Positions 1 to 64,000 of a DNA stretch of 64,000 bases are shown here, in pieces. This stretch comes from Desertibaculum subflavum. GTDB taxonomy: Bacteria > Pseudomonadota > Alphaproteobacteria > Ferrovibrionales > Ferrovibrionaceae. Made by a program: the position numbers and the translations under genes. The stretch spans positions 1 through 64,000 of the forward strand of contig QOZS01000026.1 of assembly GCA_003576705.1 (NCBI GenBank), written 5' to 3'. Every line of letters starts with the position of its first letter. Position 1 is the stretch's first letter. The notes under the pieces are model-generated. The model worked only from the letters and a program-made list of their open reading frames with translations. It had not been told where the DNA came from and did no database searches.

Positions 1-1270
<1,270 letters not shown>

Positions 1271-1412
1271 GCGGTGGCAGGAACCTTTCAATCCCGCGCG
1301 GCTGCCGCGCGGCCTTCTTCTTCGTGGGTCAAGATGAGAGTAAGCCCCGAAAAGTCAAGGGCTTTTCGCGCATGCGAACAAGTCGTCGAGCGCATGGGCA
1401 AGCAAAAACTAA

Positions 1413-1440
1413 GATATAAGCCCTTGAAAATGGTTAACAA
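1413..1440 (-). promoter_or_regulatory. candidate sigma-70 promoter of the DEAD-box helicase
   Basis: On the minus strand a -35-like TTGTTA (1435-1440) and a -10-like TATATC (1413-1418) are separated by 16 nt, in a locally AT-rich stretch of an otherwise GC-rich region. Transcription from here would leave a 5' leader of about 140 nt before the helicase start, a length often seen for RNA helicase genes. Only the sequence match supports this. Confidence 0.35.
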
Positions 1441-1466
1441 TCAATCGCCGATACGCACCTTGGGGT

Positions 1467-2600
1467 TTATTGACCCGGGCGGCCGGGTTCCGGCTCGCCG
1501 GGCCGCACCGCGGCGATCACGCTGCCGATCAGCTGGGCCAGCGTGCGCTGGCGGCCGGTATCGATCCGGATCTCCGCGGTCATGCCGGCGCGCAGCGCGG
1601 GCTCGGCCGCCGGGTTCACCAGCTGCAGCTTGACCGGCACGCGCTGCACCACCTTCACCCAGTTGCCGGAGGCGTTCTGCGGCGGGAGCAAAGCGAATTC
1701 GGAGCCTGCGGCGGGGCTGATGCTCTCCACCACCGCCTCCCATTCGATATCGGGATAGGCGTCGACGACGATGCGGGCGGCCTGGCCGGCGCGCACCCAG
1801 GTGAGCTCGGTCTCCTTCAGATTGGCCTCGATCCACAGCCGCTCGCTGCCGATCACGCTGAAGACCGGCGTGGCGGCCTTGATGTATTCGCCGGGCTGAA
1901 CGCGGACATTGGCGGCGATGCCGGTGATCGGCGCCACCAGGGTGGTCTTCTCCAGATCGAACTGGGCGCGGTCGCGCCTGGCCCTGGCCTCGAGATAGTG
2001 AGCGTGCTTCTCGTATGGCAGGTCGGCCTGGCCGCCGAGCGCCGCCAACACCTTCTGCACCTTCTGCCGCGCCACATTGACCTTCTCGCGGGCGATGCTG
2101 GCATCGTGCTGGGCGTTCTCGAGACGAATCATGGCACTGACGCCGCGCTCCTGCAGGGCGCGCTGGCGCAACAGATTCTTCTCCGTGAAGCTCTGATGCG
2201 CCTCCGCCTCGCGCAGCTCGGTGATCGCCTCCTTGTGGGCGGCGCGCATGGTCTCCACCGCGTGGCGGGCGAGCTGCAGGTCGGCCTCGGCCTTGGCGAG
2301 GGCGAGCTGGTAGGGCTCGGGATCGAGGCGGATCAGCACCTGGCCGGCCTTGACCTCGGCATGGTCGCGCACGTTGAGCTCGATCACCCGTCCCGCCACA
2401 TCGGCGCTGACCTGGGCGATATCGGCCTTCACATAGGCGTTCTCGGTCGAAACGTGGCGTCCGCCATGCAGGTAGAAGGCGAGCCCAAGCACGATCGCCG
2501 CCGCGGGGATCACGACGAGCAAGAACGTTCGGACGATCAGGCGCCTCAATGCTTCATCGCGGCCTGGCCCGGAATCCGGGCCGCATCCTCCCTGCGACAC
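1467..2600 (-). CDS. HlyD-family periplasmic adaptor of an efflux pump (EmrA-like)
   Basis: Membrane fusion protein that would link the inner-membrane DHA2 transporter encoded divergently at 2655 to an outer-membrane channel. One N-terminal membrane segment (about residues 26-44) is followed by a biotinyl-lipoyl-like segment (VSADVAGRVIELNVRDHAEVKAGQVL), a long helical hairpin rich in Ala/Arg/Glu (about 90-210), and a beta-barrel part with the typical APITGIAANVRVQPGEYI motif. Length (377 aa) fits EmrA. The start is uncertain: the first in-frame codon is a GTG at 2600 without a clear ribosome binding site, and there is no ATG before the membrane segment. No outer-membrane TolC gene is in the window. 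Confidence 0.88.
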   Translation of the reverse strand: MSQGGCGPDSGPGRDEALRRLIVRTFLLVVIPAAAIVLGLAFYLHGGRHVSTENAYVKADIAQVSADVAGRVIELNVRDHAEVKAGQVLIRLDPEPYQLALAKAEADLQLARHAVETMRAAHKEAITELREAEAHQSFTEKNLLRQRALQERGVSAMIRLENAQHDASIAREKVNVARQKVQKVLAALGGQADLPYEKHAHYLEARARRDRAQFDLEKTTLVAPITGIAANVRVQPGEYIKAATPVFSVIGSERLWIEANLKETELTWVRAGQAARIVVDAYPDIEWEAVVESISPAAGSEFALLPPQNASGNWVKVVQRVPVKLQLVNPAAEPALRAGMTAEIRIDTGRQRTLAQLIGSVIAAVRPGEPEPGRPGQ

Positions 2601-2654
2601 GCGTATGGTGCGATCTTACAAATGATCGACCGCTAAGCGATACTCCATCCTGTC

Positions 2655-4196
2655 ATGACCGACGCCGCAGCCTTGCATGGGGAGGGGACCGACGAAAGGC
2701 GGGAGGCGACCGGCTTCCGCCTCTACCTGCTGCTGTTCTTCGTCGTGCTGTCGGCGACGCTCTATGCCACCACGCTGCTGGTGGCGAGCGTGCTGCTGCC
2801 GCAGATGCAGGGCACCATGTCGGCGACCCAGGACGAGATCTCCTGGGCCATGACCTTCAATATCCTGGCGACCGCGGTGGCGACGCCGACGACCGGCTGG
2901 CTCGCCGGCAATTTCGGCAACCGGCGGGTCATGGCCTTCAGCGTCGCCGGCTTCACCGCCGCGACCTTGATGTGCGGCCTGGCCGACAGCCTGGAAGCGC
3001 TCATCTTCTGGCGGGTGGTACAGGGCGCGGTCGGCGCGCCGGTGATCCCGCTGTCGCAGACCGTGCTGCTCGGCACGTTTCCGAAGCGGCTGCACGGCAC
3101 GGTCACCTCGATCTTCGGCATGGGGGTCGTCATCGGGCCGGTGATCGGGCCGGCGCTCGGCGGCTATCTGAGCGAGGTCTATAGCTGGCGCGCCGCCTTC
3201 TTCATGATCGTGCCGGTCGGCGTGATCGCGCTGGTCGGCCTGGTCGCCATCCTGCCGCGCGACCATCCGAGCGGCCGCGCCCGGCTCGACTGGACCGGCT
3301 TCCTCACGCTGTCCGCCGCCATCACCTGCCTGCAGTTGATGATGAGCCGCGGCCAGCGGCTCGACTGGTTCGAGAGCCCGGAGATCTGGCTGGAGGCCTG
3401 CGGCGCCGTGCTCGCCTTCTATCTGTTCCTCGCGCACAGCCTGACCGCGGACAAGCCGTTCCTGAACCTGAAGCTGCTGCTCGACCGCAACTATGCAATC
3501 GGGCTCGGCCTGGTCACGCTCTACGGGATGCTGAACTTCACGCCGGTCGTGCTGCTGCCGCCGCTCTTGCAGACTCATGCCGGCTATCCCGACAGTATCA
3601 TCGGCGAGATCCTGGCCGCCCGCGGTACCGGCGCCGTGGCCGGCTTCTTCCTCGCCATGTTCATCGGCCGCTTCGACCCGCGCTTCGGCCTGATCGTGGG
3701 CTTCGCCATCCAGACCTATGCCGGCTATCTGCTCACCGTCGTCGATCTCAACATGACGATGGGGGAACTCGCGCTCTCCAACGCGCTGCAGGGGCTCGCC
3801 ACCGGGCTGATCTGGGTGCCGCTCACCATCCTCGCCTTCTCGACGCTGGATCCGCGGCATCTGGCCGAGACCTCGGCGGTGTTCCACCTGCTGCGCAATC
3901 TGGGATCGAGCGTGTTCATCTCGATCTGCGTCGCCGAGATCGTGCGCGCGACCGGCGCCAATTACGCGCGCCTGATCGAACTGATCAATCCGTACAACCC
4001 GGCCCTGTCGCTGCCCTGGGTCGTCGGCGCCTGGGACGTGGAAACCACGACGGGCCTGGCCAAGCTGTCGAAGGAGATCAACCGCCAGGCGGCGATGATC
4101 GGCTATCTCAACGCCTTCGGCATGATCACCGCCGCCAGCGCGCTGGCGATCCCGCTGATCCTGCTGGCGCGGACGAAGCGGCGCATGCCAGCTTGA
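2655..4196 (+). CDS. DHA2-family MFS multidrug efflux transporter (EmrB/QacA-like)
   Basis: Proton-driven drug exporter of the inner membrane. The 513 aa protein is hydrophobic throughout and fits the 14-helix DHA2 family. It has the motif-A-like stretch GWLAGNFGNRRVMAFS after the second helix and the motif-C-like GPVIGPALGGYLSE in helix 5. It is divergent from the HlyD adaptor gene with only 54 bp between the starts. That gap contains a short inverted repeat (CGATC, 8 nt, GATCG at 2611-2628) that could be an operator, although no regulator gene is adjacent. Substrate is unknown. The pairing with an EmrA-like adaptor makes a tripartite EmrAB-type pump likely. Confidence 0.9.
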   Translation: MTDAAALHGEGTDERREATGFRLYLLLFFVVLSATLYATTLLVASVLLPQMQGTMSATQDEISWAMTFNILATAVATPTTGWLAGNFGNRRVMAFSVAGFTAATLMCGLADSLEALIFWRVVQGAVGAPVIPLSQTVLLGTFPKRLHGTVTSIFGMGVVIGPVIGPALGGYLSEVYSWRAAFFMIVPVGVIALVGLVAILPRDHPSGRARLDWTGFLTLSAAITCLQLMMSRGQRLDWFESPEIWLEACGAVLAFYLFLAHSLTADKPFLNLKLLLDRNYAIGLGLVTLYGMLNFTPVVLLPPLLQTHAGYPDSIIGEILAARGTGAVAGFFLAMFIGRFDPRFGLIVGFAIQTYAGYLLTVVDLNMTMGELALSNALQGLATGLIWVPLTILAFSTLDPRHLAETSAVFHLLRNLGSSVFISICVAEIVRATGANYARLIELINPYNPALSLPWVVGAWDVETTTGLAKLSKEINRQAAMIGYLNAFGMITAASALAIPLILLARTKRRMPA

Positions 4197-4266
4197 CAGT
4201 GGAAAGGTTTCTATGCGCGCCGTCGCTTCATGTAATGTGCGCGTTGGCATAATCGCGGGTACTGCG

Positions 4267-4599
4267 ATGACTGGCACCCACGGCTATCAGCTCTATTTCA
4301 CCGATCATGGCGCGCGCCTGGTCGGCCACCAGAGGTTCAGAGCTGAATCCGATCTGCAGGCTCTGAGACTGGCGGGCGCCGTGTTCCATGCTTGCCACGA
4401 CGAATGCGAGGCGGCGGAACTCTGGCGGAACGGGGAGCGTGTGGTCCGCCTCAATGGGGTGGATGGCGACCGTCCCTTCTGGGTCACCGGCTCCGCCGCC
4501 GATGTCGCGGCGGAAGTGGAGGAGGGGCTGGCCAACTCCCGCTGGTCGATCGCGCGTAGTCGTCGCCTGCTGGCAACTCTGGCCAAGCGGTCCGGTTGA
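4267..4599 (+). CDS. small conserved-type hypothetical protein
   Basis: A 110 aa soluble protein of unknown function. It begins MTGTHGYQLYFTDHGARLVG and carries a pattern of short beta and alpha segments, including an ELWRNGERVVRL stretch. Small proteins of this look (YQLYF followed by an ELW-x-G-x-R-V segment) occur in alphaproteobacteria as unnamed orphans. The in-frame ATG at 4213 would add 18 residues that do not look like part of the domain, so 4267 is preferred. It stands alone between the efflux transporter and the sensor kinase. Confidence 0.6.
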   Translation: MTGTHGYQLYFTDHGARLVGHQRFRAESDLQALRLAGAVFHACHDECEAAELWRNGERVVRLNGVDGDRPFWVTGSAADVAAEVEEGLANSRWSIARSRRLLATLAKRSG

Positions 4600-4843
4600 G
4601 GCACTTTTATCCGGGTTATCGGTGCGCGCAGGCGCCGCAGCCCCTTTGAAGCCGTAGCGTGAGGGGCGAGCCTCTCGGGGACGAATCTGCCATTGGAATC
4701 AAAGTGAAGCCAATCAGCTGAATTCTGCGTTTATCGTTAGACAGGCGCCAGGGCGAGAAAGGTGCCGGCACGCGGGGTTCGTCCGATAGGCACAGCGGTC
4801 GACTGGTGAGCGGCCTCCGGCTTCTTCGGGAGAATACATTGAG

Positions 4844-7800
4844 ATGGACGACATGGCGCATCCGCCGGTGGCGATCGTGGGCATCGGAGCTTCGGCCGGC
4901 GGTCTGGAAGCGCTAGAGGCGTTGTTTCGCAATCTGCCGCCGGATACGGGTCTCGGCTTCGTGATCGTCACGCATCTGGCGCGCGGGCATGTCAGCGCCC
5001 TGCCGGAGATCATCGCTCGCTTCACCCCAATGCACGTGCAATCGGCGGAGGACGGCGTTCTCGCTGCCGCCGACCAGGTCTATGTCTGTCCTGCCGATCA
5101 CATACTGACCATCGCGAGCGGCCGGCTCGAGTTGCACCCGCGCAGCGCCGAAGTGCAACGCAAGCCGGTCGACGTGTTCCTGGCGTCGCTGGCGCAATCG
5201 CAGGGCGAGTATGCGATCGGCATCCTGCTGTCGGGAAGCGGCACCGATGGCACGCTCGGCCTGAAGGCCATCAAGGAGCGCGGCGGCATCACGGTCGTGC
5301 AGGGCAGCGACGGCAGCGCGCCGCAGCACAGCGGCATGCCCACCACGGCCATCGCAAGCGGGGTCGTGGACCTGGTGCTGCCGGTCGAGCAGATCGGCGC
5401 ACAGCTGGCCACCATCGCAAAGGCGTTGATGGCAGAGCCGGCGGAACCCTCGCCGCCGGTCGGGCAGTTGCGGCAGGAAATCTGTGAGCTGCTGCTGAAT
5501 CAGGTTGGCCACGATTTCAGCGGGTACAAGCAGCTGACCTTCATGCGCCGCGTGCGCCGGCGGATGCAGATGCTGCAAATTGCAAGTCCGCCGGAGTACG
5601 TGCAGCGGCTGCGCAGCGATGCCGACGAGGTCAAGCTGCTGTTCCGCGATCTGCTGATCGGGGTGACGAACTTTTTCCGCGACCCTTCGGCATTCCAGGC
5701 ACTGGCGGAGACGGTCGTGCCCAAGCTGTTCGAGGGCAAGGGCGCCGATGACATGGTGCGCGTCTGGGTGCCGGGCTGCGCAAGCGGCGAGGAAGTGTAT
5801 TCGATCGCCATCCTGCTGCGCGAGCACATGGACAAGCTGCGGAATACGCCCAAGGTGCAGATCTTCGCGACCGATATCGACGATGCGGCGTTGAATGTCG
5901 CGCGTGCCGGCCGCTATCCGGCGCCGCTGATGGACGGCGTATCACCCGAGCGGCGGAACCGGTTCTTCACCGGCGACGACGTCACCTACGCCGTGACCAA
6001 GGAGATCCGCGATCTCTGTATGTTCTCGTCGCACAGCGTGCTGCGCGACCCGCCGTTTTCGCGCATCGACCTGATTTCCTGCCGCAACCTGCTGATCTAT
6101 TTCGGCACCGACTTCCAGGCGAGGGTCATGCCGATCTTCCACTTCGCGCTGCGCCCCAGCCGCTTTCTCTTTCTCGGTACATCCGAGAATGTGAGCCAGG
6201 GCACCGAGCTGTTCGAGCCGCTCGAGAAGCGGTACCGCATTTTCCGCCGCCGCGACAACGTCTACGCGCCGCTGCACTTTTCGCGCTTTGCCACGCCACC
6301 GCGGATCGTCGCGGGCGCCGAACCGAGGCCCGAATCCTTGGCCATGGTGGCCACGGTTCGCCGAGACGTGGACGCGCGCATCATGGACCGCTTCGCGCCA
6401 GCCCATGTGGTGGTGAACAGGGACGGGGACATCCTTCATTATTCGGGCCGCACCGGGAGATATCTCGAGCCGGCGGCCGGTCAGCCCAACCGCCAGCTGA
6501 TGGCGATGGCGCGCAGGGGCCTCCGGCTCGATATCCGCGCCGCGCTGCGCGATGCGATTGAGAGCCGTCGCGTGGTGGAACGCAGCAACATCGCGGTCGA
6601 GAGCGACGATCGCGTGCAGAACGTGCACCTGACCATCGAGCCGTTCGGCGATAATCCAAACGACCCTCTGTTTCTGGTGGTATTCGAAGATATGGGCCCG
6701 CCCAAGCCGGCGGAGCATGCGCATCCCCATTTCGATCCTTCTCAGGACACGCAGCAGGGCGCGATGGAGCGGCTGGAAGCCGAATTGCGCGACACCCGCG
6801 AGCGCCTGCAGGGAACCGTGGAGGAATACGAAACCTCGGTCGAGGAACTGAAGTCCTCTAACGAGGAACTGCAATCCATCAACGAGGAGCTGCAATCGAC
6901 CAACGAGGAACTGGAGACCTCCAAGGAGGAACTGCAATCGGTCAACGAAGAGCTGCAGACCGTCAACCTGGAGCTGAATGCCAAGATCGAAGAGCTGGAT
7001 CGCGCTCATGCCGATCTGCGGAACGTCTTCGACAGTACCGGCATCGCCATTGTGTTCCTCGACCCGAAGCTGGTGATTCGGAGCTTCACGCCGGCGGCGA
7101 CGTCGATCTTCAAGCTGATCCCGTCGGATCGCGGCCGGCCGCTCACGGATATCGTCAGCCATGTCGGCAATGTCGAGGAATTGCGGGCCGAGATCGAGGC
7201 GGTCTTTGCGAGCGGCCAACCGGTTCAACGCCGGGTGAAGCGCGCCGACGGGAGCGCCCATTATCTCATGCGCGTGGTGCCCTACATGGCCCGAAGCGAT
7301 GCGATCGACGGCGTATTGGTGACCTTCGTCGATGTCACCAGCCTGATCGAGGCGGAAGAGCACCAGAAGACCTTGGTTGGCGAGTTGAACCACCGCGTGC
7401 GCAATATGCTGACGATCGTCGGCGCTATCGCGAAACAGACCTTGGCGTACAGCAAGTCGAACGCCGAGTTCACCGAGGCCTTTCTTGGCCGACTGAATTC
7501 GATGGCGCGCTCCTACACGCTGGTGTCACGGGAGAACTGGCTCAGCGTATCCATGCGCGAGATCTTCACTGACAAGCTGCAGGATTATGACGATCGCGTC
7601 GAACTGAAGGGACCCGACGTGGCCTGCCGCCCCAGCGCCGCGCTGGCGCTCGGTCTGGTTATCCACGAGCTGACGACCAACGCACAAAAATATGGGGCCC
7701 TGGCGAACGAAAAGGGGCGGCTGAACGTTGCATGGGATTACGACCATGCCGGGGACTGGCTTTTGGTGGAATGGCGCGAAATCGATGGGCCGCCGGTACC

Positions 7801-7969
7801 GGAGCAGCGCCAAGCTGGTTTCGGGACGCGCTTGATCGACCGGGAATTGGAATCCGCGCTGGGTGCGTCCCTGGAGAAGGACTTCCGGCCGGAAGGGTTG
7901 GTCGTCACCTTCCGCATCCCGATGCAGGAGGACAATTTCGTCATAGATCGCAAAGCAGCGGCGCAATGA
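4844..7969 (+). CDS. CheB-CheR-PAS-HWE histidine kinase fusion protein
   Basis: A 1041 aa cytoplasmic signalling protein. Residues 1-190 form a CheB methylesterase domain with the Ser17 (GIGASAGG), His44 (THLARGH) and Asp135 (GSGTDGT) triad but no receiver domain. Residues about 205-470 are a CheR methyltransferase with a SAM motif [12 protein letters not shown] strong coiled coil of repeated NEELQS heptads spans about 660-720. A PAS domain covers about 722-840, and an HWE-type kinase 843-1036 with phospho-acceptor His850 (ELNHRVRN), N box ([11 protein letters not shown]), WRE and GFGTRL. It reads into the downstream receiver gene through an ATGA overlap. Such fusions probably couple methylation chemistry to phosphorelay. 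No transmembrane segment and no MCP partner gene are present here. Confidence 0.93.
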
Positions 7970-8346
7970 AGGATCCTGGCGCCATGCAGATTCTGCTGGT
8001 CGAGGACGAGGCCATCATTGCCATGGATATCGAAATGATCCTTGAAAGCGCCGGCTATGGGCTGATCATTACAACGAACACCGTCGCTGCCGCGCTGCGA
8101 AAGATCGGAGAACAGGGGTTCGACGCTGCGCTGCTGGACCTGAATCTTGGAAGCGAAACGACGATTGCCGTCGCGGATGAACTCGTACGGCGCGAGATTC
8201 CGTTCCTGCTGGTTACGGGACGCGACGCGCCGTCTCTTCCCGAGCAACTGCGCAGCCGCCCGATCGTGCGGAAGCCCTACGGCCCGGGCGAAATTCTACG
8301 GACTCTCGGTACCGCCCTTCAGGGAGCGGGCATGGAGCTCAATTAG
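7966..8346 (+). CDS. single-domain response regulator (receiver only)
   Basis: A 126 aa stand-alone receiver domain. The acidic pocket Glu13/Asp14, phospho-acceptor Asp58 (LLDLNLG), Thr84 and Lys103 (RKPYG) are all present, so it should be phosphorylatable. There is no output domain. The ATG at 7966 overlaps the stop of the CheB-CheR kinase gene (ATGA), giving translational coupling. A second ATG at 7984 (MQILLVEDE) is the other possible start. Receivers of this type (VEDEAIIAMDIEMILE) are commonly the partners of HWE kinases, so the kinase just upstream is the obvious phosphodonor. Its target is unknown. Confidence 0.9.
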   Translation: MKDPGAMQILLVEDEAIIAMDIEMILESAGYGLIITTNTVAAALRKIGEQGFDAALLDLNLGSETTIAVADELVRREIPFLLVTGRDAPSLPEQLRSRPIVRKPYGPGEILRTLGTALQGAGMELN

Positions 8347-8400
8347 TTCCGCCTGCGCCCCGACGATCCCGCATGACCAAGTATCCGCCGCGGCGAGTTG

Positions 8401-8919
8401 CTAGGAGGCGCGCGTCTCTTCGGCTTCCGAGGCATAGAGGCCGGCCAGGATGCGCGTGACCGGCCCGCCGTCTATTGCGGCGAGCGGCAAGGCGAGTTTG
8501 TCCATCTGCAGATGGTCGCGCGCCGCCGGACTGATCCGCGCCACCGCCTCCGGAGAGCGGGCTTCGGTCACGCGGCGATATTCCTGCAGCGGCTTCGGGC
8601 CGATCAGATCGACGCATTGGCTGACCAGGCGGCCGGTCAGGTCGAAGCCGAAATGCGCCGCGACGACGGTACCGTAGACACGGTAGCGGAAGTCGCGCCC
8701 GCCATCGACGACGTCGAGCAGCAGGACGTTGCCGAGCCATGGCTTCAGGATGGCGGCGTGGACCTCGTCGCAGCGCGGCGTCGTGCGCTCGCCGCGCAGC
8801 ATGTTCCAAAACCGCCAGAGGTCCCGTAGCTTCGGGTGCAGGCCGGGGTCGTCCGGCGAGCCGATCACGGCCGGTTCGCGCAGCCGTGCCGGCGGTGGCG
8901 CTTCGATCTGTATGGTCAC
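8401..8919 (-). CDS. PAS domain protein (PAS_5-like)
   Basis: A 172 aa protein with the features of the alphaproteobacterial PAS_5 family: an N-terminal LWRFWNMLRGERTTP segment followed by a PAS fold (NVLLLDVVDGGRDFRYRVYGT). The family is predicted to sense or bind small ligands, with no attached output domain. The GTG at 8919 is preferred as the start because GGGGAACG lies 8 nt upstream. The longer reading from 9102 would run into the divergent hydrolase gene. It is convergent with the receiver gene, so a link to the sensor kinase is possible but not shown. Confidence 0.78.
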   Translation of the reverse strand: MTIQIEAPPPARLREPAVIGSPDDPGLHPKLRDLWRFWNMLRGERTTPRCDEVHAAILKPWLGNVLLLDVVDGGRDFRYRVYGTVVAAHFGFDLTGRLVSQCVDLIGPKPLQEYRRVTEARSPEAVARISPAARDHLQMDKLALPLAAIDGGPVTRILAGLYASEAEETRAS

Positions 8920-8996
8920 GCCGTCGTTCCCCGTGGTGCCAAAGCAATCGCGTTCAAGAGAATGCACCGATTCTACAGAGGATTGCCTAATCACAA

Positions 8997-9698
8997 ATGA
9001 ACCGTCAGCCCTTGATTCTGGTCCCCGGCCTGCTGTGCTCGGAAGACCTGTGGCGTGATCAAATCGCCGGCCTCGCCGATATCGCCGAGCCGATGGCAAC
9101 AATGGAGCATGCGGCGCATGACTCCATTCCGGCGATCGCGCGCGCGGTCCTGGAAAAGGCGCCGTCCCGCTTCGCGCTCGCCGGCCTGTCGATGGGCGGC
9201 TACATCGCCTTCGAGATCCTGCGCCAGGCGCAGGATCGGGTGATCCGCGCCGCCCTGCTCGACACCTCCGCGCGGCCCGACACGCCGGAACAGGTCAAGT
9301 TCCGCCAGGACATGCTGGCGCTGGCCAAGGTGGGCAAGTTCAAGGGCGTCACCTCGCGCCTGCTGCCGCAATTCGTGCATCCCGACCGCGCCAACGATAC
9401 CGAGCTGCTGAGCCGCCTCGAAGCCGGGGCCCGGAAGATCGGGTCGGACGGGTTCCTGCGCCAGCAGACCGCCATCATGGCGCGGGTGGACAGCCGGCCG
9501 GGCCTTGCCGATATCCGCGTGCCGACCCTGGTGCTGGTCGGCCGGCAGGATGCGCGCACGCCGCCGCCGCTGGCCGAAGAGATCGCCGCCGGAATCACCG
9601 GATCCAGGCTGGTCTATATCGAGGAGAGCGGCCACCTGCCGACGATGGAGCAGCCGGAAGCCACCAACCGCGCGCTGCGGGACTGGCTCGCCGCATGA
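8997..9698 (+). CDS. alpha/beta hydrolase
   Basis: A 233 aa cytoplasmic alpha/beta-fold hydrolase. The nucleophile is Ser65 in GLSMGG, the acid Asp185 (GRQDARTP) and the base His213 (ESGHLPTMEQPE), so the triad is complete. An oxyanion-hole-like PGLLCS lies at residues 10-15. The stop overlaps the ATG of the FAD monooxygenase (ATGA at 9695-9698), so the two are made together. That suggests hydrolysis of an ester or lactone before or after an aromatic hydroxylation step. Substrate cannot be told from sequence. Confidence 0.87.
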   Translation: MNRQPLILVPGLLCSEDLWRDQIAGLADIAEPMATMEHAAHDSIPAIARAVLEKAPSRFALAGLSMGGYIAFEILRQAQDRVIRAALLDTSARPDTPEQVKFRQDMLALAKVGKFKGVTSRLLPQFVHPDRANDTELLSRLEAGARKIGSDGFLRQQTAIMARVDSRPGLADIRVPTLVLVGRQDARTPPPLAEEIAAGITGSRLVYIEESGHLPTMEQPEATNRALRDWLAA

Positions 9699-10876
9699 CC
9701 GACGGCCGGGTCGCCGTCATCGGCGGCGGCATCGGCGGGCTTGCCGCTGCGCTGTCGTTGCGCGCCGCCGGCTTCGACGTTCGGGTCTACGAGCAGGCGG
9801 GGGCATTGTCGGAGGTCGGCGCCGGCATCCAGATCGCGCCCAACGCTTCACGCATCCTGCATCGCCTGGGCCTCGCGCCGGCGCTGGACCGGCGCGGCGT
9901 GCGTCCCGTGGCGGTGCACCAGCGGCGCTGGGATGATGGCCGCACCCTGCAGCGGGCGCCGCTCGGCGCCGAGCTCGAAGCCGCCTACGGGGCGCCGTAC
10001 TACCACTTCCACCGCGCCGACCTTCTGGCGGCGCTGGCCGGCGCCTTGCCGGCCGGCACCGTGCAGACGGCGCAACGGCTGATCGGGCTGGATGATCGAG
10101 GCGACGGCGTGACGCTCCGCTTCGCCGATGGCGGCGCGGCCGAGGCGGAGATCGCGATCGGCGCCGACGGCATCCATTCCGAGGTCCGCAAGCTTCTGTT
10201 CGGGCCGGAGGCGCCACGCTTCACCGGCTGCATCGCCTATCGCGGGCTGGTTCCCGTCGAACGGCTTCGTCATCTCGATCTGGAGCTTGCGTCCAACAAC
10301 TGGATGGGGCCGGGCCGTCACTTCGTGCACTACTTCGTCGCCGGCGCGACGCTGGTCAATTTCGTGGCGGTGATCGAGCAGGACAGCTGGACCCGCGAGA
10401 GCTGGACCGATCCGGGCGAGGTGGCCGACGCGCTGGCCGCTTTCGAAGGCTGGCATCCGCAGGTGCGCGCGATCATCGGCGCCGTCGATCAGACCTTCAA
10501 ATGGGCCTTGTTCGACCGCGTCGCGCTGCCGCAATGGTCGGCCGGGCGGGTGACGCTGCTCGGCGATGCGGCGCATGCCATGCTGCCGTTCATGGCGCAG
10601 GGCGCCGGCCAGTCGATCGAGGACGGCGCCGCGCTGGCGGCGTGCCTTGTGCAGGAAGGCCCCGGCCCGGCTGCGTTGCGGCGCTATGAGACGCTTCGCC
10701 GGCCGCGGGCGACACGGCTGCAGGATCTCTCACGCGCCAACAAGACCCGCTTTCACCTGCCCGACGGACCGGAGCAGCAGGCCCGCGACGCGGCGATGGC
10801 CAATACGGGCGATCGCCAGATCGCCGCGATGGCCTGGCTGTACGCACATGACCCATCGGCGATCGAGCCGATTTGA
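9695..10876 (+). CDS. FAD-dependent aromatic monooxygenase (salicylate hydroxylase-like)
   Basis: A 393 aa group A flavin monooxygenase that uses NAD(P)H and O2 to hydroxylate aromatic or related substrates. It shows the FAD-binding GGGIGGLAAALSLR near the N terminus, the middle GADGIHSEVR (DG motif) and the second FAD motif LLGDAAHAMLPFMAQGAGQSIEDG. This set is typical of salicylate and 6-hydroxynicotinate monooxygenases. It is translationally coupled to the upstream alpha/beta hydrolase and convergent, with a 1-nt gap, to the methyltransferase at 10878. The precise substrate is open. Confidence 0.9.
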   Translation: MTDGRVAVIGGGIGGLAAALSLRAAGFDVRVYEQAGALSEVGAGIQIAPNASRILHRLGLAPALDRRGVRPVAVHQRRWDDGRTLQRAPLGAELEAAYGAPYYHFHRADLLAALAGALPAGTVQTAQRLIGLDDRGDGVTLRFADGGAAEAEIAIGADGIHSEVRKLLFGPEAPRFTGCIAYRGLVPVERLRHLDLELASNNWMGPGRHFVHYFVAGATLVNFVAVIEQDSWTRESWTDPGEVADALAAFEGWHPQVRAIIGAVDQTFKWALFDRVALPQWSAGRVTLLGDAAHAMLPFMAQGAGQSIEDGAALAACLVQEGPGPAALRRYETLRRPRATRLQDLSRANKTRFHLPDGPEQQARDAAMANTGDRQIAAMAWLYAHDPSAIEPI

Positions 10877-10877
10877 A

Positions 10878-11573
10878 CTACGGCCGCCGTCGCCACAACA
10901 GCGCGAAGCTGACAGGCCAGTGGAGATAGGGGCGCCATTTCGGCTTGGTGGCGAGCCAGGCTTCGTCGATCACGCATTCGCGGAACTCGTCGAGCACGAG
11001 GCCCGCGCCGCGGCCGGCGGCGAAGTGATCGCTGAACAGGTGCACGTGACTCTCGATGGTCACGGCCTCGCCGTCCGCGCGATGGTAATGCGTCGGCATG
11101 CCGTTCATCAGGAAGAACGGGTGGTAGCCGATCAGCAGGAAGGCGCCGCCGGGGGCGAGCAGGCGCGCGGCTTCCCGGTAAACGGGGTCGAGCGTCGCCA
11201 GGTGCTCGTCCGCCAGCGCCAGGGTGCAGAGGCGGTACCTGCCGGACGGCAGCGGCGTCGCTGCGACATCTGCGATGTGCAGCGCGCGGTAGACGCCCTT
11301 GGCCCGCGCCTGATCCTGCATGGCGGGCGTGATGTCGACGCCGTCGATCGGCGCGACGCCCCGCGCCGCGAGCCATGCGCCGGTGCGGCCGGTGCCGCAG
11401 GCGAGATCGGCGGCGGGGCCGGCGCTTGGCCAGTCGATCGAGACGAGCTGCGCGAGCAGCGGCCGGTCGAGGCCGGTCGCGACCGTCTCCTCGTAGCTGA
11501 CCGCCCATTCGCCGTACCCAGTCGCCGCATTGACCACGGGATAGCGGCGCTTGTCGAAATGCGATGCGTGCAT
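10878..11573 (-). CDS. class I SAM-dependent methyltransferase
   Basis: A 231 aa methyltransferase with motif I AADLACGTGRTGAWL, then GVDITPAM and the post-motif LLAPGGAFLLIGYHP. The start ATG at 11573 (MHASHFDKRRYP) fits the family's typical opening. A longer in-frame reading to 12209 would overlap the VOC gene and has no family support. The gene follows the VOC gene on the same strand with a gap of about 32 nt, so they are probably co-transcribed. Substrate is unknown. Confidence 0.85.
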   Translation of the reverse strand: MHASHFDKRRYPVVNAATGYGEWAVSYEETVATGLDRPLLAQLVSIDWPSAGPAADLACGTGRTGAWLAARGVAPIDGVDITPAMQDQARAKGVYRALHIADVAATPLPSGRYRLCTLALADEHLATLDPVYREAARLLAPGGAFLLIGYHPFFLMNGMPTHYHRADGEAVTIESHVHLFSDHFAAGRGAGLVLDEFRECVIDEAWLATKPKWRPYLHWPVSFALLWRRRP

Positions 11574-11605
11574 GGTGATCAATCTAGCGCTGGCGGCCCG
11601 CGACG

Positions 11606-12046
11606 CTAGCTCTTCGCGCGACGCCTGGCTGCCTTCCGTCGCTTGGCCTTCGCCTGCCGCTCGCCCCATTTCATGCCTTCGAGCTTCATGCCGTCGGGAT
11701 CGAGGAAGAACACGGCGTAGTAGTCGTCGTAGTACTCGTCCGCCGGGTCGACGATGCGGGCGCCGGCCTGTTGCAGATAGGCCTGCAGCGCGTCGACATC
11801 GGCGCGGCTGCGCAACTCGAAGGCATAATGGTGGAAGCCGACATCGCCAGCCCGGTAACGGCGCGCCCGCGGCTCGGCGCGTGCGATCCAGAAACGGGTC
11901 TTGCCGTTGCTCCAGCCGATCATGTCCGCGTAGTCGCCCAGCACCTCGAACCCGAGAAACTCGAAGAGCGGGCCGTAGAAGGCCTTGGACTTCTCGAAAT
12001 TGCCGACCCGGACGACGAGGTGGTCGATTCCGACGACGCGCACCAT
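11606..12046 (-). CDS. VOC (glyoxalase/bleomycin-resistance) superfamily protein
   Basis: A 146 aa single-unit VOC protein starting MVRVVGIDHLVVRV. It keeps metal-ligand-like residues (His in GIDHLVV, His in FHHYAF, Glu in GMKLEGM), so a metal-dependent lyase, dioxygenase or isomerase activity is possible. The C terminus is strongly basic (QAKAKRRKAARRRAK), which is not part of the VOC fold. The start at 12046 is chosen because GGAGG sits 5 nt before it; the ATG at 12058 overlaps that site. Probably co-transcribed with the methyltransferase downstream. Confidence 0.85.
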   Translation of the reverse strand: MVRVVGIDHLVVRVGNFEKSKAFYGPLFEFLGFEVLGDYADMIGWSNGKTRFWIARAEPRARRYRAGDVGFHHYAFELRSRADVDALQAYLQQAGARIVDPADEYYDDYYAVFFLDPDGMKLEGMKWGERQAKAKRRKAARRRAKS

Positions 12047-12155
12047 GCAAACCTCCATCGCCGCCAACCGGCGCGGCCCTGCCGAACAGGGAGATTGATT
12101 CATCTATCTGATGCGGGAGCGGGTTCCGCAAGCTCGCCGTCCCGGTTCCTGGCAT

Positions 12156-12180
12156 GGAACCAAAGCTCGGCCGGCGCGTT
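12156..12180 (+). promoter_or_regulatory. EcfG-type general stress promoter upstream of entericidin operon
   Basis: GGAAC (12156-12160), 16 nt, then CGTT (12177-12180). This is an exact match to the alphaproteobacterial general stress sigma factor consensus GGAAC-N16/17-CGTT. It ends 44 nt before the ATG of the entericidin-like lipoprotein, a normal promoter distance, and points at a three-gene cluster of envelope proteins typical of that regulon. Confidence 0.75.
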
Positions 12181-12224
12181 ACCTCGCGGCAATCGCATGC
12201 CTGATGCAAAGAAGGAGCACCCCA

Positions 12225-12386
12225 ATGACGTGCCTCACGTCGCGCGCGCGAAACATCGCCGCCATCATTGCCGCCGCGCTGCTTTCCGTCTCGGTCGTCG
12301 CCTGCAACACGATCGAGGGTGCCGGCCAGGATATGCAGAGCGGCGGCAAGGCGATCGAACGGAAGGCGGACGACGCCAAGAACTAA
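12225..12386 (+). CDS. entericidin A/B-family small lipoprotein
   Basis: A 53 aa lipoprotein. A basic N terminus and hydrophobic helix lead to the lipobox VVAC with Cys27, followed by the family signature CNTIEGAGQDMQSGGKAIERKA. It should be lipidated and kept in the cell envelope. In enterobacteria entericidin B is stress-induced and linked to bacteriolysis; in alphaproteobacteria the family is mostly unstudied. The start is fixed by AAGGAG 8 nt upstream. An exact EcfG-type promoter lies just upstream. A paralogue is at 15305. Confidence 0.9.
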   Translation: MTCLTSRARNIAAIIAAALLSVSVVACNTIEGAGQDMQSGGKAIERKADDAKN

Positions 12387-12468
12387 CCGGCACCGGTTTC
12401 CATTCCATACGGACCTGCCCGGCGCTGCCTGAGGCGCGCCGGACGGGTCAACATTTGGGAGGCATCAC

Positions 12469-12837
12469 ATGGCCCGCAGCCGTGGCAACACCATCGAACG
12501 CGAGATCGGCCGCGAGCTCGACGTTCTGAAGACGCATCTGGTTCAGCTTACCGGCCTGGTCGAGCAGTACGGGGAGAAGAAGGGCGCCGACGTCGCCGCC
12601 TCGCTGTCCGACAAGGCGCAGGAATTTCTCGATCAGGCGCGCAGCACGTCGACCTATCTGAGCGACAACATCGCCAGCCTGCTCAACGGCAGCGGCGCAA
12701 TGGCCAAGCAGGCCCGCGACCTGGCCTCACATGAGATCGAGCGCGTGGAGACGGCCGTGGCGGAACGCCCGCTGACATCGCTTGCCTGTGCGATCGGCGC
12801 TGGTGTCGCCATCGGCTGGCTGCTCGGCCGCCGGTGA
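12469..12837 (+). CDS. DUF883-like (YqjD/ElaB type) C-tail-anchored protein
   Basis: A 122 aa protein, mostly charged helix for about 95 residues, with a single C-terminal membrane segment RPLTSLACAIGAGVAIGWLLGRR. This layout matches the YqjD/ElaB/DUF883 family, whose E. coli members are inner-membrane proteins that bind ribosomes in stationary phase. GGGAGG lies 7 nt before the ATG. It sits between the entericidin-like lipoprotein and the holin-like protein, the usual partners of this family, and probably shares the EcfG promoter at 12156. Confidence 0.82.
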   Translation: MARSRGNTIEREIGRELDVLKTHLVQLTGLVEQYGEKKGADVAASLSDKAQEFLDQARSTSTYLSDNIASLLNGSGAMAKQARDLASHEIERVETAVAERPLTSLACAIGAGVAIGWLLGRR

Positions 12838-12856
12838 GCCGGCGGCGCGAGGGATC

Positions 12857-13135
12857 ATGTCCGCACTTCTGATCGCACGCTCGCTCACCGTCATCGCCCT
12901 GGCCCGCGCCGAGCTTGCGGCGACGCGCCTGCTGCGGCGCATGGCGGTGGGGCTGACCATGATCCTGCTGGGACTGGCCGGCCTCGGCTATCTCAGCGTG
13001 GCCGCCTTCTTCGCCCTGGCCGCGGCACATGGCGCCTCGATCGCGGCGCTGCTGGTCGGCCTCGGCTGTCTCGTCCTGGCCCTGGTGGCGGGCATGGCCG
13101 TGCGCCTGTTCGACCGGTCGGGCGCATTCCGGTAG
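12857..13135 (+). CDS. holin-superfamily-III-like (YqjE type) small membrane protein
   Basis: A 92 aa protein with two predicted membrane helices (about residues 30-57 and 59-83) after a helical N terminus, ending in a basic tail. Size and layout fit the phage-holin-superfamily-III/YqjE group that is commonly encoded next to DUF883 proteins. It starts 19 nt after the DUF883-like gene. The role is unknown; the context suggests remodelling or protecting the inner membrane in stress or stationary phase. Confidence 0.75.
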   Translation: MSALLIARSLTVIALARAELAATRLLRRMAVGLTMILLGLAGLGYLSVAAFFALAAAHGASIAALLVGLGCLVLALVAGMAVRLFDRSGAFR

Positions 13136-13151
13136 TCGGCTCGCGCCTCGC

Positions 13152-14015
13152 TCAGCCCTCGGCGGCGATGGTGTTGCGCAGCACGCCGATGCGGTCGATC
13201 TCGACCTCCACCGTGTCGCCGGCCTTGAGCCAGACGGGCGGCTTGCGGGCGAAGCCGACTCCGGCCGGCGTGCCGGTGGAGATCACATCGCCAGCGGCGA
13301 GCGGGGTGAAGGTCGAGACATAGGCGATGATCGCCGGCACGTCGAAGATCAGGTCGCTGGTCTCGCCGCGCTGCATCTCGGCGCCGTTGACGCGGGTGAC
13401 CAGGGTCAGCTGCGCCGGATCGCCGACCTCCTCGGCACTGGCGATCCATGGTCCGAAGCCGCCGGTGGCGTGAAAATTCTTGCCCACCGCGACCGAGTGC
13501 TGGAACTGGAAATCGCGGATCGAGCCGTCGTTGAAGCAGGCATAGCCGAAGACGTGGTCCAGCGCCCGCGCCCTGTCGATATGTCGGCCGGGTTCGCCGA
13601 TGACGACCGCAAGCTCCCCCTCGTAGTCCATGTCGCCGGATGCTTTGGGGCGCACCAGCGCGCCGCCATGGGCGACCAGCGTGTTGTTCAGGCGGAGGAA
13701 GAGCGAAGGGTGCGTCGGGATCTTCATCCCGCCCTCGGCCGCGTGCTTCGCGTAGTTGAGGCCGATGCAGACGATCTTGTCCGGGTTGGGTATCGGCGGC
13801 AGCAGCGAGACGGCGTCCAGCGCATAGCGCGGCGCGCCGGCCAGCTGCTCGGCCGCGATCCTGCCGGCGCGGCCGCTGGCGATCAGCGTCTTGAGATCCG
13901 GATAGGCGTCACCCAGCACATGGCCGAGATCGCGCAGATGCGCCCCGCCGATCATGGCGGGGTCGATCACGCCGTAGGTCGGCCGGCCGGCAATCTGGAA
14001 GCTTGCGAAGCGCAT
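13152..14015 (-). CDS. fumarylacetoacetate hydrolase (FAH) family protein
   Basis: A 287 aa metal-dependent hydrolase or decarboxylase of the FAH superfamily. It has the family-defining KIVCIGLNYAKHAAE segment, metal-binding DYEGELAVVIG, GYACFNDGSIRDFQ and the terminal TGTPAGVGFARKP. Members hydrolyse or decarboxylate acylpyruvates and related 2-oxo acids. It lies 19 nt downstream of ilvE on the same strand, so co-transcription is likely, although its role in amino-acid metabolism is not established. It is convergent with the holin-like gene. Confidence 0.9.
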   Translation of the reverse strand: MRFASFQIAGRPTYGVIDPAMIGGAHLRDLGHVLGDAYPDLKTLIASGRAGRIAAEQLAGAPRYALDAVSLLPPIPNPDKIVCIGLNYAKHAAEGGMKIPTHPSLFLRLNNTLVAHGGALVRPKASGDMDYEGELAVVIGEPGRHIDRARALDHVFGYACFNDGSIRDFQFQHSVAVGKNFHATGGFGPWIASAEEVGDPAQLTLVTRVNGAEMQRGETSDLIFDVPAIIAYVSTFTPLAAGDVISTGTPAGVGFARKPPVWLKAGDTVEVEIDRIGVLRNTIAAEG

Positions 14016-14034
14016 CGCCGGCGGGCGGATGGAA

Positions 14035-15117
14035 TCAGCGCGCCGGCATCACCGGCATGGTCCAGCCATGCGGGTCGGGTGCCTTGCCGTACTGGATCGC
14101 CGTGATGGAATCGTAGAGCTTCTGGGTCAGTGGGCCGGTCTTGCCGCCATTGATGGTGATGTCCTTGCCTTTGTAGCCGAGCCGGCCGACCGGCGACACG
14201 ACGGCGGCGGTGCCGGTGCCCCACATCTCTTCGAGGGTGCCCTTGGCCGCTGCCTCGGCCACGTCGTCGATCGAGACCGGGCGCTCTGATGTCTTGACGC
14301 CCCAGTCCTTCAACAGGGTCAGCACGCTGTCGCGCGTCACGCCGGCGAGGATGGAATCGCTCAGCGGCGGCGTGATCACCTCGCCGGCGATCTTCACCAT
14401 GATGTTCATGGTGCCGACCTCTTCGAGATACTTGCGGTGCACGGCGTCGAGCCAGAGCACCTGGGTGTAGCCCTTCTTCTTGGCGCGCTCCGCCGCGAGC
14501 AGGCTGGCGGCGTAGTTGGCCGGCGTCTTCGCCGCGCCGAGGCCGCCGGGCGCCGCGCGCACCAACTCGTCCTCGACCAGGATGGCGACCGGCGCGGTAC
14601 CTTCGGCGTAATAGGCGCCGACCGGCGAAAGGATCAGGAAGTAGGTATAGGCATGCGCCGGGCGGACGCCGAGATAGTTTTCGTTGGCGATCACCGTCGG
14701 GCGGAGATAGATCGCCGTGCCCGGCGCCGAGGGCACCCAGTCGCGGTCGATATCGACCAGCCGAACGAAGGTCTCGACCACCGTGTCGACATCGAGGGCC
14801 GGAATGCAGAGCCGCTCGGCCGAGCGGTTCAGCCGCTCGGCATGGGCCCGCGGACGGAACAGGCGGATCACGCCGTCCTGCCCGCGGAAGCCCTTCAGCC
14901 CGTCGAAGATCGCCTGCCCGTAGTGCAGCACGGTTGAGGCCGGATCGGCCGGCATGCCGCCATAGGGCACGATGCGGGCGTCGTGCCAGCCTTTGCCCTC
15001 GTGGAAATCGATCAGGCACATATGGTCGGTGAAGACGGTGCCGAAGGCCGGCGTCTCGTTGGCGGCGCGGGCGGGCTTCGGGCTGGTCGTGCGCTGGATG
15101 CGGAATTGGGCGGTCAA
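14035..15117 (-). CDS. ilvE: branched-chain amino-acid aminotransferase (class IV, long type)
   Basis: PLP enzyme that interconverts Val, Leu and Ile with their 2-oxo acids in the cytoplasm. The eukaryote-like long BCAT form is recognisable from FGTVFTDHM near the N terminus, LHYGQAIFDGLKGFRG, catalytic-lysine motif KTPANYAAS and the EEVGTMNI stretch. I prefer the TTG at 15117 as start: AAGAAGG lies 8 nt upstream and the protein then opens TAQFRIQRT as family members do (360 aa). The ATG at 15165 would add 16 residues and overlaps a -10-like ATAATG. It is followed by the FAH-family gene. Confidence 0.9.
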   Translation of the reverse strand: MTAQFRIQRTTSPKPARAANETPAFGTVFTDHMCLIDFHEGKGWHDARIVPYGGMPADPASTVLHYGQAIFDGLKGFRGQDGVIRLFRPRAHAERLNRSAERLCIPALDVDTVVETFVRLVDIDRDWVPSAPGTAIYLRPTVIANENYLGVRPAHAYTYFLILSPVGAYYAEGTAPVAILVEDELVRAAPGGLGAAKTPANYAASLLAAERAKKKGYTQVLWLDAVHRKYLEEVGTMNIMVKIAGEVITPPLSDSILAGVTRDSVLTLLKDWGVKTSERPVSIDDVAEAAAKGTLEEMWGTGTAAVVSPVGRLGYKGKDITINGGKTGPLTQKLYDSITAIQYGKAPDPHGWTMPVMPAR

Positions 15118-15304
15118 GGTCGTGCCTTCTTCGAGCTGGTTCGGAGCCGGAAACAGAGGCGCCATTATCCGGTTTTGACCTGTAATAGCAAAGCCCGGCT
15201 GTGGCCGCCGCTATCGGTCCGGCGGTAACCCTTTCAGCGGCTTCCGCCTATAGTGTCCGGGTGTGGAGCGCCTTCGGGCGCCGTTTCTGAACGGGGGACA
15301 ATCG

Positions 15305-15448
15305 GTGCGACCCAGTCGTTCGGGCTTTGCCCGGCTCGCCCTTGCCGCGCTGGTCGCGGCCGGCCTTGCCGCCTGCAACACGGTGGAAGGCGCGGGTAAG
15401 GATTTGCAGAAGGCCGGCCAGAAGATCGAGGATGCCGCGAAGCGGTGA
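15305..15448 (+). CDS. second entericidin-like small lipoprotein
   Basis: A 47 aa lipoprotein with a lipobox LAAC at Cys24 and the mature sequence CNTVEGAGKDLQKAGQKIEDAAKR, clearly a paralogue of the protein at 12225. The GTG at 15305 is chosen because GGGGGA lies 6 nt upstream and the signal peptide is then of normal length. An in-frame ATG at 15263 would put 14 extra residues before it. No EcfG match was found upstream, so the two paralogues may be controlled differently. It is divergent from ilvE and convergent with the PEP-CTERM gene. Confidence 0.82.
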   Translation: MRPSRSGFARLALAALVAAGLAACNTVEGAGKDLQKAGQKIEDAAKR

Positions 15449-15451
15449 ACC

Positions 15452-16141
15452 CTAGTTCCGGCGCCGCGCGGCGCCGAGACCGGCCAGCCCGATGGCCAGC
15501 AAGGCCAGCGTGCCGGGTTCCGGCACCTCCAGCGGCCAGTTGAGCGCGATCCATTCTAGATCGAAGTGGAAATAGGCGGCGCCCTCCGCCCCGTAGGTCG
15601 AGAAATTGGCGATGGTGATATCCTGTGCCGGATCGACCAGATACATGAAGGAATCGGTCAGGTCGCCGCTCGGCGTGACATCGTGCAGGGCGCTGTAGAC
15701 CCAGAGCGAGGCGTCGATCTGCTGCGGCGAGGTGGAACCGGCGGTGTCGGCGAGCAGCGCGTCATAGGCGCCGGGAACGCCATCCAAGGCCGGCAGATAG
15801 TCGACCAGGCCGGCGTTATAGGCGGCGGCGCCGGAATAGCCGGAGCGGGTGATGCCGGCGACGGTCAGGCTGACGAAAGTGCCCTGCGGATGTGGGCCGT
15901 AATAGATGCCCCCGTGGGGCGGATCGGTATCGGCTGTCGTGGCCGTGTCGGTGTCGACGGTGATGCTCATGGTCCAGCGCTGGCCGACCAGCGCATCCTC
16001 CACCACCGGGCTGTAGAGGCCATCGAAATCCCGGCTGAGGATTACCGTGCCGCCGCCGGAGATCGTGAATACGACAGCCTCGGCAGGCGTGGCGGCAAGG
16101 AAAGCGAGGGCCGTGATGACGGCCGCCAGCGGTCGAAGCAT
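15452..16141 (-). CDS. PEP-CTERM sorting-domain protein 1
   Basis: A 229 aa exported protein. It has an N-terminal signal peptide ending near ATPAEA, a beta-rich body, and at the C terminus the tripartite PEP-CTERM signal VPEPGTLALLAIGLAGLGAARRR: motif, hydrophobic helix, basic end. Exosortase (EpsH/XrtA family) cleaves such signals to release the protein to the cell surface or the exopolysaccharide matrix. No exosortase gene is in the window. GGGGGA precedes the ATG by 4 nt. A full-consensus sigma-54 promoter lies 74 nt upstream. It is a paralogue of the next gene at 16347. Confidence 0.88.
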   Translation of the reverse strand: MLRPLAAVITALAFLAATPAEAVVFTISGGGTVILSRDFDGLYSPVVEDALVGQRWTMSITVDTDTATTADTDPPHGGIYYGPHPQGTFVSLTVAGITRSGYSGAAAYNAGLVDYLPALDGVPGAYDALLADTAGSTSPQQIDASLWVYSALHDVTPSGDLTDSFMYLVDPAQDITIANFSTYGAEGAAYFHFDLEWIALNWPLEVPEPGTLALLAIGLAGLGAARRRN

Positions 16142-16214
16142 GCAATCCCCCAGACGCTAACATTGTACGGCCGGGCGCTGGTGGGCGGCCGGCTGCATGG
16201 CCCGGCTATAATGC

Positions 16215-16230
16215 AGCAAGCCACGTGCCA
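16215..16230 (-). promoter_or_regulatory. sigma-54 (RpoN) promoter of PEP-CTERM gene 1
   Basis: On the minus strand the site reads CTGGCACG-N4-TTGCT, the full sigma-54 -24/-12 consensus with GG and GC exactly 10 nt apart. Transcription would start near 16203, leaving a leader of about 60 nt to the ATG at 16141. An RpoN promoter requires an enhancer-binding activator. In known PEP-CTERM systems the PrsK/PrsR pair plays that part, but no such genes lie in this window. Confidence 0.8.
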
Positions 16231-16346
16231 GCCGCTGAAACCGGGGGCGGTGCGCCGGGGAGGTCACACGGTTGTAAAACGATCTGACAGCGAATCGCGC
16301 CTGGATCGCGCCGACAATGCAAGCATCGACCCGGCGCTATCGCAGC

Positions 16347-17036
16347 TCAGCCACGGCGCCGCACCATGCCGAGCGCGAACAGGCCGAGACCCAGCAGCGC
16401 CATCGCGCCCGGCTCCGCGACATCGATCACCGCTGCGTTGAGCGCGATCCAGGCCGGCGCGAAATAGAATTCGGCGTCGCCCTGCGGTCCGTTCGACATG
16501 AACTGTCCGGCCAGGATGTCGAGGTTCGGATCGACGGTATAGGTCAGCGTCTGTGTCGGGTCGCCGCCGCCGGCGACGAAGGGATTGACCAGGCTATAGA
16601 CCAGCTGCAGCGCCGAGACGAACTGCCCGCCGGCGCCGGTGCCTTCCGCCGAGCTGTCGATGCCGTCAAAGGGCAGGCCATCGATGCTGAGCGTGCCCTG
16701 GATCATACTGGCGAACGAGGTGCTGCCGCTGAAGCCGGAGAAGGTGGAACCGTCGACCGTGACGGAGACGAACACGGCACCGGGCGCGGCGCCGAAGGCA
16801 GCGAACGAGATGGGGTCGCCGATCTCGGTGCCGCCTGCGGTATCGACCGTCATCGTCATGGTGTAGCCGAGGCCGGCGAGGTCGCGCGGCGCCTGCGCGC
16901 CGAACAGGCCGAAATCGGTGCCGGCAAGGATAGTGCCGCCGGTGGTCACGTTGTACACCACCGCTTCCGCCGCGTTCGAGGCCAGAGCCAGCAGCCCGGC
17001 GCCGGCAATCATCGCGCCCTTCATGATGCTCATCAT
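16347..17036 (-). CDS. PEP-CTERM sorting-domain protein 2
   Basis: A 229 aa exported protein with a signal peptide (cleavage near NAAEA), a beta-rich glycine/serine-rich body and a C-terminal sorting signal beginning VAEPGAMALLGLGLFALG and ending MVRRRG. Ala replaces the usual Pro before the Glu of the PEP motif. It shares length, the opening VV(Y/F) after the signal peptide, the SxTVD/VTVDG strands and a WIALN block before the sorting signal with its neighbour at 15452, so the two are tandem duplicates. A second or third Met within MMSIMKG could be the true start. Function unknown; surface or matrix location is predicted. Confidence 0.87.
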   Translation of the reverse strand: MMSIMKGAMIAGAGLLALASNAAEAVVYNVTTGGTILAGTDFGLFGAQAPRDLAGLGYTMTMTVDTAGGTEIGDPISFAAFGAAPGAVFVSVTVDGSTFSGFSGSTSFASMIQGTLSIDGLPFDGIDSSAEGTGAGGQFVSALQLVYSLVNPFVAGGGDPTQTLTYTVDPNLDILAGQFMSNGPQGDAEFYFAPAWIALNAAVIDVAEPGAMALLGLGLFALGMVRRRG

Positions 17037-17097
17037 CGTCCCGTCCTCTTGGCTGAGGGCGGCGGCTCATGCCCCCACCGCGTTCCAATGCCTGGGG

Positions 17098-17113
17098 TGC
17101 TTGTATCGTGCTG
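17098..17113 (-). promoter_or_regulatory. degenerate sigma-54-like site upstream of PEP-CTERM gene 2
   Basis: The minus strand reads CAGCAC-N5-AAGCA. The -24 core keeps GCAC but has AG in place of GG, and the -12 keeps GCA but not TT. It lies 62 nt upstream of the gene, close to the 74 nt of the intact site upstream of the paralogue, so it may be a weakened copy. On its own the match is poor. Confidence 0.2.
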
Positions 17114-17268
17114 GCGTTACGAGCGAAGTGAAGCGGTTCACTGCGGCGGATCGGGATCTGAGGGGGGCGCGCCGTTAGAGAAGCCGCATCCCAGGAACGG
17201 TTCCGGCCTTGCTGTCGAAGGTAGCCGTATGTCGGCAGCTGGCCGTAGGCGCCGGCGGGCCGGGACCG

Positions 17269-17868
17269 CTAGGTGAAGCCGCAGTGATAGAAACGATCCC
17301 TCAGTCGACGACAGGCCACAAGGTCGCCGCCGAAAAGCTTTCGCAGGGAAGCTTGGCTCGGGTCGTTCCAGTCCAGGTCATCAATCCGACCGCTGGGGTC
17401 GTAGACGAACGCATGCCAGTTGTCCAAAAAGCCGCCGATCGCAAAGGCGACCCGCAGCGGCGGACCGCGATCGATCTGGTGTGCGATGCCACCACACGAG
17501 GGTGGGGCTGGCCGATCGGCGGATTCCGCGGCCGCGACGATGGCTTCGTAGCAGGTGGCGTTCTGTTCGAACTGATGCTTGAGGAGCGCATCGCCCCCAA
17601 GCGCAGCCAACCACGGAAAACTTATCACCAGCACCGTCGCGGAAGCGGGCATGGCCGCGATCAGCAGCCAGCGTTGCCTTATGGCCCCGAAGGACATCCA
17701 TACAAGGGCGGCAAATACGACAATGCCTGCGAGCGCGAAGGCGCCGTAGACAAAGACGGCGAATACGAAGAGCCATTCGAACAGCCAAGCGGCGCCGAAC
17801 GACAGCAGGAAACCGACCGCGGTCCAAATGGCAATCGCTCGCCACCAACCCTTGAGCGATCCTTGCAT
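17269..17868 (-). CDS. hypothetical inner-membrane protein
   Basis: A 199 aa protein with about three membrane helices in the first 100 residues (around 12-32, 36-58 and 68-90) and a C-terminal soluble part of about 100 residues. That part contains four cysteines and ends LFGGDLVACRRLRDRFYHCGF, a tail recurring in small unnamed proteobacterial proteins. The ATG at 17868 is taken as start because the longer reading continues into parE out of frame; no good ribosome binding site is visible. Not assigned to a family; function unknown. Confidence 0.65.
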   Translation of the reverse strand: MQGSLKGWWRAIAIWTAVGFLLSFGAAWLFEWLFVFAVFVYGAFALAGIVVFAALVWMSFGAIRQRWLLIAAMPASATVLVISFPWLAALGGDALLKHQFEQNATCYEAIVAAAESADRPAPPSCGGIAHQIDRGPPLRVAFAIGGFLDNWHAFVYDPSGRIDDLDWNDPSQASLRKLFGGDLVACRRLRDRFYHCGFT

Positions 17869-17945
17869 AAGCGAACAATGCCTTATCGCTGTCCGTGTGT
17901 CGCTTCTCGACCTTCCCTGAACTCGCCAGGGGAAGAGGCAGGCGA

Positions 17946-19907
<1,962 letters not shown>

Positions 19908-19948
19908 GCTCTAAGCTTCAAAACCACGGTGTCCGGAGTTGGACGCGA

Positions 19949-19977
19949 ACTATAGGGGCACGAAGGGCGAACGACAA
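19949..19977 (-). promoter_or_regulatory. candidate sigma-70 promoter of parE
   Basis: On the minus strand a -35-like TTGTCG (19972-19977) and a -10-like TATAGT (19949-19954) are separated by exactly 17 nt. The -10 ends about 42 nt before the parE ATG, which is a sensible leader length. This housekeeping-type match is supported only by sequence. Confidence 0.5.
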
Positions 19978-20082
19978 CGAGATATAGCTCGGGCACGGCA
20001 GGGTGCGGTGCAGCGCAAGGGCGGGACAGCGCGCCGCGCCTGCGCTAGCCTTGGCCCCGGAAAGCCCGACGGAGCCAGCCGC

Positions 20083-20490
20083 ATGGCGGCCGACAGCGAC
20101 CTGACCACCGCGCTTCTGCCGCATCGCGGCGAGCCGATCCTGCGCACCCAGCCGATGCCCTCGGACCTGAACGGCAATGGCGATGTGTTCGGCGGTTGGG
20201 TGCTGGCGCAGATGGATATCGCCGGCGGCATCATGGCGTCGCGCCGCGCCAAGGGCCGGGTCGCCACCGTCGCCATCACCGCCATGCACTTCGTCGAACC
20301 GATCAAGGTGGGCGACCTGGTCTCGATCTACGGCAAGGTGGAGAAGGTGGGCCGCACTTCGATCGCCATCCATATCGAGACGGTGGTGCTGCGCCAGCTC
20401 GACCCGGCGGAGATCAAGGTGACCGAAGGCACCTTCGTCTTCGTCGCGATCGACGAGCATGGCAAACCCCGGCCGGTGCCGGCGGGCTAA
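20083..20490 (+). CDS. acyl-CoA thioesterase (YciA-like hotdog fold)
   Basis: A 135 aa cytoplasmic thioesterase that hydrolyses acyl-CoA to free acid and CoA. The signature NGNGDVFGGWVLAQMDIAGG with its catalytic Asp, the following TVAITAMHFVEPIKVGDLV and VEKVGRTSIAIHIE are typical of the YciA/BACH group. The ATG at 20083 has GGAG 8 nt upstream. An in-frame ATG at 19939 would add a basic 48-residue stretch with no family support and would run over the parE promoter. The downstream gene begins 4 nt after its stop, so both are probably co-transcribed. Confidence 0.9.
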   Translation: MAADSDLTTALLPHRGEPILRTQPMPSDLNGNGDVFGGWVLAQMDIAGGIMASRRAKGRVATVAITAMHFVEPIKVGDLVSIYGKVEKVGRTSIAIHIETVVLRQLDPAEIKVTEGTFVFVAIDEHGKPRPVPAG

Positions 20491-20494
20491 CGGC

Positions 20495-21055
20495 ATGCCT
20501 TATGTCGCTCCCCGCGTGGACCTGGAGCGACCGCTCCCTTCGATCGGTCACAACGGCGGGCCGCCGTTCGAACAGACGTTCCGAGGATTTGCCTGGCGCA
20601 AGGCGCATGCCAAGGCCTGGCGCACGCCGCCGCGCGAGATCGCGCTGGCCCGGCTCGCGCGCGCCGAGCGGATCGGGCTCACTTACCGCGACTATCAGAG
20701 CGTGCTGATGGATCGCGGCGTCAACCTCTCGGCCGTGGTGCTGGCGCCGGGCGTGCTGAAGGCGATGCCCAAGGCCGCGGTCCGCGAGAAGCTGGCAGCG
20801 ATCCGTGGGGCCACGCTATTTGTCTGCCTGGATCCGCGCGACCTGGTCGATGCGGATTGGCTCGTCACCGCCAGCGAGGTGATCCGCGCTTCCCGTGCCG
20901 ATCTTGCCGCGGTGATCGTCGAGGCGCTGAGTGACCGCCTGCTGCCGCCGCTCGCTGCCTTCCTGGTCGGCACGTCAGACGCCGACCGCGCCATTGCCGA
21001 GATGGCGGGCCTACCGCTCTACAAACCGGCGGCGGAATATTTCGCCGGCGCCTGA
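20495..21055 (+). CDS. hypothetical protein with N-terminal GHNGGPP motif
   Basis: A 186 aa soluble protein of unknown function. Near the N terminus is SIGHNGGPPFE, a motif that recurs at the start of otherwise unrelated small alphaproteobacterial proteins. A basic helical segment follows (FAWRKAHAKAWRTPPREIALARLARAERIGLTYRDYQSVLMDRG), then an alternating alpha/beta region with acidic strands (LFVCLDPRDLVDADW). A HAD- or nuclease-like fold cannot be claimed. It starts 4 nt after the thioesterase stop, so the two genes are probably one transcript. Confidence 0.62.
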   Translation: MPYVAPRVDLERPLPSIGHNGGPPFEQTFRGFAWRKAHAKAWRTPPREIALARLARAERIGLTYRDYQSVLMDRGVNLSAVVLAPGVLKAMPKAAVREKLAAIRGATLFVCLDPRDLVDADWLVTASEVIRASRADLAAVIVEALSDRLLPPLAAFLVGTSDADRAIAEMAGLPLYKPAAEYFAGA

Positions 21056-21090
21056 TCCGCCACCGTCACCGATCTTTCACGCGAGAGTCG

Positions 21091-21111
21091 CGGAAGCTTC
21101 AAGCGCTTCCG
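21091..21111. other. perfect 7-bp inverted repeat before the ABC importer operon
   Basis: CGGAAGC, a 7-nt loop, then GCTTCCG lies between the hypothetical gene ending at 21055 and the ATPase gene starting at 21151. No U tract follows, so it could be a factor-dependent terminator or an operator for the importer operon. The sequence does not decide. Confidence 0.35.
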
Positions 21112-21150
21112 GCACGGTTCGCCCATTCCGATAAGGGAAGGGGGCGAGGC

Positions 21151-22182
21151 ATGGGCGTCGAGGCGCTCGCGCATCGAGTTGAGTTCGAACCGCCGGCACC
21201 GCGCGTCCTGCCGCAGGCGCCCCGATTGGCGTTCCGCGACCTGAAGGTGAGCTTCGCGGCCGAGCGCGGCCTGGTGCCGGTGGTGCACGGCGTGAGCTTC
21301 GACGTTCTGCCGGGCGGGACGCTCGGTCTGGTCGGCGAATCTGGCTGCGGCAAGAGCGTCACCTGCATGGCGGCGCTCGGCCTGCTCGGACCGCGCGCGG
21401 TGGTCAGCGGCAGCGCGACGCTGGACGGGCGCGAGCTGATCGGGGCGTCGACTGCGGAGCTCGACCGGGTGCGCGGCGGGCGCATCGCCATGATCTTCCA
21501 GGACCCGATGTCGAGCCTGAACCCGGTGCACAGCGTGGGCCGGCAGATCCGCGAATCGCTCAGCCTGCATCGCGGCCTGGAGGGGCGCGCGGCCGAGGCG
21601 GAGGCGAAGCGGCTGCTCGACCGCGTCGGCATCCCCTCCGCCGGCCAGCGCATGAAGGAATATCCGCACCAGCTTTCCGGCGGCATGAACCAGCGGGCGA
21701 TGATCGCCATCGCCCTGGCCGGCGAGCCCGATGTGCTGATCGCCGACGAGCCGACCACCGCGCTCGACGTCACCATCCAGGCGCAGATCCTCGATCTGCT
21801 CGCCGATATCCGGGCCGAGACCGGCATGGCGATCGTGTTGATCAGTCACGATCTCGGCGTCATCGCCGAGACCTGCGACGACGTGGCGGTGATGTATTGC
21901 GGCCGCATCGTCGAGCGGGCGCCGGTCGAGACCCTGTTCGCCGGCCCGCGCCATCCCTACACCATCGGCCTGCTCCACTCGCTGCCCCGGCTCGAGACCC
22001 AGATCGGCGCGCTCGAGCCGATCGCCGGCGTGGTGCCGGAGCCCTGGGCGGCGCCGGCCGGTTGTGCCTTCGCGCCGCGCTGCAGCGGCGCGAGCGCGCT
22101 TTGCCACGCAAAGGCGCCGCAACTCGCCCGGAGCGGCGGCCGCAGCGTCGCCTGTCATCATCCGCAGATCCGCTTCGCATGA
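21151..22182 (+). CDS. ABC importer ATP-binding protein 1 (DppD/OppD-like)
   Basis: A 343 aa nucleotide-binding subunit that powers a peptide/nickel-family importer at the inner membrane. Walker A GESGCGKS, Q-loop FQDPMSSLNP, signature LSGGMNQRA, Walker B LIADEPTTALD and switch SHDLGVI are all intact. The C-terminal oligopeptide-type extension carries the cysteines of GCAFAPRCSGASALC. It is the first gene of a run of at least five. Its stop overlaps the start of the second ATPase (ATGA). Substrate is not visible from this subunit. Confidence 0.93.
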   Translation: MGVEALAHRVEFEPPAPRVLPQAPRLAFRDLKVSFAAERGLVPVVHGVSFDVLPGGTLGLVGESGCGKSVTCMAALGLLGPRAVVSGSATLDGRELIGASTAELDRVRGGRIAMIFQDPMSSLNPVHSVGRQIRESLSLHRGLEGRAAEAEAKRLLDRVGIPSAGQRMKEYPHQLSGGMNQRAMIAIALAGEPDVLIADEPTTALDVTIQAQILDLLADIRAETGMAIVLISHDLGVIAETCDDVAVMYCGRIVERAPVETLFAGPRHPYTIGLLHSLPRLETQIGALEPIAGVVPEPWAAPAGCAFAPRCSGASALCHAKAPQLARSGGRSVACHHPQIRFA

Positions 22183-23171
22183 CCCCGCTGGTCGAGGCGC
22201 GCGATCTGCGCCGGCATTTCCGCATCCGCATGGGCGGCGCGCTGCTCGGCGGCGTGAAAAGCCTGAAGGCGGTTGACGGCGTGTCGTTCCGCATCGAGCG
22301 CGGCCGGACGCTTGGCCTGGTCGGCGAATCGGGCTGCGGCAAGTCGACCCTGGCGCGCCTCGCGCTCGGCATGACCGCGCCGGATGCCGGCCAGGTGGTG
22401 TTCGACGGCGTCGATGTCACCCGGCTGCCGACGGGCGAATGGCGCCGGCTGCGCCGGCGCATGCAGATGGTGTTCCAGGATCCGCTCGGCGCGCTCGATC
22501 GCCGGCTGACGGTCCTGGCCCAGGTGGAGGAGCCGCTGCGCATCCACGGCCTCGCCGCGCCAGCCGAGCGGCGGGAGCGGGCGCTCGGTCTGCTCGAAGG
22601 GGTCGGCTTGCAACGACATCTCGGTGACCGCTATCCGCATGAGCTCTCCGGCGGCCAGCGCCAGCGCGTCGTGCTGGCCCGCGCCCTGATCCTGGAGCCG
22701 GATTTCCTGGTCTGCGACGAGCCGATCTCGGCGCTCGACGTCTCGATCCAGGCGCAGGTGGTCAACCTGCTGTTGGAGCTGCAGCAGAAGTTCGGTCTGA
22801 CCTTCCTGTTCATCAGCCATGACCTGAAAGTGGTGCGGCATGTCAGCGACGAGATCGCCGTGATGTATCTCGGCCGCATCGTGGAGCAGGGCAGCCGCGA
22901 GCGGCTGTTCGCCCGGCCGGAGCATCCTTATACGCGCGCGCTGATCGCGGCAGTGCCGACGCTGGACCGCGAGCGGCGGCGCGGCCGCACCTTGCTCGCC
23001 GGCGACCCGCCGAGCCCGCTCGACCTGCCCAAGGGCTGCCGCTTCCAGGCGCGCTGTCCGCTGGCCGGGCCGCTCTGCCGTCACATCGAACCCGAACTCG
23101 TAACCCTGGCCGACGGACATCGGGTCGCGTGCCACGTGGCGGCCGGCGCGACCTTGGAGCGGGCGGCCTGA
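22179..23171 (+). CDS. ABC importer ATP-binding protein 2 (DppF/OppF-like)
   Basis: A 330 aa second ATPase of the same importer, forming the heterodimer with the product of the gene before. Walker A GESGCGKST, FQDPLGALD, signature LSGGQRQR, Walker B LVCDEPISALD, switch ISHDLKVVRH and the C-terminal CRFQARCPLAGPLC extension are intact. The ATG at 22179 overlaps the previous stop and is preferred over upstream in-frame codons inside the other gene. Its own stop overlaps the permease start by one base (TGATG). Confidence 0.93.
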   Translation: MTPLVEARDLRRHFRIRMGGALLGGVKSLKAVDGVSFRIERGRTLGLVGESGCGKSTLARLALGMTAPDAGQVVFDGVDVTRLPTGEWRRLRRRMQMVFQDPLGALDRRLTVLAQVEEPLRIHGLAAPAERRERALGLLEGVGLQRHLGDRYPHELSGGQRQRVVLARALILEPDFLVCDEPISALDVSIQAQVVNLLLELQQKFGLTFLFISHDLKVVRHVSDEIAVMYLGRIVEQGSRERLFARPEHPYTRALIAAVPTLDRERRRGRTLLAGDPPSPLDLPKGCRFQARCPLAGPLCRHIEPELVTLADGHRVACHVAAGATLERAA

Positions 23172-24109
23172 TGCTGCGCTTTCTCGTCGCCAAGCTCACG
23201 CGCGCGTTCCTCGCCATCCTGTTCGTCGTCACCTTTGCTTTCGTGGTGCTGCGCCTCTCCGGGGACCCGGCGCTGATGATCCTGGGCCCGGAGACGACGC
23301 CTGAGGCGCTCGCGGCCTTCCGCAAGAGCTGGGGACTGGACGCGCCGGTCTGGCAGCAATTCCTCGGCTATCTCGGCAATCTGACCGAAGGCCGCTTCGG
23401 CCAGTCGATGCGCGATGCGCGTCCGGCCATCGACGTGGTGATGGAGCGGGTGCCGATCACGCTCTGGCTGATGCTGCCGGCATTGGCGCTGAAGATCCTG
23501 CTCGGCGTGCCGGCCGGCGTGCTGGCGGCGCTGAAACGCAATTCGACGCTCGACCGCGCCATCATGACATTCAGCGTCATGGGCTATGCGGTGCCGAATT
23601 TCGTGCTCGGCATCTTCCTGATCCTGATCTTCGCGGTGCAGCTCGGCTGGCTGCCGTCGAGCGGCAGCGCGACCTGGGCGCATCTGATCCTGCCGGTGAT
23701 CGTGCTCGGCACCGCCGGCGCCGGCATCCTGGCCCGTTTCACCCGCTCGGCCATGCTGGAAGTGCTGGGCCAGCCCTATGTGCGCACGGCGGTGGCAAAA
23801 GGCGTGCCGTGGTGGCGCGTGGTCAACTGGCACGCGCTGCCCAACGCGGCGATCCCGACCGTGACGGTGATCGGCTTCATGATGGGGTCGCTGATCGCCG
23901 GCGCTGTCGTGACCGAGAGCGTGTTCGCCTGGCCCGGCCTCGGCCGCGCGCTGGTGGTTGCGGTGTCGAATCGCGACCTTGCCGTAGTGCAGGTGATCCT
24001 GCTGCTGGTCGCCGCCTGCATGGTCACGTCGAATCTGATCGTCGACATGCTGTACGGCTGGCTGGACCCGCGCACGCGCATCCCCAAGGCCGGCGTGGGA
24101 GGCGGATGA
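23171..24109 (+). CDS. ABC importer permease 1 (DppB/OppB-like)
   Basis: A 312 aa inner-membrane permease. An N-terminal helix (LTRAFLAILFVVTFAFVVLRL) is followed by the family GDPA motif and about five further helices. The cytoplasmic EAA-like loop (AKGVPWWRVVNWHALPNAAIPTVT) contacts the ATPases. The start ATG overlaps the stop of the upstream ATPase gene, and the stop overlaps the start of permease 2. These tight junctions indicate one translationally coupled operon. Confidence 0.92.
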   Translation: MLRFLVAKLTRAFLAILFVVTFAFVVLRLSGDPALMILGPETTPEALAAFRKSWGLDAPVWQQFLGYLGNLTEGRFGQSMRDARPAIDVVMERVPITLWLMLPALALKILLGVPAGVLAALKRNSTLDRAIMTFSVMGYAVPNFVLGIFLILIFAVQLGWLPSSGSATWAHLILPVIVLGTAGAGILARFTRSAMLEVLGQPYVRTAVAKGVPWWRVVNWHALPNAAIPTVTVIGFMMGSLIAGAVVTESVFAWPGLGRALVVAVSNRDLAVVQVILLLVAACMVTSNLIVDMLYGWLDPRTRIPKAGVGGG

Positions 24110-24999
24110 TGGTCGATCTGGCGCAGCCCGGGGTCGTGTCGCCGCCGCGCTGGATGGAGCGGCTCGGGCGGATCGGCCGGAATTACCCGCCGCTCGTCCT
24201 GTTCGGGATGGTCTGGCTCGCCGCGATGCTGTTCATCGCGATCACCTGCGACTGGATCTCGCCCTACGCCTATGCCCAGATCGACCTGCGCGCCCGGTTG
24301 GCGCCGCCGGTCTTCCTCGGCGGCAGCGAACGTCACCTGCTCGGCACCGACGAGCTCGGCCGCGACGTGCTGGCGCGGCTGTTCCACTCGATCCGCATGA
24401 GCCTGATGGTGGCGCTGATCGGCACCGCGATCGGCGCCACGCTCGGCACCCTGATCGGCTTCCTGGCGGCGCATTTCCGCGGCCTGGTCGACGACCTGGT
24501 GATGACGCTGATCGATTTCCAGGCGTCGATGCCGTTCATGATCATCGCGCTGGCGGTGCTTGCCTTCTTCGGCAATGACCTGGTGCTGTTCATCTGCCTG
24601 ATGGGCATCTTCGGCTGGGAGCGCTATGCCCGCATCGTGCGTGGCATGACCTTGTCGGCCAGCCAGCACGGCTATGCCGTCGCCGTCCGGCAGCTCGGCG
24701 CCGGGCCGTTCACCATCTACGGCCGGCACATCCTGCCCAATATCGCCTCGACCCTGATCGTCAATCTGACCTTGAACTTCCCCGAGCACATCCTGCTCGA
24801 GACGGGACTCTCGTTCCTCGGCCTCGGCGTGCAGCCGCCGTTGACCAGTCTCGGCAACATGGTGGGCTATGGCCGTGACTACCTGCAAAGCGCGTGGTGG
24901 ATCGCCGTCTTTCCCGGCCTCGCCATCGTGCTCACCACACTTTCCATGAGCCTGGTCGGCGACTGGTTGCGCGATCGGCTGGACCCGACCTTGCGCTGA
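24106..24999 (+). CDS. ABC importer permease 2 (DppC/OppC-like)
   Basis: A 297 aa inner-membrane permease with the OppC-type N-terminal extension, first helix near residues 25-45, the family LGTDELGRDVLARLFHSIRMSL segment and the EAA-like loop AVRQLGAGPFTIYGRHILPNIAST. The ATG at 24106 overlaps the stop of permease 1 (ATGA). The binding protein gene begins 14 nt downstream. Together the two permeases and two ATPases form a complete importer core. Confidence 0.92.
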   Translation: MMVDLAQPGVVSPPRWMERLGRIGRNYPPLVLFGMVWLAAMLFIAITCDWISPYAYAQIDLRARLAPPVFLGGSERHLLGTDELGRDVLARLFHSIRMSLMVALIGTAIGATLGTLIGFLAAHFRGLVDDLVMTLIDFQASMPFMIIALAVLAFFGNDLVLFICLMGIFGWERYARIVRGMTLSASQHGYAVAVRQLGAGPFTIYGRHILPNIASTLIVNLTLNFPEHILLETGLSFLGLGVQPPLTSLGNMVGYGRDYLQSAWWIAVFPGLAIVLTTLSMSLVGDWLRDRLDPTLR

Positions 25000-25013
25000 A
25001 CTCGGAGGGGACA

Positions 25014-26558
25014 ATGAAGAAGCACATTCTTGCTGCCGCGTTGCTCGTCGCTGCGGGTAGCGCGCTGGCCGACGATCGGCCGGCACTGCGCATCGGCGTG
25101 GCCGAAGTGCCGCCGGGCCTGGAGCCGGCGCAGCAGCTCTCGAATGTCGGCACCCGTGTGACCTACTCGATGTTCGACACGTTGATCCGGCGCGACTTCC
25201 TGTCCGCGCCGGGTGGCGGTGGGTCGAAGCTGGTGCCGCATCTGGCGACCGAATGGACGCGCCTCTCGCCGACCGAGCTTCGGGTGAAGATCCGGCCCGG
25301 CGTCAAGTTCCACAACGGCGACGAACTGACCTCGGACGATGTGGCGTTCACTTTCGCCGAGGGTCGGCTCTGGGGCGAGAAGCGCACTATTCCCGAGGGT
25401 CCGGCCTATTTCGGCACCTTGGCCAAGGTAGAGGCCGAGGACCGCTACACCGTCAAGTTCACCACCCGCGTGCCCGATGTGCTGCTGGAACAGCGGCTGG
25501 CTTCGTGGTGCGCCTGGATCGTCAACAAGCGCGCCTACGAGGCCGCCGGGATCGACGGCTTCGCGCAAGCGCCGGTCGGCACCGGGCCTTACAAGATCAA
25601 GGCGCTGAAGCGCGACGAGGCGATCGAGCTCGACGCCTTCGACGATTATTTCATGGGTCGGCCGACGGCGCGAAGCGTCAGCTTCCGGCAGATACCGGAA
25701 CTCGCCGGCCGCACCGCGGGCCTCGCCTCGGGCGAGTTCGACATCATCACCAACGTGCCGCCGGACCAGATCGCGACCATCCGCAAGTACAAGGAGGCGG
25801 AGCTTCGCTCCGTCGTGCTGGCGAACTCGCACATGCTGGTCTTCGACCAGCGCGGCGAGGCGATGGGCGACAAGCGCATCCGTCAGGCGCTCTCGCTCGC
25901 CATCGACCGCAAGGCGCTGGTCGATGCGCTGTGGCACGGCCTCGCCGAGATTCCGCCCGGCCACAACTACGCCGAATACGGCGACATGTTTCTGGCTGAC
26001 CGCAAGCCGCCGGCCTTCGACCCGGCGCGCGCGAAGCAGCTGCTGCAGGAAGCGGGCTACAAGGGCGAGAAGATCACCTACCGCACCATGCCGCACTACT
26101 ACACCAACGCCCTCGCTGCGGCGCAGATCATGGTGGAGATGTGGAAGGCGGTCGGCATCAATGCCGAACTGAAGGTGGTGGAGAACTTCCAGCAGATCAA
26201 CGCCGCCGGCGCCCAGATCGGCAACTGGTCGAACTCGACCCGTTTCCCCGATCCGCTCGGCGCCATCTGGATCGCCTGGGGCCCGAAGGGGCCGGTGCAG
26301 CTCCGCAAGGCCTGGACCAGCGCCGGTGCGGAGACGTTCACGGCGCTCGGCCAGAAGCTGGAAGCGGCGACGGCGACGCCGGAGCGGCGCGAGCTGTTCC
26401 GCCAGATGCTGGACGTGTTCGAGGACGAGGTGCCGGGCACGGTGCTGTACCAGCCGATCGAGAGCTACGGCGTGGCGAAGAAGGTGCGCTGGCAGCCCTA
26501 TACCTTCTATTTCATGGATCTCCGGCCCTATAACCTGAGCTTCAGCCCCGCCAGCTGA
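25014..26558 (+). CDS. ABC importer solute-binding protein 1 (SBP_bac_5 family, Sec-exported)
   Basis: A 514 aa periplasmic receptor for the importer encoded just upstream. A short Sec signal peptide (MKKHILAAALLVAAGSALA) precedes the mature family-5 binding protein, recognisable by KIRPGVKFHNGDELTSDDVAFTF, the GTGPYKI segment and IRQALSLAIDRKALVDALWHG. The ATG at 25014 has GGAGGGG 3-6 nt upstream. The ligand may be a peptide, an opine, a glycan or another compound; the family is broad. It is a distant paralogue of the protein at 27930. Confidence 0.92.
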   Translation: MKKHILAAALLVAAGSALADDRPALRIGVAEVPPGLEPAQQLSNVGTRVTYSMFDTLIRRDFLSAPGGGGSKLVPHLATEWTRLSPTELRVKIRPGVKFHNGDELTSDDVAFTFAEGRLWGEKRTIPEGPAYFGTLAKVEAEDRYTVKFTTRVPDVLLEQRLASWCAWIVNKRAYEAAGIDGFAQAPVGTGPYKIKALKRDEAIELDAFDDYFMGRPTARSVSFRQIPELAGRTAGLASGEFDIITNVPPDQIATIRKYKEAELRSVVLANSHMLVFDQRGEAMGDKRIRQALSLAIDRKALVDALWHGLAEIPPGHNYAEYGDMFLADRKPPAFDPARAKQLLQEAGYKGEKITYRTMPHYYTNALAAAQIMVEMWKAVGINAELKVVENFQQINAAGAQIGNWSNSTRFPDPLGAIWIAWGPKGPVQLRKAWTSAGAETFTALGQKLEAATATPERRELFRQMLDVFEDEVPGTVLYQPIESYGVAKKVRWQPYTFYFMDLRPYNLSFSPAS

Positions 26559-26579
26559 GCCGATCGGGAGCTAAGACGA

Positions 26580-27842
26580 ATGGCCCGCCGTGCCGTCCTC
26601 GTTCTGTGCGACAGCCTCCGCCGCGACCTGATCACGCCGGAGGTGGCGCCGACCTTGAGCGGGCTCGCCCACGACTTCGCCGACTATGTCCGCAGTCGCA
26701 GCGTGTTCCCTTCGACGACGCGCACCGCGTCGGCCTCGATCTCGACCGGCTGCTGGCCGCTCAGCCACGGCCTGCTCGGCAACACGATGGCGCTGGACGA
26801 AGGCGAGGGGCTGGTCTGCCGCAATGCCGGCTTCCCCGATTTCCGTGGCCGCATGCGGCGCGCCACCGGGCGGACCCTGCACCGGCCGGCACTGGCGGAG
26901 CGCCTGCAGGGTCGTGGCGGCGCGATCCTGGTCTCCAACGCCTCACCGGGCGCGGCGCATTTCCAGGACCCGGACGCCTTCGGCACCCTGCATCACCGTT
27001 CCGGCTCCTGGGCGCCCGGCGGCGCGCCGCTCGCCGCGGGCGACACCATCGTGACGGAAGCGGGCATGGCCGGAGACCGCCTCGCCACGCGATACTTCTG
27101 CGACGAAGTGGTTCGGGGTTCGCGGCCCGGCCTTGCCACGCTCTGGCTGTCGGAGCCGGACAAGACGGGGCACAAGGTCGCGCTCGGCTCGCCCGCGCAT
27201 CGCGAGGCGATCGCCCATGCCGATGCCTGCGTCGCCGAGGTGCTGGCCGCCATCGCGGCGGAGGAGGCGCGGGGCGAGGAGATCATCGCGGTCTTCATGG
27301 CCGATCACGGCATGGAGACGACGATCGACACCATCCCGCTGACCGAGATGCTGGTGGCCGAAGGATTGAAGGCGGCGCTGGACAGCACCGAGATCGTGGT
27401 GGCGCCGAACGGATCGGCCGGGACGATCTATGCCAGCGCCGACGGCTGGGCGAAGCTCGACCGTGTGCAGGCCTTCATCGCGGCGCAGCTCTGGTGCGGG
27501 CGACTCATTCCGCAAGGCGAGCTGACCGAACACGGGCTGCCGTCGGACGGCCGCATCGGCTTCGCCTTCGCCATGCGGCACGATCCGGCCCGCAACGAGC
27601 ACGGCGTTTCCGGCCATACCGACATCCTGGAGGATCCGGAGAAGGACACGATCTATACCGGCTTCGGCCAGCATGGCGGGCTGGGCCCGAACGAGCAGGC
27701 GCCGTTCCTGTTCGTGCGCAGCGCCGGCCATCGCGGCCGGGGGCCGGTGGATCGGCCGGCCGGCATCGTCGATGCGGCCCCGACCATCCTTGAATTCCTG
27801 GCGTTGTCACACGAAGGCTGCGACGGGCGGCCGCTGCGCTGA
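26580..27842 (+). CDS. alkaline-phosphatase-superfamily phosphodiesterase/hydrolase (PF01663-like)
   Basis: A 420 aa cytoplasmic-looking metal hydrolase (no signal peptide) of the nucleotide pyrophosphatase/phosphodiesterase group. The two-metal site is complete: Asp11 (LCDSLRRD), nucleophile Thr47 (FPSTTR), Asp194 and His198 (EPDKTGH), Asp242 and His243 (MADHGME) and His365 (GFGQHGG). Family members cleave phosphodiester or C-P bonds, for example in phosphonoacetate. It lies 21 nt after binding protein 1 and before binding protein 2, so it probably processes the imported compound, hinting at a phosphodiester- or phosphonate-containing ligand. Confidence 0.85.
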   Translation: MARRAVLVLCDSLRRDLITPEVAPTLSGLAHDFADYVRSRSVFPSTTRTASASISTGCWPLSHGLLGNTMALDEGEGLVCRNAGFPDFRGRMRRATGRTLHRPALAERLQGRGGAILVSNASPGAAHFQDPDAFGTLHHRSGSWAPGGAPLAAGDTIVTEAGMAGDRLATRYFCDEVVRGSRPGLATLWLSEPDKTGHKVALGSPAHREAIAHADACVAEVLAAIAAEEARGEEIIAVFMADHGMETTIDTIPLTEMLVAEGLKAALDSTEIVVAPNGSAGTIYASADGWAKLDRVQAFIAAQLWCGRLIPQGELTEHGLPSDGRIGFAFAMRHDPARNEHGVSGHTDILEDPEKDTIYTGFGQHGGLGPNEQAPFLFVRSAGHRGRGPVDRPAGIVDAAPTILEFLALSHEGCDGRPLR

Positions 27843-27929
27843 CGGGTTCATCAAAGCGACACCGAACCGACGCGGCGGAGCAATCGACTCCCTCTAGATC
27901 GGCGAGACCGCCGTGAGAGGGGAGTTGCA

Positions 27930-29570
27930 ATGTCCAAGATCGATCGCCGCAAGCTGTTGAAGTCCGGAGCCGCCGCCGCAAGCGTGCCATTCGTGCTGCC
28001 GCGCATTGCCATCGCGCAGGCCGACAACCGCCCGACCATCACGGTCGCCGTGCAGAAGGTCGCCAACAGCAACACGCTGGAAGTGCTGCGCGAGCAGTCC
28101 AATGTCGGCGCGCGCATCTTCTACAGCATCTACGAAGGCCTGATCGATCAGGACTACCAGGGCAATCTGGAGATGAAGCCGGGCGTCGCCACCAGCTGGC
28201 GCCGCATCGACGACAAGACGGTCGAGCTGAAGCTGCGTCAGGGCGTGAAGTTCCATAACGGCGACACCATGACGGCGGAAGATGTCGTCTACACGTTCGG
28301 GCCGGAGCGCATGTTCGGCCGCGGCGGCGCCGCCGAGCCGGGCCGCACCCTGTTCACTCAGGCAGGCGGCGGGCAGGGCAAGGAGCCGCCGCCGGAGATC
28401 GCCGCGGTCGCCAAGCGCTGCTGGCCCCAGCTCGACCGCATCGAGATCGTCGACAAGGAGACGGTCCGCTTCCACAACAAGACGCCCGACGTCACCACCG
28501 AGGGCCGCATCGCCCGCATGGTGTCGGAGATCATCTCCCGCCGCGGCTATGAGGAAGCCGGGAGCTGGCTCGAATGGGCCCAGAAGCCGATCGCCACCGG
28601 CCCCTACAAGGTGCAGGAGTTCAAGGCGGACCGGCATTTGATCCTGGCGTCGCATGACGAGTACTGGGGCGGCCGGCCGCCGATCAAGGAACTGCGCTTC
28701 GTCGAGGTGCCGGAGACGGCGAGCCGCATCAACGGCCTGCTTTCGGGCCAGTTCGATTTCGCCTGCGACATCCCGCCCGACCAGATCGCGACGGTCGAGA
28801 AGAATCCGCGATTCGAGGTGCAGGGCGGCCTGATCGGCAACCATCGCATCCTCTGCTTCGACCGCCAGCACCCGGCCATGGTCGACCCCCGCGTGCGCCG
28901 CGCCATGACGCATGCGATCGACCGCCAGGCGATCGTCGAGACGCTGTGGCTTGGCCGCACCCGCGTGCCGGCCGGCCTGCAATGGGAATATTACGGGCCG
29001 ATGTTCGTGGCCGACTGGAAGGTGCCGGAATACGACCCGAAGCTGGCGCAGAAGCTGCTGAAGGAAGCCGGCTACAAGGGGGACCCGATCCCGTTCCGCG
29101 TGCTGAACAACTATTACACCAACCAGGTGTCGACGGCGCAGATCGTCACCGAGATGTGGAAGGCGGTCGGCCTCAACGTGCAGATCCAGATGCGCGAGAA
29201 CTGGCAGCAGATCTTCGACAAGAGCACGCAGCGCGGCGTGCGCGACTGGTCGAACTCGGCGCCGTTCAACGACCCGGTCTCCTCGCTGGTCAACCAGCAC
29301 GGGCCGCAAGGCCAGCAGCAGCAGATCGGCGAGTGGACCAATGCCGAGTTCAACACCTTGTCGGAGCAGCTCGAGACCTCGACCGATCGCGAGCGCCGCA
29401 AGGCCGTGTTCAAGCGCATGCTGGAGATCGCCGAGCGCGAGGATCCGGGCTACACCCTGCTGCACCAGAACTGCACCTTCACCGCCAAGCGGAAGGACAT
29501 CCAGTGGAAGGCCGCGCAGGCCTTCCAGATGGACTTCCGCGCCCGCAATTTCCAGATGCCGAAGGCGTGA
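27930..29570 (+). CDS. ABC importer solute-binding protein 2 (SBP_bac_5 family, Tat signal)
   Basis: A 546 aa periplasmic receptor with a twin-arginine signal (DRRKLLKSGAAAASVP, then an AQA cleavage site). The mature part has family-5 hallmarks ELKLRQGVKFHNGDTMTAEDVVYTF, ATGPYKV and VRRAMTHAIDRQAIVETLW. GAGGGGAG lies 5 nt before the ATG. It is related to binding protein 1 across its length, including SNVGxR near the N terminus and an N-W-S-N-S motif near residue 440. It could serve the same importer with a different ligand. It lies 87 nt after the phosphodiesterase. Confidence 0.92.
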   Translation: MSKIDRRKLLKSGAAAASVPFVLPRIAIAQADNRPTITVAVQKVANSNTLEVLREQSNVGARIFYSIYEGLIDQDYQGNLEMKPGVATSWRRIDDKTVELKLRQGVKFHNGDTMTAEDVVYTFGPERMFGRGGAAEPGRTLFTQAGGGQGKEPPPEIAAVAKRCWPQLDRIEIVDKETVRFHNKTPDVTTEGRIARMVSEIISRRGYEEAGSWLEWAQKPIATGPYKVQEFKADRHLILASHDEYWGGRPPIKELRFVEVPETASRINGLLSGQFDFACDIPPDQIATVEKNPRFEVQGGLIGNHRILCFDRQHPAMVDPRVRRAMTHAIDRQAIVETLWLGRTRVPAGLQWEYYGPMFVADWKVPEYDPKLAQKLLKEAGYKGDPIPFRVLNNYYTNQVSTAQIVTEMWKAVGLNVQIQMRENWQQIFDKSTQRGVRDWSNSAPFNDPVSSLVNQHGPQGQQQQIGEWTNAEFNTLSEQLETSTDRERRKAVFKRMLEIAEREDPGYTLLHQNCTFTAKRKDIQWKAAQAFQMDFRARNFQMPKA

Positions 29571-29710
29571 CAGGTTCGAGGAGGGACGGGGCGGCGTGCG
29601 GACCCGGCTCCGCATCCGCCTGTCCCGTCTCAATATTCGATGCCGGCTCTTTCCCATCGCCGCTCCGACACCTAAAACAATGTAATGAGAGCGGCGTCCG
29701 GGAGGCCGAC

Positions 29711-30202
29711 ATGCCGAGCGAAATCACAGTGCGGCCGGCGACGGCCGCCGATCACGGCGCGCTGAAAGCGGCCATCATCGACCTGCAGGAATACGAGCGC
29801 GCGCTGCATGACAGCCGCCGGCCCGGCCTGACCATCGCCGATGCCTATGTGCCCGACTTGGTGCGGCGCGCCGCGGCGCGGCAGGGCCTGATCGTCATTG
29901 CCGAGGAGGGCGGTCGCTTCGCCGGCTATGCCGCCGGCTGGGTGCAGGAGGACGACACCCTGGCCGAGACGCCGGATTCCAACCGCTACGGCTATGTGTT
30001 CGATTGCTATGTGGTGCCGGCCCGGCGCGGGCTCGGCATCGCCGGCAAACTGCTCGCCGCGATGGAGGCGCATCTCTGGAAGCAGGGCGTGACGCGGATC
30101 CGCATCGGCTCGCTCGCCACCAACCTCGCCGCCCTGCAGGCCTATCGCCGGCAGGGCTTCGTCGCTTACGAGATGGTGCTGGAGAAGCGGCGGCCGACCT
30201 AG
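29711..30202 (+). CDS. GNAT-family N-acetyltransferase
   Basis: A 163 aa acetyltransferase that would transfer acetyl from acetyl-CoA to an amine. The GNAT fold shows as ITVRPATAADHGAL at the N terminus, strand 4 plus the CoA loop DCYVVPARRGLGIAGKLLAAM (Q/RxxGxG/A type), and the C-terminal NLAALQAYRRQGFVAYEMVLEK. GGGAGG lies 6 nt before the ATG. It stands alone between the importer operon and the convergent ThDP enzyme. Substrate unknown. Confidence 0.88.
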   Translation: MPSEITVRPATAADHGALKAAIIDLQEYERALHDSRRPGLTIADAYVPDLVRRAAARQGLIVIAEEGGRFAGYAAGWVQEDDTLAETPDSNRYGYVFDCYVVPARRGLGIAGKLLAAMEAHLWKQGVTRIRIGSLATNLAALQAYRRQGFVAYEMVLEKRRPT

Positions 30203-30218
30203 CAGCGCTTTTCCGGCG

Positions 30219-31763
30219 TCACATCACCACTTCGATCAGCTTCGGGCCCTGCGACCGCATGGCGCCGGCAAGCGCCTTGTTGAAGCCGTCGATATCGGTC
30301 ACCTGGGTGCCGGGCACGCCCATGCTCTTGCCCATGGCCACGAAGTCGATGGTCGGACGGTCGACTTCCAGCATGTCCAGCGCGCGGCGGCCCGGATTGC
30401 CGGCGCCGACCGCGGCAAGCTCGCCCTTCAGGATCTGGTAGCCGCGGTTGGCGAACACGATCGTCGTCACGTCGAGATTCTCGCGGGCCTGGGTCCACAG
30501 CGCCTGGATCGTGTACATGGCGCTGCCGTCGCCTTCCAGGCAGATCACCTTGCGGTCCGGGCAGGCGATGGCGGCGCCGGTCGCGACCGGCGGGCCGAAG
30601 CCGATCGAACCACCCATGTTGTTCAGCCAGTCATGCGGCGGCGCGCCGGCGGTGAGCGGGAAGAAGCCGCGGCCGGTGGTCACGCTCTCGTCCACCACGA
30701 TGGCACCTTCCGGCAAGGCGGCGCCGAGCGCGGCGGCGAGGCTGTCGAGGTTGATCGCGCCGGTCGGCATTTCCGGGCGCTTCGGCTGCTGAACGGCCGC
30801 GTCCTTCTCCTTGGCGCCGACCAGGTCGGCGACGCGGGCAAGCGCGTCGATCGCATCCTCGTCGAGCTCGGCCAGGCGGTGCAGCTTGCAGCCCGGCGGA
30901 TGCTCCTCGCTCGGCGTGTCGGGATAGCCGAAGAACGAGACCGGCGGCTTGGCGCCGACCAGGATGATGTGCTTGAACGGCTCCAGCACCTTCAGCGCCT
31001 GCGCGACGACATAGGGCACGCGCAGCACCGGCACGCGGCCGGCGCCGCGTTCCAGCCGCTTGTTAGAGAGTTGGGTCATCAGCTTGGCGCCGGTCTTGGC
31101 GCCGATGGCGCCGGCCAGCGCGAGGCCCTTCTGTACCAGCACATGGCCGGTCATCAGGATCAGGGCCGGCTCGCCGCCGCGCAGCACGTCGGCGGCATTG
31201 CGCACTCGGTCTTCCGCCACCTTGCGGCGCGCCGGTACGTCAGGAACCTGGGCGATGCCGTCGGCCGGGTTCCAGGCGGTGTCGGCCGGCAGAATGAGGG
31301 TGGCAATCTGGCCCGGCGCGGCGCGGGCGGCGGCGATTGCGGCGGCGCCGTCGGCCGCCACGGTCTTCGACGACGGGCTGGTCTTGACCCAGTGCGAGAC
31401 GGGACGCGCGATGCCTTCGATGTCCGCCGTCAGCGGCGCGTCGTACTTGATGTGGAAGCTCGCATGCTCGCCGACGATGTTGACGATAGGCGAGGCCGCC
31501 TTCTTCGCGTTGTGCAGGTTGGCGAGACCGTTGCCGAGGCCAGGGCCCAGATGGAGCAGGGTGGAAGCCGGCTTCTCCGCCATGCGGCCATAGCCGTCGG
31601 CGGCGCCGGTGACCACGCCCTCGAACAGGCCTAGCACGCAGCGCATGCCCGGCACGTGGTCGAGCGCGGCGACGAAATGCATTTCGGACGTGCCGGGATT
31701 GGCGAAGCAGACATCGACGCCGCCCGCGAGCAGGGTGCGGACCAGGCTTTCGGCACCGTTCAT
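30219..31763 (-). CDS. thiamine-diphosphate-dependent enzyme (acetolactate synthase/decarboxylase-like)
   Basis: A 514 aa ThDP enzyme. The N-terminal pyrimidine-binding domain has FANPGTSEMHF and catalytic Glu48 in LGLFEGVVTGAADGYGRM. The C-terminal cofactor motif is EGDGSAMYTIQALWTQARENLDVTTIVFANRGYQIL (GDG ... N), with conserved NMGGSIGFGPPVATGAA. It is 50-70 residues shorter than typical IlvB and no small subunit (ilvN) is nearby. A 2-oxo acid decarboxylase or carboligase (benzoylformate- or phosphonopyruvate-decarboxylase-like) is therefore as likely as acetolactate synthase. Confidence 0.85.
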   Translation of the reverse strand: MNGAESLVRTLLAGGVDVCFANPGTSEMHFVAALDHVPGMRCVLGLFEGVVTGAADGYGRMAEKPASTLLHLGPGLGNGLANLHNAKKAASPIVNIVGEHASFHIKYDAPLTADIEGIARPVSHWVKTSPSSKTVAADGAAAIAAARAAPGQIATLILPADTAWNPADGIAQVPDVPARRKVAEDRVRNAADVLRGGEPALILMTGHVLVQKGLALAGAIGAKTGAKLMTQLSNKRLERGAGRVPVLRVPYVVAQALKVLEPFKHIILVGAKPPVSFFGYPDTPSEEHPPGCKLHRLAELDEDAIDALARVADLVGAKEKDAAVQQPKRPEMPTGAINLDSLAAALGAALPEGAIVVDESVTTGRGFFPLTAGAPPHDWLNNMGGSIGFGPPVATGAAIACPDRKVICLEGDGSAMYTIQALWTQARENLDVTTIVFANRGYQILKGELAAVGAGNPGRRALDMLEVDRPTIDFVAMGKSMGVPGTQVTDIDGFNKALAGAMRSQGPKLIEVVM

Positions 31764-31818
31764 GAACGTTTCTCCTCGGCAGAACTTGTTCTTAGGGCCG
31801 CAATCTGCCGCAAGCGGG

Positions 31819-31844
31819 AGGCCGGCGCCAGGGGGCGCCGGCCT
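31819..31844 (-). terminator. strong GC hairpin between hemerythrin and ThDP-enzyme genes
   Basis: AGGCCGGCGCC, a 4-nt loop, then the exact reverse complement give an 11-bp perfect stem, 33 nt past the hemerythrin stop on the minus strand. No run of T follows on either strand, so it is not a textbook intrinsic terminator. It could still separate the stress-driven hemerythrin transcript from the ThDP gene or stabilise its 3' end. Confidence 0.5.
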
Positions 31845-31876
31845 GTCGTGTCCGCTGGTGAGAACGATCAGATCGG

Positions 31877-32452
31877 TCAGGCCGCGAGCTGCGGGGAGTC
31901 GAACGGCTTCCCGCGGGAAAGCTCGCCGCCGTGGAAGGTGCGCGTTTCGGGCGGGCTCATCTCGCCGCTTTCGAACTGGGACTTCAGCTCCTGCTTGCGG
32001 CGCATCATCTGCTCACCCAGCTGCTTGAGGTCGATATCGGCCGATTTGGCCTGGGCGAACAGGCCGCCGCGCTGCTCTTCCTCCTTCACGTGGTGCTTGA
32101 TCTCCTCCCGCAGGACGGTGACCTTGGCTTCGTAGAAGGGGTCGTCCGGGCCGCCCGCGAGAATTTCGGAGATCAGAACCTTGGCGCCGTCATGCTCGAC
32201 ATGGGCCTCGTCCAGCATGTCGTCCTCGGCCTGGCCGCGGAGCGAAGGATAGAAGATCTCCTCCTCGATCATGGTGTGGATCATCAGCTCCTGGCAGATC
32301 TTCTCCGCCAACGCTGCCTTGCGGTCGCCGCCCTTGGCTTTCTCGAACTTGTCGAACAGGTCCATCACCTCGCGGTGGTCGGCCTTCAGCAGGGCGATCG
32401 CGTCCCGCGCCTTGGCGCCGCCCTTGGCGCTCTTCTTCGTCGCTCGTGCCAT
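31877..32452 (-). CDS. hemerythrin HHE-domain protein
   Basis: A 191 aa cytoplasmic protein with a four-helix hemerythrin-like domain. Iron ligand candidates are His in LLKADHREVMDLF, His and Glu in LMIHTMIEEEIFYP, His in DEAHVEHDGAK, and His/Glu in EIKHHVKEEEQRGG. Such proteins bind a diiron centre and are linked to oxygen, NO or stress sensing. A Lys-rich N terminus (KKSAKGGAKA) precedes the domain. GGGAG lies 7 nt upstream of the ATG at 32452. An exact EcfG-type promoter lies 39 nt upstream, so it should be part of the general stress regulon. Confidence 0.9.
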   Translation of the reverse strand: MARATKKSAKGGAKARDAIALLKADHREVMDLFDKFEKAKGGDRKAALAEKICQELMIHTMIEEEIFYPSLRGQAEDDMLDEAHVEHDGAKVLISEILAGGPDDPFYEAKVTVLREEIKHHVKEEEQRGGLFAQAKSADIDLKQLGEQMMRRKQELKSQFESGEMSPPETRTFHGGELSRGKPFDSPQLAA

Positions 32453-32490
32453 CGGATGCTCCCGTAACCGGTTGTTTTTGGTGTGCAAGG

Positions 32491-32515
32491 AACGTCGCGG
32501 CGCGGTTCGGGTTCC
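32491..32515 (-). promoter_or_regulatory. EcfG-type general stress promoter of hemerythrin gene
   Basis: On the minus strand GGAAC (32511-32515), 16 nt, then CGTT (32491-32494). This is an exact match to GGAAC-N16/17-CGTT. It ends 38 nt before the ATG of the hemerythrin gene. It is the second such site in the window, and HHE proteins are frequent members of this regulon in alphaproteobacteria. Confidence 0.75.
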
Positions 32516-32639
32516 ATCCCGTTGCTTCCCAGACAGGTTGGTCGCCGGGCCAGCCGCTGCTGCCCCGGCAAGCATTGCGGTCTGAAGCTGGCTTGATTGC
32601 GCCGCGGGCGGGCTGACAAAGGGGGGCAGGGAGGGCTAT

Positions 32640-32918
32640 ATGCCCCGTCCCATGACCGAAGATGACGCCATCCGCCGCAAGCGACTCCTGCACCGCTCGC
32701 GCTATACCGGGATCAAGGAGACCGACATCCTGCTCGGCGCGTTCGCCGAGCGGCACTTGCCGGGCTTCGATGCCGGCCAGCTCGACCGCTACGAGGCGCT
32801 GCTCGAAACCGGGTCCGACCCGGTTATCTATGCCTGGGCCATCGGCGCCATCCCGGTGCCGCCGGAGCACGACAACGACGTGATGGCGCTGCTCAAGGCG
32901 TTCAGGCTGAAGGTCTGA
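32640..32918 (+). CDS. sdhE: FAD assembly factor SdhE (succinate dehydrogenase assembly factor 2)
   Basis: A 92 aa cytoplasmic protein that helps attach FAD covalently to the flavoprotein subunit of succinate dehydrogenase. The RKRLLHRSRYTGIKETDILLG block is the family core, with Thr in place of the second Arg-type residue of the canonical RGxxE motif. An LDRYEALLETGSDPVIYAWAIG segment follows, as usual. A GGGAGG lies 5 nt before the ATG; a second ATG at 32652 is possible. It sits 5 nt upstream of mfd, an arrangement common in alphaproteobacteria. Confidence 0.92.
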   Translation: MPRPMTEDDAIRRKRLLHRSRYTGIKETDILLGAFAERHLPGFDAGQLDRYEALLETGSDPVIYAWAIGAIPVPPEHDNDVMALLKAFRLKV

Positions 32919-32923
32919 GGCGG

Positions 32924-35900
32924 ATGGCGCTGTCCTTCGATCGCCTGCTCAAACCGCCCGCGCGCATCGAGATCGGCGGCGTTCCGGAGGGCCACGACGC
33001 ACGGCTGATCGCGCAGATCGCGGCGCTGGCCGAGGGCGGCGTGCTGCATGTGGCACGGGACGATGCGCGGCTCTCGGTGCTGGCTCAGGCGCTCGGCTTC
33101 TTTGCCCCCGGCCTCGTCGTCTATCAGATCCCGGCCTGGGACTGCCTGCCCTACGACCGGGTGTCGCCGAACGCCGAGATCGTCAGCCGGCGCATGGACG
33201 CGCTGGCCCAGCTCGCGCTGAAGTCGCCCGGCAAGGGCGCGGTGGTGCTGACGACCGTCGCCGCCGTGCTTCAGCGCGTGCCATCGCGGGAGCTGCTGCG
33301 CAGCTCTGCCTTCATCGTTCGGGCGCGCGACCGGCTGGACGAGAAGGCATTGCTCGACTTTCTGACGCGGCACGGGTTCCAGCGCGCCGGCACGGTGATG
33401 GAGCCGGGCGACTTTGCGGTGCGCGGCGGGCTGATCGACGTGTTCCCGCCGGGATCGGAAGAGCCCTATCGGATCGATCTGTTCGGCGACCAGGTGGAGC
33501 GGCTGCGCCGCTTCGATCCGCTGACCCAGCGTTCCACGGGCGATGCCAAGGAGCTGCGCCTGGTGCCGATGAGCGAGGCGCCGCTGGACCCCGAAACCAT
33601 CGCCCGCTTCCGTCAGGGCTACCGCCACCATTTCGGTGCGGTGACCGACAAGGATCCGCTCTATCTCTCGGTCTCGGAAGGGCGGAAGCATGTCGGCATG
33701 GAGCACTGGCTGCCGCTGTTCCACGACCGGCTGGAGACCGTGCTCGACTATGTGCCGGATGCGGTGCTGACCCTGGACCCGCTGGCGCGGGACGCGGTCG
33801 AGGCGCGCCTCACCACCATCAACGACTACTACGAGGCGCGCGACGAGGCGCGGAAGTCCGGGCTGGAGGAGGCCGGCGCCCCTTACAAGCCGTTGCCGCC
33901 GAACCTGCTCTACCTGGATGCGCAGGCCTGGGCCCTGGCGATCGACCGCCGCTCGGTCGCCGCGCTGACGCCGAACCAATTGCCGCCCGAAGGACCGCAT
34001 GTCCTCAATGCGGGCGGCAAGCAGGGCCGCGATTTCGCGCCTGAGCGCAACCAGCCCGGCACGAATTTATACGAGGCCGCGCGCGACTATCTGGCGGCGC
34101 TGCGCCGGACCGGCCGGCGCGTCCTGGTCGCCTGTTTCACGCCCGGTGCGCGAGAGCGGTTCGGGCAGCTGCTGCGCGATCACGGGGCCGACAGGCTCTC
34201 CGATGCCGAGACCTGGACGGAAGCGACCAAGCTGCCGCCCGATGTCGCCGGCATGGTGGTGCTCGGCATCGAGCACGGTTTCGAGACCGACGATCTCGTC
34301 GTCATCGGCGAGCAGGACGTGCTCGGCGACCGCCTGGTGCGCCCGCGCCGCAAGAGCCGGCGGGCCGCCAATTTTATCGCCGAGGCGACCTCCCTTTCGG
34401 TCGGCGACCTCGTGGTGCATGTCGATCACGGCATCGGCCGCTACGAGGGGCTGATGACGCTCGACGTCTCGGGCGCGCCGCATGACTGCCTGCTGGTCGT
34501 CTATGACGCCGGCGACAAGCTCTATGTGCCGGTCGAGAACATCGAGGTGCTGTCGCGCTACGGCTCGGAGGAGACCGGCGCCGTGCTCGACCGGCTCGGC
34601 GGTGTCGGCTGGCAGCACCGCAAGGCGCGCCTGAAGCAGCGCCTGAAGGACATGGCGGAGGAGCTGATCAAGATCGCCGCCGCGCGCCAGCTGCGCCAGG
34701 CCGAGCACGTGACGCCGCCGGAAGGCCTGTACGACGAGTTCTGCGCCCGCTTCCCTTACGAGGAGACCGACGACCAGGCGCGGGCCATCGACGACACTCT
34801 GGAGGATCTCGCCTCCGGCCGGCCGATGGACCGACTGGTCTGCGGCGATGTCGGCTTCGGCAAGACCGAGGTGGCGCTGCGCGCCGCCTTCGTTGCCGCC
34901 ATGCAGGGCCTGCAGGTGGCGATCGTCTGTCCCACCACCTTGCTCTCGCGCCAGCATCACCAGCGCTTCGTCGAGCGCTTCCGCAACCTGCCGCTGAAGG
35001 TGGCGCAGCTCTCGCGCCTGGTCACCGGCAAGGAAGCGGCCGAGGTCAAGCAGGGTCTGGCCGACGGCTCGATCGACATCGCCATCGGCACCCACGCGCT
35101 GTTCGGGAAGGGGGTGTCGTTTAAGCGGCTCGGCCTCGTGGTGATCGACGAGGAGCAGCATTTCGGCGTCAAGCACAAGGAGCGGCTGAAGCAGCTGCGC
35201 GCCGAGGTGCATGTGCTGACGCTGACGGCAACGCCGATCCCGCGCACCTTGCAGCTCGCCCTGTCGGGCGTGCGCGAGATGAGCCTGATTGCGACACCGC
35301 CGGTGGACCGTCTCGCCGTGCGCACCTTCGTGCTGCCCTTCGATCCGGTGATCGTGCGCGAGGCCATTCTGCGCGAGCGCTACCGGGGCGGCCAGGTCTT
35401 CTATGTCTGTCCGCGCATCGAGGACCTGCCGACGGTGACCGAGTTCCTGCGCGAGCACGTGCCAGAGGTGCGCTTTGCGGTGGCGCACGGCCGGTTGGCG
35501 CCGACCGAGCTCGAGCAGATCATGTCGGGCTTCTACGACCGGCAGTTCGACGTGCTGGTCTCCACCACCATCGTCGAGAGCGGCCTCGACATCCCGACCG
35601 CCAACACGCTTGTGGTGCACCGCGCCGATATGTTCGGCCTGGCCCAGCTCTATCAGCTGCGCGGCCGCATCGGCCGCGCCAAGGTGCGGGGCTACGCCTA
35701 TCTGACGCTCGCCGCCAACAAGCCGCCGACGGCGGCAGCGGAGAAGCGGCTGCAGGTGCTGCAGGCCCTCGACAGCCTCGGTGCCGGCTTCCAGCTCGCC
35801 AGCCACGACCTCGACCTGCGCGGCGCCGGCAACCTGCTCGGCGAGGAGCAGTCGGGCCATATCAAGGAGGTCGGCCTGGAGCTCTATCAGGAGCTGCTGG

Positions 35901-36418
35901 AAGAGGCCGTCGCCGCGGCCAAGGGCGAGAGCGCGGCCGAGGAGCAATGGTCGCCGCAGATCAATCTCGGCACCGCGGTCCTGATTCCCGAGCCCTATGT
36001 CGCGGATCTTTCGGTCCGGCTCGACCTCTATCGCCGGCTCGGCCGGGTGGAGGATCAGGCGGAGATCGAGAGCTTCGCCGCCGAACTCGCCGACCGCTTC
36101 GGCCCGCTGCCGGTCGAGGTGAAGCATCTCCTGGAAGTGATGACCATCAAACGGCTCTGCCGCGTCGCCGGCGTCGAGCGGGTCGAGGCCGGCCCGCGCG
36201 GCGCCACCATCACCTTCCGCCCCTCGGGCCTCGCCAATCCGGCCGGTCTGGTCGCCTGGATCGCCCAGCAGCAGGGCAGCGCCAAGCTGCGCCCGGATCA
36301 GAAGCTGGTCCTGCTGCGCGACTGGGAAGATACGGACCAGCGCATCGCCGGCACCCGCCGCACCGTCACCAAACTCGCCGAAATCGCCCAGGCGGTGCCG
36401 AGACAGGCGGCCTCATAG
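32924..36418 (+). CDS. mfd: transcription-repair coupling factor
   Basis: An 1164 aa DNA translocase that removes RNA polymerase stalled at lesions and recruits UvrA. The N-terminal third is UvrB-like. The RNA-polymerase interaction (CarD-like) domain is near residues 488-560 (LSVGDLVVHVDHGIGRYEG). The helicase has Walker A GDVGFGKTE near 642, DEEQ near 742 (VIDEEQHFGVKHKE), TATPIPRTLQ and the TRG region (RGRIGRAKVRGYAYL, then RGAGNLLGEEQSGH). The C-terminal D7 domain ends the protein. Length is normal. It follows sdhE with a 5-nt gap and is probably co-transcribed with it. Confidence 0.97.
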   Translation: MALSFDRLLKPPARIEIGGVPEGHDARLIAQIAALAEGGVLHVARDDARLSVLAQALGFFAPGLVVYQIPAWDCLPYDRVSPNAEIVSRRMDALAQLALKSPGKGAVVLTTVAAVLQRVPSRELLRSSAFIVRARDRLDEKALLDFLTRHGFQRAGTVMEPGDFAVRGGLIDVFPPGSEEPYRIDLFGDQVERLRRFDPLTQRSTGDAKELRLVPMSEAPLDPETIARFRQGYRHHFGAVTDKDPLYLSVSEGRKHVGMEHWLPLFHDRLETVLDYVPDAVLTLDPLARDAVEARLTTINDYYEARDEARKSGLEEAGAPYKPLPPNLLYLDAQAWALAIDRRSVAALTPNQLPPEGPHVLNAGGKQGRDFAPERNQPGTNLYEAARDYLAALRRTGRRVLVACFTPGARERFGQLLRDHGADRLSDAETWTEATKLPPDVAGMVVLGIEHGFETDDLVVIGEQDVLGDRLVRPRRKSRRAANFIAEATSLSVGDLVVHVDHGIGRYEGLMTLDVSGAPHDCLLVVYDAGDKLYVPVENIEVLSRYGSEETGAVLDRLGGVGWQHRKARLKQRLKDMAEELIKIAAARQLRQAEHVTPPEGLYDEFCARFPYEETDDQARAIDDTLEDLASGRPMDRLVCGDVGFGKTEVALRAAFVAAMQGLQVAIVCPTTLLSRQHHQRFVERFRNLPLKVAQLSRLVTGKEAAEVKQGLADGSIDIAIGTHALFGKGVSFKRLGLVVIDEEQHFGVKHKERLKQLRAEVHVLTLTATPIPRTLQLALSGVREMSLIATPPVDRLAVRTFVLPFDPVIVREAILRERYRGGQVFYVCPRIEDLPTVTEFLREHVPEVRFAVAHGRLAPTELEQIMSGFYDRQFDVLVSTTIVESGLDIPTANTLVVHRADMFGLAQLYQLRGRIGRAKVRGYAYLTLAANKPPTAAAEKRLQVLQALDSLGAGFQLASHDLDLRGAGNLLGEEQSGHIKEVGLELYQELLEEAVAAAKGESAAEEQWSPQINLGTAVLIPEPYVADLSVRLDLYRRLGRVEDQAEIESFAAELADRFGPLPVEVKHLLEVMTIKRLCRVAGVERVEAGPRGATITFRPSGLANPAGLVAWIAQQQGSAKLRPDQKLVLLRDWEDTDQRIAGTRRTVTKLAEIAQAVPRQAAS

Positions 36419-36475
36419 GCGCGACGTGGGCAGGGAGCCAGCGCCGGTCCCGGAAGCACGGAAGTGCTTACAACG

Positions 36476-36504
36476 TTGAGTTTGGTGAAAAACACTGCAT
36501 TATC
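36476..36504 (+). promoter_or_regulatory. candidate sigma-70 promoter of the lipoprotein pair
   Basis: TTGAGT (36476-36481), 17 nt, then ATTATC (36499-36504), ending 32 nt before the ATG of the lipoprotein gene. It lies in the most AT-rich part of the 118-bp gap after mfd, which suggests the pair has its own promoter. The -10 match is modest. Confidence 0.3.
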
Positions 36505-36536
36505 GTCCCCGCGGAAATCGTCGAGGGGGGCACCAC

Positions 36537-37613
36537 ATGCTTGCGACGATTCGATGGCTCGCCCTGCTATTGGTTGCCGGGCTCACCGCTTGCGCGCAGA
36601 TACCGCAACAGGAGCTGACCCAGTATCGAAGCGCTTTCGCCGAAGCGCATCGCGTATCGGACGAGATCCTGATCGATTTTGCGCTGGCCATTCAAGCGCA
36701 GACGGATCAGCAATCCGCGCAGGCCGCGCCGCGCCCGTCGGCTGCTTTCAGCGGCCAGCTGACCGACGCCGTCCTCGCCAAGCCGGACGCAATCGCCACG
36801 CGCCGCCTTGCGTTTCGCACCATCGCCCAGTTCAACGACGTGCTGGTCACCCTGGCCGAGGGAAAGAGCGAGGAGACCATGCGCGCCGCCGCCGGCGGCT
36901 TCGTCACCACGGCAAGCCAGTTCGTGACCGCCATCAGCGGCGCGGCGGTTCCCGGGCTTTCCTCGGTTGTGGGTTTGGTACAGACCCTAGCCGGCGCGAT
37001 GGAACGGGCGCGCCTGCGGGAGGAGTTTGCGCGTGCGTCCCGACAGGGCGCGCCTACGATCGACAAGATGCTGGTCGCCCTGTCGGCGGACCGACAGGAT
37101 CATTGGGCGCTGCGGATCGAGGCGGCGAATGCGCGGTTGCTGGGCGCGGTCGACCGGGCCACGGCCACCACCAGAACGATCCGTGCGCTCGCGGCGAGCC
37201 ATGCCAAGCCGGCCGGCGCGGATCCGCTGTCCGGGCTGCAGCAGGCGCTTGCCGATGCCCTGACCCCCGCAGCCCAGCACCTCAACTTCGATCTTCCGGT
37301 TGCGCTCGCCTATGGCCCGGGAACTCCGTTCGGGCCCGATCAGGAGGCGCTGGTGAAGCAACTCGTGCAGGAAGCCGCCCGACAGGCATCCGCGATCGCG
37401 GCGATCCGGGTCGAGGTCGGCGCGCTGGAAAAGTCTCTGGTGAATTACGGCAAGCTGCTTGAGGCGACGCGCATCGCGCTGAAGGAGATGGTCGAGGCGA
37501 TCGACAAGCCGCGCGACCTGACAGCCATCTCCGAGGACCTGTTCGGCCTCGCCTTCGCGGTGAAGCGCGATATCGACGGCTTTCGCGCCGCGCTGCGCAC
37601 GACCGTGCCGTAG
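36537..37613 (+). CDS. unrecognised helical lipoprotein
   Basis: A 358 aa protein I cannot assign to a family. A signal peptide leads to the lipobox LTAC with Cys19 and Ala at +2, so outer-membrane anchoring facing the periplasm is likely. The mature part is almost entirely Ala-rich amphipathic helix, with one hydrophobic glycine-rich stretch near 130-150 (FVTAISGAAVPGLSSVVGLVQTLAG) that could insert in or lie on a membrane. No enzymatic motif is visible. GGGGGG lies 7 nt upstream of the ATG. It is followed after 38 nt by a small helical protein and is probably co-expressed with it. Confidence 0.75.
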   Translation: MLATIRWLALLLVAGLTACAQIPQQELTQYRSAFAEAHRVSDEILIDFALAIQAQTDQQSAQAAPRPSAAFSGQLTDAVLAKPDAIATRRLAFRTIAQFNDVLVTLAEGKSEETMRAAAGGFVTTASQFVTAISGAAVPGLSSVVGLVQTLAGAMERARLREEFARASRQGAPTIDKMLVALSADRQDHWALRIEAANARLLGAVDRATATTRTIRALAASHAKPAGADPLSGLQQALADALTPAAQHLNFDLPVALAYGPGTPFGPDQEALVKQLVQEAARQASAIAAIRVEVGALEKSLVNYGKLLEATRIALKEMVEAIDKPRDLTAISEDLFGLAFAVKRDIDGFRAALRTTVP

Positions 37614-37651
37614 CGTTCCGACCAGACCTGGCCCGCGAGAGGAGCCGCGCA

Positions 37652-37978
37652 ATGGCTGACACCGCAAAGCCGATCAAGCAGCTTTACGACGAGGGAATGG
37701 CGGAGGTCTTCCGCGTCGTCGGCTCGCTGGATGCCACCGACGATCAGGTCAAGCTTGCCAAGCAGACCGCGAAGGATCTGTCGTCCATGCTGGTCGCGCA
37801 CACATTGCAGACCATCGAGGGGCGCACGGCGCTGCTGGCCGGATTGATCGTGGAGCTGCGGCAGGTGATCGATTCCGTGCAGACCAGTCCCCCCTTGGCC
37901 AAGACGTTGACCAACCTGACGACGATCCTGGGCAAGGCGCAGACTCTATTCGCGAAAGAGAAGAAGGGCCTCGTCTGA
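37652..37978 (+). CDS. unrecognised small helical protein
   Basis: A 108 aa soluble protein without signal peptide or membrane segment, predicted all-helical. It has mixed acidic and basic heptads (LYDEGMAEVFRVVGSLDATDDQVKLAKQTAKDLSS) and a Leu/Thr-rich C-terminal helix. AGAGGAG lies 8 nt before the ATG. It follows the lipoprotein gene by 38 nt. No homologous family comes to mind. The pairing of an envelope lipoprotein with a cytosolic helical partner is the only clue to its role. Confidence 0.7.
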   Translation: MADTAKPIKQLYDEGMAEVFRVVGSLDATDDQVKLAKQTAKDLSSMLVAHTLQTIEGRTALLAGLIVELRQVIDSVQTSPPLAKTLTNLTTILGKAQTLFAKEKKGLV

Positions 37979-37995
37979 GCGCGCGGCCGCGCCGC

Positions 37996-39162
37996 TCAAC
38001 CGACCGATCTGAGCCCGCCCAGCATGTCGCGGGCGATGGTGTCGAGCTGGATCTCCGAGGTGCCTTCGAACAGGCGGAACAGGCGGGTGTCGCGGTAGAG
38101 CCGCGTCACCGCATTGTTCTCCATGAAGCCCATGCCGCCATGGACCTGGACGCAGCGGTCGGCGACCCGGCTCACCATCTCGGAGGCGAACCACTTGGCG
38201 GCGGAGATGTCGGGCGCCGGGATCTGGCCGCTGTCGAAGCGCTGCGCCACGTCGAGGGTCAGCGCGCGGGCGGCCAGCATCTCGGCCTTCGATTCCGCCA
38301 GCTTGGCGCGCACCGCCTGGAAGGCGCCGATCGGCTTGCCGAACTGATGCCGCTCCAGGGCACGCGCCGTGGTCTCCTCGATCAGGCGGATCGCCTGACC
38401 GACGCACGTCGCAGCGACATGGGTGCGGGCGTGGTTGATGCCGCGCAGCGCGGCGTGCAGACCTTTGCCCTCGACACCGCCGAGCAGGCAGGAAGCCGGC
38501 ACGCGGCAATCCTCGAAATAGACTTCCGTGGAGGTCGAGCCTGTCTGGCCAAGCATCCGTGGAATCTCGCCAATCCGGATTCCGAGCGTGCCCCCGTCGA
38601 CCAGGAAAGCTGACATGCCGCCGGCGCCCGGCTTGCTCTGGTCGGTGCGCGCCATGACCACGAAGACATCGGCGTCCGGCGCATTGGTGATGTAGCGCTT
38701 GGTGCCGTTCAGGACGTAGTCGCCGCCATGCCTGACCGCGGTGGCGCGCGCGCTCCCGGCATCGGATCCGGCCTCGGGCTCGGTCAGGGCGAAGGCGCCG
38801 GTACAGTCGCCGCGCGCCATGCGCGGCAGGTACTTCCGCTTCTGCTCCTCGGTGCCGTGATCGAGGATCGCCTGGGAGCAGAGCCCGATCGTGGTGGAGA
38901 AGCGCGAGCGGTAGACGTTGGAGGCCTGGGTGAACTCGATGGTGAGCCTGACCTGCTGCACCATCGAGAAGCCGAGGCCGTCATAGGCGGGCGGCAGCGA
39001 AATGCCGAACAGGCCGATGCGCCGGATCTCGTCGACGATCTCCGGCGGGATGCGGCCCTCGGCTTCGAGCCTGGGCTCGTTCGGCTTCAGGACATCGGCC
39101 GTGAAGGCGCGGATGCGGGCGAGGTAGGATTCGAAATCCTCGCCCGCGTGTCCGCTGGTCAT
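37996..39162 (-). CDS. acyl-CoA dehydrogenase
   Basis: A 388 aa FAD enzyme that introduces a 2,3-double bond into acyl-CoA and passes electrons to ETF. N-, middle and C-terminal ACAD domains are complete: CTGAFALTEPEAGSDAGS (flavin/substrate loop), KRYITNAPDADVFVVMART, VQVHGGMGFMENNAV and the catalytic Glu in LFEGTSEIQLDTIAR. The ATG at 39162 overlaps the stop of the ferritin-like gene (ATGA), so expression is coupled. No thiolase or hydratase gene is nearby, which leaves the substrate open. Confidence 0.92.
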   Translation of the reverse strand: MTSGHAGEDFESYLARIRAFTADVLKPNEPRLEAEGRIPPEIVDEIRRIGLFGISLPPAYDGLGFSMVQQVRLTIEFTQASNVYRSRFSTTIGLCSQAILDHGTEEQKRKYLPRMARGDCTGAFALTEPEAGSDAGSARATAVRHGGDYVLNGTKRYITNAPDADVFVVMARTDQSKPGAGGMSAFLVDGGTLGIRIGEIPRMLGQTGSTSTEVYFEDCRVPASCLLGGVEGKGLHAALRGINHARTHVAATCVGQAIRLIEETTARALERHQFGKPIGAFQAVRAKLAESKAEMLAARALTLDVAQRFDSGQIPAPDISAAKWFASEMVSRVADRCVQVHGGMGFMENNAVTRLYRDTRLFRLFEGTSEIQLDTIARDMLGGLRSVG

Positions 39163-40235
39163 TCCGCCGCGGCGGCGACGGCGCTGTCGCGCAGGCGCGT
39201 CTTGGCGTCGAACTCCTCCGCCACCTTGTCGTCGTTGGCGAGGATGGCGGCGGCATCGACCTTGGCGAAATCCATCACGCCCATGTCGCTGTAGCCCTTC
39301 TGCACGATCGGGCCCCACAGGCCGATATCCTTCACCGTCGGCACGATGCGGGTGAAGAGACGGGTGCGGAATTGCTTCATCTGGTCGGATTCCATCACCG
39401 CCGCCGCGCACTCCTCGGCCGGGAAGTCGAGCCGCTCCCACAGCTCCCACTGATTGAAGCGGTCGCGCATGTGGTAGCAGGCCTCGACCACGAACTGCTC
39501 GCGCTCGTCGCGCTCGGCCTGGGTGAGTTGCGGGTAGTAGTCGCGCAGCGAGAGCCGGCCGAAGGCGACGTGGCGTGCCTCGTCCTGCATGACATAGGCA
39601 TTGACCGCGGCGGCCAGCGGGTTCTGCGCGAAGTCGCGGATGCGCTGGAAGGCGGCCAGCGCCAGGCCTTCGATCAGGATCTGCATCGTGAGATAGGTCA
39701 TGTCCCACCGCTTGTCCGACAGGCCCTGCTCCAGCAGCGTCTTCAGGCCCTTGGTGATCGGGTAGCAGAGCTCGAACTTCTCGTGCAGCAGGCGCGAATA
39801 GGCCTCGACATGGCGCGCCTCGTCCATCACCTGGGTCGCCGCATAGAACTTCGCGTCGATGCCCGGCACAGTCTCGACGATCTTGGCGGTCGCGATCAGC
39901 GCGCCCTGCTCGCCATGCATGAACTGCGACAGCGTATGGGCCTGCTGGTGGTGGCGCACCTGGGCGCGTTCCTTGGCGTTGAGCTTGTCCCAGAGCGGCG
40001 AGCCGTAGATGGCGATCATGCGGTCGTCCAGGCCCATCGGGTTCTCGGGATCGAGATCCTGCGACCAGTCGATCCGGGTCGAGGCATCCCATTGCTGCTT
40101 CTTGCCCTTGTCGTAGAGCTCGAGCAGGCCCTTGCGCTCATCCTCATATTCCCAGCGGAAGCAGACCTCCGTCTGGCCCTCGAACTTCCACTCGGTCTGC
40201 TCGACCGGCAGCGTGTAACGACCCATCGTCGACAT
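39159..40235 (-). CDS. ferritin-like diiron protein (AurF/R2-like fold)
   Basis: A 358 aa cytoplasmic protein with a ferritin-like four-helix bundle. Two DEARH motifs (VMDEARHVEAYSRLL and VMQDEARHVAFGRL), each preceded one helix earlier by a carboxylate (EQGALIATAKIVE and EGLALAAFQRI), give the classic E / ExxH / E / ExxH diiron set. Relatives are N-oxygenases, alkane- or fatty-acid-modifying oxygenases and uncharacterised ACAD partners. It is the first gene of a two-gene unit with the acyl-CoA dehydrogenase and is divergent from a TRAP transporter. Confidence 0.85.
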   Translation of the reverse strand: MSTMGRYTLPVEQTEWKFEGQTEVCFRWEYEDERKGLLELYDKGKKQQWDASTRIDWSQDLDPENPMGLDDRMIAIYGSPLWDKLNAKERAQVRHHQQAHTLSQFMHGEQGALIATAKIVETVPGIDAKFYAATQVMDEARHVEAYSRLLHEKFELCYPITKGLKTLLEQGLSDKRWDMTYLTMQILIEGLALAAFQRIRDFAQNPLAAAVNAYVMQDEARHVAFGRLSLRDYYPQLTQAERDEREQFVVEACYHMRDRFNQWELWERLDFPAEECAAAVMESDQMKQFRTRLFTRIVPTVKDIGLWGPIVQKGYSDMGVMDFAKVDAAAILANDDKVAEEFDAKTRLRDSAVAAAAE

Positions 40236-40424
40236 TGTGATTCTCCCTGAACCTGATCCCGATATCGAGCCTGGCCGGATCCGACCCGGGCCGCTGTGAT
40301 ACGCATCCTAGCCTGCGTGGCGGGGGAGGGGGCAAGCGGCGACATTGCGGCCGGCCGCGCGGGCGGCTAGCGTGCGCGGCGCATGACGCCTCAACGGTGC
40401 ATGCCCTTTGGGGAGGTATGATTA

Positions 40425-41441
40425 ATGAGACAGCTTCTGGCGGCCGCCGCGGGCGCGGCCTTGGCAATTGGGATTGCGGGTGCGGCTGCCCAGGAGAAGC
40501 CGATCGAGCTGCGCTATACGTCGGGCGCGCCGCCGAAAACGCCGTGGGAAAAGCAGATCAACCGCTTCGTCGATGATGTGGCCCGGGAGAGCAAGGGCCA
40601 GATCAAGATCGTGCCGTACATCAACGCCCAGCTCGGCAACGAGCAGGACACGATGCAGCAGATCGCGCGCGGGCGCATCGATGTCGGCGGGTTCTCGGTT
40701 ACCGCGGCGGCGCTGCTCGCACCTGAGCTCGGCCTGATGAGCGTGCCCTTCCTGTGGAAGAGCCACGCCGAGTTCGACTGCGTACAGGACAACCATCTGT
40801 TCGACTTCTCCGCCGAACTGCTGGAAAAGCGCGGCGCCATCCTGATCGGCTGGACCGAGGTGGGTACCGTCGATGTCGTCGGCAAGAAGCCGCTGCTCAA
40901 GCCCGAGGACGTCAAGGGCATGAAAGTGCGCGTCGCGCCGAGCAAGACCGCGGCGGTGTTCTGGAAGGCCCTTGGCGCAAACGGCACGCCGCTCGGCATC
41001 ACCGAGATCAATTCGGGTCTGCAGACCGGCCTCGTCGAGGCCGCCGACCTGCCGATCACGTTCTATTTCCCGGCGGGTGTCGGCAAGCTGGCGCCGCATG
41101 TGACGATGACTCAGCATGTCCTGGCCGGCGGTGTTTCCGTCGTGTCCAAGCAGACCTGGAAGAAGTTGGATCCACAGCATCAGAGCATTATCTCCAAGGT
41201 CGCCCTCAGTTCGCCGCCGGAGCTGCTGCGCAAGGAAGTGCGCGGCATGGAAGCCTATCTCCGCCAGCAGCACGTGAAGGCGGGCGGCACCATCCATCAG
41301 ATCTCAGAAGCCGAGCGCGATGCCTGGCGGCGGATGGTCGAGCCCTCGTGGCCCGAGATGGTGAAGTCGGTCGGCGGCCAGGGCGAGAAATTCTGGAAGC
41401 TGATCCAGGACGGCAAGAAGGCCTGCGCCAAGGCCTCGTAA
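40425..41441 (+). CDS. TRAP transporter solute-binding protein (DctP family)
   Basis: A 338 aa periplasmic receptor with a Sec signal peptide (cleavage near GAAAQ) for a sodium-driven TRAP transporter of organic acids. DctP hallmarks include ELRYTSGAPPKTPW, GQIKIVPYINAQLGNEQDTMQQIARGRIDVGGFS and the ligand-contacting region MKVRVAPSKTAAVFWKALGANGTPLG. TTGGGGAGG lies upstream of the ATG. The permease genes follow directly. The divergent ferritin-like/ACAD unit 189 bp away may act on the imported acid, which is an inference from position. Confidence 0.9.
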   Translation: MRQLLAAAAGAALAIGIAGAAAQEKPIELRYTSGAPPKTPWEKQINRFVDDVARESKGQIKIVPYINAQLGNEQDTMQQIARGRIDVGGFSVTAAALLAPELGLMSVPFLWKSHAEFDCVQDNHLFDFSAELLEKRGAILIGWTEVGTVDVVGKKPLLKPEDVKGMKVRVAPSKTAAVFWKALGANGTPLGITEINSGLQTGLVEAADLPITFYFPAGVGKLAPHVTMTQHVLAGGVSVVSKQTWKKLDPQHQSIISKVALSSPPELLRKEVRGMEAYLRQQHVKAGGTIHQISEAERDAWRRMVEPSWPEMVKSVGGQGEKFWKLIQDGKKACAKAS

Positions 41442-41503
41442 GCGCAGCGGCAATTCACCCCACCGCCCCGCCGCCCGGCGGGGCGGCTCTCTTCGAGACC
41501 CGC

Positions 41504-42004
41504 ATGGAATCCGCCCGTCGCTTCCTGGACGGCCTTCACCGCGTCGAATGCCTCGTCGCCGTGGCCGCCTTCTCATTCATCGCGCTCATCCTGCTGGCCG
41601 ATACGCTGGGCCGCGAGCTGTTCTCCCAGGGTGTGTTCGGGGCCCAGCGCTATGCCGTCTTCGCGCTGGTGATCGGCGCGTATATGGGACTTGGCATTGC
41701 CACCGCGACGGGCTCGCACCTGAGACCGCGATTTGCCGACAGCTGGCTGCCCGCAGCATGGGGGCCGGCGGTCGACCGCGTGGCCGATCTGGTCACCGGG
41801 CTGTTCCTGACCGGGGTCGCCGCGGCGGCAGCCATGTTCGTGCTGCAATCGATCGAGGTGGAAGAGCGCACCATGGTTCTGGATTGGCTAGTCTGGCCAT
41901 TCCAGCTGGCAATTCCACTCGGCTTCCTTTCGGCGGCGATCCGCTATTTCTTCTTCGCCGCCTACCCGGTCCTTCGGCCCAAGCCGGCGGAGGGCCAGGA
42001 ATGA
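41504..42004 (+). CDS. TRAP transporter small permease (DctQ family)
   Basis: A 166 aa membrane protein with four helices (about 17-38, 48-66, 88-112 and 127-150), the DctQ layout. It pairs with the large permease to form the sodium-coupled channel. The ATG at 41504 (MESARRFLDGLHRVE) gives the usual short cytoplasmic N terminus. The stop overlaps the ATG of the large permease (ATGA). Confidence 0.86.
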   Translation: MESARRFLDGLHRVECLVAVAAFSFIALILLADTLGRELFSQGVFGAQRYAVFALVIGAYMGLGIATATGSHLRPRFADSWLPAAWGPAVDRVADLVTGLFLTGVAAAAAMFVLQSIEVEERTMVLDWLVWPFQLAIPLGFLSAAIRYFFFAAYPVLRPKPAEGQE

Positions 42005-43266
42005 TCATCGCCCTCGGCGCCATCGGCATGACGCTGCTGCTGCTGGTCCTGCGGCAGCCTCTGCTGGTCGTCCTGCTCGCCATCGTCGCCTATCTGCGGC
42101 TGGTCTGGGGCCGCGGCGACCTGACCTACATCATTGACGACCTGTGGCGCGGCATCGACAAGGAAGTGATCCTCTCGGTGCCGCTGTTCATCCTGTGCGG
42201 TGCCGTCATGACGCGCGGATCGATCGCCGAGCGGCTGATCCGCATCATGGTGTCGCTCACCTCGCCGCTGCCGGGCGGGCTCGCCGTCGCCACCATCCTG
42301 TCCTGCGCCGTGTTCGCGGCGATCTCGGGCTCGTCGATCGTCACCATGCTGGCGGTCGGTTCGGTGATGTATCCGGCGCTGCTGAAGAACGGCTACGGCA
42401 ATACATTTTCCCTCGGGGCGATTTGCGCCGGCGGAACGCTCGGCATCATCATCCCGCCATCGATCCCGATGATCCTGTACGGCATCGTGACCGAGGCCTC
42501 GGTGACCGACCTTTTCATCAGCGGCATCGGCCCGGGCATCCTGCTGACCGTCGTCCTGGCCGGCTATTCGCTGATCGTGAACCGCAAGTTGGCGGTGCGC
42601 GCCTGGGATCTCAGGGAGATCGGCGAGGCGATCCGGCGCGGCATCTGGGCCGCGCTGATGCCGGTCATCCTGCTCGGCGGCATCTACAGCGGCTACTTCA
42701 CCGCGACCGAGGCGGCGGCCGTGGCGCTGGCCTATGCGCTGCTGGTCGAGGTGCTGATCCACCGCGAACTCCGGTTCCGCGACTTCTACGGCGTGGTGCT
42801 GGAGACCTCGAAACTCGGCGGCTCGCTGTTTCCCGTGCTGGCCTGCGCGCTCAGCTTCAACCTGCTGCTGACCGAGGAGCGGGTGCCGAACATGCTGGTC
42901 GAATGGATGACCGGCGCGATCGAGAGTCCGGCGGCCTTCATGATCGGCGTCAATGTCATGCTGCTGGCCGTGGGCTGCCTGATGGATACGAGCTCGGCGA
43001 TCCTGGTCCTGGCGCCGCTGCTCGCGCCGATGGCCGAGGCGTATGGCTACAGCAAGGTCGTGTTCGGCATCATCATGATCCTGAACCTGGAGATCGGCTA
43101 TCTGACGCCGCCGGTCGGCCTCAACCTGATCGTTGCCATGAGCGCGTTCAAGCAGCCCTTCGGCACGCTGTGCCGCGCGGCCGTGCCGTTTATTCTGCTG
43201 ATGCTGGCCTGTCTGTTCCTGGTGATCTGGCAGCCCTGGATCGCCATGTATCTGGTCGGTAGCTAG
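42001..43266 (+). CDS. TRAP transporter large permease (DctM family)
   Basis: A 421 aa inner-membrane protein with about 12 helices. DctM hallmarks are visible: FAAISGSSIVTMLAVGSVMYPALLKNGY, GAICAGGTLGIIIPPSIPMILYGIVTEAS, FTATEAAAVALAYALLVE and the C-terminal LEIGYLTPPVGLNLIV. It carries the sodium-coupled transport activity and receives ligand from the DctP-type protein. The start overlaps the DctQ gene stop. It is convergent with nudC with an 11-nt gap. Confidence 0.93.
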   Translation: MIIALGAIGMTLLLLVLRQPLLVVLLAIVAYLRLVWGRGDLTYIIDDLWRGIDKEVILSVPLFILCGAVMTRGSIAERLIRIMVSLTSPLPGGLAVATILSCAVFAAISGSSIVTMLAVGSVMYPALLKNGYGNTFSLGAICAGGTLGIIIPPSIPMILYGIVTEASVTDLFISGIGPGILLTVVLAGYSLIVNRKLAVRAWDLREIGEAIRRGIWAALMPVILLGGIYSGYFTATEAAAVALAYALLVEVLIHRELRFRDFYGVVLETSKLGGSLFPVLACALSFNLLLTEERVPNMLVEWMTGAIESPAAFMIGVNVMLLAVGCLMDTSSAILVLAPLLAPMAEAYGYSKVVFGIIMILNLEIGYLTPPVGLNLIVAMSAFKQPFGTLCRAAVPFILLMLACLFLVIWQPWIAMYLVGS

Positions 43267-43277
43267 CGACGCTCGCT

Positions 43278-44216
43278 TCAGGCGCCGTGCAGCCAAGCGC
43301 GGGCGAGCTGGTGCGCCAGCGAGAGCGGCGGCGGCATGCGCGGTGTCTCCTGGGTGGTCGAGAGCCGCACCATGCTGGCGATCTCGTCACGGGTGAACCA
43401 GCGGGCGTCCTCGAGTTCGTCCTGGTCGACGGTGATCTCGCTCGTCAGCGCCTCGCCGATACAGCCGATCATCAGCGAGCTCGGGAACGGCCAGGGCTGC
43501 GAGGCGATGTAGCGCACGGCGCCGACCTTGATGCCTGCTTCCTCGAAGATCTCGCGGCGCACCGCCTCCTCGATGCTCTCGCCGGGCTCCAGGAAGCCGG
43601 CCAGCGCCGAGAAGACGCCGGGCACGAAGCGCGGCTGGCGGCCGAGCAGGACCTTGCCGTCCCACACCGTCAGCATGATGGCGACCGGATCGGTGCGCGG
43701 GAAATGCTGTGCCTTGCAGCCATCCGCCGTGCAGCGGCGCGAATAGCCGGCATCCTCCATCCGGGTCGGCTGGCCGCAGACGGCGCAAAAACCGTGCCGG
43801 TTGTGCCAGTCGAGCATCGAGCGCGCCTGGGCTGTGATGGCGGCATCCGCGGCCGGCAGGGTCATGGCGGCGGAGCGCACGTCGAGCCACTTGCCGCCTT
43901 CGTGTCGCGGCGCCGGCGCGGCGGTGACGTCGACCGCGAAATGCGCGATGCCGTCCTCCATGCCGAGCAGGATGCAGGGTGCGCCGGCGCGCAACAGCAT
44001 CGAGAGCTCGCCGCGCGGGCGCCAGTTCAGCCGGGCGTCCCGGCCGAGCTCCACCGGCACTTTCAGGTCATGCAGCGGCAGGAAGCGCGTCTTGCTGTCG
44101 TGCAGCCGGGTGTCGAGCCAGTCGGTATCCTTGCGCAGCGCCGATACGCGGTCGAAGGGACTGCCGGCAAAGGTGATGGGATTGGCGACGGGGGGGATGC
44201 TGTTGCTGTCGTTCAT
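43278..44216 (-). CDS. nudC: NAD(+)/NADH diphosphatase
   Basis: A 312 aa Nudix hydrolase that cleaves NADH to NMNH and AMP and can remove NAD caps from RNA. A zinc ribbon (CAVCG ... CTADGC) precedes the Nudix box GFLEPGESIEEAVRREIFEEAG, and the NudC-specific SQPWPFPSSLM follows. Length and order match the family. The start is the ATG at 44216. It is convergent with the TRAP permease and lies downstream of the deacetylase-family gene on the same strand, with a gap of about 48 nt. Confidence 0.95.
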   Translation of the reverse strand: MNDSNSIPPVANPITFAGSPFDRVSALRKDTDWLDTRLHDSKTRFLPLHDLKVPVELGRDARLNWRPRGELSMLLRAGAPCILLGMEDGIAHFAVDVTAAPAPRHEGGKWLDVRSAAMTLPAADAAITAQARSMLDWHNRHGFCAVCGQPTRMEDAGYSRRCTADGCKAQHFPRTDPVAIMLTVWDGKVLLGRQPRFVPGVFSALAGFLEPGESIEEAVRREIFEEAGIKVGAVRYIASQPWPFPSSLMIGCIGEALTSEITVDQDELEDARWFTRDEIASMVRLSTTQETPRMPPPLSLAHQLARAWLHGA

Positions 44217-44264
44217 TTGGCAGGCACCCTGTCACAGGGCCGGAGCGGCATCAAGCGAGGCGGG

Positions 44265-45194
44265 TCAGCCCTCCATCAAGGCTTTCACATGGGCCGCGGC
44301 GGAAGCGGCCAGGGCGACAAGGTTGTAGCCGCCCTCCAGGGTGGAGACGACCTTGCCGCCGGCATGGCGCCGCGCCACGTCGCAGAGCGCCGTGGTCGCG
44401 AAGGCGAAATCCGCCTCCGTCAGGCCGAGCGAGGCCAGCGGGTCGGCGCGATGAGCGTCGAAGCCGGCGGAGATCATCACCAGCTCCGGCCTGAAGGCAT
44501 CGAGCGCCGGCACGATGTCGCGCTCGATGGCATGGCGGAAGGCATCGGATCCGGCACCCGGCGGCAGGGGCACGTTCAGAATGTTGTCGCCGACGCCGCG
44601 CTCGTTGCGATCCCCGGTGCCGGGATAGAGCGGCGACTGATGGGTCGAGGCATAGAACAGGTCGCGGTCGCTCTCGAACGCGGCCTGCGTGCCGTTGCCG
44701 TGATGCACGTCGAAATCGATCACGGCGACGCGCCGCATGCCGTGCCGGGCCCGGGCATGCTGGGCGCCGACCGCCACGTTGTTGAACAGGCAGAACCCCA
44801 TAGCGCGCCCCGGCTCGGCGTGATGGCCGGGTGGACGCACGGCGCAGAAAGCGTTGCGGGCGGCGCCGGTCGTCACGGCGTCGACCGCGGCGCAGACGGC
44901 ACCGGCGGCACGCAGCGCGGCCTCGCCGGAGCCGGGCGACATCACCGTGTCGCCGTCGACCATGACATGGCCATGGGCTGGCACGTTGCCGAGGATCAGG
45001 TCGACATAGGTCGCATCATGCACCCGCACCAGTTCGTCGAGGGAGGCCAGCGGCGCCTCGCGGCGGTCGAGCTCGCGGAACGTGTCGTGGTCCAGCGCCT
45101 GCAGCACCGCGCGCAGCCGGTCCGACCGCTCCGGATGGCCGGAGCCCGTATCGTGTGCCAGACAGGCCGCATGGGTAATCAAGGTGGTCGTCAT
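44265..45194 (-). CDS. histone deacetylase family protein (class II HDAC/acetylpolyamine amidohydrolase-like)
   Basis: A 309 aa zinc amidohydrolase that deacetylates acetyl-lysine, acetylpolyamines or related small molecules. Catalytic and zinc motifs are intact: RPPGHHAEPGRAMGFCLFNN (His-His pair), VIDFDVHHGNGTQ (Asp and His ligands) and MISAGFDAHRADPL (Asp ligand), ending STLEGGYNLVAL. The ATG at 45194 (MTTTLITHAACL) is preferred; the in-frame ATG at 45272 would add 26 atypical residues. Followed by nudC. Confidence 0.91.
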   Translation of the reverse strand: MTTTLITHAACLAHDTGSGHPERSDRLRAVLQALDHDTFRELDRREAPLASLDELVRVHDATYVDLILGNVPAHGHVMVDGDTVMSPGSGEAALRAAGAVCAAVDAVTTGAARNAFCAVRPPGHHAEPGRAMGFCLFNNVAVGAQHARARHGMRRVAVIDFDVHHGNGTQAAFESDRDLFYASTHQSPLYPGTGDRNERGVGDNILNVPLPPGAGSDAFRHAIERDIVPALDAFRPELVMISAGFDAHRADPLASLGLTEADFAFATTALCDVARRHAGGKVVSTLEGGYNLVALAASAAAHVKALMEG

Positions 45195-45413
45195 AAAGAA
45201 GCGTCCCAATCCCGGGGCAAGTGCTCTGATTTGATTTGTTTCATGGTAGTGGGAAGGCCGTTTCCGGCTCAAGCTGCACTGGCGGCCGTGCCATCCGGCC
45301 CGAGGCGGCCGATATGATCGCCGCGCTTGGCACGCAACCGGCGGAGCGGAGGCAGCGTTCCGTCGCCATCCGCGCTATCATGGCTGTATTGGGGAGGAAG
45401 AGCGGAGCGCTGC

Positions 45414-46898
45414 GTGTCGATGAACCTATTGCCCAGGCTAGCTTTCCTTGCCGCTCTGGCCGGCGGCATCGCGGCCCCGGCGGTCGTGCATGCCCAGATT
45501 TTCATGTCGCCGGAGGAGGAGAAGCGCCTCGGCACGGAGGAGCATCCGAAGATCCTGCGCGAATTCGGCGGGGTCTATGACGATCCTCAGGTTGCCGGCT
45601 ATGTCGCCGTGGTCGGCGGGCGCCTGGCGGCGAATTCCGACAACCCGGAGATCGGCTACACAATCACGCTGCTGAACAGCCCGGTGGTCAATGCCTTTGC
45701 GCTGCCCGGCGGCTATGTCTACATCACCCGCGGTCTGATGGCGCTCGCCAATGACGAGGCGGAGCTTGCCGGCGTGCTGGGGCACGAGATCGGCCATGTC
45801 ACTGCGCGCCACACGGCCAAGCGTCAGGGCAAGAGCACGGTTGCGGGTGGCTTGATCACGCTGGGCGCCCTCGCCACCGGAATCCTGACCGGATCGAGCG
45901 GCCTGGCGCAAGGCGTGCAGCAACTCGGCAGCGTCGCGGCGGCCGGCTACCTTGCCTCGTTTTCGCGCGAGCAGGAATACGAGGCCGACCTGATCGGCGT
46001 GAAGGTGCTCGCGCGGACAGGCTATTCGCCGAACGCCCAGGCCGAGTTCCTGCAATCGCTCGCGGATCACAGCGCGCTCGAGGGCAAGCTGGCCGGCCAG
46101 AAGGGCGAGCAGAAGGGAACCGACTGGCTCGCCACCCATCCGAACACCCGTGAGCGCGTGCAGCGGGCGATCAACGCCGCCGGCCTGGAGAACGCACGCC
46201 CTGATGCGCCGATCAACCGGGAGCAGTATCTGAAGACGATCGACGGGATGATCTACGGCGACGATCCGGCGCAGGGCTTCGTGCGCGGCCAGACCTTCTC
46301 GCATCCGCAGCTGCGCATCACCTTCACGGTGCCGCAGGGCTTCCGGTTGGTGAACACGGATGCAGCGGTGGTAGCGGTCCAGCGCCAGGGCGGCTCGCGC
46401 ATCCAGTTCGATTCCGAGCCGGACAAGCGCAAGGCGGCGACCGATCCCGCCAGCTACATCACCCGCGTGTGGGTGCCAAAGCTCGGCCTCAAGCGGACCG
46501 AGCAGATCAACGTGAACGGTCTGCCGGCGGCGACGGCGGCGGCCCGGGTCAATACGCAGAACGGCCAGGTCGATGTCCGCTTCGTCGCCATCCAGTGGGA
46601 CCAGTCGACCATGTTCCGCTTCCTGTTCATCACCCCGCCGCAGCAGACCTCGGCGATGACCACGCCGTTCCAGCAGACCACCTACAGCTTCCGCCGACTG
46701 ACCGACCAGGAGATCGCCGGTCTGAAGCCGCACCGGATCCGCATTCACACGGTGAGGGCCGGCGACACGGTGGAGAGCCTGGCCGCGGGCGTGCCGGGTG
46801 AGGAGTTGCCGGCGGAGCGTCTGCGCGTGCTGAACGGCATGCAGCCGAACGACCAGTTGCGCGCCGGTCAGAAGATCAAGCTCGTCGTCGAGCAGTAG
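45414..46898 (+). CDS. secreted M48-family zinc metalloprotease with C-terminal LysM-like region
   Basis: A 494 aa periplasmic protease resembling BepA/YfgC, which checks outer-membrane protein assembly. A signal peptide (MNLLPRLAFLAALAGG ... VHAQ) is followed by the M48 domain with HEIGH and the downstream Glu ligand in EQEYEADLIG. In place of the TPR domain of BepA there is a beta-rich middle part and a C-terminal LysM-like segment (HTVRAGDTVESLAAG ... LRAGQKIKLV) that may hold it to peptidoglycan. The GTG at 45414 has GGAG 6 nt upstream; the ATG at 45420 is the alternative start. Confidence 0.9.
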   Translation: MSMNLLPRLAFLAALAGGIAAPAVVHAQIFMSPEEEKRLGTEEHPKILREFGGVYDDPQVAGYVAVVGGRLAANSDNPEIGYTITLLNSPVVNAFALPGGYVYITRGLMALANDEAELAGVLGHEIGHVTARHTAKRQGKSTVAGGLITLGALATGILTGSSGLAQGVQQLGSVAAAGYLASFSREQEYEADLIGVKVLARTGYSPNAQAEFLQSLADHSALEGKLAGQKGEQKGTDWLATHPNTRERVQRAINAAGLENARPDAPINREQYLKTIDGMIYGDDPAQGFVRGQTFSHPQLRITFTVPQGFRLVNTDAAVVAVQRQGGSRIQFDSEPDKRKAATDPASYITRVWVPKLGLKRTEQINVNGLPAATAAARVNTQNGQVDVRFVAIQWDQSTMFRFLFITPPQQTSAMTTPFQQTTYSFRRLTDQEIAGLKPHRIRIHTVRAGDTVESLAAGVPGEELPAERLRVLNGMQPNDQLRAGQKIKLVVEQ

Positions 46899-46903
46899 GC
46901 CCG

Positions 46904-47713
46904 TCAGACTTCGATGCGATCGGCCATGCGGCCGTCCAGGTCGAAGCAGGCGGCAACCAGGGTGCCGCCGAAGCCGCAGCCGCCGTCGAGCACCGTGCTG
47001 TAGCCGGCCGCGTCAATGCCGGGATGGTCGGCGCGAAATCCGGCCACGACGGTGCGAAATCCCTCATAGGGCTCCGAAAGGGCCGCAAAGCGGCTCGATC
47101 CCCACCAGAAGACGTCGCCCTGCGCGTCGAGCCCGCGCGTCGGATCGACGCCGGCATGGGTGAAGAGCAGCTCGCGCCCCTCGGTCATCGCCGCCTGGCG
47201 CAGCGAGATCATCACATCCTCATGGCCGGGATGCCGGCGCATGGCCTCCCGCAAGCCATTGGTCCAGCGGGTGAGGGCCAGCGGTCCGCCACGACAGCGG
47301 CCGACCCCGTCCGTGCGCGTGCCGCCATAGGCGGCGAGCGTCGCCTCGACGCCGCGCCCCATCATCCATTCGAATACGTCGAGCGGCGCCGGTGCGAACT
47401 GGATCTGCAGCAGCTTGCGCCACATCTCCTCCTGGGCGCCGCGCAGGAACACGATGTCCTCGGGCTCCATGCCGGCGCGGCACAGGATGCCGGTGCGGAA
47501 GGCGACAAGCTCGTCGATGGTGCCGATAACGTCGGGCCCGAGGCCCATGTAATTGCCGAGATAGACCAGCCGGTCGCCGGCCTGGAAGCGCTCCCACAGC
47601 AGCTCGTGCAGGGCCGAAAGCTTGCCGCGCATGCCATGCGCCGCGCCGACCGCCCAGACCCGTCGGGCATAGCGCAGCACCGCCACCGCTTCGGAACTCG
47701 CCGCCGCGTTCAT
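46904..47713 (-). CDS. PPP-fold pseudophosphatase (metal ligands lost)
   Basis: A 269 aa protein that aligns from memory along its length with bacterial PPP-type metallophosphatases but lacks nearly all catalytic residues. GDxHG has become GAAHG, GDYxDRGPD has become GNYMGLGPD, GNHE has become GAQE, and the late VHGHT-like motif reads VAGFRA. Only the His of FTHAG is kept. The frame is open at normal length with conserved-looking blocks (GPLALTRWTNGLR, FWWGSSRF, DGGCGFGGTLVAACF), so it is probably a maintained non-enzymatic protein, not decay. It lies 52 nt downstream of fdxA. Function unknown. Confidence 0.75.
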   Translation of the reverse strand: MNAAASSEAVAVLRYARRVWAVGAAHGMRGKLSALHELLWERFQAGDRLVYLGNYMGLGPDVIGTIDELVAFRTGILCRAGMEPEDIVFLRGAQEEMWRKLLQIQFAPAPLDVFEWMMGRGVEATLAAYGGTRTDGVGRCRGGPLALTRWTNGLREAMRRHPGHEDVMISLRQAAMTEGRELLFTHAGVDPTRGLDAQGDVFWWGSSRFAALSEPYEGFRTVVAGFRADHPGIDAAGYSTVLDGGCGFGGTLVAACFDLDGRMADRIEV

Positions 47714-47765
47714 GCGGCGGAACGCCTTGCTCCGCGCTTCCCCTGACGCGGAGAGCGGACCTGGC

Positions 47766-48104
47766 TCAGGTTCCTTCGCCTGGCTTGTCGCTGAAGAACT
47801 TGTCGAACTTGCCTTCGACGCCCTTGAACTCGTCGGCGTCGGCCGGCGCGTCCTTCTTGCGGGTGATGTTCGGCCACTTGGTTGCGTAGTCCCGATTGAG
47901 CTCGGCCCATTTCGTGGCGACCTGATCGGTATCGGGGAGGATCGCCTCGGCCGGGCATTCCGGTTCGCAGACGCCGCAGTCGATGCATTCGTCGGGATGG
48001 ATGACGAGCATGTTGTCGCCTTCGTAGAAGCAGTCCACCGGACAAACTTCTACGCAATCCATGTATTTGCACTTGATGCACGACTCGGTGACGACGTACG
48101 TCAT
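47766..48104 (-). CDS. fdxA: 7Fe ferredoxin (3Fe-4S/4Fe-4S)
   Basis: A 112 aa low-potential electron carrier like Azotobacter ferredoxin I. The N-terminal [17 protein letters not shown] and [12 protein letters not shown] motifs supply ligands for one [3Fe-4S] and one [4Fe-4S] cluster. A C-terminal extension typical of the family ([15 protein letters not shown]) follows. The ATG at 48104 (MTYVVTE) is the canonical start. It follows the helicase and S4 genes on the same strand, the usual alphaproteobacterial neighbourhood. Confidence 0.95.
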
Positions 48105-48191
48105 ATCGCTAGGCTCCGAAGCGGCACAGCGCACCCTCGTCCTACAGGCCGGGGGCGATCATGCCGGGGGGCATTGGCAGGGCCGCAGTCA

Positions 48192-48493
48192 CTAACATTT
48201 CGCTTCGCCCGGTTCAACGGCTGCCGGTTCAACGGCCGGCAGCTCGACATAGAGCAGGCGTGCTTCCGCAGGCGGCCCGCGCCGCTCGCCCAACCGCTCG
48301 ACGCGCACCACGCGAATTTCCGATCCCACGGGCACCGTCACCACGTCGCCGATGCGGATCGGCGCCGCCGGCTTCTGCACGATCTGCCGGTTGATGCGCA
48401 CCCGGCCGGCGAGGCAGAGATCCGCCGCCAGCGACCGCGATTTGCGGAATCGGGCAAACCACAGCCACTTGTCGAGGCGGACGCTGGCTTCGC

Positions 48494-48497
<4 letters not shown>
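48192..48497 (-). CDS. S4-domain RNA-binding protein (Hsp15-like)
   Basis: A 101 aa protein with an N-terminal S4 fold (RLDKWLWFARFRKSRSLAADLCLAGRVRINRQ), the Hsp15 signature. E. coli Hsp15 binds 50S subunits carrying stalled nascent chains. The acidic C terminus differs from the basic tail of the enterobacterial protein. Its ATG overlaps the stop of the SUV3-like helicase gene (ATGA), suggesting coupled translation and a shared role in RNA or ribosome handling. Confidence 0.9.
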
Positions 48498-50998
<2,501 letters not shown>

Positions 50999-51045
50999 TC
51001 ACCTCATAGAGTTGGGCGGGACGGGGCGATTGGCAAGTGGCGGCG

Positions 51046-51474
51046 CTATTTCACCACGGTGACCGGGACCTTGGCCTCGGCGATCACGTCGCGCGAAACC
51101 GAGCCCAGAAGCACGCCGGCCGCGCCGCCCAGGCCGCGGGCGCCCATGACGATCTGCCCGGCGCCGAGCGATTTGACGAAGCCGGCGATGACCGCTCCGG
51201 CCCGGCCGACGCCGATATGCAGCTTGGGCGTGATGCCGGATGCCTGGCAGCGCGCCATGGCCGGCTCGAGCGCCTTCATGCCTTCCTCGCGATGGTAGTC
51301 GCTTACCTCGGCCTTACCGACGAATGTGGTGACCAGATTGTCGACCGGCGGCTGCACGTTGACCAGGTGCAGCTCGCCGCCGCCCGCCTGCTTCAGCACG
51401 GCGATGGCATGGTCGAGCGCTTGCAGCGCCGGCGCGGACCCGTCGATCGGCACCAGGATGGTGCTGAGCATCAT
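51046..51474 (-). CDS. universal stress protein (UspA family)
   Basis: A 142 aa cytoplasmic protein with the Usp fold: ILVPIDGSAPALQALDHAI at the N terminus and the ATP-binding loop GARGLGGAAGVLLGSVSRDVIAEAKVPVTVV (G-x2-G-x9-G-S) at the C terminus, so an ATP-binding type. The ATG at 51474 overlaps the stop of the TerC gene (ATGA); a second Met directly follows. Co-expression with TerC suggests a role in metal or envelope stress. Confidence 0.92.
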   Translation of the reverse strand: MMLSTILVPIDGSAPALQALDHAIAVLKQAGGGELHLVNVQPPVDNLVTTFVGKAEVSDYHREEGMKALEPAMARCQASGITPKLHIGVGRAGAVIAGFVKSLGAGQIVMGARGLGGAAGVLLGSVSRDVIAEAKVPVTVVK

Positions 51475-52208
51475 TTCTCCTCCACAACGAGGTCGACCAG
51501 CGGCCGTGCCTTGGCCGCGGCGCGACGCTTCATCCAGAAACCGAAAGCGAGCACGAGCACGACGCACGCGACCGGACCGGCGATGTGCAGCCAATGTGCG
51601 TGCGCATCGATCCATGGCGTCAGGGCGGGATCGGTGACGATCACCTCGCCGGCGATATAGCCGATCAGCCCGGCCCCGGCGACGACCAGTGCCGGGAACC
51701 GGTCGAGCAGCTTCAGGAAAAGCATGCTGCCGAACACCACCATCGGGATGCTGATCAGCAGCCCGATCAGCAGCAGCGGGAAGTTGCCCTGCGCCGCCGC
51801 GGCGATCGCCAGCACGTTGTCGAGCGACATTACGGCGTCGGCGATGACGATCGTTCGCATCGCCGCCCACAATCCGGCATGCGCCTTGATGCCGCCGCCC
51901 TCGCCGTCATCCTCCGGCACCATCATCTGGGCGCCGATCCAGACCAACAGTGCGCCGCCCAGCACCTTCAGGAAGGGAATGGTCATCAGCCAGGCGATGA
52001 CGAAGGTGAAGACGATGCGGAGCACTACCGCGCCGAGGCTGCCGCCGATCACCGCCACGCGGCGCTGCGCCGGCGGCAGCGAGCGGGAGGCGAGCGCGAT
52101 CACCACCGCGTTGTCGCCCGAGAGCAGCAGGTTGACCACGATGATTTCGATCAGGCCGGCCCAGAACTGCGGGTCGGCCAGGTTCAAATCGAAACTGACC
52201 TCGGGCAT
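51471..52208 (-). CDS. TerC-family integral membrane protein
   Basis: A 245 aa protein with about seven helices. Two metal-site-like motifs typical of TerC are present: NLLLSGDNAVVIALA in helix 1 and DAVMSLDNVLAIAAAA in helix 4, each with an acidic Asp-Asn pair. Family members export manganese or insert metals in exported proteins. It is the first gene of a pair with the universal stress protein, to which it is translationally coupled, and lies 14 nt downstream of the TetR gene on the same strand. Confidence 0.9.
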   Translation of the reverse strand: MPEVSFDLNLADPQFWAGLIEIIVVNLLLSGDNAVVIALASRSLPPAQRRVAVIGGSLGAVVLRIVFTFVIAWLMTIPFLKVLGGALLVWIGAQMMVPEDDGEGGGIKAHAGLWAAMRTIVIADAVMSLDNVLAIAAAAQGNFPLLLIGLLISIPMVVFGSMLFLKLLDRFPALVVAGAGLIGYIAGEVIVTDPALTPWIDAHAHWLHIAGPVACVVLVLAFGFWMKRRAAAKARPLVDLVVEEK

Positions 52209-52222
52209 CGAAACTCAATCCT

Positions 52223-52795
52223 TCAGGCGTGCTTGCGGATCGCGTCCCAGAGACAGGCTTCCGCGCCGGCAATGGTGGCCTCCTCGAGCGGCATGACCGC
52301 TTCGAGCTTGATCAGCGCCATCAGCGCACCCCACATCAGCGCCACGGCAAGGCGCGGCGGCAGGTCCTTCAGCTCGCCGGTCGCCACGCCCTCGGCGAAG
52401 AAGGTGTTGGCGACATCGAGATAGCGCTGCGACAGCTCGCGGTTGGTCTCGTCGAGATGCGGCGCATGATGATGCAGCTCGAGGAAGCGCGTCGCATGCG
52501 GATGCTGCTTGGCGAAGCCGATCATGCGCCGCCAATAGCCGCCGAAGCGGCCGCGGATCGACAGGCCGGGCGGGAATTCGGCCAGCACGAAGTCGTTATA
52601 GGCGCCGCGCCAGCGCCCATAGAGCGCGTTGAACAGCTCCTCCTTGGTGGCGAAGTAGCGGTAGATCGTGCCGGTGCCGACCCCGGCCGCCTCGGCAATC
52701 TCCGGCACGGCGGTACCGTCGAAGCCCTGTTTCTCAAAGAGGTCGAGAGCGGCGGCGAGAATCAGCTCGCCCTTGTCCTGCTTCAAAATGGTCAT
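52223..52795 (-). CDS. TetR-family transcriptional regulator
   Basis: A 190 aa repressor. The N-terminal helix-turn-helix (LFEKQGFDGTAVPEIAEAAGVGTGTIYRYFATKEELFNALY) is textbook TetR. The ligand-binding half contains an unusual His-rich stretch (ELHHHAPHLDE), which could bind a metal or simply be surface. The ATG at 52795 is preferred over an in-frame ATG at 52825. It is immediately upstream of terC-usp on the same strand, so autoregulation of that unit is plausible. Confidence 0.9.
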   Translation of the reverse strand: MTILKQDKGELILAAALDLFEKQGFDGTAVPEIAEAAGVGTGTIYRYFATKEELFNALYGRWRGAYNDFVLAEFPPGLSIRGRFGGYWRRMIGFAKQHPHATRFLELHHHAPHLDETNRELSQRYLDVANTFFAEGVATGELKDLPPRLAVALMWGALMALIKLEAVMPLEEATIAGAEACLWDAIRKHA

Positions 52796-52976
52796 TGTGG
52801 CCGCGGCTCGGTGACGGGTCGGCATTAAGTCCGCCGCGGGCGGTTCCTGTCAATGCGCACTGGCTGCGCGGCCCGCCGACATGGCGCCGAGTCGCGCCGT
52901 CCGGACAAAACCACCCTCGGGCAGGTTCGGGGCGGCATCGCGAAGTGGCCGCCGATGGCCGGTTTTGCGAAACGTC

Positions 52977-53005
52977 TTGACGAGTCGCGCCACAAATTGT
53001 GTGGT
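52977..53005 (+). promoter_or_regulatory. candidate promoter region of minCDE
   Basis: In the 291-bp gap between the TetR gene and minC, TTGACG (52977-52982) is followed after 17 nt by TGTGGT (53000-53005), a good -35 with a weak -10. The spacer overlaps an inverted repeat (CCACA, 5 nt, TGTGG at 52990-53004) that could bind a regulator. The rest of the gap shows no gene. Confidence 0.35.
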
Positions 53006-53086
53006 CAGTGACGAGCACTGCTACAAGAGCTAGTGTTCAAGGGGGCCGGCGCCCGGCCACGGTCGGGGCCGGGGAGGTAGGGAGTC

Positions 53087-53845
53087 GTGGGTTACGTGTC
53101 GCGCACTCGAATTGCCGGAACCACCCTCACCGTGCTGGCCGTGGGGCTGACGCGTGAGCCGATTGCCGAACAGGTCGCCGTGCTCGCCGAGCAGGTCGCG
53201 ACCAGCCCCGGCTTCTATCGCCACGCCCCGGTTCTGCTGAACATGACCGCCGCACCCCAGGTGGTCGAGGTGGATGAGTTCCGCGCGCTGAAGCGCGCGA
53301 TCGAAGAACTGGATCTGGTGCCGGTCGGCATCCAGGGCGGCACCGGGGAACAGAAGGCGGCGGCGCTCGATATCGGCCTGCCGAGCTTCCCGACCGGTGC
53401 CTCGGCCGGGTTGCGCGCCGAGCGCGCGCGGCAGAGTGACGCGCCCGCGGAAGCCCCGCAGAAGGTGGCGGAGCCTGCTGTGACTTCTTCGGCACCGCCT
53501 GCCGCCGCGAGTGGCGGTGTCCGCGCGCGCGTGGTATCGCAGCCTGTGCGCTCCGGCGCGCAGGTTTATGCCAAGGGGTCGGATCTCGTTGTGCTCGGGG
53601 CGGTTGGTGCCGGCGCGGAAGTGATCGCCGACGGGCATGTCCACATCTACGGACCGTTGCGCGGACGCGCGATTGCGGGCGCCCTGGGCGACCGCGAGGC
53701 GCGCATCTTCTGCCGTGCGCTGGATGCCGAACTGATTGCTGTGGGGGGACGATACATGGTGCACGACGACCTGCCGCGCGAGGTGCGCGGCAAGCCGGTC
53801 ATGGTGGTGCTGGAGAACGATCGTCTCGCCATTCGCGAGATGTGA
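53087..53845 (+). CDS. minC: septum site-determining protein MinC
   Basis: A 252 aa inhibitor of FtsZ polymerisation that, with MinD, blocks division at the poles. The N-terminal FtsZ-interacting domain is joined by an Ala/Pro-rich linker (about 115-150) to the C-terminal beta-helix domain (QVYAKGSDLVVLGAVGAGAEVIADGHVHIYGPLRGRAIAG), which binds MinD. The GTG start at 53087 has GGGGAGG 9 nt upstream. It is the first gene of minCDE. Confidence 0.93.
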   Translation: MGYVSRTRIAGTTLTVLAVGLTREPIAEQVAVLAEQVATSPGFYRHAPVLLNMTAAPQVVEVDEFRALKRAIEELDLVPVGIQGGTGEQKAAALDIGLPSFPTGASAGLRAERARQSDAPAEAPQKVAEPAVTSSAPPAAASGGVRARVVSQPVRSGAQVYAKGSDLVVLGAVGAGAEVIADGHVHIYGPLRGRAIAGALGDREARIFCRALDAELIAVGGRYMVHDDLPREVRGKPVMVVLENDRLAIREM

Positions 53846-53895
53846 TTGGTCGAGATGTGATCGGTTCGACAGACAAACAAGAAGGAGACGCGCAG

Positions 53896-54717
53896 GTGGC
53901 GACGGTCATTACGGTCACATCCGGCAAGGGTGGCGTAGGCAAGACGACATCGAGCGCCGCCATTGGTACAGGTCTCGCCATGCGGGGCCACAAGACGGTG
54001 ATCATCGATTTCGATGTCGGCCTCCGCAATCTCGACCTGATCATGGGGTGCGAGCGCCGCGTGGTGTTCGACTTCGTCAACGTGATCAACGGCGAGGCCA
54101 ATCTCAGCCAGGCCCTGATCAAGGACAAGCGGATCGACAATCTGTTCATCTTCCCGACCTCGCAGACGCGCGACAAGGACGCGCTGACCATGCAGGGCGT
54201 GGAGAAGGTGCTGACCGATCTGGCGAGCCAGGGCTTCGAATACATCGTCTGCGACAGCCCGGCCGGCATCGAGCATGGCGCCATCACGGCGCTCTACTTC
54301 GCCGACGAGGCCGTCATCGTGACCAACCCGGAAGTGTCGTCGGTGCGCGACAGCGACCGCATCCTCGGCATCCTGGCCTCGAAGTCGCGCCGCGCCGTGC
54401 GCGGCGAGGCGCCGGTGAAGGAGCATCTCCTGATCACCCGGTTCTCGCCGACCCGGGTCGAGCGCGGCGAGATGCTCGGCATCAAGGACGTGCAGGACAT
54501 CCTGGCGATCCCGCTGATGGGCGTGATCCCGGAAAGCATGGCGGTGCTCAAGGCATCCAATACCGGCACGCCGGTGATCCTGGATGAGCAGAGCGAAGCA
54601 GGACAGGCCTACAAGGACGCAGTCGGCCGGTTCCTGGGGGAACAGCGTCCACTCCGCTTTCTGGAAATGCCGAAGAAGGGCCTGTTCCAGAAGATCTTCA
54701 AGGTGGCGGCATCGTGA
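53896..54717 (+). CDS. minD: septum site-determining ATPase MinD
   Basis: A 273 aa membrane-cycling ATPase of the Min system. The deviant Walker A GKGGVGKTT (Lys11 and Lys16) is at the N terminus, and the C terminus ends in an amphipathic membrane-targeting helix (KKGLFQKIFKVAA). The GTG at 53896 is chosen because AAGGAG lies 8 nt upstream and the protein then starts MATVITVTSGKGG as MinD proteins do. A GTG at 53842 that overlaps the minC stop would add 18 atypical residues. Confidence 0.95.
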   Translation: MATVITVTSGKGGVGKTTSSAAIGTGLAMRGHKTVIIDFDVGLRNLDLIMGCERRVVFDFVNVINGEANLSQALIKDKRIDNLFIFPTSQTRDKDALTMQGVEKVLTDLASQGFEYIVCDSPAGIEHGAITALYFADEAVIVTNPEVSSVRDSDRILGILASKSRRAVRGEAPVKEHLLITRFSPTRVERGEMLGIKDVQDILAIPLMGVIPESMAVLKASNTGTPVILDEQSEAGQAYKDAVGRFLGEQRPLRFLEMPKKGLFQKIFKVAAS

Positions 54718-54968
54718 GCTTCCTCGACCTCTTTCGCCGTCGACGCGACGATTCGGCGGCGGTCGCCAAGGAGAGGCTCCAGCTGATCCTGGCGCATGAA
54801 CGTGCGGGCCGTGAGGACCCTGATTTCCTGCCGAGACTGCAGAAGGACTTGCTCGGCGTGATCTCGCGGTACGTGCCCATTCAAGACGATCGTCTCAACG
54901 TATCGGTACAGCGCAGCGGCCATGCCGCGGTGCTCGAGATCAATATAGAGCTGCCGCCCAGAGGCTGA
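54714..54968 (+). CDS. minE: cell division topological specificity factor MinE
   Basis: An 84 aa protein that stimulates MinD ATPase and drives pole-to-pole oscillation. The N-terminal membrane-binding helix (SFLDLFRRRR), the MinD-contact segment AKERLQLILAHERAG and the dimer domain (LQKDLLGVISRYVPI) are all present. Its GTG start overlaps the minD stop (GTGA), so the two are translationally coupled. Confidence 0.95.
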   Translation: MSFLDLFRRRRDDSAAVAKERLQLILAHERAGREDPDFLPRLQKDLLGVISRYVPIQDDRLNVSVQRSGHAAVLEINIELPPRG

Positions 54969-55164
54969 GGGCTACGGCGAAACGGTCGGCCGGCGATGGC
55001 GGCAGCCAGCGCCGGCATTCGTATTTGGGCGGCAAGAAGCGGCCCGGGCGGCAGGAATGGGCGAGGCGAGAGGGTAAATATTGCCGCCCGCCGCCGCTGG
55101 GCGGTTCCGTAGCGAAGAACCGTATGTATTTGATTTTGCTATAAAAATGCCTTTCTGAGCGGTT

Positions 55165-55180
55165 TGGCACAGCGGTTGCT
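55165..55180 (+). promoter_or_regulatory. sigma-54 (RpoN) promoter of the flagellin gene
   Basis: TTGGCAC-N5-TTGCT matches the -24/-12 consensus, with GG and GC exactly 10 nt apart. The predicted transcript start near 55191 leaves a leader of about 49 nt before the flagellin ATG, which has a GAAAGG-type ribosome binding site. Late flagellar genes of many alphaproteobacteria are RpoN-dependent. Confidence 0.82.
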
Positions 55181-55239
55181 GAACAGCCTCCGGGGCGCGA
55201 ACAGCGCCGTGAGTCCAGGAGTGACCGGAAAGGTGGATC

Positions 55240-56115
55240 ATGGCTGATCTCAGGCTGAGCGCCGCGGTGCGCAACAATCTGCTGTCGCTGCAGAACACGA
55301 CGAATTTCATCAACCGGACGCAGGACCGCCTGTCGACCGGCCTCAAGGTTTCCAGCGCGCTCGATGACGCGGTCGCCTTCTTCCAGGCGCAGGCACTGTC
55401 GAACCGCGCCTCCGACTTGAACGATCGCAAGGATGGCATCGACCAGGCAATCTCGACCCTCAAGGCCGCCAACAACGGCATCGAGGCGCTCGACAAGACG
55501 GTGAAGCAGCTCAAAGGCATTGCGACCAGCGCCAAGACCGCGTCGCAGAACGAGCAGGCGGACCTGACCAACCAGTTCCAGGAGCTGCTGAACCAGCTCG
55601 ACCAGATCGCGGGCGATTCGAGCTATCAGGGCCTTAACCTGCTGAACTCGACCGCGTCGCATCTGTCGGTGGAGTTCTCGACGCTCTCGACTTCGGTGCT
55701 GTCGGTGTTCGGTCGCAATCTGAACGTCTCCGGCATCTTCTCGGAGGCGACGGTGGTGTCGCTCGACGCGCAGTCGAGCCTGACCGCCTTCGGCGTCACC
55801 TATTCGGGCTTCTCGTCCATCGGCACGACTGTCAGCGCGGTCGACGACCTGATCGCGACGCTCGACAGCGGCATCGACAAGCTGCGCGGCGCGGCCAAGG
55901 CGCTCGGCAACAACGTCACCTTCCTGCAGACCCGTCTCGACTTCACCAAGAAGTACGTGAACGACTTGCGCGAGGGTTCCGACAAGCTGACGCTCGCCGA
56001 TATCAACGAGGAAGGCGCCAACCTGGTCGCGTTGCAGACCCGTCAGCAGCTCGGCATCCAGGCGCTGGCCTTCGCCGGCCAGGCCGAACAGTCGGTTCTG
56101 AGCCTGTTCCAGTAA
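55240..56115 (+). CDS. flagellin
   Basis: A 291 aa filament protein. The conserved N-terminal D0/D1 region (RLSAAVRNNLLSLQNTTNFINRTQDRLSTGLKVSSALDD) and the C-terminal D1/D0 region (LGNNVTFLQTRLDFTKKYVNDLREGSDKLTLADINEEGANLVALQTRQQLGIQALAFA) flank a short variable part (about 130-215). That gives a small flagellin without a large D2/D3. It has its own sigma-54 promoter and no other flagellar gene lies in the window, so it is a solitary filament gene. Confidence 0.93.
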   Translation: MADLRLSAAVRNNLLSLQNTTNFINRTQDRLSTGLKVSSALDDAVAFFQAQALSNRASDLNDRKDGIDQAISTLKAANNGIEALDKTVKQLKGIATSAKTASQNEQADLTNQFQELLNQLDQIAGDSSYQGLNLLNSTASHLSVEFSTLSTSVLSVFGRNLNVSGIFSEATVVSLDAQSSLTAFGVTYSGFSSIGTTVSAVDDLIATLDSGIDKLRGAAKALGNNVTFLQTRLDFTKKYVNDLREGSDKLTLADINEEGANLVALQTRQQLGIQALAFAGQAEQSVLSLFQ

Positions 56116-56140
56116 GCGGTATGACGCGAAATCCGCCGCG

Positions 56141-56156
56141 GACCGCCGCGGCGGTC
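56141..56156. terminator. perfect 16-bp palindrome between convergent flagellin and PPC-protein genes
   Basis: GACCGCCGCGGCGGTC is its own reverse complement and lies 25 nt after the flagellin stop, touching the stop of the convergent gene. It can fold as a hairpin in both transcripts and so could act as a bidirectional terminator, although no U tract is present. Confidence 0.4.
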
Positions 56157-57300
56157 AGTTCGCCACGAAATCGCTGCGCAAGGTGTAGCGCCCGGTGCCC
56201 CGGGCCGCATGCCGCACGCGCACAAAATAGGTGCCGCCTGCGAGCGGCTTGACGATGCGGGCATTGTACCAGCCCGCGCTGTCATCGTCCGATGCGACCG
56301 GATTGCCCGACGCATCCTCCAGCACCAGCACGATATCCGTCGGCCCGGAGGTCGACAGCGTCAGCGTGCCGCTGGCGGTCAGCTCGGCGCGGAACAGGTC
56401 CTCGTCACCCGGCGCGCCGATCTCGCCCTGATCCGATCCGCTGAGCTGCTTGGCGGCGCTGCGCGTGACGGGATGGTCGTCGGCGACCGGCGCGAGATCG
56501 CCGAGCCCGGCAATCACGAAGACATTGAAGGTATCGGCGGCCAGAAAGCTCGAGCTCGGGTTGAAGGCGCGAAGCTCGATCTGGCCGGTCGGCGTCGTGC
56601 CGCGCAGGTCCATGGTCACCGTGATGCTGTCGGCCCCGGCGCGCTCGACCCGCGACACCCGGATGCCGGCCGGGCCGTAGACATGCGGCAGGCCGGTCGC
56701 ACTGAAATGCTTGCTGGTCAAAGTGAAGGTCGCCGTCGAACCGGTCGCGACGATCGGGCCGCTCTGCTGCAAGGCTGCCGTGGCCACCTGGGTCAGCGTC
56801 TCCACGCCCGCGCCCAGTGTCTGATCGGCGATAGCGTCGCGCACCGCCTGAGGCACCAGCAGGTTATCGGCCAGCAGAAGCCGCATCAGCGCCGACTGCG
56901 CGCCCGCCGTGCTGTCCGACCAGCTGCCACCGCCGTTCGCGGTGCCGGCGTAGAAGCCGTCCTTGCCCGTCTGCGCCAGAATATTTTCGCCGCGCGCGCC
57001 GAACAGGGTCGCCAGGTCGGAAATGATCAGCGCGACCTGGGCCCAGGCATTGCCCATCGCCGAGCCTTCGCCGCGCAGCAGCGAGCCGTCGCGGGTATCG
57101 ATCCAGGCGGATGAGTCCTGCGCGCCGGCCTCCTCGGCCGCCTTGGTGGCGGAACGCAGATCGGCCAGCAGGCTCGCGGTCCGCTGCTGCAGCAAACCGC
57201 GGCCGGCGCTGTCGTCGCCGCGAATGTCGCCGGCATGCGCAGGGGCGGAAGCCAGCGCCATGCCCAGCGCCACGACAACGATCGCGCTCGCCCGTCGCAT
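56155..57300 (-). CDS. exported protein with C-terminal PPC (pre-peptidase) domain
   Basis: A 381 aa protein with a Sec signal peptide (cleavage near APAHA). A helical N-terminal part of unknown type (about 30-190) and a beta-sandwich segment (TFTLTSKHFSATGL ... TVTMDLRGTTPTGQIELRAFNP) precede a PPC domain at about 290-380 (DEDLFRAELTASGTLTLSTSG ... GGTYFVRVRH ... GRYTL). PPC domains usually trail secreted peptidases, but no protease motif is present. The ATG at 57300 is preferred because GGGGG is 6-8 nt upstream; the ATG at 57306 abuts that site. Function unknown. Confidence 0.78.
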   Translation of the reverse strand: MRRASAIVVVALGMALASAPAHAGDIRGDDSAGRGLLQQRTASLLADLRSATKAAEEAGAQDSSAWIDTRDGSLLRGEGSAMGNAWAQVALIISDLATLFGARGENILAQTGKDGFYAGTANGGGSWSDSTAGAQSALMRLLLADNLLVPQAVRDAIADQTLGAGVETLTQVATAALQQSGPIVATGSTATFTLTSKHFSATGLPHVYGPAGIRVSRVERAGADSITVTMDLRGTTPTGQIELRAFNPSSSFLAADTFNVFVIAGLGDLAPVADDHPVTRSAAKQLSGSDQGEIGAPGDEDLFRAELTASGTLTLSTSGPTDIVLVLEDASGNPVASDDDSAGWYNARIVKPLAGGTYFVRVRHAARGTGRYTLRSDFVAN

Positions 57301-57376
57301 TGTCATCCCCCGGCCAATCCCAACGATCCGACGCCGGCCCAACCCTACTTGATTCGTGCGCAATGGCGAAGCGCCA

Positions 57377-58429
57377 CTATTGCATGCAGCGCGCCGGCAC
57401 CCAGATCCGCTTGCCGCGGTCGCCGCTGCCGATGAACTCCTCGCCGGTGCACTCGCCGGCCGCGATGCCGATGGCGAACAGGCTGTTGAGCCGGACGTTG
57501 GTGACCTCGACCTCGATGCTGTCGCCCTGTTCGCGCCGCACCACGCCGCACCAGCCGGCACCCTTTGGATAGAGGCCGGGCGTCGTGCAGACGCGCCGGG
57601 CGGAGGGCAGCGGCAGGTTGCTGCCGAGCGGGGCCGCGGGGGCAGTCGCGACCGCGGGCGCGGCGACCGGGCTCGCTACCGCCGGCGGGGCATAGGCCGG
57701 CACGGCCACCGCGGGCACGGCAACCGGCGCGGCTACCTGTACCGGCGCCGGATAGGCCGCCACGGCGGCGGCATTGGCGATCGGCGACCAGGGCGGCGTG
57801 ACGGCCCGGGCATGCGTCATCGACGACACCGCCGGCGCCGGCAGGGGGAAGGTCGACGGCGCGGCGGCGACCGCCGGCACGGCAGCGGGCGCGGCATAGG
57901 CGACCTGAGGCGCCGCTGCCGGGCGCGGGGGAGCCACTGCAGCCGGCGCCGGCAATGCCGGCCGCGGTTGGCCGGCTTGCGCCTTGCGTTGATCGATCAG
58001 CGCCAGCATCTGCTGGCGCGTCAGCGGCCGCTCCTCGACCAGCTGGTCGTCGCGATAGAGCGAACGGCTATAGGTGTCGTTCACCCGCGCCAGAACGAAT
58101 TCGCCATGCCGCCGCCCGTCGACATAGCTCCCGGCAATCGTGCTGCCATCGGGGAAGGTGGTGATGGCGTTGCCGTGCAGCTCGCCGGCGCGGAACGTGC
58201 CCTCGTTGCGCTCCGTCCAGCGCCCGTCGCGATACCAGGTCAGGGTGCCGGCACCGTCGAGCAGTCCATCGCGGCAGCCGCCGGTCCAGCGAATGCTTTC
58301 CTGGCCCTGCGGATAGGGATTGCTGGTGGCGCATTTGCTGTCGGGATCGCTCACCAAGGTCGCGGCACCGGCCGGCGACAGGAACATCGCCAGAAAGAAC
58401 AGGGCGGGGACGGCCGTGCGGCACAGCAT
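57377..58429 (-). CDS. exported MORN-repeat protein with Ala/Pro/Val-rich linker
   Basis: A 350 aa protein with a signal peptide (cleavage near SPAGA). Residues about 45-115 contain two or three MORN-like repeats (GAGTLTWYRDGRW, FRAGELHGNAITTF, GSYVDGRRHGEF). From about 150 to 270 the chain is low-complexity Ala/Pro/Val, a likely extended spacer across the envelope. A folded C-terminal part with four cysteines (RVCTTPGLYPKGAGWCGV ... AAGECTGEEFIGSG ... VPARCMQ) closes it. An inverted repeat GGGTTG-CTGA-CAACCC (58467-58482) lies in the divergent gap upstream. Function unknown; an envelope location is predicted. Confidence 0.78.
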   Translation of the reverse strand: MLCRTAVPALFFLAMFLSPAGAATLVSDPDSKCATSNPYPQGQESIRWTGGCRDGLLDGAGTLTWYRDGRWTERNEGTFRAGELHGNAITTFPDGSTIAGSYVDGRRHGEFVLARVNDTYSRSLYRDDQLVEERPLTRQQMLALIDQRKAQAGQPRPALPAPAAVAPPRPAAAPQVAYAAPAAVPAVAAAPSTFPLPAPAVSSMTHARAVTPPWSPIANAAAVAAYPAPVQVAAPVAVPAVAVPAYAPPAVASPVAAPAVATAPAAPLGSNLPLPSARRVCTTPGLYPKGAGWCGVVRREQGDSIEVEVTNVRLNSLFAIGIAAGECTGEEFIGSGDRGKRIWVPARCMQ

Positions 58430-58505
58430 CGGGCCATGGTGTTGGCCGCGCGCCGATTGTCAAGCCGGGTTGCTGACAACCCGTTGGCGCGACAGATTGG
58501 ATGGC

Positions 58506-59099
58506 ATGTCCCAGGCGGCCGAACTGGATGTCCTTCTGGCGGAAATCCGCACCTGCCGCCTGTGTGCCGGCAGCCTGCCGCTGGGTCCGCGACCCGTCCT
58601 GCGCGCCAGCGCAACGGCACGCGTGGCGTTGTGCGGGCAGGCGCCGGGCACCAGGGTGCATGCCAGCGGCCGGCCGTTCACCGACCGCTCCGGGGATCGC
58701 TTGCGCGACTGGCTCGGTGTCGACGGCGATACCTTCTACGACGAGCGCCGTATCGCCATCGTGCCGATGGGATTCTGCTATCCGGGCGTCGACGACCATG
58801 GCGGCGATCTGCCGCCGCGCCGGGAATGCCGCTCGACCTGGCACGACCGGCTGTTCCGTGCGCTGCCGCAGGTCGAACTGATCGTCGCGATCGGCGGCCA
58901 TGCCATGGCCTACCATCTGGGCCGGCGGCGTAAACCATCTGTCAGAGAGACGGTGGCATCCTTCCGCGACTATCTTCCCGGGGTGATCCCGTTGCCGCAT
59001 CCGTCCTGGCGCAACAATGCCTGGCTCGACCGTAACCCCTGGTTCGCGGCCGAGCTGTTGCCGGTCTTGCGCGAGCGCGTTCACCGGCTGATAGCATGA
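58506..59099 (+). CDS. uracil-DNA glycosylase family protein
   Basis: A 197 aa cytoplasmic protein of the uracil-DNA glycosylase superfamily. The active-site region reads CGQAPGTRVHASGRPFTDRSGDRLRDWLG (motif A like the family 4 GEAPG type) and the late motif is LPHPSWRNNAW. An N-terminal CRLC could be part of an Fe-S site, but the later cysteines are not spaced as in family 4. It may be a base-excision enzyme with another substrate. The ATG at 58506 is chosen as family start (MSQAAELDVLL). Its stop overlaps the start of the lipoprotein hydrolase gene. Confidence 0.82.
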   Translation: MSQAAELDVLLAEIRTCRLCAGSLPLGPRPVLRASATARVALCGQAPGTRVHASGRPFTDRSGDRLRDWLGVDGDTFYDERRIAIVPMGFCYPGVDDHGGDLPPRRECRSTWHDRLFRALPQVELIVAIGGHAMAYHLGRRRKPSVRETVASFRDYLPGVIPLPHPSWRNNAWLDRNPWFAAELLPVLRERVHRLIA

Positions 59100-60079
59100 C
59101 CCGGGCGCTTATCGCCTTCACGCTGCTGGTACTGGCCGCCTGCGCCCCGCAATTGCAGGACAGCGGGCCGCCTTCGGCGCCGCCGGTCCTGGCCCAGGAC
59201 CGCTTTCTCGCCAGCGACGGCGCGGTGCTGCCGATGCGCGTCTGGGCGCCGGAGCGGCGGGCCAGAGCCGTCATCCTCGCCCTGCACGGATTCAACGACT
59301 ATTCCAATGCCTGGACGGCACCCGCCGGATGGTGGGCGGAGCAGGGTATCCTGACCTATGCGCTCGACCAGCGCGGCTTCGGGCGCGCACCGTATCCGGG
59401 CATTTGGGCCGGCGTCGACGTCATGGTGCGGGACGTGCGCGAGACTTTGCTGACGCTGCGATCGCGCCATCCGGATCTGCCGCTCTATCTGGTGGGGGAA
59501 AGCATGGGCGGGGCGGTCGCGCTCGCCGCCATGGCCGACTGGGAACGCGACGGCGCCGTGCAGGGCGTGGTGCTGGCGGCGCCGGCCGTGTGGGGCCGCG
59601 AGACCATGAATTGGGGCTATCGCGCGGCGCTGTGGTTCATTGCCCATGCGATGCCCTGGAACCTCGCCACGGCGCGCGGCATCCGCGTGCATCCGTCCGA
59701 CAACATCGAGATGTTGCGGGCGCTGGGCCGCGATCCCCTGGTGATCAAGGCGACGCGGGCGGACGCGATCTGGGGCCTCGCCGACATGATGGATGCCGGG
59801 CTTGCCGCCGCGCCGCGCGTGCGCCGGCCGCTGCTGGTCCTCTATGGCGAGAATGACGATATCGTGCCGCGCAAACCCATCGAGCTGATGCTGCAGCGCC
59901 TCGACGCGCCGTATCGCCTGGCGCTCTATCCCAAGGGCTATCACATGCTGTTCCGCGACCTGAACGGCGAGATCGTATGGCGCGACGCGGCGGCGTGGAT
60001 CGGCAATCGCCAGGCTGCCTTGCCCTCGGGCAATGAAGTGGCCGAGCGGCCGGTCAGAATCGCAAAGTCAGCAGATTGA
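59096..60079 (+). CDS. alpha/beta hydrolase lipoprotein (lysophospholipase/PldB-like)
   Basis: A 327 aa membrane-anchored hydrolase. A signal peptide leads to the lipobox LAAC with Cys16. The lysophospholipase-type fold has LALHGFNDYSNAW (oxyanion loop), nucleophile Ser136 in GESMGG, an acid at Asp254/255 (YGENDDIVP) and His283 (GYHMLFRD). A monoacylglycerol- or lysophospholipid-like ester is the probable substrate. The gene is coupled by ATGA to the glycosylase gene. Its last 26 nt overlap the convergent methyltransferase gene. Confidence 0.88.
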   Translation: MTRALIAFTLLVLAACAPQLQDSGPPSAPPVLAQDRFLASDGAVLPMRVWAPERRARAVILALHGFNDYSNAWTAPAGWWAEQGILTYALDQRGFGRAPYPGIWAGVDVMVRDVRETLLTLRSRHPDLPLYLVGESMGGAVALAAMADWERDGAVQGVVLAAPAVWGRETMNWGYRAALWFIAHAMPWNLATARGIRVHPSDNIEMLRALGRDPLVIKATRADAIWGLADMMDAGLAAAPRVRRPLLVLYGENDDIVPRKPIELMLQRLDAPYRLALYPKGYHMLFRDLNGEIVWRDAAAWIGNRQAALPSGNEVAERPVRIAKSAD

Positions 60080-61271
60080 TCGGATTGAGCAGGGCGTAGA
60101 GGCGGTCGAAGCGCTCTGCCACCGTCGCCGCATCCCAGCCGAGCCGCCTGCCGATCTCGTTCAATGTGCGGTTGCCGTCGATCGCGTCGAGCAGCGGCGC
60201 GAGGCCGGGCGGGATGTCGCGCCGCAGCGGATGCCCGTCGAGGTCGAGCTTCAGCGTGCCACCGCGCGCCAGCATCGGCACGAGCGCCTTGGCGCCGCTG
60301 CGCGGCACCGGAATCGTGGCACCGCCGGACGGCGCCGCGATGCGTCCGGCAAGCTCGGAGCGGCGCGCTGCGTAGAGAATATGCGTCTTCATCGTGCCGG
60401 AGAGATTCTCGGCCAGCGCCGCTGCTGCAAGCGGATCGAGCGGCGCGGTGCGCTTGGCAAGGGCGGCGTCGCCGATCCAGTTGCGCGCATCGTAGCGAGC
60501 CGGCTCGATGAAGCTGATCGGCGCGAGATCCGATGTGGACAGAAACTCGACGAGCTCCGGGACGGAATAGGCTCGGTCGCGGCTGTGCAGCAGCAGATCG
60601 TAGATCCCGGCATCGCTGTCGGCGGCGAGGTCGCCGAGCAGCGGATTGCGCTTCGCCCAGTTGGTCGCCGGCAGATCGCGCAGCAGCCGCCGCGCCACGG
60701 AAAGACGCACGCTGAGATCCTTGTCCGGCGCCAGCGCGGCGAGCGCCGCCTGCAGCGGATAGACGCCGGTGCGGCCGAGCCAGCCATAGACCATCAGGCC
60801 CATGGCGCCGCCCTGCGCCAGCACGCCGGCCAGCGCCGCAAGCCCGGCCGGCGGATCGGGCAGGTGATGCAGCACGCCGCAGCAATCGATGTAGTCGTAC
60901 GGGCCGGGCGCGAGGCTCGCGACCTCGAGCAGCGAGCCGCTGACGAAGCGCACGTTGTCGAGGCCGCGTGCGGCGACGCGGGCCTCGGCGATGCGGCGCG
61001 AGGCGGCGGAGAGGTCGAGATAGGTGATCTCCGCCACGATGCCGCGGTCCCTGGCGTGCTGCGCCAGCATGACCAGGGCATCGCCGGTGCCGCCACCCGC
61101 GACGAGGACGCGAAACGGCGAGCGCGCACGCAATCCGCCGGCGAAGCAATAGTGATCGACCTCGTCGAGATGGCTCGGCGAGCCCTCGATCAAGCGCGTC
61201 GCCTCGTCCTTCGGATCGCGCTCCGGATAAGGATAGGCTTCGTATTGCGCCTGGACGGCGTCGCCGGTCAT
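60054..61271 (-). CDS. class I SAM-dependent methyltransferase with C-terminal extension
   Basis: A 405 aa protein. The N-terminal QYEAYPYPERDPKDE and HYCFAGGL blocks precede SAM motif I VLVAGGGTGDALVMLA, then YLDLSAASRRIAEAR and DYIDCCGVLHHLPDPPAGL. The C-terminal 150 residues end in a winged-helix-like segment (RTLNEIGRRLGWDAATVAERFDRLYALLNPINLLTL). The YPYP opening is shared by a group of unnamed proteobacterial methyltransferases. Its 3' end overlaps the convergent hydrolase gene by 26 nt. Substrate unknown. Confidence 0.87.
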   Translation of the reverse strand: MTGDAVQAQYEAYPYPERDPKDEATRLIEGSPSHLDEVDHYCFAGGLRARSPFRVLVAGGGTGDALVMLAQHARDRGIVAEITYLDLSAASRRIAEARVAARGLDNVRFVSGSLLEVASLAPGPYDYIDCCGVLHHLPDPPAGLAALAGVLAQGGAMGLMVYGWLGRTGVYPLQAALAALAPDKDLSVRLSVARRLLRDLPATNWAKRNPLLGDLAADSDAGIYDLLLHSRDRAYSVPELVEFLSTSDLAPISFIEPARYDARNWIGDAALAKRTAPLDPLAAAALAENLSGTMKTHILYAARRSELAGRIAAPSGGATIPVPRSGAKALVPMLARGGTLKLDLDGHPLRRDIPPGLAPLLDAIDGNRTLNEIGRRLGWDAATVAERFDRLYALLNPINLLTLRF

Positions 61272-61287
61272 CTCGCGTCGATGGCGG

Positions 61288-62265
61288 TCATCTGACCTTG
61301 ATGACCGCCTTGCCGATCACCTTGCGCGCCAGCAGCGTCTGCATCGCCTCCGGCACCTTGTCGAGCGGGAAGGTGTGGGAAATGTGCGGCTTCAGCTTGC
61401 CCTCGGCACACCAGTTCAGGATCTTCTCGAAGGCGGCGCGCGCGGCCTTCGGATCGCGCGCCGCATAGGCGCCCCAGAACACGCCGACGATCTGGCAGCT
61501 CTTCAGCAGCACCAGATTGGCCTTGGCCTCGGGGATGCGGCCTGAGGCGAAGCCGATCACCAGCAGGCGGCCGTCCCAGTTGATGCAGCGGAGTGATTCA
61601 TCGAAGGCATCGCCGCCGACGGGGTCGTAGATAACGTCGGCGCCGGTGCCGCCGGTAATCTCCTTCACGCGGTCGCGGATCTTTTCCTTGCTGTAGTTAA
61701 CCAGGGCGTCCGCGCCGTACTGCTTGGCGATGGCGAGCTTCTCGTCGGAGCCGCCGGTGGCGATCACCTTGGCGCCCAGCATCTTGCCCATCTCGACCGC
61801 GTTGAGGCCGACGCCGCCGGTCGCGCCATGCACCAGCAGCCATTCGCCGGGTTTCAGGTGTCCGCGATCGACCAGCGCGTGATAGGTCGTGCCATAGGTA
61901 ACGGGGATGGCCGCCGCGGCCTCGAACGACACCTTGTCCGGCAGCGGGTAGACCTTTTCGGCCGGGGCGATCACCTCCTCGGCGAAGCCGCCATGACCGG
62001 TGGTCGCCATCACCCGCTGGCCGACCTTGAGGCCCGACACGTCCTTGCCGACTTCCAGGATGGTGCCGCCGACTTCCATGCCCGGGCTGAACGGGAAGGG
62101 CGGCTTGAACTGATAGGTGCCGGCGATGATCAGCGTGTCAGGGAAGTTGAGGCCGGCATAATGCACCGCGACCTTGACCTCCTTCGGACCGACGGCCGGG
62201 CTCGGTACCTCCTCCAGCACAAGCGATTCAGGCGGGCCATAGGCCTTGCACAGCACTGCCTTCAC
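61288..62265 (-). CDS. NADPH:quinone oxidoreductase (zinc-less MDR family)
   Basis: A 325 aa medium-chain dehydrogenase/reductase that reduces quinones or 2-enals with NADPH. It has the N-terminal GroES-like domain (VHYAGLNFPDTLIIAGTYQFKPPFPFSPGMEVGG), nucleotide-binding HGATGGVGLNAVEMGKMLGA and DVIYDPVGGDAF. No structural or catalytic zinc cysteines are present, as expected for the quinone oxidoreductase group. The GTG at 62265 is preferred because GGAGGAG lies 6 nt upstream. It lies upstream of the methyltransferase gene on the same strand with a 16-nt gap. Confidence 0.92.
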   Translation of the reverse strand: MKAVLCKAYGPPESLVLEEVPSPAVGPKEVKVAVHYAGLNFPDTLIIAGTYQFKPPFPFSPGMEVGGTILEVGKDVSGLKVGQRVMATTGHGGFAEEVIAPAEKVYPLPDKVSFEAAAAIPVTYGTTYHALVDRGHLKPGEWLLVHGATGGVGLNAVEMGKMLGAKVIATGGSDEKLAIAKQYGADALVNYSKEKIRDRVKEITGGTGADVIYDPVGGDAFDESLRCINWDGRLLVIGFASGRIPEAKANLVLLKSCQIVGVFWGAYAARDPKAARAAFEKILNWCAEGKLKPHISHTFPLDKVPEAMQTLLARKVIGKAVIKVR

Positions 62266-62334
62266 GGGGTTCTCCTCCAAGCGGTCGTTGGTTGCAGCGC
62301 AGATAGCGCGAAAGCGGAAGCGAGGTCAAACCGC

Positions 62335-63351
62335 TCAGAAGCCGGGCGCCGTGGCGGGCCGCATCTCGCCCACCAGGCGGCCGGCCCAATTTCGGATCGA
62401 TGGATGTGCCAGCGGGCGCAGCCGCTCGCGCGCCTCGGCATCCAGGAGACCGATCCGGTCGAGGAAGGCGATCAGGCCGATCTCGGCCGCCCGGCCGGCG
62501 CCGTCCTCTGCCTTGACCGCGATGCCGATGCCGCGATCCGGCAGCATGGCCACCCAGACCCCCTCGGCGCCGCTCTTGCTCGCCACGCGGCCCTGCATCG
62601 CCGGCATGAAGGCGGTGTCGAAGCGGCCGGTGCCGGCCACCAGATCGGGATGGGCGATCTTCGCCGCAATTAGGCGGCGGCTGGCTTCGGCCCGGTTTGC
62701 GGGCTGCTTCACCGGCGCGGCGATCTGCGCCAGGCCGCGGGCGAAGCGCTGGAGCGGCAGGGCGACGGCGGGCAGCGAGCAGCCGTCGGTGCCGAGCACG
62801 ATTTTATCGGCGGCGAGATCGCAGAGCGCGGCGATGGTGGCGAGCACGCGGCGCTGGACCGGATGGTCCGACGCCGTATAGCCGCGCGTCGGTTCGCCCA
62901 TGTGGCGTGCCTGCGCCAGCATGCCGGTATGCTTGCCGGAGCAGTTGTTGTGGATCGCAGTCGGGCTCAATCCGGCCCGCACCAGCGCATGCACGGCCTC
63001 GTCGGGTTTGGGCCATTGCGGGCCGCATTCGAGATCCGCGGCGCTAAGGCCGAGCTTGGCGAGCCAGGCCGCCACGCGCTCCGTGTGTTTCGGCTCCCCG
63101 CTATGCGAGGCGCAGGCCAGCGCAAGCTGTTCAGAGCCGAGATCGAAGGCATCGGCCGCGCCGGTTTCGACCAGCGACAGCGCCTGCATGATCTTGATCG
63201 CCGAGCGTGGGAAGACCGGTTCGTCGACGTCGCCGAAGGCGGCCATCAGCTTGCCGTCGGCATCGACGGCGGCGGCCCGCACGGCATGACGGCTTTCGAC
63301 GATCGGGCCGCGCATCACCTCGACGACGAGCGGGCGGGGGCTGCGGGACAT
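62335..63351 (-). CDS. class 3 (Rhizobium-type, zinc-binding) L-asparaginase
   Basis: A 338 aa enzyme that hydrolyses asparagine to aspartate and ammonia, belonging to the asparaginase II family of Rhizobium etli, unrelated to E. coli-type asparaginases and resembling serine beta-lactamases. The Ser50-x2-Lys53 pair (FPRSAIKIMQ), Ser82 (CASHSGEPKH) and the zinc-site residues in NNCSGKHTGM and GTDGCSLPAV are all present. The ATG at 63351 (MSRSPRPLVVEVMRG) is preferred. It is divergent from the SpoU gene with a 65-nt gap. Confidence 0.92.
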   Translation of the reverse strand: MSRSPRPLVVEVMRGPIVESRHAVRAAAVDADGKLMAAFGDVDEPVFPRSAIKIMQALSLVETGAADAFDLGSEQLALACASHSGEPKHTERVAAWLAKLGLSAADLECGPQWPKPDEAVHALVRAGLSPTAIHNNCSGKHTGMLAQARHMGEPTRGYTASDHPVQRRVLATIAALCDLAADKIVLGTDGCSLPAVALPLQRFARGLAQIAAPVKQPANRAEASRRLIAAKIAHPDLVAGTGRFDTAFMPAMQGRVASKSGAEGVWVAMLPDRGIGIAVKAEDGAGRAAEIGLIAFLDRIGLLDAEARERLRPLAHPSIRNWAGRLVGEMRPATAPGF

Positions 63352-63416
63352 CTCGGGGCACCGGTAGCGGCTGCTCTCCGCTATATACACGGGACCGGAA
63401 CGAAGCGAGGGCGAAG

Positions 63417-63950
63417 GTGCGCGGCTATTTCGGCGTCGGGGTCGAGGGCCTCTCCAAGGTGATGAACGCGGGCAACCTGTTCCGCTCGGCGCATGCCTTC
63501 GGCGCCAGCTTCGTCTTCACCATCGCGTCTAATCCGAAGATCCGCACCTCGCCCGGCGATACCAGCCACACGCAGGACAACCTGCCCTGGTATTCCTATG
63601 GCGGTGTCGACGAGCTGGCGCTGCCGGGCGGATGCCAGATCGTCGGTTGCGAGCTGCTGGACGAGGCCGTGGAGCTCCCGAGCTTCCGCCATCCGCTGAA
63701 GGCCGCCTATGTGTTTGGGCCCGAGCGCGGCTCGCTCTCGCCCGCGATGCTCGCGCGCTGCGACCACCTGATCAAGATCCCGACCTCGTTCTGCATCAAC
63801 GTGGCGACGGCGGCGGCCATCGTGCTCTACGACCGCACCATCTCGCTCGGCCGCTTCGCCGAGCGGCCGATCTCGCGATTGGCGCAGCCGGTCGCACCCA
63901 TGCCGCACGTGCATGGCGGCCCGCGTTTCCGTCGGCCCCGAAACGACTGA
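63417..63950 (+). CDS. SpoU/TrmH-family RNA 2'-O-methyltransferase
   Basis: A 177 aa knotted (SPOUT) methyltransferase for tRNA or rRNA ribose. Motif 1 is NAGNLFRSAHAFGASFVF (N and R conserved), motif 2 YVFGPERGSLS and motif 3 KIPTSFCINVATAAAIVLYD. The third motif has CIN in place of the common SLN. The GTG at 63417 (VRGYFGVGVEG) with a purine-rich GCGAGGGCGAAG upstream is the probable start. No RNA-binding extension is present, so the target RNA is open. Confidence 0.88.
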   Translation: MRGYFGVGVEGLSKVMNAGNLFRSAHAFGASFVFTIASNPKIRTSPGDTSHTQDNLPWYSYGGVDELALPGGCQIVGCELLDEAVELPSFRHPLKAAYVFGPERGSLSPAMLARCDHLIKIPTSFCINVATAAAIVLYDRTISLGRFAERPISRLAQPVAPMPHVHGGPRFRRPRND

Positions 63951-64000
63951 CCGGCTCTCCGGCCACCGATATGGTGCTCGGGTTCGGCGGCCGGAGTATT

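Follow-up and report, generated by a model that had tools for sequence, protein, structure and literature searches.

A predicted PrsR/sigma-54 promoter module upstream of a PEP-CTERM gene in Desertibaculum subflavum

Haft et al. 2006 described a promoter module that precedes 99 of 167 PEP-CTERM genes in Proteobacteria. Its first part, a 17-nt motif with TTTACA at the end, is separated from a sigma-54 motif by a spacer of 32-92 nt (mean 62.8), and the module lies 23-221 nt (average 71) from the start codon (PMC1569441). The same passages match the distribution of the module to PrsR, a response regulator, PrsK, a kinase, and PrsT, a TPR protein, and predict this logic across Proteobacteria with the alphaproteobacterium Rhodospirillum rubrum as an example (PMC1569441). 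In Aquincola tertiaricarbonis RN12, pepA is RpoN1-dependent and has a mapped start behind TGGCAC/CTGCTT (PMC9850573). PepA of Zoogloea resiniphila is RpoN-dependent, with PrsK/PrsR, according to the summary given in PMC9012009.

We analyzed a window of 64,000 nt of the Desertibaculum subflavum genome, the whole stretch to which the positions below refer unless a contig is named, in which a PEP-CTERM gene at 15452-16141 (minus strand) is preceded by a similar arrangement. An initial annotation had proposed that RpoN control with PrsK/PrsR, as in some betaproteobacteria, is repeated here in an alphaproteobacterium. The parts of this logic are indeed present, but it is not newly alphaproteobacterial, having been predicted for Proteobacteria as a whole in the passages of Haft et al. 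(PMC1569441). As far as the Zoogloea summary goes, the Aquincola and Zoogloea systems (PMC9850573, PMC9012009) share with this locus a -24/-12 element before a PEP-CTERM gene, PrsK/PrsR in the genome and RpoN control, here predicted; those systems are betaproteobacterial and were tested experimentally, whereas the present promoter is known from sequence. The basic logic is already published, and the small details that appear to be new are the spacing, an IHF-like site and small membrane-protein genes behind the module. The assignment to the Alphaproteobacteria is supported by the presence of GcrA, matched among 14 control genomes only in Caulobacter and, oddly, Sulfolobus, and by close alphaproteobacterial relatives of PrsR in Erythrobacter, Sphingomonas and Acetobacteraceae. 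The nearest relative of PrsR, at 79% identity, is found in a MAG.

Promoter elements and the gene downstream

The minus strand from 16231 to 16215 reads CTGGCACG-N4-TTGCT with TGGC as N4 (whole element CTGGCACGTGGCTTGCT), an exact match to YTGGCACGN4TTGCW. It is the sole zero-mismatch match in the window, where 0.01 is expected from shuffles, confirming that a complete -24/-12 element precedes the PEP-CTERM gene; the originally reported coordinates, 16215-16230, located the site but were one base short, because the Y of YTGG falls at 16231. When one or two mismatches are allowed, look-alikes are about as frequent in the window as chance would give, which makes the exactness of this site the telling feature. 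Genome-wide (5.67 Mb), the core TGGCACN5TTGCW occurs 12 times versus twice for the reversed pattern. A distance of 73 nt separates the 3' end of the element from the ATG at 16141. Usual sigma-54 geometry predicts a transcript start at 16204 (minus strand), roughly 12 nt beyond the -12 GC, and GGGGGA at 16146-16151 (minus strand), 4 nt before the ATG, is a possible Shine-Dalgarno sequence. We infer that the PEP-CTERM gene is driven from this promoter.

A predicted PrsR box, overlooked in the initial annotation, is located further upstream at 16273-16289 on the minus strand. This sequence, TGTCAGATCGTTTTACA, has the shape of the PrsR-box that Haft et al. 2006 call 'motif 1' and is the sole match of the box pattern in the window (0.02 expected); the TTTACA end of the pattern is that of Haft et al., while its first half was learnt from this genome and not from their logo. 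The intervening spacer of 41 nt (16232-16272, minus strand) belongs to a minority class and is below the mean of 62.8 nt given in the passages on the module (PMC1569441). The minus strand at 16215-16289 therefore combines the parts of the published module: a 17-nt motif ending in TTTACA, GG at -24 and GC at -12, a 41-nt spacer, 73 nt to the start, and a downstream gene of the PEP-CTERM class. Chance resemblance in GC-rich DNA could be argued from the weaker look-alikes, yet an exact 17-nt site and an exact box, each with 0.01-0.02 expected per window, stand together before a gene of the predicted class, and we consider coincidence extremely improbable.

The gene encodes a protein of 229 aa with a signal-peptide-like N-terminus and the C-terminal sequence VPEPGTLALLAIGLAGLGAARRRN. 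Its C-terminus scores 31.6 bits against PF07589 (cut-off 20.7), and the protein scores 26.0 bits against TIGR02595 (cut-off 16). None of the named PEP-CTERM subfamilies (PepA, THxN, EDSAP-1 and others) fits this protein, with all scores far below cut-off and the C-terminal part alone matching the models; the floc_PepA model, for example, gave 28 bits versus a cut-off of 80. Structure prediction returned a mean pLDDT of 34. No convincing orthologue was found in 60 relatives, the only matches being the tandem paralogue described next and one weak C-terminal match.

This paralogue, also a PEP-CTERM gene encoding 229 aa (16347-17036, minus strand; PF07589 21.1 bits), lies 205 nt upstream on the same strand, and the two proteins are 37% identical by alignment and 40% by search. 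Within 300 nt upstream of the paralogue no sigma-54/PrsR module was found, which suggests that the two neighbours are probably under different regulation; this is a possible case of regulation having diverged after duplication. Given two paralogues in tandem on one strand at this short distance, read-through from the upstream gene, or a sigma-70-type promoter, might supply the main transcription and leave the sigma-54 module minor or silent. The intergenic region, however, contains both rare motifs, separated by a permitted distance that is in helical phase, like ten other PEP-CTERM promoters of the genome, and we regard dominant read-through or sigma-70 transcription as improbable.

The window contains one other sigma-54 site with a perfect core, TTGGCACAGCGGTTGCT at 55164-55180 (plus strand). 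Its end is separated by 59 nt from the flagellin gene that follows (55240-56115; PF00669/PF00700), and it looks like a canonical flagellar RpoN promoter. The two -24/-12 elements are near-identical, but the flagellin site has no PrsR box and serves another class of target. A perfect -24/-12 element alone is therefore not specific for PEP-CTERM genes.

Regulatory proteins, exosortase and regulon within the genome

The -24/-12 element had been taken to predict an unlinked PrsR-like activator and an exosortase elsewhere in the genome, and both are encoded on another contig (C78) with scores over the cut-offs. The single exosortase is of the XrtA type (TIGR03109, 307 bits versus 208) and is fused to an EpsI domain (TIGR02914, 96.9 bits versus 42.8). 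Beside it the gene order is TIGR03108, PrsK, PrsR, PrsT and TIGR03013, all over curated cut-offs. PrsK scores 534.6 bits (cut-off 300), PrsR 641.6 (502.6) and PrsT 651 (312.2); the XrtA-type exopolysaccharide genes in the same row are an amidotransferase (TIGR03108, 979.6 bits) and a glycosyltransferase (TIGR03013, 495.5 bits). One RpoN is encoded on contig C64. Since the window is on contig C52, it is unlinked to the parts on C78 and C64. The absence of RpoN, exosortase or PrsR, which the initial annotation had named as grounds for rejecting its proposal, does not apply to this genome. PrsR-like regulators on contigs C103, C117 and C89 scored below the PrsR cut-off and were not accepted as PrsR.

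About 28 PEP-CTERM genes in the genome exceed the Pfam cut-off, compared with one in R. rubrum according to the passages of Haft et al. (PMC1569441). The full two-part module was found in 11 of the 26 PEP-CTERM upstream regions examined, with combined scores of 35-45 bits, as expected if other PEP-CTERM genes share the -24/-12 element. The module at the 15452-16141 gene reaches 38.6 bits in total (box 20.4, sigma-54 element 18.2) using PWMs built from other promoters with its own site left out, and one locus (L021) is among the 11 high scorers although its box was outside the training set. Over 768 kb of strand, the highest score away from PEP-CTERM promoters and the exosortase locus was 23.4 bits. 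A sigma-54-like site accompanied by a weak box or no box was seen at another five PEP-CTERM genes, and about ten, the tandem paralogue among them, have neither element. With 15 of the 26 regions, including that of the adjacent paralogue, lacking a strong two-part module, PEP-CTERM membership alone is no predictor of PrsR/sigma-54 control.

The strict module pattern occurs at six places genome-wide and its reversed control at none, where genome-wide statements refer to pattern and family searches plus about 384 kb of sequence. Five of these places are PEP-CTERM promoters, including that of the 15452-16141 gene, and the sixth is in the exosortase locus. There (L059 10454-10905; G000:C78:118453-118904), a module with a 62-nt spacer precedes a small membrane-protein frame of 70-114 aa, depending on the start, with no clear family match. 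At G000:C44:31332-32828 there is a tandem row of three PEP-CTERM-like genes, of which the third scores less than the Pfam cut-off; no sigma-54 module was found upstream of the first two.

Occurrence across the class and helical spacing

The strict module was found in 26 of 385 genomes of the class (reversed control pattern: once), and PrsR over cut-off in 31 of the 385. The module is present in 21 of the 31 genomes with PrsR versus 5 of the 354 others (Fisher p about 1e-22). The five genomes with a module and no PrsR over cut-off (G179, G196, G225, G239 and G271) could be incomplete assemblies or chance matches, or may use a different activator; G225 has five modules and belongs to the same genus as PrsR-bearing genomes, which makes an assembly gap likely there. 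This co-occurrence bears on whether the -24/-12 element, though genuine, answers to a sigma-54 activator other than PrsR. At least four further NtrC-like regulators in the D. subflavum genome match the PrsR model below cut-off, and sigma-54 serves other genes too, as seen at the flagellin gene. Against this, the flagellin site has no PrsR-type box, the box and spacing are common to PEP-CTERM promoters, and the module tracks PrsR across the class. We judge control by a different activator improbable, marginally more so than the read-through or sigma-70 explanation, and prefer PrsR.

A PEP-CTERM-like frame lies just downstream in 26 of 49 module loci, a rough figure obtained with a crude C-terminal motif rule that errs both ways: L078 was missed though it precedes a known PEP-CTERM gene, and the frames chosen for L080 and L171 are spurious, the real gene at L080 being the 15452-16141 gene. 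In six genomes of one alphaproteobacterial family (L184, L185, L186, L198, L200 and L204), the gene for a conserved, roughly 80-aa membrane protein follows the same module, here with a spacer of 43-44 nt. The sole member scanned, that of L185, had no Pfam or NCBIfam match. Judged by its position behind the module, this protein is a candidate PrsR target other than a PEP-CTERM protein.

The distances that separate the box from the TGG at -24 fall into clusters at 42-44, 50-54, 60-66, 72-74 and 82-85 nt. This phasing was first noticed in the data from the genome itself and the class, and a second, phylum-wide search with a wider spacer range, which yielded 64 new modules, served as an independent test. 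After exclusion of the 60-66 class and removal of one orthologous promoter set, 83% of 24 spacings deviated by at most 1.6 nt from 62.7 plus or minus multiples of 10.5 (28% expected), and none of 20,000 random draws was as strongly phased, a statistic in which relatedness among genomes is corrected only in part. Within the 60-66 class, YAAN4YTGDW was found at offset 30-33 in 35 of 58 modules of D. subflavum's own taxonomic class, and at offset 30-32 in 11 of 26 modules from other classes (0.07 expected from shuffles). We take this element to resemble the reverse complement of the IHF consensus. It is present in just three of nine own-genome spacers of 61-63 nt, and is therefore frequent, not required. 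The 41-nt spacer of the 15452-16141 promoter has no IHF-like site.

On balance we favor, with moderate confidence, a picture in which PrsR promoters across Pseudomonadota follow a helical ruler, with the box about 42, 52, 63, 73 or 84 nt upstream of the -24 TGG. The 60-66 class, the commonest, would often carry a conserved IHF-like bend site at offset 30-32, while the short class, including the 15452-16141 promoter, would lack it and fire without IHF; the regulon would extend beyond PEP-CTERM proteins to small membrane proteins that belong to no named family, including one encoded within the exosortase locus. The passages of Haft et al. on the module give a mean and a range and mention neither helical steps nor an IHF-like element (PMC1569441). 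In the open literature we found no link of PEP-CTERM promoters with IHF, and the two refinements, helical ruler and IHF-like site, appear to be new.

Predicted mechanism and implications

The DNA elements with their statistics, the similar promoters, the protein parts and the co-occurrence with PrsR are all observed, and together they make it very probable that a PrsR/sigma-54 'PEP-CTERM box' module has its promoter half at 16215-16231; binding, activation, transcript start and sorting are predicted. The membrane kinase PrsK would phosphorylate PrsR, an NtrC-type activator, which would bind the TGTCA-N6-TTTACA box at 16273-16289. Compared with the common spacer of 62 nt, the 41-nt spacer lacks about two helical turns and would keep PrsR on the same face of the DNA relative to the RpoN-RNA polymerase waiting at the -24/-12 element. 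ATP hydrolysis by PrsR would then open the promoter, with a transcript from near 16204. Export of the protein would follow, and the XrtA exosortase, whose gene shares the other contig with those of PrsK and PrsR, would sort it, probably together with an exopolysaccharide.

From a single raw reading of a -24/-12 element, a whole regulatory and sorting system at unlinked loci could be predicted, and the prediction of 2006 is extended to a genome rich in PEP-CTERM genes (about 28), at least 11 of them with the full module. If borne out experimentally, the spacing rule together with the IHF-like site would allow sharper finding of PrsR targets and provide a testable mechanistic difference between promoter classes.
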